34,139 bases of DNA from Chitinophagaceae bacterium (GTDB lineage Bacteria > Bacteroidota > Bacteroidia > Chitinophagales > Chitinophagaceae): positions 1 to 34,139 of the forward strand of contig CANFLL010000045.1 of NCBI GenBank assembly GCA_947447825.1. Reading direction: 5' to 3'. A program made the position numbers and the translations under genes. The notes beneath the pieces are model-generated. The model saw only the letters and a program-made list of their open reading frames with translations, made no database searches and was not told the DNA's origin. Within the stretch, counting starts at the first letter, position 1, and every line of letters starts with the position of its first letter. Shown one piece after another: positions 1 to 34,139 of the stretch.

Positions 1-67
1 AGCCGTGGGTGTTACGGCGTTTAAAATCTTCGTCATCCAGATTCGTATTTATATGTGTTAATAAATT
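1..67 (-). CDS. Possible 5' end of a gene leaving the window
   Basis: Reading leftward from 67 there is an open frame of about 22 codons with protein-like composition (it includes INTNLDDEDFKRRNTHG). The pattern loosely recalls the N-terminus of acyl-CoA carboxylase carboxyltransferase subunits, but this is a weak resemblance from memory. No ATG, GTG or TTG start is visible in frame, so the segment could equally be noncoding or a gene with a lost start. Confidence 0.2.
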
Positions 68-210
68 ACCCCTATAATCCTACAACTTTTTTTCAAGTCA
101 CAAAAGTAATAAAATCAATCAAAAATTCCTTAACTTAACGACATTGATATTACTTTCAATATCTACACAGCTGAATAATAGAATTTTATATTTCCAGTTT
201 TCTTAACCTT

Positions 211-951
211 TTACAGTAAGCTTAAATTCATCAAAGGAATATTCTTTACCGTATTGTAAAACTCTTTTGTAGAGGAAATGCTCTTCAAAGCATTTAAGTG
301 GTTTTGATGGTGCATATCAGTTCCTAAAAATTCAACCATATTATTGGCAATAAGCTTTTCGCATACTTTTTTCACTTCCTTGCCGTAATAGCCACTCAGC
401 GAAACAATATTCATCTGAAACAAAACACCTCTATCTCGAAACGTTTCCAACTGTTTAAAATTATTGTGATAAAAATTATATCTTTCGGGGTGAGCTAAAA
501 TGAGTTTGTAACCTTGAACTTGCAACTGAAATAAAACTTCATTAAGGTTAAAAGGAGGAGCGATGTAAGACATTTCAATCAACAAATAATTGTCACCGAT
601 AGTCAATAATTTTTCTTTTGCATTTATTCTACGTTCAAAAGCATCATCAATCATGTATTCTGCTGCTGCTTCAAGCACTACTGGCACTTCTGCTTCGGCT
701 AAGGCTTTTCTAGCAATTGCTAATGCATTACCTATTGTTTCGGGTGTATTGTCATGAATGCCAGATAGAATGTGTGGCGTACAAATAAGCTTTTTGTAAC
801 CAAGAGTATGTAGTTCTTTCACAAACGCAACTGTTTGTTCTGGGGTTTGCAAACCATCATCAATGCCTGGCAATAAGTGACTATGCATATCTACACCAAT
901 AAAAGAAAGGTCGGGTGTAACGGTACGTGGCTTGAAAAAAGAAAAACTCAT
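211..951 (-). CDS. CpsB/CapC (YwqE)-type PHP-domain tyrosine phosphatase
   Basis: A 246-aa protein of the polymerase/histidinol-phosphatase (PHP) fold, close to capsule-associated protein tyrosine phosphatases of the CpsB/CapC/YwqE type. These dephosphorylate bacterial tyrosine kinases that control polysaccharide export. Visible metal-site motifs, in order, are DMHSHLLPGIDDG (H23, H25, D31), CTPH (H60), AAEYMIDD (E98), AHPERY (H154) and GTDMHH (D212, H214), so the active site looks complete. There is no signal peptide, so it should be cytosolic. The ATG at 951 is the natural start. No kinase or exporter gene is next to it, so the link to capsule rests on family alone. Confidence 0.88.
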   Translation of the reverse strand: MSFSFFKPRTVTPDLSFIGVDMHSHLLPGIDDGLQTPEQTVAFVKELHTLGYKKLICTPHILSGIHDNTPETIGNALAIARKALAEAEVPVVLEAAAEYMIDDAFERRINAKEKLLTIGDNYLLIEMSYIAPPFNLNEVLFQLQVQGYKLILAHPERYNFYHNNFKQLETFRDRGVLFQMNIVSLSGYYGKEVKKVCEKLIANNMVEFLGTDMHHQNHLNALKSISSTKEFYNTVKNIPLMNLSLL

Positions 952-1254
952 CTACAGAAACTTTTTATTTAGTTATTCATTTTAGTCTCATTGCTTTGGG
1001 TAGTATTAAATGCAATAAGACCTCTTTTCGCTATATACCTGAATCTAACACCGATATAATGGAATGTTCAATGACCGTAAAAGTAAGTTTAAAACACTAT
1101 TGAACATTGCACAAATGAAGTTTTATTAAAAAAATGAATGCAAAGCCTTGTAGAAATAATGTGGTTTTAGGTACATATTTAACGCTAATTTCTCTTGTTA
1201 AAGATCGAATATTGTTGTGTCACTTATTTATCTATTATTGCAAAAACTATAATT
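952..1254. other. Intergenic stretch, no gene seen
   Basis: About 300 AT-rich bases between the divergently transcribed phosphatase and outer-membrane-type genes. It presumably holds both promoters, but I cannot point to a convincing TAnnTTTG box. No repeat or RNA gene was recognised. Confidence 0.5.
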
Positions 1255-1788
1255 TTGAAAAAATTATCAATTGCCATTTTCGTCTTTTTTTGTTCCGTTA
1301 ACTCCATTAATGCACAGTTGTTTGTTTCTAAAATACTTGGAAAAAATAGCAGCAAATACACAAAAGGTTGGGGAGGCTTTTATGCGATTTCTATTCCCGT
1401 TTCTACTGCTGATGCAGTATCTGCTGAGATTGGGTTTAATATATTTTTCTTAAAAGCAGACAATCGTTACGGTATCATCACTGCTCCATTAAAACTTGGC
1501 TATTCATATACATTTGATAGATCGGGTACGGGGTTTTATGTTGAGCCACAGTTAGGTTATAATTTGGCAGGTGTTTCTCCATCTTATGATAACGATTCTT
1601 ATCGTTATGTAGAAGATAAGTTTAATGGTGTATCAACTACTGTAAACTTGGGATATTTGATGAATTGGAGGGCGATAGGCGCAGAAATAAAGGTAGGCAC
1701 ACGAGCTGAAACTGTGTTTTATGGAAGAGGAGCCGTAACTTATGCTGGATTAATGTTTTTGCTTAGTTGGAAGAAGTTTCGTAATTAG
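1255..1788 (+). CDS. Small secreted beta-barrel-like outer membrane protein
   Basis: The protein (about 177 aa from a TTG at 1255) starts with a clear signal peptide: KK, then a hydrophobic run (LSIAIFVFFCSV), then NSINAQ, with likely cleavage after the A of NAQ. The rest alternates polar and aromatic residues in strand-sized blocks (GFYAISIPVS, GYSYTFDRSGTGFYVEPQLGYN, AGLMFLLSW), as expected for a small outer membrane beta-barrel. An upstream in-frame TTG at 1195 would add 20 residues that spoil the signal peptide, so 1255 is preferred although TTG starts are uncommon here. It is a single gene with no recognised ligand or partner. Confidence 0.6.
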   Translation: MKKLSIAIFVFFCSVNSINAQLFVSKILGKNSSKYTKGWGGFYAISIPVSTADAVSAEIGFNIFFLKADNRYGIITAPLKLGYSYTFDRSGTGFYVEPQLGYNLAGVSPSYDNDSYRYVEDKFNGVSTTVNLGYLMNWRAIGAEIKVGTRAETVFYGRGAVTYAGLMFLLSWKKFRN

Positions 1789-2616
1789 AAGGGATAATTA
1801 ATTCTACTTTGACACATTAGATTTCATCATGTTTGTGTGTAATATTTTTAGGTTACGCATTAATTTTTTATTAAAATATTAATCACAACAGGTAAACCCT
1901 TGTTTTGTAAGAATGAAATATTGAAGTTGGTTACACTTGCAAAAATTGATTTGACCAAAAGGAATGATTAATTCCTTTGATTTTAAATGAAGGAAGTTTC
2001 TCGCATTTCGCAAACCAAATTCTATTGAGTATAATCTATAAACGTCTTAAAACCCTTTACTGTAAATGGATACATCATTTAATCTAGCAAATTTAGCATC
2101 AAAAAACGTCATTTATTCACCTGAGTCAGTCCACGACTCAGGTGAATCTTTGGCTGACTCAGGTGAGTCGTGGACTGACTCAACTGAATCTTTGTCTGAC
2201 TCAAGTGAGTCGTAGACTCACTCAGGTGAGTCGTAGACTCACTCAGGTGAGTCGTAGACTCACTCAGGTGAGTCGTGGACTGACTCAGGTGAATCTTTGG
2301 CTGACTCAAGTGAATATAAGCGTGATTTAGTTGAATAAATGGAAGAAAGAAGATAAAAGAAAGTGCTTACTTTGACATGATGCGTTTTTGAGATAAGCTT
2401 CTAGAAAGTTTAGAACTTTATGAGAGTTGGAACAGGTGCATAAACGTCAATCGCTTTGGCTCGTAAAATTAGCGGTAGCACTCCTTATGGATAACGATCA
2501 TTTTAATCTGTGGAAGTAGAATTAACAATTGGAAGCAAAATTCAGTGTGTCTTTTACGCTACTTTATTTCCTAATACTCATTAATTACAAAGTACTTAAT
2601 TAATATACGCTAAAAT
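1789..2616. other. Long intergenic region holding a 21-bp repeat array
   Basis: This 828-base region contains the tandem palindrome array listed separately at 2117-2337. The repeats can be read without stops in either direction as heptapeptide repeats, but there is no sign of a real protein such as a signal peptide, flanking domains or a supported start. The remainder is AT-rich with nothing recognised. Confidence 0.6.
2117..2337. repeat. Tandem array of 21-bp palindromic units (array 1)
   Basis: Near-palindromic cores of the form GACTCA-GG-TGAGTC recur at exactly 21-bp steps, beginning at 2135, 2156, 2177, 2198, 2219, 2240, 2261, 2282 and 2303. A decayed unit sits at 2324, and one core lies in reverse orientation at about 2117-2130. 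Variants such as GACTCAACTGAATC keep most of the symmetry. The period equals two helical turns, so all cores face the same side of the DNA. It lies about 280 bp upstream of the DUF3820 gene. Confidence 0.9.
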
Positions 2617-2850
2617 ATGCAAAACAATACCACACAGCCTAATGGCGACATACTTGTTCAAATAGCCACAATGGAAATGCCTTATGGAAAATATAAGGGG
2701 ACCGTCATTTATAAATTACCCATGTTCTACTTAGAGTGGAACAAGCGAACAGGGTTTCCTAAGGGAAAGATGGGCGTAATACTGGAAACTCTTTATGAAA
2801 TAAAGCTAAATGGATTAGAGGATTTGCTAAAGCCATTGATTAAAAAGTGA
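2617..2850 (+). CDS. DUF3820 family protein
   Basis: A 77-aa protein matching the small DUF3820 family. The core MPYGKYKGTVIYKLPMFYLEW is followed by GFPKGKMGVILETLYEIKLNGLEDLLKPL, the family's typical PFGKYKG...LP..YL.W...GFPKGKLG layout. Length is normal. The molecular function is not established, and some annotations call it a putative quorum-sensing-regulated virulence factor on slim grounds. There is no signal peptide. The ATG at 2617 gives a short polar lead before the domain. It stands alone between two repeat-containing spacers. Confidence 0.8.
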   Translation: MQNNTTQPNGDILVQIATMEMPYGKYKGTVIYKLPMFYLEWNKRTGFPKGKMGVILETLYEIKLNGLEDLLKPLIKK

Positions 2851-2897
2851 GGACTTATAGAAAATATATCTTTACAGCAGTCACTTTAGTGTATTAA

Positions 2898-3020
2898 ACC
2901 ACAAGAAACACTAATATTTTCACCAATAACACTAGAATTGAAAGTTATAATTATTGTAGAAAACCAATTGGGAGACGCTAAAACCTTGTGTTCATTGTTT
3001 TTTCTAGTGTCCTTTGTTGT
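2898..3020. repeat. Imperfect inverted repeat in the spacer before rlmB
   Basis: The 313-base spacer (2851-3163) holds ACCACAAGAAACACTAAT at 2898-2915 and its imperfect reverse complement CTAGTGTCCTTTGTTGT at 3004-3020. A similar stretch (AGTGTCCTTTGTGGTAAAG) recurs near 6012, suggesting a decayed dispersed palindromic element. No gene is seen. Confidence 0.4.
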
Positions 3021-3163
3021 AAGATTCCTGAGTTATAACTCTATGCAAAATGATGGTTGATTTCAAGAATTGCCACTTTATTAGTTTGTGTTAATTGAAG
3101 CTATATAACCCATAATTACCTACAGGTTGATACCTGCAATATATTTTCGATTAATTTTACAAA

Positions 3164-3913
3164 ATGTCAAAAAAAGATTCATTAATAATTGGTAGGCAAC
3201 CATTGGTTGAAGCGTTGCAGAGTGGGAGGGAAATAGATAAAATTCTATTGCAAAAAAATGCTAGTGGCGAAGTGATGTCGCAAATTAGGGCGCTATCAAA
3301 AGAGTACAATATTCCAGTTCAAATGGTGCCAGCCGAAAAGCTAAACTTTATGACACGTGCCAACCACCAAGGTGTGATAGCATTAGCGGCAATCGTAGTG
3401 TATAAAAACCTAGATGAAGTTTTAGAAGAAATAGAAGAAAAAGGACAGATTCCACTTTTGATTATGTTAGATGGCATTACTGATGTTAGAAACATTGGGG
3501 CAATTGCCAGAAGTGCGCATTGTTGTGGTGCTCAAGCCATCATTATTCCTGATAAAGGGGTTGGCGCATTGAACGAGGAAGCTATGAAAAGTAGTGCTGG
3601 CGCATTGGAACATATTGACATAGTGCGTGTGAACAGCCTGATAAAAGCAGTAGATAGTTTACGAGAGAAAGGAATTGCGGTTTATACCAGTGAAATGAAA
3701 GCAGAAAAGAAAATTTATGAATTGCCATTGAATGAACCATGCTGTGTGATAATGGGTAATGAAGAACGTGGTGTGCAGCCTTATCTTGCCAAAGCAGCAG
3801 ATGCTTTTTTCTCTATTCCGATGGTGACAAAATTTGATTCATTCAATGTTTCTGTTGCCGCAGGAATAATTTTATACGAAACAATGAAACAACGATTAGT
3901 GGTTAGTAGTTAG
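3164..3913 (+). CDS. rlmB: 23S rRNA (guanosine-2251-2'-O)-methyltransferase RlmB
   Basis: A 249-aa SPOUT/SpoU-class methyltransferase that 2'-O-methylates a guanosine in the peptidyl-transferase region of 23S rRNA using SAM. An N-terminal substrate-binding domain (about 1-80, starting with the typical IIGRQPLVEAL) precedes the knotted catalytic domain. SpoU motif 1 is DVRNIGAIARSAHCCGA (N110, R116), motif 2 is VIMGNEERGV (N199, E200) and motif 3 is SFNVSVAAGIILYE (N228). Length is normal. The last four residues (VVSS) and the stop lie in the left arm of an inverted repeat, which suggests the repeat has set the C-terminus. bioB follows 73 bp downstream on the same strand. TrmH-like paralogues are the main alternative. 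Confidence 0.9.
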   Translation: MSKKDSLIIGRQPLVEALQSGREIDKILLQKNASGEVMSQIRALSKEYNIPVQMVPAEKLNFMTRANHQGVIALAAIVVYKNLDEVLEEIEEKGQIPLLIMLDGITDVRNIGAIARSAHCCGAQAIIIPDKGVGALNEEAMKSSAGALEHIDIVRVNSLIKAVDSLREKGIAVYTSEMKAEKKIYELPLNEPCCVIMGNEERGVQPYLAKAADAFFSIPMVTKFDSFNVSVAAGIILYETMKQRLVVSS

Positions 3914-3961
3914 TGATTTCAGGTTAGTTCAGTTGATGAGGAACGATCACTAACAACTAAC
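3902..3961. repeat. Inverted repeat over the rlmB stop and rlmB-bioB spacer
   Basis: GTTAGTAGTTAGTGAT (3902-3917) pairs with ATCACTAACAACTAAC (3946-3961) with one mismatch across a 28-base loop. No T-tract follows, so it is not a standard terminator. It may be a dispersed palindromic element or an mRNA stabiliser between the two genes. Confidence 0.6.
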
Positions 3962-3986
3962 TTCGCAGCTTGAATTTTTTAAAATA

Positions 3987-4985
3987 ATGAATATGGACAT
4001 AAGAAACAACTGGAGTTTGGGTGAGATTAAAGAAGTTTACGATACCCCATTATTAGAATTAATATACAAAGCAGCCACTTTGCACAGAAAATATAATGAC
4101 ACTGCCGAAGTACAAGTTTGTACATTATTGAGTATCAAAACAGGCGGTTGCAGTGAAGATTGTGCTTATTGTCCGCAGGCAGCTAGGTATAACACTGGTG
4201 TTGAAGTGCAAGCATTAATGAAAAAAGAAGAGGTATTAGAATATGCACAAAAGGCAAAAGAAGCAGGAAGTACTCGTTTTTGTATGGGGGCAGCTTGGAG
4301 AGAGGTAAGAGATAATCGTGATTTTGATCGTGTTCTAGACATGGTGAAAGGGGTGAACGAAATGGGAATGGAAGTTTGTTGTACACTAGGGATGCTTACC
4401 GAAACACAAGCGCAAAAACTAGCTGATGCTGGTTTATATGCCTACAACCATAACCTTGACACTAGCAAAGAACACTACGAAGAAATTATTACTACTAGAA
4501 CTTTTGAAGATAGAATTGAAACTTTAGATAATGTGCGCAAAGCGGGTGTTTCGGTTTGTTGTGGTGGAATAATTGGGTTAGGCGAAACACATGAAGACAG
4601 GATTAAAATGTTGCACACCTTGGCTACTATGGAAACACATCCAGAAAGTGTGCCTATCAATGCGCTAGTACCCGTTAAAGGGACTCCATTAGCCAGTAAT
4701 GAAAAGGTTGACATTTGGGATATGGTGCGAATGATTGCCACTGCAAGGGTTTTAATGCCAGCAACAATGGTTAGATTGAGTGCCGGCAGAACAGCTATGA
4801 GTATTGCAGAACAAGCCTTGTGCTTTATGGCAGGAGCTAATTCCATTTTTGCTGGAGATAAGTTATTAACCACACCAAACCCAAGTTTTGATGAAGATAA
4901 CACTATGTTCCAGTTACTAGGATTGCAACCACGCAAGGCATTTAAAGAAGAGAAAGCCTATTTGAGAGAAATGATTGAAGCATAA
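3987..4985 (+). CDS. bioB: Biotin synthase BioB
   Basis: A 332-aa radical SAM enzyme that inserts sulfur into dethiobiotin in the last step of biotin synthesis. The [4Fe-4S] triad is CSEDCAYC (C55, C59, C62). The cysteines expected to bind the auxiliary [2Fe-2S] cluster are present in [16 protein letters not shown] and [12 protein letters not shown], and the conserved arginine is in MVRLSAGR. Length matches the family and all key residues are present. No other bio gene is adjacent. The ATG at 3987 has a second in-frame ATG two codons on; the first is chosen for the fuller N-terminus. It is probably transcribed from its own promoter or together with rlmB. Confidence 0.95.
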
Positions 4986-5050
4986 GCTAGAGTGTGAAAT
5001 TAAGTAGGTCATTTTTAAACTTTGATGAAATGAGTCTAAGTTTTTTTCGC

Positions 5051-5139
5051 CAACACAGAGCATCTAAGAAGCTCAAAGAAAAAAAGTAAATTTATACTTG
5101 CCTTCGTTCTTCTTTGAGCTTATTAGAATCTTTGTGTTG
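5051..5139. repeat. Long imperfect inverted repeat in the bioB-hscB spacer
   Basis: Two 30-base arms, 5051-5080 and 5110-5139, are reverse complements at 26 of 30 positions (shared blocks CAACACA and AAGCTCAAAGAA), with a 29-base loop. This sits in a 400-base gene-free spacer (4986-5385). Just before hscB there is also a direct repeat of TTTTTAACTTACAACT (around 5333-5370). The arms resemble other ACACAAAG-type stretches in the window, so a dispersed palindromic element is likely. Confidence 0.65.
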
Positions 5140-5385
5140 TAAAAGAAGATAAAAAAATAGATTTGAAAATAGTTATTATATTCAAAACAGTCCTAAAATA
5201 ATGTTTGTATAAACTGCTTTTAAAAAGTATTTCTAGTTCTATACTAGAAATATAAAAACGAAAAAGAATTAAACTGAGGAATAGGGTCATTCAAATACAG
5301 TAATTTGAGTGTTATAATTAAATCAATTAAAATTTTTAACTTACAACTCTCAATTTTTAACTTACAACTTCCTTAATAGCAATTG

Positions 5386-5886
5386 ATGAATTATTTTGAG
5401 TTATTCGACATACCAGTAAGTCTCTCAGTAGATAAGGCAAGCATAAAAAGTCAATTTTATGCGTTAAGTAGAAAATATCATCCTGACTTTTATGCTCAAT
5501 CTTCACAAGAAGAGCAATTTGAAGTGTTAGAAACGTCTGCGTTGTTGAATAAAGCCTTCAAAACATTCAATGATGAAAGTGAGACACTTAAATATGTTTT
5601 GCAACTTAAAGGATTGTTAGAAGAGGAGGAGAAATATCAATTACCAAAAGATTTTTTAATAGAGGTAATGGATATTAACGAACAATTAATGGATGCAAAG
5701 ATGGGAAGTAATGAAATGCAAATGAAATCAATTAAAGAGGTAATAAACAACTTAAAAACTGCTATCTATGAGCCTGTTAAAAGTATTGTGGAGCAGTATA
5801 AGGAAGGTGTTACTACCGAAGAAGAGTTGTTGCAAGTAAAAGCCTATTACTTTAAGAAAAAATATTTAGACAGGATGGATGGCTAA
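5386..5886 (+). CDS. hscB: Fe-S cluster co-chaperone HscB (Hsc20)
   Basis: A 166-aa J-domain co-chaperone that delivers the IscU scaffold to HscA during Fe-S cluster assembly. The N-terminal J-domain begins MNYFELFDIPVSL and carries the HPD signature (H32-P33-D34 in RKYHPDFY). The C-terminal half is the helical HscB domain that binds IscU (LPKDFLIEVMDINEQL onwards). Length is normal. The start is the ATG at 5386, since the TTG directly before it would add one residue with no gain. No isc genes adjoin it. It lies on the chromosomal side of the tRNA-Leu integration site. Confidence 0.9.
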   Translation: MNYFELFDIPVSLSVDKASIKSQFYALSRKYHPDFYAQSSQEEQFEVLETSALLNKAFKTFNDESETLKYVLQLKGLLEEEEKYQLPKDFLIEVMDINEQLMDAKMGSNEMQMKSIKEVINNLKTAIYEPVKSIVEQYKEGVTTEEELLQVKAYYFKKKYLDRMDG

Positions 5887-6073
5887 TGGGGAATACTTTT
5901 AGGTTCTGTCTGAGGAGTATTTTATATCTAGGAGTAATAAGATTATTATCAAGACTATGTGGTTTGTGTGATAATATTTTGCAGAATTACCAATATGGAC
6001 GTTAAAAGCAGTGTCCTTTGTGGTAAAGCTCCTGAGAAGTTAGATGGGTTTTATAAAAATAATATTTCATTCC

Positions 6074-6105
6074 TTTGAAGTATAGAAAAATTCCCCCTAT
6101 ATTTG
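6074..6105 (+). promoter_or_regulatory. Bacteroidota-type promoter for tRNA-Leu
   Basis: TTTG at 6074-6077 and TATATTTG at 6098-6105 are separated by 20 bp. This matches the -33 TTTG / -7 TAnnTTTG consensus, with a start about 10 bases before the tRNA. Confidence 0.75.
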
Positions 6106-6121
6106 CACCCCAATTCAAAAT

Positions 6122-6205
6122 GCCCAGATGGCGGAATTGGTAGACGCAGCAGACTCAAAATCTGCCGTTCGCAAGGATGTGCAGGTTCGATTCCTGTTCT
6201 GGGCA
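6122..6205 (+). tRNA. tRNA-Leu (anticodon CAA)
   Basis: An 84-nt class II tRNA. The acceptor stem GCCCAGA/TCTGGGC pairs fully and is followed by discriminator A at 6205, with CCA not encoded. The anticodon stem is GCAGA/TCTGC with loop CTCAAAA, giving anticodon CAA for UUG codons. The variable arm lies between TCTGC and GTGCAGG, and the T-arm carries GGTTCGATTCC. Its 3' end is the integration target of the adjacent island, and the insertion has restored the complete gene. Confidence 0.95.
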
Positions 6206-6211
6206 CATAAC
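6193..6211 (+). other. attL (19-bp core in tRNA-Leu 3' end)
   Basis: CCTGTTCTGGGCACATAAC spans the 3' strand of the T-arm and acceptor stem and is repeated exactly at 19168-19186. Bases on both outer sides differ between the copies, which defines the 19-bp identity block. Confidence 0.9.
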
Positions 6212-6221
6212 AAAGTGAAGC

Positions 6222-6256
6222 AATCCCCGTAAACATTACGTTTTCGGGGATTTGTG
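6222..6256 (+). terminator. Hairpin terminator downstream of tRNA-Leu supplied by the island
   Basis: AATCCCCG (6222-6229) pairs with CGGGGATT (6245-6252). An inner CGTAA/TTACG helix lies between them and TGTGTTTT follows. It probably replaces the original tRNA terminator, which was displaced by integration. Confidence 0.65.
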
Positions 6257-6407
6257 TTTTAATTTGCACCCAAAATGTACCCAACTCCTATTTTTACCGA
6301 TTTAATTTGACTATTTTCTAACTCAAAGAACTTTTATTGAAGGAAATATAAAAGTAATGCAAAATGATATGAAAACTTAGACTATAACTAAAATAATTTT
6401 TCAATTA

Positions 6408-6561
6408 GAGCCTATTTAAAAAATAGAATTTCCAATTACCATTAAAAGTTTTTAGTAGGCAAAGCAGGGTTCTTTTTTGTTTAAAATGTATCCAAAAAGA
6501 TATTAAAACTGTCTTTTTTTGATACTATGCAAATCTCTTCAACTCATTTTTAAACAGGCTC
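6408..6561. mobile_element. 154-bp MITE with TTA target duplication
   Basis: The element starts GAGCCTATTTAAAAA and ends with the inverse of GAGCCTGTTTAAAAA (14 of 15 matching). It is flanked on both sides by TTA (6405-6407 and 6562-6564). There is no coding capacity. Terminal sequences and a 3-bp TNA duplication fit an IS5-family (IS1031-like) transposase acting in trans, which is inference. It lies inside the island, about 70 bp beyond the 3' end of the receiver-protein gene. The surrounding 6253-6631 has no gene. Confidence 0.7.
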
Positions 6562-6631
6562 TTAGAATATTATTATTTTCGGTTCGAATATTTTTTAGGA
6601 TGCTAATAATTTTTATATTTCCCTGCACAAG

Positions 6632-8350
6632 CTATTTAATCTTCACAAAATCAACTCCGACTCTGGCGGGATGACCAAAAGCATGATTTGCAATTCTTTG
6701 GGCATAATCATTTCGTAAAGTTGTCACGTATTGAACATCAAAGTAATTTAGTTTTTGTTCAAATTCTTCTTTAGTAAATTTATTAGTGATATCCCAAATT
6801 CTTATTTTATTATCACTAAGCTTATTATTTTCAACATTATAAACTTTGGGCTTTATGTAGAAAGGTTTGTATAAAAATCTGTTCAATACTTCTTGATTAT
6901 GAACCAATTTAGCTATTTGACTTTTTTGCAAATCGACGTCTTTTTTTAACTTTTGGAGGTCTTCTGAATTTGATAGAAATATTTCTTTGATTTTGGTCAG
7001 CTCAGGTTTTTCTATATCGCCCCAGTAAACAGCTTTAAGATTTGGTAAGAAATTTAAAAAAGCTGTATCACCCAATTTTAAAGCTAACTCAATGTCAGAA
7101 AATTCCGTCCCTTTTACAAAATAAAAATTGTGTTCAATTTTATTAGGGTAATAACAATCACACAAAGCAGTTATACATAAATAGTATTCATCCCCTGAAC
7201 CTTTAAAAATATCTCCAAAGTTTAAGTTTGGCACATTATCTGGATTCAAGCCCTTTACAGAAACAGCATTATAAAAAACATTTAGCTGAAACAAATCTTT
7301 ATTGCTTGGTGTTTTTATTTTTAATTCTTCGCTTTTATAATCCAGAAAATCTGGTTTTAATAATTCGAGTTTAGCCGTTCTAAATTTTAAGGCTGCCTGT
7401 TCTATTAGTAACTTCTTTATAATAATTCCAAATGTTTTATCGTCATTAATATGATTTCTAAACTGAAATAAAGCTTCTGTTGAAGATTTAAGAATAGTTT
7501 CATCAATAAATCGTTCATTTGAATTAAAAACGGTTTGCATCTCCAATCCTAATAATTGGAAGAAACTACCATCATTTTTTATCAAAACATCAGAAATTCT
7601 TCTTAAAAGGTTATTATAATCTGCATCTCCGACCAGATCTTTACTTAAAGTAAGAACAAAAGTATTATTGATAATAAAGGAATTATCTCCAACATTGAAA
7701 ACGTCAAAATCATCAACTGCTTGTTCAGGTATAATAAATTTTTCAATATTTAATGAAATGTATATATATCGTAGAATTAACTCTACTGATTTATCTCTCA
7801 ACTTTTCTATTGGGAAACTGTTTGTTTCGATAGAGTTATTCTCAAGAAAGTTATCACTACGATTGCTCCAAAAATCGAGAATTTCTTGAGATTCTATATA
7901 TTCATATTTAGTTTTTATTCTTTCAAAATCTTCTTTAATTAATCCCGAAAAATAAGCATCTAAAAAAAGAGGAATATTAGAAAAATTAGACGTGCTGGAA
8001 TAAATACAGCAAAAATTTATGTAGGGAGTACTTATAGCTTTGTTAAGTAGTTTTAAAGAATATTCTTGACCATTCATCTCGGCTAATTCCCAATCTAAAA
8101 GTATCAAATCTCTTCCTTTAAATAAATAATCCAAAATTTTAGAATTATCAAGGTTAGATATTTCAAACTTATGAACTGCTAAACTTTTTCCATTTTCTTT
8201 AAATGTATTGAATAATTTTACAGATAAAATTTCTTCAGGAATATGACTATCGGCTATAGTTTCAGAATAAAAATCCTTAGCTTTTTCATCAATAAATATT
8301 GCAGAAGTAATCGATGAGTTTAATATATCAAATGCTTTTTGGTTATACAT
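6632..8350 (-). CDS. Receiver-domain protein with large uncharacterised C-terminal region
   Basis: A 572-aa protein, last in the operon, starting 3 bases after the GHKL gene's stop. Residues about 15-140 look like a phospho-receiver domain: SAIFIDE (D21, E22 acidic pocket), LILLDWELAEMNG with candidate phospho-acceptor D86, IYSSTS at the end of strand 4 (switch Ser/Thr 118-120) and SGLIKE (K139). Residues about 150-480 are mixed alpha/beta with no domain I recognise. A short coiled-coil-like stretch (about 470-500) precedes a distinctive C-terminal tail RIANHAFGHPARVGVDFVK. There is no DNA-binding HTH and no nuclease motif. Operon position suggests it receives phosphate from the kinase-like C-terminus of its neighbour. 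The receiver call is fairly safe; the output is unknown. Confidence 0.7.
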   Translation of the reverse strand: MYNQKAFDILNSSITSAIFIDEKAKDFYSETIADSHIPEEILSVKLFNTFKENGKSLAVHKFEISNLDNSKILDYLFKGRDLILLDWELAEMNGQEYSLKLLNKAISTPYINFCCIYSSTSNFSNIPLFLDAYFSGLIKEDFERIKTKYEYIESQEILDFWSNRSDNFLENNSIETNSFPIEKLRDKSVELILRYIYISLNIEKFIIPEQAVDDFDVFNVGDNSFIINNTFVLTLSKDLVGDADYNNLLRRISDVLIKNDGSFFQLLGLEMQTVFNSNERFIDETILKSSTEALFQFRNHINDDKTFGIIIKKLLIEQAALKFRTAKLELLKPDFLDYKSEELKIKTPSNKDLFQLNVFYNAVSVKGLNPDNVPNLNFGDIFKGSGDEYYLCITALCDCYYPNKIEHNFYFVKGTEFSDIELALKLGDTAFLNFLPNLKAVYWGDIEKPELTKIKEIFLSNSEDLQKLKKDVDLQKSQIAKLVHNQEVLNRFLYKPFYIKPKVYNVENNKLSDNKIRIWDITNKFTKEEFEQKLNYFDVQYVTTLRNDYAQRIANHAFGHPARVGVDFVKIK

Positions 8351-8353
8351 TCC

Positions 8354-11251
8354 TTATAGTTTTGTTGTTTGATTAATAACGAAGCAAGCTCCATTTAAAG
8401 AATTATATTTTTTATCATTAGTGGCATATATATTTAAGTTGGCTTCATTTAAGCTTTGCTTTGACAAATACAATCCGATACCTCTCCCATTGGGACGTTG
8501 AGAGTAAAATAATTCGAAAATTCTATCAAGTCTGTAATCAGGTATTTTTTCACCTGAATTTTCAATAATTATTTCATTAGTATCAATCCAATAATCAAGT
8601 TTTATAATACGATGCTCTTTATTTCGCATCCAATAAAAAGCATTATTTATGATATTAATAAATACTGTATGGATTACAGGCTCCTTAATTCTTAAAGAAT
8701 GTTTTTTAAAATCATCCGATACAACAAAATTTATATCATTGTCTGAAATTTGATTTTCAAAAAAATCTAATAAATAATTATAAATTGCTTCGCAAGAAAT
8801 ATCCTTTAGCATTGCTCCCGAAATTCTATATAAAGGGGACAATAATGCATATTTATCTTCTAATTGCTTAAAGTTCCTTTCAAGAAATGCAAATTCTTTA
8901 ATAGATTTAATTATAGAATTATTGCTCAAAATACCTAATTGATTGTTTATTTTTGCATACAATTGGTTAAACTCATGGTCAATAATTTCAACTGCAATCC
9001 CTAATTGAGCAGTATCTCGAGTTTGTTCCCACTGATACTTCATTTGATCATATTGTGCTTTGTATGCTCCCTGAACCTGTTCTTCATCAATATCGAAAGA
9101 CAAACGTGTAATATGTTCTACCAAAGGGAACAATGTTTTTCCTGCTTCTTCAGTGAGATTATTATACTGTTTCTCAATTTCATCAGTAAATTGATTTACA
9201 AGTTCTTTTGAAATAATACTGTTGATTATTTTTTCCTTATTTTCAGTAAGAGAATTTACTAACCTTTTTGCTCTTTCTTTATAATCTTTTATTAAAGAAT
9301 AAAACTTAGCATCAAGTTGATGCTTGTTCTCATTGAGTGATTTTTCTAAAGAAGAAATATAGCTATTATACCTTTTGGTAAAATCAATTTTTAAATCACG
9401 AATCTCTAACTTATCTTGAGCCTTCTTGTTTAATTCTTCTTTTCTGGGAGTAACAAGCTCTATGTAACTATTTAAGCGATCTTCAAATTTATATAACCGT
9501 TCTTTTTGTGTTTCCGTAGGTTTGTATCTCTTAGGGACTTTAGGAATTAAACCTTTTAATTCAAGATCCATTTGTTGTAATTCATCTAACACATCTTCAA
9601 CTTCTGAATATGTAATGTTGATATTTTCAAGTTTATCATTTAAAAGATTAAGTAAATGTTCATATTTAATCTGATGTTCATCCAATCTTTGAGGATAGCT
9701 ATTCAATGATTTGGTAAATGCAATTTTTTCAGCTTTCTCTCTAGCTTTATCTGCCTGTAAAGCCTCATTTTGTTCATTAATTTGTTTCTTTTTATCAAGG
9801 AAAAGGGATTCTTTTGCTTCAGTTCCAAAATAATCCTGTGCCAATGTTATAAAAAAACCAATAATATCACTTGTAAAAGCCCGATACTGTGTATTATTAA
9901 TTAATCCTTCTCGACTTGATTTATCAATTAATTTAGGGTTTTTTTCTCTTTCTAACCCTAAATAGCCAAACATTCTCCTATATGAAAAGTAGTATGTCCC
10001 AGCCCTTCTTGACCTTCTTTGTTCAAAATTTAAAAAATCAGCATTGTGTCTTCCATATGGCAATACCCTAAATTCATCCCGATAAATATATAGCCCTCCA
10101 TATAGGGTAGTTTTTGCTTTTAAATTGGCATATTGTTGCTCCGTAAGTAGAGATGATTTTTCTTCGCCTTGAGAGTATCCCAATTCAATTGGAATTTCGC
10201 CATAAAAAGATGTTGAATTCCTTTTCCTCGGGTTTAAATAATCATAATCAATAACCTGATCATAAATCCTGATTTTCCCTTTAAAATTTCCTTTCCCATC
10301 AAACTTTCCTTCAATAAACACATCTGCTTGTTCAAAATCTTTTTTTGTAAAAAAATTACCAGTTGAAGTTAATAAGTCATACGCTTCAGATTCAGTATAT
10401 ATATTTATAACTGTAGAAATGTCAATAATTTTTTCTTTGAAAGGATTTGTAAAACCAGACAAACTAGTTATCACAAACATTTTTTCATCTATTCCATCAT
10501 TATCTTTTTCAGATAATTCCAAAATTTGTGGTAACGGATTAAAAATTAAGAATAAAGTTCCGTGAGAATCATTTGAATTGAAAAAAGTAATTACATTTTG
10601 AAGGATTGGTTCTTCTAAGACAGCATTTGTTGTTTCTAAAATAATATCAGATTTCAGTTCTATCTGTTTTCCTTCCCAAATTAGCTTATCATCTAAATCT
10701 GTTTCTTTATCAAAATTTGATATAAAATCTTCTTTCAAATCTGAGAAAACCCCATTTAAGTTATTTAAATTATCAATGGTTTTTAAAGGGATAATAATAT
10801 CATCTAAGAATAAATTATAATTTTCTAATAATCGCCAATCAAAATATAAACCTTGCAAAGGATAGCCCATTTTCTTGGTCAACATAAGCATGGGATTTCC
10901 CAAATAAGCAACAGAAAGCCGACCTATTCCTTTTTCTCCTGCCTTAATACGAGGTCGTTTCCATAAAGTGTCTTCTGATTCCAAATCTAAATCTGCTCTT
11001 GATTTCGAATCGGTACCAAGGACTAACCATTTGTCTATAATATCAGAATTAGACATTCCTTTTCCATCGTCGGAAATTACAAAATAAGAGTTGACCAATC
11101 CATCATACCCTTTTTTATATAAATCTGCTCTTAAATTATCTGCATAGGCATCGTATCCATTCTTCCATAATTCTGTAATGGCTGTAGGTAAATCGGCAAT
11201 TTGACCCTTGCCTAGTAAATCTACGGCTCTAGCCTTTGTTCTAAACTGCAT
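8354..11251 (-). CDS. Dual ATPase: N-terminal MORC/Hsp90-like GHKL plus C-terminal histidine-kinase core
   Basis: A 965-aa cytosolic protein with two Bergerat-fold sites. The N-terminal site has ELWKNGYDA (E27, N31, D34), VISDDGKGM (D61-M66) and AGEKGIGRLS (104-113). A transducer-like region follows, with the motif KLIDKSSREGLINN near 440-453, typical of MORC-type ATPases. Residues about 485-700 are charged coiled coil. Residues 751-775 contain an H-box-like segment (EIIDHEFNQL, H759). The C-terminal HATPase (about 855-960) has N box INIINNAF, ENSGEKI (N replaces the usual D) and GRGIGLYLSK. Its start overlaps the methyltransferase gene by 11 bases. It probably couples ATP-driven DNA or ligand sensing to phosphotransfer onto the receiver protein downstream. 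That role is inferred; the domain calls are seen in the sequence. Confidence 0.8.
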   Translation of the reverse strand: MQFRTKARAVDLLGKGQIADLPTAITELWKNGYDAYADNLRADLYKKGYDGLVNSYFVISDDGKGMSNSDIIDKWLVLGTDSKSRADLDLESEDTLWKRPRIKAGEKGIGRLSVAYLGNPMLMLTKKMGYPLQGLYFDWRLLENYNLFLDDIIIPLKTIDNLNNLNGVFSDLKEDFISNFDKETDLDDKLIWEGKQIELKSDIILETTNAVLEEPILQNVITFFNSNDSHGTLFLIFNPLPQILELSEKDNDGIDEKMFVITSLSGFTNPFKEKIIDISTVINIYTESEAYDLLTSTGNFFTKKDFEQADVFIEGKFDGKGNFKGKIRIYDQVIDYDYLNPRKRNSTSFYGEIPIELGYSQGEEKSSLLTEQQYANLKAKTTLYGGLYIYRDEFRVLPYGRHNADFLNFEQRRSRRAGTYYFSYRRMFGYLGLEREKNPKLIDKSSREGLINNTQYRAFTSDIIGFFITLAQDYFGTEAKESLFLDKKKQINEQNEALQADKAREKAEKIAFTKSLNSYPQRLDEHQIKYEHLLNLLNDKLENINITYSEVEDVLDELQQMDLELKGLIPKVPKRYKPTETQKERLYKFEDRLNSYIELVTPRKEELNKKAQDKLEIRDLKIDFTKRYNSYISSLEKSLNENKHQLDAKFYSLIKDYKERAKRLVNSLTENKEKIINSIISKELVNQFTDEIEKQYNNLTEEAGKTLFPLVEHITRLSFDIDEEQVQGAYKAQYDQMKYQWEQTRDTAQLGIAVEIIDHEFNQLYAKINNQLGILSNNSIIKSIKEFAFLERNFKQLEDKYALLSPLYRISGAMLKDISCEAIYNYLLDFFENQISDNDINFVVSDDFKKHSLRIKEPVIHTVFINIINNAFYWMRNKEHRIIKLDYWIDTNEIIIENSGEKIPDYRLDRIFELFYSQRPNGRGIGLYLSKQSLNEANLNIYATNDKKYNSLNGACFVINQTTKL

Positions 11252-12329
11252 TATTATGATTTTGAATTATTGCTTTGCCAATAGCTGTGGCATATTTTGG
11301 TGGTACTGCATTACCAATCATTCTTGCGGCATTGGCTATGCTTGTTGCCTTGAAAACATAATCTGTGGGGAAAGACTGTAAAACCGCACCTTCTCTTAAT
11401 GAAATGGCTCTATCTTCTTCTGGATGTCCAAATCTCCCATTTGATAAACTATAAAATTTTGTCGTAATTGTTGGAGATGGTTTATCCCACCACATTCTGC
11501 CGTAAACATCTTTAAAACCATCGGTTTTCCCCTTATGGCATTTAGGTGCTAATTCGGCATTGTTAACATACGCTAATCTTGTGCCTCCGTCCTTTGGTGT
11601 AATGGCAAGCCTATCTAAATTAATTTTTTGCAATCCAGCAACAATATGTAAAAAATCACTTTCATCCTTATTCCCATGCAAGACTTTTGGAAACCCATTA
11701 TGTTCGCCAATACTATCTCTAACTGTAACTTTTTTCCCTTTTGCTGTGAGAGGTATTATCTCATGTAAAGTAGTACGATTAGCTATCAATGTAAATCTTT
11801 TTCTGTGTTGCGGAACACCATATTCGCTTACTTCATGTACATCAAAATGAACCTTATATTCATTACTTTGTAGCCAATAAATAAACTCATCCAATCCACT
11901 TTCTTCTTTTTTCCGCAATACACCCGGCACATTTTCAACGACTACATATCCAGGGTTAAAATACTCTACAAACCGCATGAATTCTTTTAATAAATTCTTT
12001 GATTTTGTAGATTTTGTTTTATCAGTATTAATAATGCTCCAAAACTGGCAAGGGCTACAACCAATTAAAATAAGTTGGTCATCATTTTTATTTAAAGCCA
12101 GTTTTTCTTCTAATTCTTTTTCTTTTAAATCAAAAACATCAACGTGAATAAATTCTGCATTTTTGATATTTGCTTCATAAGTAGCTTTACAATTTATATC
12201 AAAATCAATCCCTGCAAGAATTTTTATTCCTGCTTCCTGCATACCATAGCTCATGCCCCCTCCAGAACAAAAAAAATCTACTGCTTTAAGTTTATTTTGA
12301 TACGGTGTATTTTTCTTTCTTTCTTTCAT
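11241..12329 (-). CDS. DNA (cytosine-5) methyltransferase
   Basis: A 362-aa SAM-dependent C5-cytosine methyltransferase with all core motifs: I (DFFCSGGGMSYGM, 18-30), IV (GCSPCQFWS with catalytic C94), VI (VVENVPG, E122), VIII (QHRKR, 174-178), a target-recognition region of about 200-290, and X (ARMIGNAVPP, about 345-354). The motif IV wording CSPCQFWS differs from the common PPCQGFS but keeps the PCQ core. It is the first gene of a three-gene operon (overlap of 11 bases with the GHKL gene). No partner endonuclease adjoins it. It would modify cytosines in a short motif that cannot be read from the sequence. The start is the ATG at 12329, after which basic residues lead into motif I. Confidence 0.93.
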   Translation of the reverse strand: MKERKKNTPYQNKLKAVDFFCSGGGMSYGMQEAGIKILAGIDFDINCKATYEANIKNAEFIHVDVFDLKEKELEEKLALNKNDDQLILIGCSPCQFWSIINTDKTKSTKSKNLLKEFMRFVEYFNPGYVVVENVPGVLRKKEESGLDEFIYWLQSNEYKVHFDVHEVSEYGVPQHRKRFTLIANRTTLHEIIPLTAKGKKVTVRDSIGEHNGFPKVLHGNKDESDFLHIVAGLQKINLDRLAITPKDGGTRLAYVNNAELAPKCHKGKTDGFKDVYGRMWWDKPSPTITTKFYSLSNGRFGHPEEDRAISLREGAVLQSFPTDYVFKATSIANAARMIGNAVPPKYATAIGKAIIQNHNNAV

Positions 12330-12728
12330 ACTTTAAAATCAATTCTAAAAATTGGTGTTATCTACTGCTTTGAGATATTTCCAATATACTCTTATCATTA
12401 TCTATTGTTTTACATAATTTCATACAATATGCTGTTGCTGTAATAAACCATACTAGAAATGAGGGCATTCAAGTAATTATTATATTTCAGAAACAAGGCT
12501 TGATTTTACTAAATCTAGCAGCAAACCATTTATTTCTTTAAACTCTGTTGAACTACTGTTTTCTACTTTAAAGCAATTTTATTTATTCTTTGCGAAAATA
12601 TACTAAAGATTTTAATATAATTGTATTTAAGATAAGTTTCTATCTATATTGTTTGCAGCTTAATTCACATAAGTTTTTGCTTTTTATAAAGTAAAAACAT
12701 ATTATGGAAAAAATGTCAAAAAAAAATC
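12330..12728. other. Gene-free stretch upstream of the methyltransferase operon
   Basis: About 400 very AT-rich bases between the operon start and the next leftward gene. It must contain the operon's promoter, but no clear TTTG/TAnnTTTG pair could be placed. No repeats or RNA genes were recognised. Confidence 0.5.
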
Positions 12729-13109
12729 TCATGGCAGTGATTTTAATTCTTCTTGCTTGAAAGGTTCTCTATTGGACTTAATAAACGGCTCTATGAAGCT
12801 GTAAATGCTATTTGCGAAGGTTTCCGCATCCTTTTTCCATATGGTAAAACTTAAACAAGTGCTGCTTCCGGTACAATTAAATTGGTTTGAAGGCAAGCTA
12901 CTTAATTTTGCATAGTCATAGTATAGTTTTGCTAATTTATTAGAAGGATCAGCTAGTAGTTCATAGTTTTGTAACATTGGAAAAGCATCAAAACTGACTA
13001 CAGAAAACTTGATTTTATTTTTAATACATACATAAGGTATTTGTTTCTTTAAGCATATATCCCACCACATATTATTTTCAATTTTATCAAAATTTACAAA
13101 CCTTTTCAT
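12729..13109 (-). CDS. Island hypothetical protein
   Basis: Unrecognised protein of 126 aa from the ATG at 13109. A 30-residue upstream extension to 13199 is rich in F, I and T and looks like translated promoter DNA, so the shorter form is preferred. It begins MKRFVNFDKIENNMWWDICLKK, has three cysteines (one in VCIKNK, two in NCTGSSTC) and ends with a charged helix-like tail. There is no signal peptide and no family I know. It is leftward like the operon but 400 bp away from it. It could be a small regulator or cargo protein; function unknown. Confidence 0.5.
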   Translation of the reverse strand: MKRFVNFDKIENNMWWDICLKKQIPYVCIKNKIKFSVVSFDAFPMLQNYELLADPSNKLAKLYYDYAKLSSLPSNQFNCTGSSTCLSFTIWKKDAETFANSIYSFIEPFIKSNREPFKQEELKSLP

Positions 13110-13406
13110 AGTTGAAGTTATTACTATAAATTTAGTATAAATAATTTGATAAACAGTGATTTTAATAGGAATATTATTAAAAAATATCAGACAGAACATG
13201 TACCCTTTATATTCGTTATTCCATTTCTAGTTATTTGTGTAAAGTTGCTTGCATTGATACCTTACAAGCATAATTAAGTATGAGATTGGCATTATAATAT
13301 GCTTGTGATTTTTTAGAATATAGTACTTTCAATATGGAAACAAATTGCCATCGCAAAGTTTCTATCTAATAAAGTAAGTGAAGTCTAAAATAAGGGAACC
13401 CCTCAT

Positions 13407-13658
13407 TTACTTATTTTCAATTATTGGCTTTTCTGGAAAAAAATCTTTAGGTGAAACTTCTAATTCTACTGCTAAGGTATTAATGTGATTGAAGTTATAT
13501 TTAGCTGGATGATTTTGGCTTTCTATCTGACCAATAAACCCTCTTGAGGTATCTAACATTGATGCAATATCCTCCTGTGAAAATCCTTTTTCAATTCGAA
13601 TTTCCTTGATTTTATCAATCACAAACTGCTCTATTCTACTTTTTTTATTCTTAGTCAT
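13407..13658 (-). CDS. XRE-family HTH regulator
   Basis: An 83-aa protein with a Cro/C1-type helix-turn-helix over residues about 15-70: IRIEKGFSQEDIASMLDTSRGFIGQIE, then NFNHINTLAVELEVSPKDFF, the usual five-helix layout. The start is the ATG at 13658 (MTKNKKSRIEQ). A longer reading to 13853 would overlap the divergent gene and has noncoding character. Small XRE proteins of this kind often repress their own promoter and a divergent gene. The spacer to the divergent secreted-protein gene holds a perfect inverted repeat at 13701-13716 that could be its operator. Its place on the island suggests control of cargo or of island maintenance. Confidence 0.85.
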   Translation of the reverse strand: MTKNKKSRIEQFVIDKIKEIRIEKGFSQEDIASMLDTSRGFIGQIESQNHPAKYNFNHINTLAVELEVSPKDFFPEKPIIENK

Positions 13659-13700
13659 AAATAAGCAGATGTAAGTAGCTAAAATCCCACTACCTTTATG

Positions 13701-13716
13701 CTTAGTAATAACTAAG
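13701..13716. promoter_or_regulatory. Candidate operator between divergent genes
   Basis: CTTAGT-AATA-ACTAAG is a perfect 6-bp inverted repeat ending four bases before the ATG at 13720, within the 61-bp gap between the XRE gene and the secreted-protein gene. TACCTTTA at 13691-13698 resembles a -7 box. The symmetry fits a dimeric HTH regulator. Confidence 0.45.
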
Positions 13717-13719
13717 AAT

Positions 13720-14823
13720 ATGTATAAAACACTTGCTTTCTTCCTTCTTTTTTTTGTTTTTACTGGAATTACCAATGCCCAAAATGAAACTGTAAGACAG
13801 TTTTGGAAAAGTGTTAGTATCGAATATAACTTAAATGAAATGGATGCTAGCACGAAAGCGATACTATATAATCTAGCTCAACGACAAACAAATAGCTATA
13901 CCAAAACCTTAGCATTACTAGAAAACATTGATAATAACCCTTCATTTCAAGACTATATGTTTTTAGAAATATATACTACTCTTTCCGACAGGGAGTTTAT
14001 GAGGATGGTTCTAGGTAATATGTGCGGTAGTTATTCTTTGGGAAATAAAATAGGAAATTATATTCTTAATAAATATGTAAATGACCCGAGAGCCATAAAG
14101 AAAATTAGAATAAAACATGAATTGGAAGTTGCCCAAAAGAATGCTGAATTAGAGGAGCAAAAGAAAAATGAAGCTGAAGCTATTGAATCCTATAAGACAA
14201 AAATATTTTCTTTAAACGAGTTGGATCAAGACATAAATCCTAAAAATATTGAGGAAGTAAGAAAAATGTTGGATTTGCAAATTATTAAATATTTGGATAG
14301 TGGAAAACTAAAACAATATGATGATTATGACAGAGGGCGTATTTTTGGATTTTATCCCACTGCCGCAATTGTAGACAGTAACGGCAATACAACATTTACA
14401 CAATGGGATGACAAATATTGTTTCGGGTTTGAAAATAACGAAAATGAAATACTATTTACTGATATTTTAAGTACATTCTCTTATATAAAATTTGATATTC
14501 CGAAACATAAAGGGTATTCTGTAAAATGTGAATATATGCTTCCGATTAATAGAGCTTATTCTACTCGCCAACAAGAATTCAAAATCCTTGAAGATGGAAG
14601 TATTTTAACAGTAGAAGGCAATATGAAAAGGAAAATAGACAAAGAAAATCTAGTATATAAACCCATTATAGATACATTGAGTACTTTAAAAGAAAAGGGT
14701 ACTTATCAAATAGAATTTCTCATGTGTGGTACTGATTATCAAAAAAGCTATGACGAAAGCTCTTATTGGAGACCATTAAAAATATTAAAAATTTATAACG
14801 TTATCTTGGTTCCCAAACAATAA
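13720..14823 (+). CDS. Secreted/periplasmic hypothetical protein on the island
   Basis: A 367-aa protein with a clear signal peptide (MYKTLAFFLLFFVFTGITNAQ, cleavage after A20 or thereabouts). Residues about 125-165 form a charged coiled-coil-like segment (HELEVAQKNAELEEQKKNEAEA). The C-terminal half (about 200-365) is rich in aromatic and beta-type patterns (RGRIFGFYPTAAIVDSNGN, QWDDKYCFGFENN) and may be a beta-sandwich. No family was recognised. It is the only gene of the island interior read rightward and is divergent from the XRE regulator. It may be a cell-envelope cargo protein; no role can be assigned. Confidence 0.6.
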   Translation: MYKTLAFFLLFFVFTGITNAQNETVRQFWKSVSIEYNLNEMDASTKAILYNLAQRQTNSYTKTLALLENIDNNPSFQDYMFLEIYTTLSDREFMRMVLGNMCGSYSLGNKIGNYILNKYVNDPRAIKKIRIKHELEVAQKNAELEEQKKNEAEAIESYKTKIFSLNELDQDINPKNIEEVRKMLDLQIIKYLDSGKLKQYDDYDRGRIFGFYPTAAIVDSNGNTTFTQWDDKYCFGFENNENEILFTDILSTFSYIKFDIPKHKGYSVKCEYMLPINRAYSTRQQEFKILEDGSILTVEGNMKRKIDKENLVYKPIIDTLSTLKEKGTYQIEFLMCGTDYQKSYDESSYWRPLKILKIYNVILVPKQ

Positions 14824-14939
14824 CCCATCTTAAATTTGAATCCGTCTATATTTTATAGAAAACAAATAGTAGAGATATTTAATGAATATTTTTTAAAAAT
14901 TTTTTATTTTGAAACTAATGGCAGGATAAAGATTGAAAA

Positions 14940-15195
14940 ATGGAAACCAGTTTTGGATGTTTTGAATTTTGCAGTACTCATAATGAAGATAATGACATAG
15001 CTGGTGGTTGGATAGATTTGGACTATTTTGAAAAAGAACAATAGGGCAAATATTATTTTTCCCTCAAAAAAATACTTACCTCGGATAGCTTTACGAAAAT
15101 TAAGTAAGGATGGAATGATTTTAAAATACAGTTGCAATAATGTATCAATTTCATTCCATCCTTCTCAAAAAATGCAGGTTATATCAAAAGATTAA
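14940..15195 (+). pseudogene. Possible frameshifted small gene
   Basis: In the 402-base gap 14824-15225, an ATG at 14940 opens 34 codons (METSFGCFEFCSTHNEDND... to ...DYFEKEQ, stop at 15042). The +1 frame continues across the same AAAAAG run with about 55 protein-like codons (RANIIFPSKKYLPRIALRK ... KMQVISKD) to a stop at 15193. The two pieces could be one small protein split by a single-base indel. No family was recognised and this could be chance. Confidence 0.25.
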
Positions 15196-15225
15196 TAAGA
15201 CCGCAAGGATTTACCCAAAAGATTA

Positions 15226-17559
15226 CTATAATTTCATTCCGTATTTCTTGGCAATCAAATAAATCGTACCTATGCCATATCCATTTTTATATGGGGCATT
15301 TAATAGACAACTCTTATACTGTTTATGAGCCTCTTTATAATTATATTTTGGATGAAACTGGCTTAGTTGGATATAATAATTGAACCCTTCCTCACCGTAA
15401 GTATTTGCCAAAGCACAGCCAATCGCAAACCAATCGCAATACTCACAAGTAATATCAATTTCTTGGTCCTGAATTGACAATATCAAACTCAAAATGTCAT
15501 GAATAGAGTTATCTGACACTTCAATTTTTGTTGGCTGTATTGGCAATATTGAATCAAATAATACTACCTCGTGCGCAATATATTTGCTTGGATCTTCGCT
15601 TACAAATCTTAATCGTGTTATATCCCGACAAGATTTGTCAATAGAAATGCCCAACTCTTCAAAAGCAAAATGCAAAGCATCGAAATAAGCCTCATGCTTA
15701 CTCGTGTCTTTAATTGGAATTAACAGAAAATACCCTTCCCCACCAATGGATTTGGAGCATACTGCTATATTGATAATTTTAGAAAACTCTTCGTGCAGAG
15801 TATTAAAATTACCTATTCGCTCATTATCTTTCTTGTCTATATCAATACAAATGAAGCCACTATGTTTAAGTAGTTTTTCCTTCTTTCTTTTACCGTCAAA
15901 CGTACCACTTGCAGTAAAAGCAAATGCTTGTTTTTTGAGTCCATCCCTTTTGGTTTTGTCATGGCACATTCTTATCTCTTCAACTTGTTCTTTAAAAGTA
16001 TAATCTTTATTTATCAATTGGTAAAGAGTGAATTGTTCCCCAACATCTGATTTTGCATTTTCAAAAAAACTAACCTCTGCGTTTTTAAGTAATGCTTTTG
16101 TCGAAATTGGATTCTCCATATTGGGTGTTTCCGTTTCTGGAAACGGAAACGATGCCCTTTTTGGGTTTAGCCATTTATGTATTGTGCCACTTTTATTAGG
16201 ATTTCCTAGAACAACTTCTGCTATCTTTCTAAATGAAAGACCTGTATCGAAAAGTCTTTTGCATTCATTTTTCAAAGCATTTCTTTTATTAGATTTAGTG
16301 GTTGCCTCAAATTGAATATTTACTGAATTAATTACATTTTTATTTTGACTTTTATAATTAAAATCAAGCAATTTTAAGTGATTTTTTAAAGTATCTGCGA
16401 TGGAAAGAGCTGTATCAAAATCTTCATCCGAGCAAACTAAGACCTGATTTTCAAAATTTTGGGTGGAGTAGATTCTTGCATAAGTCAATAACATTGCTAT
16501 TCGTACTGTGCTTAATGCTAACCTATGGATATTGGCTTCCAACATTCTATCTATTGATTCAATAAAATCAGTTTTCAGATGAGAAAAAAACTGCATAAAT
16601 ACCTCCCTTTGCTTAGAGGATAAAGCAAATGATATTTTATCTTTTTTACTATCAACTAATGCTATATCTAAAAAAGTATTTCCTAGTTCTTCGATAGAAT
16701 CTAAGAGTTTGCCATTATTGCTTTCAGCAAAAACGTCTTCAAATAAGTGATTCCCTTTAATATGGTAATATATAAATCGAGAAAATAGACCATCCTCATA
16801 AGATGGTAATAATTTAAAGCATTGATTTAGGGTAGAGGTCATAAATACGCTTAAAAAAACTTTATCTATTTCAATTGGTTCTTCCAAATAGTTTCTGCCT
16901 ACTGAATATGCTTCACCATGAAACCCTATTCTCAAAATATCTGAAAATTGTCCAAAATCACTCCTGTTTGCAGAAGAGAGTGTGTCAGTTTCTGTTAGAT
17001 AAAAAAGCCCATAGCCACCATTGGAATTTAAGTCACTGGAAAGAGAAGCCTTGGTAATATTGCTTGTCAAAAAAAGTTTATTCCAATTTATATCTTTCGT
17101 AATAGGTTTAATTCTCGGTTCATTTGCCGATTTTGAATCCTTAAATTTTCGTTTTTCTTTGTCTCTAAGGTATTTGTGTAGTTTAACTCCAACTTCTCTA
17201 AATTGGGCTGCAAATCCTTTGCCATTTCCAGCATTACCCAATACATAACTATATAGTTGACAACCTTCTTGCTTGCCATCATATTTGGTTTCGTAATTTC
17301 TAAGTATTCCGCTAAATATTGTTAAAATACTTAATAAGGCAATATCCTTTTTTTGAGGGTCTTGGATAAGCCCTAATATTGGCTTGAAAATTTGCGGGAG
17401 ATTATCATATATCACAGGGTTAAAGATTAATAAATTATCATCAAACATTATCTCACCTTGAGACTTTTTTATTATTGTGTTTAAATCCGTGCCTTCATTA
17501 ATCAAGAAATTCTTCATATCTGTTTTTAATTTTATTGTTTTAGTTCCCATTAATCTCAT
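15226..17559 (-). CDS. DUF3987-type helicase-like and primase-like replication protein
   Basis: A 777-aa replication protein typical of Bacteroidota islands. Residues about 40-400 resemble the DUF3987 (YfjI-like) ATPase, with a Walker-A-like loop GNAGNGKG (108-115). Residues about 425-465 look like a small HTH (FRKIAEVVLGNPNKSGTIHKWL). Residues about 505-665 match the BT4734/VirE-N primase-like domain, with acidic pair ICIDID (D573, D575), SIGGEGYFLLIPI and SCRDITRLRFVSEDP. The end (about 705-765) looks like a PriCT_2 domain (DWFAIGCALANTYGEEGF). In relatives I know, the primase-like part usually comes first; here it follows the ATPase. The start overlaps the upstream HTH gene. A second ATG at 17550 is also possible. 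It likely drives island DNA replication after excision. Confidence 0.75.
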   Translation of the reverse strand: MRLMGTKTIKLKTDMKNFLINEGTDLNTIIKKSQGEIMFDDNLLIFNPVIYDNLPQIFKPILGLIQDPQKKDIALLSILTIFSGILRNYETKYDGKQEGCQLYSYVLGNAGNGKGFAAQFREVGVKLHKYLRDKEKRKFKDSKSANEPRIKPITKDINWNKLFLTSNITKASLSSDLNSNGGYGLFYLTETDTLSSANRSDFGQFSDILRIGFHGEAYSVGRNYLEEPIEIDKVFLSVFMTSTLNQCFKLLPSYEDGLFSRFIYYHIKGNHLFEDVFAESNNGKLLDSIEELGNTFLDIALVDSKKDKISFALSSKQREVFMQFFSHLKTDFIESIDRMLEANIHRLALSTVRIAMLLTYARIYSTQNFENQVLVCSDEDFDTALSIADTLKNHLKLLDFNYKSQNKNVINSVNIQFEATTKSNKRNALKNECKRLFDTGLSFRKIAEVVLGNPNKSGTIHKWLNPKRASFPFPETETPNMENPISTKALLKNAEVSFFENAKSDVGEQFTLYQLINKDYTFKEQVEEIRMCHDKTKRDGLKKQAFAFTASGTFDGKRKKEKLLKHSGFICIDIDKKDNERIGNFNTLHEEFSKIINIAVCSKSIGGEGYFLLIPIKDTSKHEAYFDALHFAFEELGISIDKSCRDITRLRFVSEDPSKYIAHEVVLFDSILPIQPTKIEVSDNSIHDILSLILSIQDQEIDITCEYCDWFAIGCALANTYGEEGFNYYIQLSQFHPKYNYKEAHKQYKSCLLNAPYKNGYGIGTIYLIAKKYGMKL

Positions 17560-17767
17560 CCAACGTATAAAGTTTTCTTTCTAAAAGCCAGTTATCTATT
17601 TCCATTTTTTCAAAAAAAAGCTTCCTCCCTTTATTGGGCTTGTAAGATGGGATTAATCGTTTATGAACTAGCTGGTATAAATAGCCAACTTTATATCCGG
17701 AATAAAGTGATAATTCCTTGATAGTTAACACGGTTTGTTGAGCTTCCTCATTTTTACTTTTCTTCAT
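17540..17767 (-). CDS. Excisionase-like HTH protein
   Basis: A 75-aa protein with a MerR-like winged HTH of the excisionase/AlpA type: LTIKELSLYSGYKVGYLYQLVHKRLIPSYKPNKGRKLFFEKMEIDNWL. The second helix, wing (GRKLFF) and C-terminal W-L motif are all in place. Proteins like this direct excision or activate island genes. It overlaps the start of the primase-like gene by 10-20 bases, so the two are translationally coupled. It lies between the integrase and the replication protein, the usual place for an island's excision/regulation gene. Confidence 0.8.
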   Translation of the reverse strand: MKKSKNEEAQQTVLTIKELSLYSGYKVGYLYQLVHKRLIPSYKPNKGRKLFFEKMEIDNWLLERKLYTLDEINGN

Positions 17768-17853
17768 TTTATTTATATTTCTTCTATTAACTAGGATGGG
17801 AATTTTTGTTGCTCATTTTTTGGTGTTTTTTTAGTTAATATTTTGTGAATAAA

Positions 17854-17880
17854 AAAACCAGCCATTTAATGACTGGTTTT
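17854..17880. terminator. Terminator after the integrase gene
   Basis: AACCAG(T/C)CATT-type hairpin: AACCAGCCATT (17856-17866) pairs with AATGACTGGTT (17868-17878) apart from one G-T-type position. A-rich and T-rich flanks on either side allow it to work in either direction. It separates the integrase from the excisionase-like gene. Confidence 0.7.
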
Positions 17881-17905
17881 CAATGGTTTACAAGCATATG
17901 CAATC

Positions 17906-18949
17906 TTACATAACTGGAAGTTTATTAATTGCATTTTTTGTCATTTCTTCAACTTTATGGATATACCTTTTTGTATGTGCTGGACTTGAATGTCCCATAC
18001 AGTGCATGACTTCAAGTATATCAGCTTTATAAACAACTAAATTGGTCGCTAGTGAATGTCGCCCACAATGCCATGTTATTTTTTTATTTATTCCAGATTT
18101 ATAAACCCAATTTTTAAGCACCTTATTACAGCCATTTAGGGTAGTTGGTAATTTAAACACTAAATCAAGCTCATTGCCCCTATTACCCAATAAACTAAAG
18201 GCATTAATGTGAATAGAATTAGAAATGCTTTTTTTTGTTTTGGATTGAACCAATGAAAATGTATCGTTTTGTATATTTTTCCATTTTAGACGTGAAACGT
18301 CACAGTATCTTAAACCTGTGTAACAACAAAATAAAAAAGCACGTTTGACATCCTCGTTACTACAATCGCTTTGAAATAATATTTTTATCTCTTCCATTGT
18401 AAGCGTTTCTTTGTCAATACCCTCCATTTTTTTTATCTTGATATCAGATATTGGGTTAACTTGAAAGAGTCCTTCTTTGGTTGCTTGCTTAATGACCCTT
18501 CCCAACAGTTTAAAATAGTTGTGTGGTGTTTCACCTGTTAAATTGCTTTCTAAATGCTTCTTGAACCTCAAAAGGAGGTCTTCATTTATTGCTGTAATTG
18601 GCAAATCAGGTTTTTTTATAAAATTAAGAAGCTGATTTAGTACCGCATTGGCTCTTCTTTCCTTAGTAGGGTTTTTAATAAAATGTTGGTTATAAAATTT
18701 AATAAAGTCTATCTTATTACGATTAACTGGTAATGTGCTAATGCCATTTAGCAATTGACGTTGCTTTTCACATCTTAGTATTTCAAAGCGAATTAAATTT
18801 TCTTTATTTAATTGTTTTGTTTTGTCATCTTTTTCTGGGTACAAATGTAAACCAGTGGATTCTTGAATCCTTTTGGTTCCAGTATTATAATCTAAATACA
18901 GGGCAATACTTCCTTTTTGAGGACGATTTCTTCTTTTTACATTAATCAT
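17906..18949 (-). CDS. Tyrosine-type site-specific integrase
   Basis: A 347-aa integrase of the phage-integrase/Bacteroidota conjugative-element type. The N-terminal arm-binding part begins MINVKRRNRPQKGSIALYLD and is followed by the SAM-like core-binding domain (about 80-165). The catalytic domain carries R214 (YTGLRYCDVSRLKW), a lysine in QSKTKK, H294 and R297 (WHCGRHSLA), H320 (MGHSS) and nucleophile Y329 (TKRYIH), so it looks intact. The start at 18949 is preferred over 19012, which adds a hydrophobic lead unlike this family. The gene is 219 bp from attR and reads away from it. It should recombine the tRNA-Leu 3' end. Confidence 0.93.
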   Translation of the reverse strand: MINVKRRNRPQKGSIALYLDYNTGTKRIQESTGLHLYPEKDDKTKQLNKENLIRFEILRCEKQRQLLNGISTLPVNRNKIDFIKFYNQHFIKNPTKERRANAVLNQLLNFIKKPDLPITAINEDLLLRFKKHLESNLTGETPHNYFKLLGRVIKQATKEGLFQVNPISDIKIKKMEGIDKETLTMEEIKILFQSDCSNEDVKRAFLFCCYTGLRYCDVSRLKWKNIQNDTFSLVQSKTKKSISNSIHINAFSLLGNRGNELDLVFKLPTTLNGCNKVLKNWVYKSGINKKITWHCGRHSLATNLVVYKADILEVMHCMGHSSPAHTKRYIHKVEEMTKNAINKLPVM

Positions 18950-19167
18950 AATTTTTTTATTTTCATTGATAAATTCCCTGTTAATAACGAGGATGAGAAA
19001 AAAAAACATCAAAAAAATTAATAAAAAACAAAAGAATTACCGTACCCGAAAATGTACCCATTTTTATATAAACTACTATAAAATAAAGTAAAGAAGAATA
19101 AAACGGAGTTCAATCTAAACAAAGTGTTAAAGAGTTTTTATACTAGGGTTTTGTTCCTTAATTTGTG
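18950..19167. promoter_or_regulatory. Integrase upstream region with a possible arm-type site
   Basis: The spacer between the integrase and attR contains GAAAATGTACCCA at 19048-19060. CAAAATGTACCCA occurs in the same orientation about 60 bases inside attL (6271-6283), and a GTACCC half-copy lies at 19042-19047. Repeats near both ends are candidates for integrase arm sites. No gene is present. Confidence 0.4.
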
Positions 19168-19186
19168 CCTGTTCTGGGCACATAAC
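19168..19186 (+). other. attR (19-bp core)
   Basis: Exact copy of CCTGTTCTGGGCACATAAC found in the tRNA-Leu 3' end. It marks the right border of the island, and sequence beyond it is the original chromosomal flank of the tRNA. Confidence 0.9.
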
Positions 19187-19209
19187 CCGCTTTAAAAGCG
19201 GGTTTTTTT
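19184..19209 (+). terminator. Original tRNA-Leu terminator, displaced by the island
   Basis: AACCCGC (19184-19190) and GCGGGTT (19198-19204), with extra TTT/AAA pairing inside, are followed by TTTTTTT (19203-19209). It overlaps the last bases of attR, as expected if it stood directly after tRNA-Leu before integration. The stretch 19210-19629 beyond it holds no recognised gene. Confidence 0.85.
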
Positions 19210-19629
19210 ATGCTCGTTATTTGTGTTTTTTGTCTCAATTAAAGTTGATTTTGTCAGACAAAAAAGGTGAATATTCCGACAAAAAAGATTCCATAACTCT
19301 ATCCATATTAAATAATAAAACTAAAAAAGCATCATTATTCATGTAGCCTTAAAAGTTGTCATGAATAAACTAAAAATCCATACTTTTCAGAGCTAGATTC
19401 AGGTACAGTTGCCCTACCAATGCGCTGATGAATTAAAAATTTTAAGCTAATTATTTCAGTAAGCAGTCTAATCTAAATCATACATAAATGCCACCCAAAA
19501 AGCACAACCTAAACTAACTATGTATGTTTTTGGCCTTGTATTATAGATAGATTGACGTTTTTTTTATTAGTAAACTCATAGAGCAAATGTTCGGTAAAAG
19601 TGTGTTATGAGACCATAGTAAAAAATGGG

Positions 19630-19661
19630 AACGCCCTTGAAATAAATATTTCAAGGGCGTT
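19630..19661. terminator. Terminator after mqnC
   Basis: AACGCCCTTGAAAT and ATTTCAAGGGCGTT form a 14-bp perfect stem with a four-base loop. It ends in TTTT on the plus strand and is followed by a T-rich tract on the minus strand (after CCCA), where it would end the mqnC transcript. Confidence 0.85.
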
Positions 19662-19714
19662 TTAATTAAAATTAGACTACAAATCGTTTATCATTAAACT
19701 TTAAACATTCGCAA

Positions 19715-20839
19715 CTAGTAGTCCACCACTTGTTCTTGAATGGTAGCTGGAATGTTTCGCCACTCGTACTGTTGCGTGCGGAGTTGCGGTTCGAAGCCTG
19801 CTTCGCTGATGGCATCCTGAATAGTTTTGTAGGTAAACCTATGCGGCGCACCTGCTGCACTTACCACATTTTCTTCGAGCATGATGCTGCCAAAATCATT
19901 TGCTCCTGCATGTAATGACATCTGTGCCGTTTGCTTGCCCACTGTTAACCAACTGGCCTGAATGTTTTTTACGTTTGGTAACATGATGCGGCTGATTGCA
20001 ATCATGCGGATATATTCGTCGGGGGTAGTCAGGTTTTGAACGCCTCTTATTTTAGTAAGCAAGGTATCCACATCTTGGAATGTCCAAGGGATGAAAGCTA
20101 AGAATCCTTTTGCATCAGCAGGTTTCTTGGCTTGTATTTCTCTGATTTTTACTAAATGAATGAAGCGTTCTTCCAATGTTTCTACATGCCCAAACATCAT
20201 GGTGGCACTGGTAGTAATGTTTAGTTTATGTGCTTGGTGCATGATTTCTAACCATTCTTCAGCACCACATTTACCCTTGCTAATTAATCTACGTACCCTA
20301 TCAATTAATATTTCTGCTCCTGCACCTGGCAACGAATCCATACCAGCATCCTTCAAAGCCTTTAGTACTTCGGCGTGTGTACTTTTTTCTAGCTTGGTAA
20401 TATGTGCTATTTCTGGCGGTCCGAGTGTGTGTAGTTTGATGCTTGGAAACTCTTGTTTGATGGCCTTAAAAGTATCTACATAATATTTTAAACCTAACTC
20501 AGGATGATGTCCGCCTTGCAATAACAATTGGTCGCCACCCCAACTGATGGTTTCAGAAATCTTTTTACGGTAGGTATCCATGTCGGTTACATAAGCTTCC
20601 GCATGACCGGGAATACGGTAAAAGTTGCAAAACTTACAGTTTGCAATACATACATTGGTGGTATTTACGTTTCTATCTATCTGCCAAGTGACTTTTCCGT
20701 GGGGTACTTGAATTTTTCTGAGTTCATCTGCCACGAACATCAAATCGGTAAGCGGTGCTTGTTCGAACAAAAACATTCCTTCTTCTACACTCAAAAATTC
20801 AAAAGCCAGTGCCTTCTTGTATAAATCTGCTAACTGCAT
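19715..20839 (-). CDS. mqnC: Cyclic dehypoxanthinyl futalosine synthase MqnC
   Basis: A 374-aa radical SAM enzyme of the futalosine route to menaquinone. It cyclises dehypoxanthine futalosine. The cluster motif is CIANCKFC (C64, C68, C71). Family-typical blocks follow: LLLQGGHHPELGLKYYVDTF, LHTLGPPEIAH, DSLPGAGAEILIDRVR, TTSATMMFGHVETLEERF and GFLAFIPWTFQ. These separate it from MqnE, whose corresponding blocks differ. The start is the ATG at 20839; a TTG at 20866 lies inside the probable -7 box and is rejected. It is a single gene with its own promoter and terminator. It implies menaquinone made through futalosine rather than through MenF/D/H. Confidence 0.92.
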   Translation of the reverse strand: MQLADLYKKALAFEFLSVEEGMFLFEQAPLTDLMFVADELRKIQVPHGKVTWQIDRNVNTTNVCIANCKFCNFYRIPGHAEAYVTDMDTYRKKISETISWGGDQLLLQGGHHPELGLKYYVDTFKAIKQEFPSIKLHTLGPPEIAHITKLEKSTHAEVLKALKDAGMDSLPGAGAEILIDRVRRLISKGKCGAEEWLEIMHQAHKLNITTSATMMFGHVETLEERFIHLVKIREIQAKKPADAKGFLAFIPWTFQDVDTLLTKIRGVQNLTTPDEYIRMIAISRIMLPNVKNIQASWLTVGKQTAQMSLHAGANDFGSIMLEENVVSAAGAPHRFTYKTIQDAISEAGFEPQLRTQQYEWRNIPATIQEQVVDY

Positions 20840-20863
20840 GGTATAATTTGTTTTGAAAGGGAA

Positions 20864-20871
20864 CAAAGGTA
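20864..20871 (-). promoter_or_regulatory. -7 box of mqnC
   Basis: On the minus strand this reads TACCTTTG, a full match to TAnnTTTG, about 25 bases upstream of the chosen ATG. A TTTT at about the right distance could be a weak -33 element. Confidence 0.55.
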
Positions 20872-20910
20872 GGGGTGTAAAGTTGAGTAAAAGAAGCGGT
20901 TTGAAAGATT

Positions 20911-20950
20911 AACCACAAAGAAAACGAGGAAAAACACAAGGGACACAAGG
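20911..20950. repeat. ACACAAGG-type dispersed repeat fragment
   Basis: The 228-base spacer after mqnC contains AACCACAAAGAAAACGAGG and AAACACAAGGGACACAAGG. Similar purine-rich ACACAAAG strings lie near 5051 and 32045. Probably a decayed dispersed element; low specificity. Confidence 0.35.
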
Positions 20951-21067
20951 ATTTATCGTCAATATTATAAAGGTTATAGCCCAAGTACTTGTGTATATCG
21001 TAATATTTGAAAAAAACTTCTTCTACCCTTTTTACTCTAACTTAGGAGTAAAATAAACTTATTTTTC

Positions 21068-22270
21068 TTATTGATCCAATTCTTTAAACTCATTTTCAAT
21101 ATCTTCTATTTGTGGAAGCAACGACTTTAATTCTTCGGGTATTGCTTTACTTATCTGATAATCTGATATGCCAATAGCATTATTGTAACCCTTTAAGGCA
21201 TACTCGGCAATTACTTCGTTTTTTCCCTTACAGAGCAATAATCCAATTGTATCATTATCTTCTGTGGCTTTCAATTTATCGTTTACTAAGTTTACATAGA
21301 AGTTTAGTTGGCTTGCATCACCTGGTTCGAAGGGACGAGCTTTTAATTCTACTACCACATAACAATGCAGCCTTGTATGGTAAAACAACAAATCTGCATA
21401 AAAATCATCACCACCAATTTCAAAATGAACCTGTCTGCCAACAAAAGCAAACCCTTGTCCTAGTTCAAGTAAAAACTTGGTGATATGGCTAGCTAACTGT
21501 TCTTCTATATTGCGCTCATCTGCTTTTTCTTTCGCTTGAACAAAGTTGAAGATGTATGGATCTTTCAATAAATAATTAGCAAAATCTGATTGTGATGGAG
21601 GAAGTGTACGGTTAAAATTTGAAATCTTTTTAGCACTTACCTGCCTTTCAAATAGTCCGCTTTCAATTTGCATGGCTAGTACATTCCGACTATTGCCATG
21701 CTCTAAACTATTCAACATATACCAGAACCTTTTTCCAAGATGTGGCTCCTTATCCATCAAAATTATATGATGACTCCAAGTTAAACGGGCAACTATTGAA
21801 CCTAAGAAAAGTTGTTCATCTTTTTGTGGAGCAACAGTATCTGTTTGATTTTGTAATTGTGCAACAGGTTGTTGCACAATTACAAAATTGTCAGAATGCG
21901 TATGAAGTAAGCTTGTAAATATTTGTTGTAAAATGGAGTCATTGCTAGCAATCTGACTTTCAATAGAAATAAAATTCTCGATAATGGTCAAAGGATAATC
22001 AGTAGAAAACTTTCTCATGTATTTTAGGTTTCTAGTAGAAAACCCTTTTAGATTGGGTAATTCTTTCTTGATATCTGCTGCCAATAAATCAATTATTTTG
22101 CTTCCCCATCCATTTGCTTGTTGATTTGCGAGTATTTAATTACCCAATTGCCAATACAATAATAGCATCTGACTATTCGCAGCCATTACGGTCTTAATCT
22201 GTGCATGCTGTATTTTAAATTTAACCTCTTGCAACAGCTCTTTATATTCATTAAACTTGATGCGTATCAT
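21068..22270 (-). pseudogene. DUF1016/YhcG-type PD-(D/E)XK nuclease, interrupted by an in-frame stop
   Basis: Reading from the ATG at 22270 gives the normal DUF1016 N-terminus (MIRIKFNEYKELLQEV ... LLLYWQLGN). A TAA follows at codon 45 (22136-22138), then the same frame resumes with ILANQQANGWGSKIIDLLAADIKKELPNLKGFSTRNLKYMRKF. The rest is intact: WSHHIILMDK, a DPYIFNFV block, FAFVGRQVHFEIGGDDFYADLLFYH and YVVVELKARPFEPGDASQLNFYV, which carry the nuclease core D...ELK. A TTG at 22084 could restart translation, giving 338 aa without the first helices. The family is linked to nucleic-acid processing and defence. It is likely inactive or only partly active; a sequencing error is possible. Confidence 0.85.
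21849..21887. repeat. 17-bp perfect palindrome inside the DUF1016 gene
   Basis: TTTTGTAATTGTGCAAC (21849-21865), loop AGGTT, then GTTGCACAATTACAAAA. It encodes VIVQQPVAQLQNQ, a low-complexity linker between the two DUF1016 domains, so a palindromic element may have inserted in frame. Confidence 0.85.
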
Positions 22271-22300
22271 TCAGTAAAAGATTAAAATATTAAAACAACA

Positions 22301-24148
22301 CTACATATCAATTTCTAGCTTCAAATTATCTCTAAGCACTCTTAGCAATGGGTATTGCTCGGCAATACGCTCAAAACGTTGCTTACTATTTAGTTGTTTT
22401 ACGGTTGGGATGGTTTCTCTTTCTGTTTCGTTGATGAAGAAATTGAAGGTAAGAAGCCTATTGTGATAGTGTCTTTGGAGGTATTCTAGTACAATAGATT
22501 TTTCTTGTTCAATGAACTTCTGTTGTAGAGTACTATCTACTTTAACCAAGAAAATAGAGTCATCCACAATCTCTAAAGTGGCAGTAGAGAAAGCATTGGC
22601 CTGCGATATTTTATTCTCCTCTTTTATTTTACTGGCAAAGTGATCCCAATGCGGTTGCAATGTTTCTAAAGTAATAGGAATAGGGTCTTTTACTTCCTGC
22701 ACAGTATATCTATCACCATATTTACTACGCAAAGCATCGAGGATGCTTGCACCCTTGGGCAACGGCGTTTGAGTAGTAGCAGTAGTGGTTTGCGGTGCTT
22801 GATTGCTCATGTTTACCACTGGTGCCATACTTGGAGAAGTGGCTTGTGGGATAACAGGCTTCATGGCAGGTGGAGTCTGAGAGGCAGTAGGTGTTTGCCT
22901 TTTTTCTTCTACCAATAGCTTTCCACCAGAAGTAGGTACACTTGGAGGTGCAGTAATAATCTGGATAGAAGGAATGGGCTTGTAATTGATAGCTATGGGA
23001 CCATCAACTCGTTTTTTTTTTACAATATTGCCATCTTGCAATGACAGTTCTATTGCCTGCTGCAAGAAGTTTAGCTTAATGATGGTCAACTCCACATGAA
23101 GGCGTTTATTGCGTGCCATCTTGAAGTTTATCTCTGCTTCGTTCAGTATGTTTAAGGCACTTACCAAATAACCTGCACCCACACTTGCGGCAACAGATTT
23201 ATATTTTTCGTCCATCCCTTCCACCACATCTAGTAGCGAAATGGCACGGGCATCCTTACAAACCAAGATGTTTCTAATAAACTCAGCAAAACCATTCAGC
23301 ACCATATCGCCTTCAAAGCCCTTGCGGTTTATCTCATCATACAATAATATTGCACCCGCCATATCCTGCGCAAGCAAGGCTTCTAGTAATTTAAAATAAT
23401 AATCGTGATCGAGGATATTGAGGTGTTCCAATGTATTTTGGTAAGTAACCTGTCCACCCGTAAAGCTAACAATCTTATCCAAAATACTCAATGAGTCGCG
23501 CATACAGCCTTCGCTCTTTTGCGCAATTACTTGTAGAGCGGCTTTCTCGGCCTTGATTTGTTCCTTATCAATAATTTCTTGAAGATGTTCTACTGTATCA
23601 TTGGTGGTAATTCTTTTAAAATCGAATATCTGACAACGGCTCAGTATGGTAGGCAATATCTTATGCTTCTCGGTAGTAGCCAATATAAAGATGGCATGAG
23701 CAGGAGGCTCTTCCAACGTTTTCAGGAACGCATTGAAGGCACTAGCACTCAGCATGTGTACCTCATCCACAATGTATACCTTGTATTTTCCGGCCTGTGG
23801 TGCAAAGCGTACCTGATCTACCAAGCTACGAATATCATCTACCGAGTTGTTACTGGCAGCATCTAATTCATGAATGTTCATACTAGCACCGGCATCGAAC
23901 GAAACGCAACTATGGCATTTGTTGCATGCTTCTCCTTCGGGTGTTTTGTCTAGACAATTAATTGTTTTTGCCAATATACGGGCGCAAGTGGTTTTGCCCA
24001 CACCACGTGGACCACAAAACAAAAAAGCATGCGCTAACTGGTTGTTTTTGATGGCGTTTTTAAGTGTGGTAGTAATGTGACTTTGTCCCACAACAGTATT
24101 AAAATTCTGGGGACGGTACTTGCGGGCAGAAACAATAAATTTTTCCAT
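22301..24148 (-). CDS. dnaX: DNA polymerase III subunit gamma/tau
   Basis: A 615-aa clamp-loader ATPase. Domains I-III span about 1-370: YRPQNFNTVVGQ, Walker A GPRGVGKTT (46-54), zinc cysteines C65, C75, C78 and C81, Walker B VDEVHM (D128, E129) and SRC motif ILSRCQIFDF. A proline- and glutamine-rich linker (about 395-475) leads to the tau-specific C-terminus (SILDALRSKYGDRYTVQEV onwards). The ATG at 24148 is chosen over 24157 because MEKFIVSARKYRP is the usual start. An A10 run at codons 376-379 sits exactly at the end of domain III, where slippage would make a gamma-like short form (see the separate entry). It is a single gene with no recR or ybaB adjacent. Confidence 0.95.
   Translation of the reverse strand: MEKFIVSARKYRPQNFNTVVGQSHITTTLKNAIKNNQLAHAFLFCGPRGVGKTTCARILAKTINCLDKTPEGEACNKCHSCVSFDAGASMNIHELDAASNNSVDDIRSLVDQVRFAPQAGKYKVYIVDEVHMLSASAFNAFLKTLEEPPAHAIFILATTEKHKILPTILSRCQIFDFKRITTNDTVEHLQEIIDKEQIKAEKAALQVIAQKSEGCMRDSLSILDKIVSFTGGQVTYQNTLEHLNILDHDYYFKLLEALLAQDMAGAILLYDEINRKGFEGDMVLNGFAEFIRNILVCKDARAISLLDVVEGMDEKYKSVAASVGAGYLVSALNILNEAEINFKMARNKRLHVELTIIKLNFLQQAIELSLQDGNIVKKKRVDGPIAINYKPIPSIQIITAPPSVPTSGGKLLVEEKRQTPTASQTPPAMKPVIPQATSPSMAPVVNMSNQAPQTTTATTQTPLPKGASILDALRSKYGDRYTVQEVKDPIPITLETLQPHWDHFASKIKEENKISQANAFSTATLEIVDDSIFLVKVDSTLQQKFIEQEKSIVLEYLQRHYHNRLLTFNFFINETERETIPTVKQLNSKQRFERIAEQYPLLRVLRDNLKLEIDM
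23004..23021 (-). promoter_or_regulatory. Candidate slippage site in dnaX (A10)
   Basis: On the coding strand GT-A10-CGAGTTGA encodes V-K-K-K-R-V. Gain of one base (or -1 ribosomal shift) gives K-K-K-T-S then TGA at 23006-23004. Loss of one base gives K-K-N-E-L-M-V-P then TAG. Either event ends the protein after domain III, like gamma in Thermus or Escherichia. Confidence 0.6.
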
Positions 24149-24348
24149 AACAGGCACGCAAGATAATAAATTTAGTTTTGAAATATAAGTGAAGAGTTAT
24201 GAGTTTAGTAAGAAACAGGTTTGGGAATGAAGGATACTTTGGGGCATAAGAACTAGACAGAAAGTTGATTATTTGGGTAGAATGCAGCAGGGAAAAGAAG
24301 CACACGTGTTCTTTCATTTAGTTTCTCAACTCATTTCATTATTCATAT

Positions 24349-25050
24349 CTAGCTCACCACAACTTTCAGTATCCAGCTTTGCGGGCCACGTTTTCCGGGG
24401 GTATTTTCGTAATAGCTGCGGTAGAAACAGGTTTTGCCCACATCGCCTTCCGTATGCGGAACTGCATATAGCTGATGCGTTACTTTCATGCCATTTGCAA
24501 ACGGAATATCTGCATCATTTAGGTTGGCTTCCCCTACAAAACTCTCCAGATAAATGTCGTGTCCTTTGGGCATATCGGTACTTTCTGGTCTTGTAGGGTC
24601 ATGAAAACGAAGTGTATGATTAAGGTGAGCATTCGTTTCCAAAGCCATTACAGGTGCATAATCCACCACTTTTATCTTGCTTCCCTTGCCGGTTGCCTGT
24701 CCTTTCAGGTTAAAAGTTGTTCTATCATCAGCCAAAAAAGCCGATGCCGGTATGTCGCCATAAATAACCCTGAACGCCGCTTCTATCAGCTTTCTGAGCC
24801 TACCTTTTTCCTGATTTACAAATTGGGTTTGTTTGGTAATATCCAAGTACAAAGTCCAGTTATCCTTCCATTTGTCCACCTCGTCAATTAATGCAATCAG
24901 ATCATCATCTGATACTTTTAGCCTTGTTTGAAATTGAATCAACCAAGCCAAACACTTGATGATGTAATCGTTGAATGCTTCTTCTGCTTGTGGAAAAATA
25001 TGCCTGTCTGCCATAGTATTTGTTTTATTAGTGAAATTATTTTTATTCAT
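24349..25050 (-). CDS. Hypothetical protein with fibronectin-like C-terminal signature
   Basis: A 233-aa protein from the ATG at 25050, or 221 aa from a second ATG at 25014 (MADRHIFPQAEEAFNDYI), which may be the true start because the first 12 residues are N/T/K-rich. The first half is helical (AFNDYIIKCLAWLIQF, LIDEVDKWKDNWTLYL). The second half looks beta-rich and ends TCFYRSYYENTPGKRGPQSWILKVVVS, a pattern of fibronectin-like domains in which an aromatic strand is followed by GxxGPxS. There is no signal peptide. I recognise the general type among Bacteroidota hypotheticals but no function. A 21-bp palindrome array lies 68-222 bp upstream of it. Confidence 0.65.
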   Translation of the reverse strand: MNKNNFTNKTNTMADRHIFPQAEEAFNDYIIKCLAWLIQFQTRLKVSDDDLIALIDEVDKWKDNWTLYLDITKQTQFVNQEKGRLRKLIEAAFRVIYGDIPASAFLADDRTTFNLKGQATGKGSKIKVVDYAPVMALETNAHLNHTLRFHDPTRPESTDMPKGHDIYLESFVGEANLNDADIPFANGMKVTHQLYAVPHTEGDVGKTCFYRSYYENTPGKRGPQSWILKVVVS

Positions 25051-25117
25051 TAATAAGGCTTAAAAGGAAGAAAACGCTTCTTGATTTTAGTAATATGATA
25101 TTTCGTTTTACATCCAT

Positions 25118-25272
25118 CACGTGTGAGGAACATTTGCTCACACGTGATAGAAAACATTCCACATGTGATGAAACTTCGCCCACATGTGCGAAAGAATATA
25201 TCACACGTGCGGAAACTTTGCTCACGTGTGAGGAATAATCGCTCACATGTGAGGAACTATTCCTCACATGTG
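25118..25272. repeat. Tandem array of 21-bp units with CACAYGTG cores (array 2)
   Basis: Eight palindromic cores (CACATGTG four times, CACACGTG twice, CACGTGTG twice) begin at 25118, 25139, 25160, 25181, 25202, 25223, 25244 and 25265, a strict 21-bp step. The 13-base spacers vary much more than the cores. The array is upstream of the leftward gene that starts at 25050. The unit differs from array 1 but has the same period and symmetry. Confidence 0.93.
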
Positions 25273-25473
25273 AGCGATTCAAAAAATTAATCCAAAAAGA
25301 TAAGAATTTGTTCTGAAAAGAAGATAAGAAATAACATTCGCTTATAACGCTACAACATAATATCAGTATGGGATATAAGGGTTTTGATGATAGATAAAAA
25401 GCAACCGTTGGCATATACATCCGTTAAAGGTAACTGTATAATGAAGGATGGGATGGATTTATTATTGAGAGAT

Positions 25474-25762
25474 GATTTGGTAACTTTTTGGAAGTTGCCA
25501 AATCTTGCTATCGGTGGTTGATGGATGGATTTACCAACTTCTGAAAAGTTGGCAAATCGTGGTTGTGGAATGTTGATTTTACAACTTTTTTGGAAGTTGC
25601 CAAATCTTGCTGTGAGCCGTTAATTGACAGATTTACCAACTTATGAAAAGTTGGCAAATCGTGGTTTGGGAATATGGATTTGGTAACTTTTTTGGAAGTT
25701 GCCAAATCTTGCTATGAGCAGTTAATTGACAGATTTACCAACTTATGAAAAGTTGGCAAATC
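25474..25762. repeat. REP array upstream of the RAYT gene (three two-hairpin units)
   Basis: Three units of about 102 bp. Each has hairpin H1 (GATTTGGTAACTT...AAGTTGCCAAATC) at 25474-25504, 25575-25606 and 25677-25708, and hairpin H2 (GATTTACCAACTT...AAGTTGGCAAATC) at 25528-25558, 25630-25660 and 25732-25762. H1 contains one T-G pair here, and H2 one A-C mismatch. The gene-free region 25273-25473 shows nothing else. Confidence 0.9.
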
Positions 25763-25857
25763 GTGGTTTGGGAATATAAAAATTTGGTATCATAACTTTA
25801 ATGTAGATTCACTTGCTTATAGAAAATTGGCAAATTGATTATCACTAAAAAGAAAAA

Positions 25858-26508
25858 ATGGCAAAGACGGAGCCTTATTACATAAAGTTTGAGGAGAATA
25901 AATTTTATCACGTTTACAATCGTTCTACAGACAAACAACCAATGTTTCGTAATGAGGGTAATTATGAATTTTTTTTGAAGCAATACGATTATTATCTATC
26001 GCCCGTAGTTGAAACATTTGCCTACTGTTTGCTAGGAAACCATTTCCATATTTTATTTAGGGTAAAAGACCTAACTGGTTTGGACTTGGAAACACTACAA
26101 AAATTTCCTGACATTCAAAATCCACACACTAAAGACCCAAAATCTATTCATGATATTGTTTGTCATCAGTTGCGTAAATTTTTTCAGTCCTATTCAATGG
26201 CTTTTAATAAGCAACAACAAAGGATTGGGGCATTATTTCAAAAGCCATTCAAGCGGGCTCTGGTTGATAAGGATGCTTATTTTATGCAATTGGTTTATTA
26301 CATCCATTCAAATCCACAGCACCACAACCTTACAGACGATTTTAGAGAATGGAAATGGAGTTCGTATAAAAGAATCCTGATTGATAAGCCCTGTAAATTG
26401 AATAAGAAAGATTTATTGGAATGGTTTGGTGATAAAGATAAGTTTATGCAATATCATTCAGAAATCCAAAAAGTGACTGCTAAGGAAATAATGTTGGACG
26501 ATGATTGA
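25858..26508 (+). CDS. REP-associated tyrosine transposase (RAYT, IS200-like Y1 family)
   Basis: A 216-aa single-domain HUH nuclease. The start MAKTEPYYIKFEENKFYHVYNRS is typical of this family. The metal-binding HUH motif is GNHFHILFRV (H62, H64). The later block QRIGALFQKPFKRALV, then YYIHSNPQHHNL with the candidate nucleophile tyrosine, then EWKWSSY, follows the RAYT pattern. It lacks TnpB and standard IS ends. Instead it is bracketed by six REP-like two-hairpin units, three on each side. Such proteins bind, cut and move REP hairpins as single-stranded DNA. The first downstream hairpin begins 12 bases after the stop. It looks intact, so it could be active on these repeats. Confidence 0.9.
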   Translation: MAKTEPYYIKFEENKFYHVYNRSTDKQPMFRNEGNYEFFLKQYDYYLSPVVETFAYCLLGNHFHILFRVKDLTGLDLETLQKFPDIQNPHTKDPKSIHDIVCHQLRKFFQSYSMAFNKQQQRIGALFQKPFKRALVDKDAYFMQLVYYIHSNPQHHNLTDDFREWKWSSYKRILIDKPCKLNKKDLLEWFGDKDKFMQYHSEIQKVTAKEIMLDDD

Positions 26509-26520
26509 TTTGGTAACCTT

Positions 26521-26809
26521 GATTTGGTAACTTTTTGAAAGTTGCCAAATCTTGCTGTCGGCGGTTGATGGATGGATTTACCAACTTTTGAAAAGTTGGC
26601 AAATCATGGTTGTGGAATGTTGATTTGGTAACTTTTTTGGAAGTTACCAAATCTTATAATCAATGGTTGATGGATGGATTTACCAACTTCTGAAAAGTTG
26701 GCAAATCATGGTTGTGGAATGTTGATTTGGTAACTTTTTTGGAAGTTACCAAATCTTATAATCAATGGTTGATGGATGGATTTACCAACTTCTGAAAAGT
26801 TGGCAAATC
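26521..26809. repeat. REP array downstream of the RAYT gene (three two-hairpin units)
   Basis: Three units follow the RAYT stop. H1 copies lie at 26521-26551, 26622-26653 and 26724-26755, and H2 copies at 26575-26605, 26677-26707 and 26779-26809. In the second and third H1 copies the right arm is AAGTTACC instead of AAGTTGCC, restoring full pairing with GGTAACTT, which supports selection for the hairpin. The second and third units are almost identical. Same orientation as the upstream array. Confidence 0.9.
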
Positions 26810-26892
26810 ATGCGTATCACCCTACCATTCGGTGTGTACTTTACTATTATATTTGTTGGAGAGATGGGTTTATTGAATATCATCTGAAATGA

Positions 26893-27189
26893 ATGACAAT
26901 TATGAACCTTCGGGACTTTAAAAAAAAGGCAATTCTCGCTATCGTACTTTTATTATTGGCATTCATTATTGGAAAAATAACATCACGTTTTGAATGTACT
27001 TCACGCAGATACATTTATCATTATGGTTTCTTTGTGTGCTTGTTTTTACATGCTGGAGCTTTGGTGACATCAGTAGTAAACTCTGCAATAATAATTGCTA
27101 GATTAAAACATGAATTTAAGAATACTTTTTGGCTAATATTTAGTTTGATACCACTTCTATTTTGGGTAATAATACTTTTTTTAATTTAA
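26893..27189 (+). CDS. Small three-helix membrane protein
   Basis: A 98-aa protein with hydrophobic segments at about 13-27 (AILAIVLLLLAFIIG), 44-66 (YGFFVCLFLHAGALVTSVVNSAI) and 78-98 (TFWLIFSLIPLLFWVIILFLI), predicting an inner-membrane protein. Positively charged loops lie between segments (RLKHEFK). There is no family I recognise. The ATG at 26893 has another in-frame ATG three codons on. It stands alone between the REP array and the DUF262 gene, with both spacers about 80-155 bases. Function unknown. Confidence 0.6.
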   Translation: MTIMNLRDFKKKAILAIVLLLLAFIIGKITSRFECTSRRYIYHYGFFVCLFLHAGALVTSVVNSAIIIARLKHEFKNTFWLIFSLIPLLFWVIILFLI

Positions 27190-27343
27190 TATGGGTAATC
27201 ACATTTAATCGCACATTATTTGGGTACTCGCCTTGAGCATGAGGGATTGAAGTGGAAATACTTTTTTTTAAATTCCACTGTTATATTTACAAAGTTGAAG
27301 AATGAATATCACATCCAAATAACTGGATTGAAAAAATAATAGC

Positions 27344-29053
27344 ATGTCTGATTTTAAAAATTTAAATAGTGTAATTGGTAATGGTAAGTCTTATAAAGTA
27401 CCTATCTATCAAAGAGATTATTCATGGAGAAAGAATGATGAAGTAGAAGACCTTTGGAATGATATTCTTGAATTGGAAATTGAAAAGAGCCATTACATGG
27501 GATACCTTGTTTTGCTTGCAGAAAATAAAACTGATGAGTCGTATCTGATTATTGATGGTCAACAGCGATTAATTACTCTTTCAATCCTCACTTTAGCAGT
27601 TACGAGGTTATTAAAAGAGTGGGCGGAAGGAGGTATTGAAAAAGAGTTAAATGAAGAAAGAAGAAAAGAGGAAATAAGGAGATATTTAGGCAATGTGGAT
27701 ACTTCTGCAACAGGCACAGGCTCTTTTTTACCAATTATTCCAAAACTTACTTTAAATAGAAATAATGATGATTTTTATAAAAGCTACTTAATGCAATTGA
27801 GGCAGCCAACATCTTTAAGTAGGCAGAAACCTTCTGTTAAATTAATGCAGCAAGCATTTAATTATTTCTATGAAAAATTAAAAGAAAAGTTTGAGAAAGA
27901 AAAAAGCGGAGCAGCTTTAACCCAGTTTTTAGAGAAAACCATCGGAACGGGTTTGATTTTTACGGTCATAGAAGTTTCGGATGATCTTGTGGCATTTAAG
28001 GTTTTTGAAACCCTGAATGCAAGAGGTGTTAAACTTTCTCCTGCTGATTTATTGAAAAATTATTTATTCAGTAAGGCTGCAAAAAGAGGTGAAATTGATT
28101 TGGATGAAGCAGAAAGAAGATGGGTTAATATTTCAAATGCACTAGCCAATAGTGACATTACTACGTTTATTAGGCATTATTGGAACAGTAAATATAAAAT
28201 TGCCCGCCATGCTGGGCTTTTTAAAGTAATTAAAGAAAAAGTGAATGATGCGGATGAGGCATTTGATTTTTTAGACTCTCTAGAAAAACAGGCTGAATTT
28301 TATACGGGTTTTGATACGCCGTTTGATGATTCTTTATGGGACAAAGAGGAAAGGAAGTACCTGCATGTGATAAAACTATTGGAGGTAACAACCTGTTATT
28401 CACTAATGCTTTCTTTTTTAGCAAATCTTCCTAGAAAAGACTTTGCTAAACTACTTAACGAAATTGCAATTATTTCTTTACGATATAGCATTGCGCAACT
28501 AAATCCTAATGAGGCTGAGGTTGCATATTCTAACATTGCTAACCAGATTTATGATAAAAAGCTAACAGATGTAAAAGGTATTATACTTGCATTGAAAAAT
28601 ATTTATGTTGACGACAAAGCCTTTGAGAGTGCATTTGCAACAGCCCAAATTAATACAAAAAGAAAGAAGCAACTTGTAAAATATTTATTAATTAAACTAG
28701 AAAATCAAATTGCTAATTCCGACTATTCTGATGAAGATTCGCAGGCAACAATAGAACACATTTTGCCAGAAAACCCTAGAAGCGTTTGGGAAGATTCCTT
28801 TAAACCTGATTTGCAAGATGAGTATATTTATAGATTGGGAAATTATGCGTTACTTTCTGCCAGCACTAATAAAAAGCTAGATAATGAAACCAGGTTTGCC
28901 AACAAATTGGATGTTTATAAGCAATCACCTTATAAAATAACAAAGGAGTTTTGTTTATATGAAGAGTTTACACCAAAAGAATTGCAGGCTAGGCAAGCCA
29001 AATTAGCAAAACTTGCAAAAGGAATTTGGAAGAGTTCTTTCATAGGGAACTAA
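27344..29053 (+). CDS. DUF262-DUF1524 protein (GmrSD-like restriction family)
   Basis: A 569-aa protein that joins both halves of GmrSD-type type IV restriction enzymes in one chain. DUF262 (about 5-230) shows VPIYQRDYSW (22-28) and IIDGQQRL (D71-R75), the ParB-like nucleotide-using motifs. A helical middle region follows. The C-terminal DUF1524 HNH-type nuclease domain has IEHILPENP (H472), YRLGNYALLS (N500) and NKKLDN (about 509). Family members cut DNA with modified (often glucosylated hydroxymethyl) cytosines. The ATG at 27344 is the natural start. recO begins 19 bases after its stop, so the two may share a transcript by accident of insertion. Function is by family only. Confidence 0.88.
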   Translation: MSDFKNLNSVIGNGKSYKVPIYQRDYSWRKNDEVEDLWNDILELEIEKSHYMGYLVLLAENKTDESYLIIDGQQRLITLSILTLAVTRLLKEWAEGGIEKELNEERRKEEIRRYLGNVDTSATGTGSFLPIIPKLTLNRNNDDFYKSYLMQLRQPTSLSRQKPSVKLMQQAFNYFYEKLKEKFEKEKSGAALTQFLEKTIGTGLIFTVIEVSDDLVAFKVFETLNARGVKLSPADLLKNYLFSKAAKRGEIDLDEAERRWVNISNALANSDITTFIRHYWNSKYKIARHAGLFKVIKEKVNDADEAFDFLDSLEKQAEFYTGFDTPFDDSLWDKEERKYLHVIKLLEVTTCYSLMLSFLANLPRKDFAKLLNEIAIISLRYSIAQLNPNEAEVAYSNIANQIYDKKLTDVKGIILALKNIYVDDKAFESAFATAQINTKRKKQLVKYLLIKLENQIANSDYSDEDSQATIEHILPENPRSVWEDSFKPDLQDEYIYRLGNYALLSASTNKKLDNETRFANKLDVYKQSPYKITKEFCLYEEFTPKELQARQAKLAKLAKGIWKSSFIGN

Positions 29054-29072
29054 TACACTAAGCAATGACTTT

Positions 29073-29813
29073 ATGCAGCTTCACAACACCAAAGGGATAG
29101 TTTTACGGACGGTTAAATATGGCGAGACAAGCATTGTTTCTACTATTTACACCGAACTTTTTGGTGTGCAGAGTTATATTGTGAAAGGTGCAAGACAAGG
29201 AACTAAAAAAACACAGGGCAAGGCGACATACTTTCAGGCGGCGGCGATTTTGGATATGACGGTGTTTCATGATGAACAAAAGAACCTACAATATATAAAA
29301 GAATATAACTGGGCTTATCCTTACCAATCTGTTCTGTTTGACGTAGTGAAAAACTGTGTGGCAATGTACATGGTGGAAGTTTTGCAACATACCCTTAAAC
29401 TACCAGAAGCCAACCCCGACCTGTTTTATTTGGTAGAAAACACCTTGCAGCAACTAGACAAAGGCTGCGACGCACTTACGGCCAATTTACCATTGTATTT
29501 TATGCTGCACCTTGGAATGCAAATGGGCTTTCAGATTCAAGGAAAATACAGCGAATCAACACCGATTCTTGATTTATACGAAGGCTTCTTTCTTTCAGAA
29601 ACGCCTATTCATGCCTATTATCTTACAGATGAACTAGCGGAAATTTCTTCTCAGCTAAACAATATCTCCCTTTATAGCGATTTAGAAACCATTAAACTAA
29701 ACCGCAATACCCGAAGAAAACTACTGGATGCTTTTGGGCAATATCTATCGCTTCATATCCCCGACTTTGGAACACTAAAAACACTGGCTGTGTTGCAGGA
29801 GATACTAGGATAG
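29073..29813 (+). CDS. recO: DNA repair protein RecO
   Basis: A 246-aa RecFOR-pathway mediator that binds SSB and helps load RecA and anneal strands. The N-terminal OB-fold is clear: TKGIVLRTVKYGETSIVSTIYTELFGVQSYIVKGARQG. The helical C-terminal domain follows (FDVVKNCVAMYMVEVLQHTL, LPLYFMLHLGMQMGF). The zinc-finger cysteines of some RecO proteins are absent, and I believe this is common in this phylum. The length is normal. The gene lies 19 bp after the DUF262 gene and ends at a strong terminator. Confidence 0.92.
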   Translation: MQLHNTKGIVLRTVKYGETSIVSTIYTELFGVQSYIVKGARQGTKKTQGKATYFQAAAILDMTVFHDEQKNLQYIKEYNWAYPYQSVLFDVVKNCVAMYMVEVLQHTLKLPEANPDLFYLVENTLQQLDKGCDALTANLPLYFMLHLGMQMGFQIQGKYSESTPILDLYEGFFLSETPIHAYYLTDELAEISSQLNNISLYSDLETIKLNRNTRRKLLDAFGQYLSLHIPDFGTLKTLAVLQEILG

Positions 29814-29837
29814 ATATGAGTTATGAGTTTATGTTTT

Positions 29838-29873
29838 AACCTTTATAGGGCTTTGAGCCCTATAGAGGTTTTT
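29838..29873 (+). terminator. Terminator after recO
   Basis: AACCTTTATAGGGC (29838-29851), loop TTTGA, then GCCCTATAGAGGTT (29857-29870), a 14-bp stem with one T-G pair, followed by TTT. It lies between convergent recO and the amidohydrolase and may serve both. Confidence 0.88.
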
Positions 29874-29880
29874 CAACTAT

Positions 29881-31065
29881 TTAAAGAATACGCTTTGCTT
29901 TACTGCTTGAAGAAATCTTTCCTTCTTTGGTTAACTTGCTGATGTTTACAATGCCGGGCTTTTTGCTTACCTCGAAGCTACCTAAACTATCATCCATTCC
30001 CAATGCTTTTGCTCCATTAATTGTTGCCCATTGAAGGATGGTAGCTAAGGGAATATGCGGAAAATGCTGGTTTATAGTAATCATTTCTGATAAAATGCTT
30101 AACTGATGATTACTTGCAAAACTATCTGTACCTAAAACAATGTTGCAATCATTTTGAAGGAATAAATCGATGGGAGGCAACATGTTTTCTATATACAAAT
30201 TAGCATTTACACACAAACAAAAAATAACTTGTTGATCTGGAGACAATGCCTTTAATACATCAATATCCTGCTGAGAAGTAAACGTGTCATGCACTAATAA
30301 AAGCTTCGTTGGTTTACTGATAAGTGGCAAAACTGTTTGCAAGCTAGTGTTACCCGATGGTTGAAAGAATTGTTTTATATCCACACCAATGGTTTCATAA
30401 AGCAGGTTGAATTTCCCTTCTCCTGAAAGGAAAAATACATTCTCATCAGGTGTTTCTTGGTTGTGAATGGAGGATAATGGATTGTTTTCCAGATTATCTA
30501 TCAATCCAAATAACTCTTTAGAAACTGAATAAGGGGCATGTGGCACAAGCGAAGTGCTATTGGGAAAGTGGGTTTTGAAAGTTTTATAAATTTCCATAGA
30601 AGTTTCAAAACGCATTTGTGCAATGGCAGGTGAGAAGCCGCTTACTTCAATAAAATTGTGGTATTGCAACTTACTCTTTTGCTTTTGAGGGAAAGTAAGC
30701 GTATTGTTGCTTATGTCTCCCACGGCAACAATACCAGAATTGAACATGGCATCATCTGCATGTTGTATTGCAGCAAATATCTCATCTTCTGTTGCGTGCC
30801 GTTGCTGTAGGATAGAGAGAATAAATGGAATAAGACCAGTATTTTCTGGAATCAATCCTTTCATGTGACTTAATTCTAGGTGGCAATGGCAATTGATAAA
30901 TCCTGGAGAAAGGATTCCCTCATAAATCTGCACTCCTTCGCCGGCATCAGTTATTGAAACAATATCTACTATTACACCTTCCTTATTTGTAATCAACACG
31001 CTATTGCCATCTAACAATGTTTTCCCATCAAATAAATAATCGCCTCTATATTTATTATATCCCAC
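29881..31065 (-). CDS. Amidohydrolase (SsnA/TrzA type), possible aminofutalosine deaminase
   Basis: A 394-aa metal-dependent deaminase/hydrolase of the amidohydrolase superfamily. A small N-terminal beta domain (YLFDGKTLLDGNSVLIT) precedes the barrel motif SPGFINCHCHLELS (H60, H62). Later metal or catalytic positions appear in SIHNQETPDEN, LLVHDTF and VLGTDSFASN (Asp). Members deaminate purine-like or triazine substrates. Because mqnC is present in the same window, 6-aminodeoxyfutalosine deamination in menaquinone synthesis is a reasonable candidate, but this is inference. No in-frame ATG lies near the start, so GTG at 31065 is taken; the frame stays open upstream without ATG. It ends at the shared terminator with recO. 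Confidence 0.75.
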   Translation of the reverse strand: MGYNKYRGDYLFDGKTLLDGNSVLITNKEGVIVDIVSITDAGEGVQIYEGILSPGFINCHCHLELSHMKGLIPENTGLIPFILSILQQRHATEDEIFAAIQHADDAMFNSGIVAVGDISNNTLTFPQKQKSKLQYHNFIEVSGFSPAIAQMRFETSMEIYKTFKTHFPNSTSLVPHAPYSVSKELFGLIDNLENNPLSSIHNQETPDENVFFLSGEGKFNLLYETIGVDIKQFFQPSGNTSLQTVLPLISKPTKLLLVHDTFTSQQDIDVLKALSPDQQVIFCLCVNANLYIENMLPPIDLFLQNDCNIVLGTDSFASNHQLSILSEMITINQHFPHIPLATILQWATINGAKALGMDDSLGSFEVSKKPGIVNISKLTKEGKISSSSKAKRIL

Positions 31066-31125
31066 TACTAATTGTTTGTTTAAGCAGCAAAGTTTGGGAG
31101 AAATGCAATAATGCTAGAAGGAAAT

Positions 31126-31608
31126 TTACTGACTCACCGTTTTATAAACTCCTACAAAGTATTTTTTCAAGGTGGTCAACTTCATTTGATTGTCTGTAAT
31201 GGCTACTTGTTTATATTCTTTAAAAGCGCCTTTTTTATCAAGAAAGCCAACAACACAACTGTAATCATTCTTTCCTTTATGTATTTCTAGTTTAGGCTGA
31301 ATGCCAAAGTTTGGAATTTCGAGGGTATCTTTTTCATCTAACTCTTTATATTTCATACGGAGTATATATTTAAATCTGAACTTAGTTTCATAAGCTGAAA
31401 CGGAAAACTTCCAATGATTCAATGTATCTTCCAATGGTTTCAGATACGCTGCTACTGCTACTGGATTAATTTTACTGCGCATTTCAGACACTGTATCATT
31501 GGTAATGTATGTAGTTGATTCATTAACATACGATTCTTCGTGTAACTGTTTGCAGCATACTACAGATAATACAAAGGCTAGCAAGACAATTGTTTTTTTC
31601 CAGTTCAT
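31126..31608 (-). CDS. Possible lipoprotein of unknown function
   Basis: A 160-aa protein from the ATG at 31608 (MNWKKTIVLLAFVLSVVCCKQ). The N-terminus is a signal peptide ending in C18-C19. The lipobox is imperfect (SVVC), so lipidation is plausible but not certain. The rest is a small alpha/beta domain with many charged residues (FKYILRMKYKELDEKDTLEIP, GVYKTVSQ). A longer reading from 31677 would place a poly-A-rich leader before the signal peptide and is rejected. It sits 60 bases upstream of the amidohydrolase on the same strand and could share its transcript. No family was recognised. Confidence 0.6.
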   Translation of the reverse strand: MNWKKTIVLLAFVLSVVCCKQLHEESYVNESTTYITNDTVSEMRSKINPVAVAAYLKPLEDTLNHWKFSVSAYETKFRFKYILRMKYKELDEKDTLEIPNFGIQPKLEIHKGKNDYSCVVGFLDKKGAFKEYKQVAITDNQMKLTTLKKYFVGVYKTVSQ

Positions 31609-32236
31609 AGTTGTTTTTTTAAATAAGTTTAGGGGGGCGAAAAAAGGCGAAAATATTGTTACAGTACGCTCATTCAAAAAATAATATATTCTATGTGTAC
31701 GTTGATTGAGGAATGTAACATTTAGGAAGGTACTATTTCGAAGATTACGGCTTTCATTTATGGCATTATTAGGTTTAAAATTGATTGAATATTGGCTTTT
31801 CTACCTCAAAGAAAAGCATTGTCCTCAATGATTGTGTGGTTAGAAGCCTACAATCTTTCGCTTTTAATACGCGTTAATATGCGTCTCTGCATTCGCCACG
31901 TAATTTGTAAAGAGAAAAACTTTTATGCACCGAATTTATATCATCTTTTAAACAGCTATCATGGAAATTGGACGCAGTAAGTTGTGCGTTTTAAGTCAAA
32001 AAAGACACTTTATAGGTTACTCTTCTGGGGTTATTTAGCATGAAGCACACAAAGAAAAAACAAAGGATACTAAGGTTTAGAGTTCCCAATGGTAGTTCTG
32101 AAAAAATAATACATCAAAATCTTGGTGTTCTTGGTGAAAGCCTTAGTGACCCTAGTGGTTAAATATCCCCCTGAATAGTTACCTCTATAGCAACTAAAGA
32201 TGCTCTATTTATTTTTACAACATTACTATGAATTTG
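31609..32236. other. Intergenic stretch with repeats
   Basis: A 628-base gap. It holds the palindromic element copy at 31856-31933 and, at about 32043-32162, a purine-rich ACACAAAGAAAAAACAAAGG block. The latter is followed about 80 bases later by a roughly inverse block (CTTGGTGTTCTTGGTG and CCTAGTGGTT), which looks like another decayed inverted repeat. No gene is supported. Confidence 0.45.
31856..31933. repeat. Dispersed palindromic element, copy A
   Basis: The sequence running from TTTCGCTTTTAATACGCG through TAATTTGTAAAGAGAAAAAC to TTTTATGC aligns over about 75 bases with copy B at 33027-33129. The central GCGTTAATATGCG-type palindrome is less perfect than in copy B. Confidence 0.75.
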
Positions 32237-32626
32237 TTAGTAATTATGGAAACAAAGAGTTATCCCATCTCCAATATTGTGAGAGCTGAATTTATCCATC
32301 CATTCATTTCCAATTTCTTCATTTTTTTTCACACCTTCACCGCTTAAATACATCTGGGCTAAAAGATATTGTCCGTGAGGATAGTTCTGTTTTGCTGCTT
32401 GCTCTACCAATTCCAATGCTTTCGAATAGTTCCTTCTGGTTCCTCGGCCTTTCAAGTACATTAACGCAGCATAATATTGAGATTTAGCATGACCTAGTCT
32501 TGCAGCCTTTTCATAGAGTGACAAGGCTTTTTCAAAGTTATTATATCTAGTTTCTTCTTCAAATGCTTTTTGAAAGATTGACTCAACATCTTTATTGGTT
32601 GAAAAAAGTAATTTAATTATACTCAT
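32237..32626 (-). CDS. Sel1-like repeat protein
   Basis: A 129-aa alpha-solenoid protein. Two to three Sel1-type TPR repeats are visible: ALSLYEKAARLGHAKSQYYAALMY, then LKGRGTRRNYSKALELVEQAA, then HGQYLLAQMYLSGEGVKKNEE. Both A..lG..Y..G.GV-type turns are present. There is no signal peptide, unlike many Sel1 proteins. It likely mediates a protein-protein contact; the partner is unknown. The ATG at 32626 is used. Large gene-free flanks lie on either side (628 and 606 bases), so it is monocistronic. Confidence 0.82.
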   Translation of the reverse strand: MSIIKLLFSTNKDVESIFQKAFEEETRYNNFEKALSLYEKAARLGHAKSQYYAALMYLKGRGTRRNYSKALELVEQAAKQNYPHGQYLLAQMYLSGEGVKKNEEIGNEWMDKFSSHNIGDGITLCFHNY

Positions 32627-33026
32627 CCTGTCATTTTAAGTCCATTGAATAATAATTTGTTAAGCTTCTATACCAGATAAGAAAGTTGTAAAACTGCAAA
32701 TGGGTGGGGCATTGCAGTTTTGTTATAAAAGAAATTGTAGCTCAGTCCTAAAAACCTTTTCTACCCTTCTTTAGATATGACCCTTTGTTATTAAAAATAG
32801 CTGCTTTTATTTCAATTTGTTTCACAATTTTCTGTGCTTTTTCTATATTAAAGGGATATTTCTGCTGAAACAATCAATTGAAAAATAAATTCAAATAAGG
32901 AAATACCATTTGTGCCTACACAAAAATAGAGTCCAGCTATCATTTAAAACTTGTATAAACAAACCACACAACATCACTTTTCTCAAACAAAACTTACTGT
33001 TAAGAAGTGTTTGAAAATATCGGGTT

Positions 33027-33129
33027 GTAACAAGGGCGCATAAAAGTTTTTCACTTTTAAGACGCATTGATATGCGTCTTTACCCAGCCACATAATTTGT
33101 AAAGCGAAAAATTTTTATGCCTATTGTAA
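33027..33129. repeat. Dispersed palindromic element, copy B (MITE-like)
   Basis: The left end GTAACAAGGGCGCATAAAAG...TTTTTCACTTT is matched by the reverse complement of AAAGCGAAAAATTTTTATGCC...TATTGTAAC at the right end. A tight inner hairpin AGACGCAT-TGAT-ATGCGTCT (about 33060-33079) is also present. Copy A at 31856 shares the core. The rest of 32627-33232 has no recognised gene. Confidence 0.75.
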
Positions 33130-33194
33130 CTAATAACATCATATTGTTTTACCCCCATTATTTTAGCCTAATAAAATTGAATGCTAATATCCTA

Positions 33195-33202
33195 TATTTT
33201 TG
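33195..33202 (+). promoter_or_regulatory. -7 box of the Dabb-protein gene
   Basis: TATTTTTG matches TAnnTTTG and lies about 31 bases before the ATG at 33233. A TTG at 33177-33179 could be a -33 element at slightly short spacing. Confidence 0.5.
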
Positions 33203-33232
33203 CCACACAATTGCACCATATAACTATTAACT

Positions 33233-33637
33233 ATGAACGTAATATCACGGAGAAAATTTTTGACAGCAGCAAGTTTAACAACTATTGCTGTTGCTGCATC
33301 TGGCATTAGTGGAAAAATGCCTCCACAAAAACAGAGTTTAATGCACGTGGTTTATTACTGGCTTAAAAATCCAGATAACGATGCAGATAAACAAAAGCTT
33401 ATTGAGGGATTGCATGAACTAGTAACCGTTAAACAAATTAAGTATCATCACATTGGTATCCCACAAAAATTTGTTGCCGACGATCCATTGAAAAATTACC
33501 ATGTTTCCTTACTAATGGTGTTCGATGAATCTGGTGATATAGATGTATATCATAAAGACCCAATTCACCAAAAGTTTGTTGCAGAATGTGGTCAATTATG
33601 GTCAAAGACAATTAAGTTTGATTCCTTGGGTGTTTAA
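33233..33637 (+). CDS. Tat-exported Dabb (stress-responsive alpha/beta barrel) domain protein
   Basis: A 134-aa protein. Residues 1-30 form a twin-arginine signal peptide (MNVISRRKFLTAASLTTIAVAAS; SRRKFL motif). The remainder is a ferredoxin-like Dabb domain: SLMHVVYYWLKN, then a helix (ADKQKLIEGLHELVTV), then KYHHIGIPQ, YHVSLLMVFDESGDIDVYHKDPIHQKFV and a C-terminal strand. The YHVSLLMVF...Y..DP.H..F pattern is the family signature. Members are small dimeric barrels, and some act as stress proteins or cyclases; the substrate here is unknown. Tat use suggests a folded periplasmic protein. It is monocistronic with its own promoter. Confidence 0.87.
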   Translation: MNVISRRKFLTAASLTTIAVAASGISGKMPPQKQSLMHVVYYWLKNPDNDADKQKLIEGLHELVTVKQIKYHHIGIPQKFVADDPLKNYHVSLLMVFDESGDIDVYHKDPIHQKFVAECGQLWSKTIKFDSLGV

Positions 33638-33841
33638 ATTTTATTGTTTAAATCGCTTCCTAGTTTAAAAATTGCCTTAACCATCTAGCAATTGAAATAA
33701 TAGTTTAGTAGTAAACATGCTGTTTTTCTTTGGTTACCACTCAGGAAAAGTTTTACAACAAGGCACAAAAAATTTCACAAAGTTTGAAATTAGCAACCTC
33801 ATGTTCCCTGTTTATATAACTTTTACGAAGAATCAATTTGT

Positions 33842-33900
33842 CACTCATTGCACTAATAAAAACGAATAAAACACATTAGTGTTTATTAGTGCAATGAGTG
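33842..33900. repeat. 19-bp perfect inverted repeat
   Basis: CACTCATTGCACTAATAAA (33842-33860) and its exact reverse complement (33882-33900) are separated by 21 bases that include another ATTAGTG. There is no T-tract, so it is not a simple terminator. It lies in the 418-base gap between the Dabb gene and the transposase, just outside the presumed IS end. Confidence 0.85.
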
Positions 33901-33953
33901 GCGAACCACCTTATTCATCTCCACTCAGAAGAAATTATCTAGATAGCACACTA

Positions 33954-34139
33954 GGACTGTGCCTTGTTAAATAATGAAATATTACTGAAGTTTAATGACT
34001 ATCCGCTATTTGGTAATTCTAATTAATTTAGTATTTTTGACTAAATAAATAAGCAATGAAACTAGCGAACTTCTTTAATGATTATTCGGATGAACAGAGT
34101 TGTAAAGCTTTCTTCAAGTCAAGTCGTGAATCTTTTGGG
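33954..34139 (+). mobile_element. Left part of an IS1595-type insertion sequence (cut by window edge)
   Basis: GGACTGTGCCTTGTTAAATAA beginning at 33954 is a plausible terminal inverted repeat, about 100 bases before a transposase start. The other end is outside the window, so neither inverted repeat nor target duplication can be confirmed. The left border is tentative. Confidence 0.45.
34056..34139 (+). CDS. IS1595-family transposase, N-terminal fragment
   Basis: 28 codons from the ATG at 34056, running off the window: MKLANFFNDYSDEQSCKAFF...SSRESFG. The F-x-x-x-Y/F-x-D-E-x-x-C-x-x-F-x-x-x-R-E pattern is the usual start of IS1595-type transposases, just before their zinc ribbon, which would lie beyond the edge. 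Truncation is due to the window, not evidence of decay. Confidence 0.7.
   Translation, partial: MKLANFFNDYSDEQSCKAFFKSSRESFG

Follow-up and report, generated by a model that had tools for sequence, protein, structure and literature searches.

What does a DNA methyltransferase do when it is encoded side by side with a histidine kinase and a phospho-receiver? This question is raised by a 34,139-nt stretch of DNA (the window) from a Chitinophagaceae bacterium, in which ORF calling places three leftward genes, for a C5 DNA methylase (362 aa), an ATPase-kinase (965 aa) and a receiver (572 aa):

11241..12329, minus strand: C5-cytosine DNA methyltransferase (Pfam PF00145, E 8e-51; PCQ with Cys94, EN(V/I) string)
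8354..11251, minus strand: ATPase-kinase, with a MORC-like GHKL ATPase half, a long helical middle and a HEF_HK plus HATPase_c half (Pfam, Foldseek, motif table)
6632..8350, minus strand: Response_reg_2 receiver with an uncharacterised output half (Pfam, alignments)

The methylase and kinase frames overlap by 11 nt (11241-11251), and 3 nt (8351-8353) separate the kinase gene from the receiver gene, exactly as given in a first-pass annotation of the window, which took the three genes to be one unit. The gene set is not new, having been described in 2021 by Bellieny-Rabelo et al. (PMC8011034), who defined the domains HEF_HK (PF19191) and Response_reg_2 (PF19192). According to the accessible text of that paper, the family is widespread, with the receiver gene linked to a GHKL gene in 91.6% of cases over 644 regions from 628 strains; C5 methylases and type II restriction-modification (R-M) genes are enriched nearby, Vsr and HNH genes are among the neighbors, and the pair is proposed to be a soluble two-component-like system derived from paraMORCs. 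Our analysis indicates that the trio is probably a system that tells own from foreign DNA.

Co-occurrence was assessed in 395 genomes drawn from the phylum. Response_reg_2 was matched in 17 genomes at E <= 0.001, nine of which (the window's genome included) exceeded the curated cut-off, and HEF_HK was matched in 15, of which 11 exceeded theirs. All nine above-cutoff receiver genomes fall within these 11, and the order methylase-kinase-receiver is seen at every one of their nine receiver loci. Gene order was read at the above-cutoff loci; the other matches comprise nine below-cutoff receiver matches in eight genomes, weak kinase matches in G353 and G249, a second weak one in G392, and four genomes with solely below-cutoff kinase matches. 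The 11-nt methylase/kinase overlap recurs identically in 8 of the 13 loci measured, window included. Given this overlap and the conserved gene order, the association cannot be attributed to chance.

A named genome collection yielded nine loci, five of them with a complete trio in the same order (one of these, L025, is the same as L035 of the 395-genome set). In L027, kinase and receiver are followed by a diverged methylase downstream on the opposite strand. Niabella hibiscisoli has two trio copies on two contigs (L024, L026), each broken by several frameshifts that could stem from either sequencing error or decay; the receiver is followed at 2 nt by an HNH gene, and a Vsr gene is close by. L023 (9604-11725) retains a full-length receiver and a 131-aa kinase remnant, with no methylase match in the fetched stretch, and is a decayed locus.

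In predicted viral contigs, 13 loci were reached with an alignment of the kinase, and 12 of them hold all three genes: nine run methylase-kinase-receiver (the receiver being split in L060) and three have the methylase after the pair, the remaining locus being a fragment. Five receivers at these loci lacked a BLAST label and were recognized as Response_reg_2 by Pfam. Independent occurrence of the three families, which the first-pass annotation had named as evidence against its proposal, is thus not what we see, either in the nine receiver loci or in the viral set. A scan of the viral contigs with receiver alignment A1 gave no match; this negative means little, since it missed receivers to which the kinase alignment later led. 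The window's receiver as query found nothing in plasmids or phages, and the kinase had no hit among phage records at E 1e-10. The PHROG family phrog_8137 matches kinase residues 388-963 (E 1e-80), and 22 plasmid records match the kinase, two of them over at least 80% of the query. Fifteen Campylobacter plasmid records (H6-H20) carry a "(sensor) histidine kinase" that matches kinase residues 1-456 only, at 26-27% identity, and is possibly a related MORC-like protein from a different system. The one plasmid locus inspected, found with another receiver as query (L056, 7659-9762, Pseudomonas syringae), holds two short pieces of this family, an ATP-binding remnant and a receiver gene, beside an IS5 transposase gene; it is another decayed copy.

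Motifs and trees were compared across 25 loci, a set that omits L023 (no methylase, kinase remnant), L024 and L026 (frameshifts), L035 (= L025), L060 (near-identical to L059, receiver split) and L069 (fragment). The kinase protein had been called two-headed, and its Pfam domains, all above cut-off, are in order HATPase_c_3 (23-142), HEF_HK (PF19191; 749-811, E 2e-18) and HATPase_c (858-947). A model of the 965-aa chain (pLDDT 69, pTM 0.38, i.e. of moderate confidence) agrees with this description in matching both MORC and histidine-kinase folds. Among the 50 PDB matches listed by Foldseek, the ATPase modules of MORC2, MORC3 and MORC4 have E values of 2e-8 to 2e-7 (TM-score by target 0.33-0.40); many histidine-kinase cores are also present, and one Hsp90 (E 5e-7) ranks below the MORCs. 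Because Hsp90 matches too, the similarity is to modules of the GHKL plus S5 type, MORCs being the top-ranked, and the earlier label "MORC-like" is borne out in this sense.

The ATP motifs of the MORC half (E27, N31, D61-x-G63-x-G65 and G(E/Q)KG(I/V)GR) are intact in all 25 loci, across three deep groups. The phospho-His and its Glu are likewise kept in 25/25, and H759 is invariant in all 14 rows of kinase alignment A2. The G1 box of the kinase half has Asn, not the usual Asp, in 15 of the 25 loci (all ten of the window's group and five others), and kinase activity is therefore not certain. A dead kinase was considered on this ground and is kept as a candidate reading. Asn-type G1 boxes occur in active AgrC-type kinases.

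The 572-aa protein matches Response_reg_2 (PF19192) over residues 13-156 (E 5e-22; 79.3 bits, cut-off 27), which confirms its naming as a phospho-receiver. Its relay residues are the acid pair D21 and E22, the phospho-Asp D86, S118 and the probable beta-5 Lys K237. D86 is invariant in 15/15 rows of alignment A1 and, together with D21, in 18/18 rows of alignment A3; the His-Asp pair on which the annotation had based its relay (H759, D86) is thus in place. K237 is aligned to Lys in all nine A3 rows that belong to the window's group or to the long group. In the nine rows of the third group, the aligner places other residues in this column, and our reading by eye suggests that a neighboring strand ends in a Lys. 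The short Pfam match had raised the idea that the receiver lacks its beta-5 Lys and is dead; this was rejected, as A3 puts a Lys after an insertion.

Beyond Response_reg_2, Pfam gives just one sub-threshold match, to DUF16. The output half nevertheless follows an overall pattern G...C-x4-C-D...R, with G379, C392, C397, D398 and R563 invariant in 18/18 A3 rows and the C-x4-C-D string (C392-x4-C397-D398) found in 25/25 loci. A profile of this half detected no relative among solved structures (best E 0.33). Of the traits still unexplained, a conserved output core lacking known relatives tells the most about the system. The first-pass annotation would have yielded to a structure search that revealed a standard restriction endonuclease in the 572-aa protein. 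A hidden enzyme of this kind is not supported, as Pfam, PADLOC, NCBIfam and PDB sequences gave no match beyond the receiver (PADLOC 2.0.0, 0 families). The best 50 of 554 Foldseek matches mix receiver-type folds with unrelated ones; the top match has E 0.034 and none reaches E <= 0.001, although the fold test is not a strong one because the receiver model is weak (pLDDT 73, pTM 0.49).

For the methylase, the C5 assignment made earlier is secure, with residue 94 as the Cys of PCQ; the PCQ and EN(V/I) strings are present in all 25 trio methylases. Its PADLOC 2.0.0 matches are to generic methylase models, among them the ones for Druantia and DISARM. The source genome (G000) has eleven C5-methylase matches, the trio's own counted, two of them within one 787-aa frame and one with an internal stop, so such methylases are common there. 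The 25 loci fall into three groups, with 10, 5 and 10 members, that the kinase tree and the receiver tree have in common. In the tree of the methylases these groups are broken: the methylases of L033, L059, L065 and L067 join the window's group, and that of L027 falls outside it. Because the receiver tree has several long branches, which the program flags, and because some forks have weak support, the trees favor but do not prove a stable signaling pair with an exchangeable methylase.

The trio is cargo of a ∼13-kb integrative element in a tRNA-Leu gene, with a 19-bp repeat at both ends:

6122..6206, plus strand: tRNA-Leu(CAA), the integration target and sole tRNA found (ARAGORN)
6193..6211, plus strand: left 19-bp direct repeat, CCTGTTCTGGGCACATAAC, the 3' end of the tRNA (repeat search)
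12729-13199: element ORF directly upstream of the methylase, no match above curated cut-off
13407..13853, minus strand: HTH_19 regulator upstream of the trio (Pfam, E 6e-9); the ORF as listed probably exceeds the true gene length
13720-14823: element ORF, no match above curated cut-off
15226..17559, minus strand: DUF3987 / BT4734-like / PriCT_2 protein (Pfam), by our reading of primase-helicase type
17906..19012, minus strand: tyrosine recombinase/integrase (Pfam PF00589, E 4e-20)
19168..19186, plus strand: right copy of the 19-bp repeat, CCTGTTCTGGGCACATAAC, then a terminator-like hairpin (repeat search)

Between the repeat copies lie the trio, the HTH gene, the two ORFs without assignment, the primase-helicase type protein and the integrase. 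The repeat and the integrase sustain the earlier placement of the trio on a mobile tRNA island. We compared 38 other genomes around the source genome, 12 of the same genus, scoring at most seven candidates per genome. Some DNA match to the 13.2-kb query was seen in 34, mainly to the tRNA stretch, and the longest match within the element spans 376 query bases. In one of seven congener stretches (L071), a 145-bp alignment at 94% identity crosses the joined junction, its right-flank portion being ∼26 bases long and terminator-like; the other six alignments end at the repeat. Four longer congener stretches (L078-L081) retain left-flank genes (a single one in L079, three in each of the others), and neither an element ORF of at least 140 aa nor a right-flank gene was found in them. 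It is hence chiefly the repeat and the integrase that argue for precise integration. A terminator-like hairpin with a T run (19187-19210) directly follows the right repeat and resembles the post-tRNA sequence of L071; the element seems to have parted the tRNA from its terminator. A gene for a YhcG-type PD-(D/E)XK nuclease (PF06250, 21068-22084) lies outside the element, on its right side.

Conserved neighborhoods on mobile islands, as the first-pass annotation envisaged, are seen in part. The trio is present in 12 of the 13 predicted viral loci. No tRNA was found in the 16 relatives' loci scanned, and relatives of the window's integrase turned up in L059, L060 and L068 only, so the tRNA island is not established as a rule for other genomic copies.

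We assign a probability of roughly 0.5 to the reading that the trio is a mobile, R-M-like self/non-self system whose kinase protein senses the state of DNA and, in response, phosphorylates the receiver; such a system would probably act against phage. The C5 methylase, judged by its catalytic motif strings, would mark resident DNA at target sites. The MORC-like half, a module of the MORC/MutL kind, could form an ATP-driven dimer clamp that closes on DNA and reads foreign or unmodified molecules. The clamp would then switch the C-terminal kinase half, leading to phosphorylation of H759 and transfer of the phosphate to D86 of the 572-aa protein, steps to which the conserved residues point. Phosphorylation may free the C-x4-C-D output half to act alone or to recruit a nuclease, with the Vsr and HNH genes beside some relatives serving as putative optional helpers.

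This reading is supported by the trio's constant order at the nine above-cutoff receiver loci of the 395 genomes and its presence in 12/13 viral loci, by the published linkage and frequent C5 methylases (as far as the accessible text of PMC8011034 goes), by the recurrent overlap and by carriage on an integrative element. The intact ATP motifs, phospho-His and Glu in 25/25, D21 and D86 in 18/18, and the MORC and kinase folds also favor it, as does the agreement of kinase and receiver trees against the methylase tree, which would make the methylase an exchangeable specificity module on a stable signaling pair. Counted against it are the G1-box Asn, an output half without recognized fold, the lack of a PADLOC model for kinase (only ZorA, E 0.77) or receiver, and the absence of Vsr and HNH_2 from the genome. 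Our literature searches, with subscription papers and bioRxiv mostly outside their scope, found neither a phage assay nor biochemistry for the trio, and the family was first noticed as Pectobacterium genes up-regulated in potato tubers under stress, not phage (PMC8011034, accessible text). We only tentatively entertain a more specific version, a nuclease-free, methylation-licensed phosphorelay immunity in which the clamp senses unmodified DNA, the kinase phosphorylates the receiver, the methylase is an exchangeable cartridge and the C-x4-C-D half is a new effector, perhaps an enzyme or a DNA-acting domain. If the mechanism is true, bacteria would link recognition of their own DNA to two-component phosphotransfer of the classical kind, and the sensor head would be a prokaryotic MORC-like module. 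A MORC-kinase fusion would thereby gain a function, and a new effector domain with few invariant residues would come to light.

Whether a nuclease takes part bears on an explanation along the lines of Iyer et al. 2008, in which the ATPase clamp would loop DNA to serve a nuclease, be it Vsr, HNH or an enzyme in trans, and the phosphorelay would be secondary or vestigial. The MORC-type fold of the kinase model, the G1-box Asn in 15/25 kinases and the association of paraMORCs with R-M in the accessible text of PMC2292703 all fit, and Vsr or HNH relatives are present in the fetched stretch of 10 of the 25 trio loci (L020, L021, L025, L027 at ∼6 kb, L030, L033, L058, L059, L063 and L065). HNH genes closely follow the receiver gene in L030 (3 nt away) and L033 (41 nt away), spacing that suggests a function shared with the trio where HNH is present. 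However, the stretches fetched for the other 15 loci, the window among them, yielded no Vsr/HNH relative, with flanks short in some (one side of L019, the opposite side of L061 and L064), and the phospho-His and receiver Asp are retained throughout, making this explanation unlikely in our view. Thus, of the earlier remark that a missing nuclease is unusual, the absence at the window locus stands, and the rarity does not, as such loci are no exception in the family. Eight ORFs of the element scanned by Pfam (small ORFs excluded) contain no nuclease domain, and a search of the source genome for Vsr and HNH_2 found neither anywhere, which speaks against a nuclease in trans from these two families. 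The cognate restriction endonuclease gene that defines type II R-M was likewise not found at the window locus. Nuclease families beyond Vsr/HNH were sought in selected neighbors; L020 has a PDDEXK_4 gene 3 kb away. In L025 (11733-13549), a DUF6602 gene and an HNH_2 gene face the receiver gene, and DUF6602 may be another accessory.

The trio could instead be a cytoplasmic two-component regulator, with a kinase that senses a cellular cue such as nucleotide pools and a receiver that controls expression, including that of the methylase or the element, with no direct role in restriction. The presence of the His-Asp residues fits such a regulator, and control of R-M systems and NTP sensing are what the accessible text of PMC8011034 suggests. 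Yet no DNA-binding domain is listed for the 15 A1 receivers or the six further receivers scanned, and an effector unit better accounts for the tight linkage to a methylase that genomes and predicted prophages show; we consider a regulator improbable, though worth keeping in mind. Still less probable is a selfish maintenance module, whereby loss of the methylase would free the kinase-receiver pair against unmodified host DNA, so that the element cannot be lost. Mobile carriage is consistent with this idea, and R-M addiction in general is cited in the accessible text of PMC8011034, but L023 keeps a full-length receiver without a methylase match in its fetched stretch, albeit one that might be harmless without its kinase. 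On balance, the trio is a coherent system of a described family, and defense through a relay ranks as the most likely reading.

How does the trio compare with known systems? Detocs, a kinase/receiver/effector gene set, also employs a histidine kinase and a response regulator in anti-phage defense; it is not known to have a methylase or a MORC head. Among the anti-phage systems of PADLOC 2.0.0, the trio matches no system-specific protein. The Shedu variant VcSduA, shown to be anti-phage, similarly joins a GHKL ATPase to an effector, but there the nuclease is fused to the ATPase, and the accessible text of PMC12137116 describes no methylase or phosphorelay. With the MORC/paraMORC R-M loci of Iyer, Abhiman and Aravind (PMC2292703, accessible text), the trio shares a methylase neighbor, a mobile context and, at the N-terminus, a GHKL module joined to an S5-like one, here with its ATP motifs intact; it differs in adding a C-terminal histidine kinase and a receiver partner, and no helicase or classical restriction enzyme was found at it. 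The closest counterpart is the HEF_HK/Response_reg_2 system as presented in the accessible text of PMC8011034. The window has both domains above the Pfam cut-offs, adjacent genes, the relay residues, the HATPase_c_3, HEF_HK and HATPase_c order of the group-1 architecture, and a C5 methylase directly upstream. Nothing essential differs; the window copy lacks a recognized nuclease neighbor and resides on a tRNA-Leu integrative element. What the present analysis adds to this system is the deep grouping shared by kinase and receiver as opposed to the methylase, the conserved pattern of the output half, and the optional nature of the Vsr/HNH neighbor.
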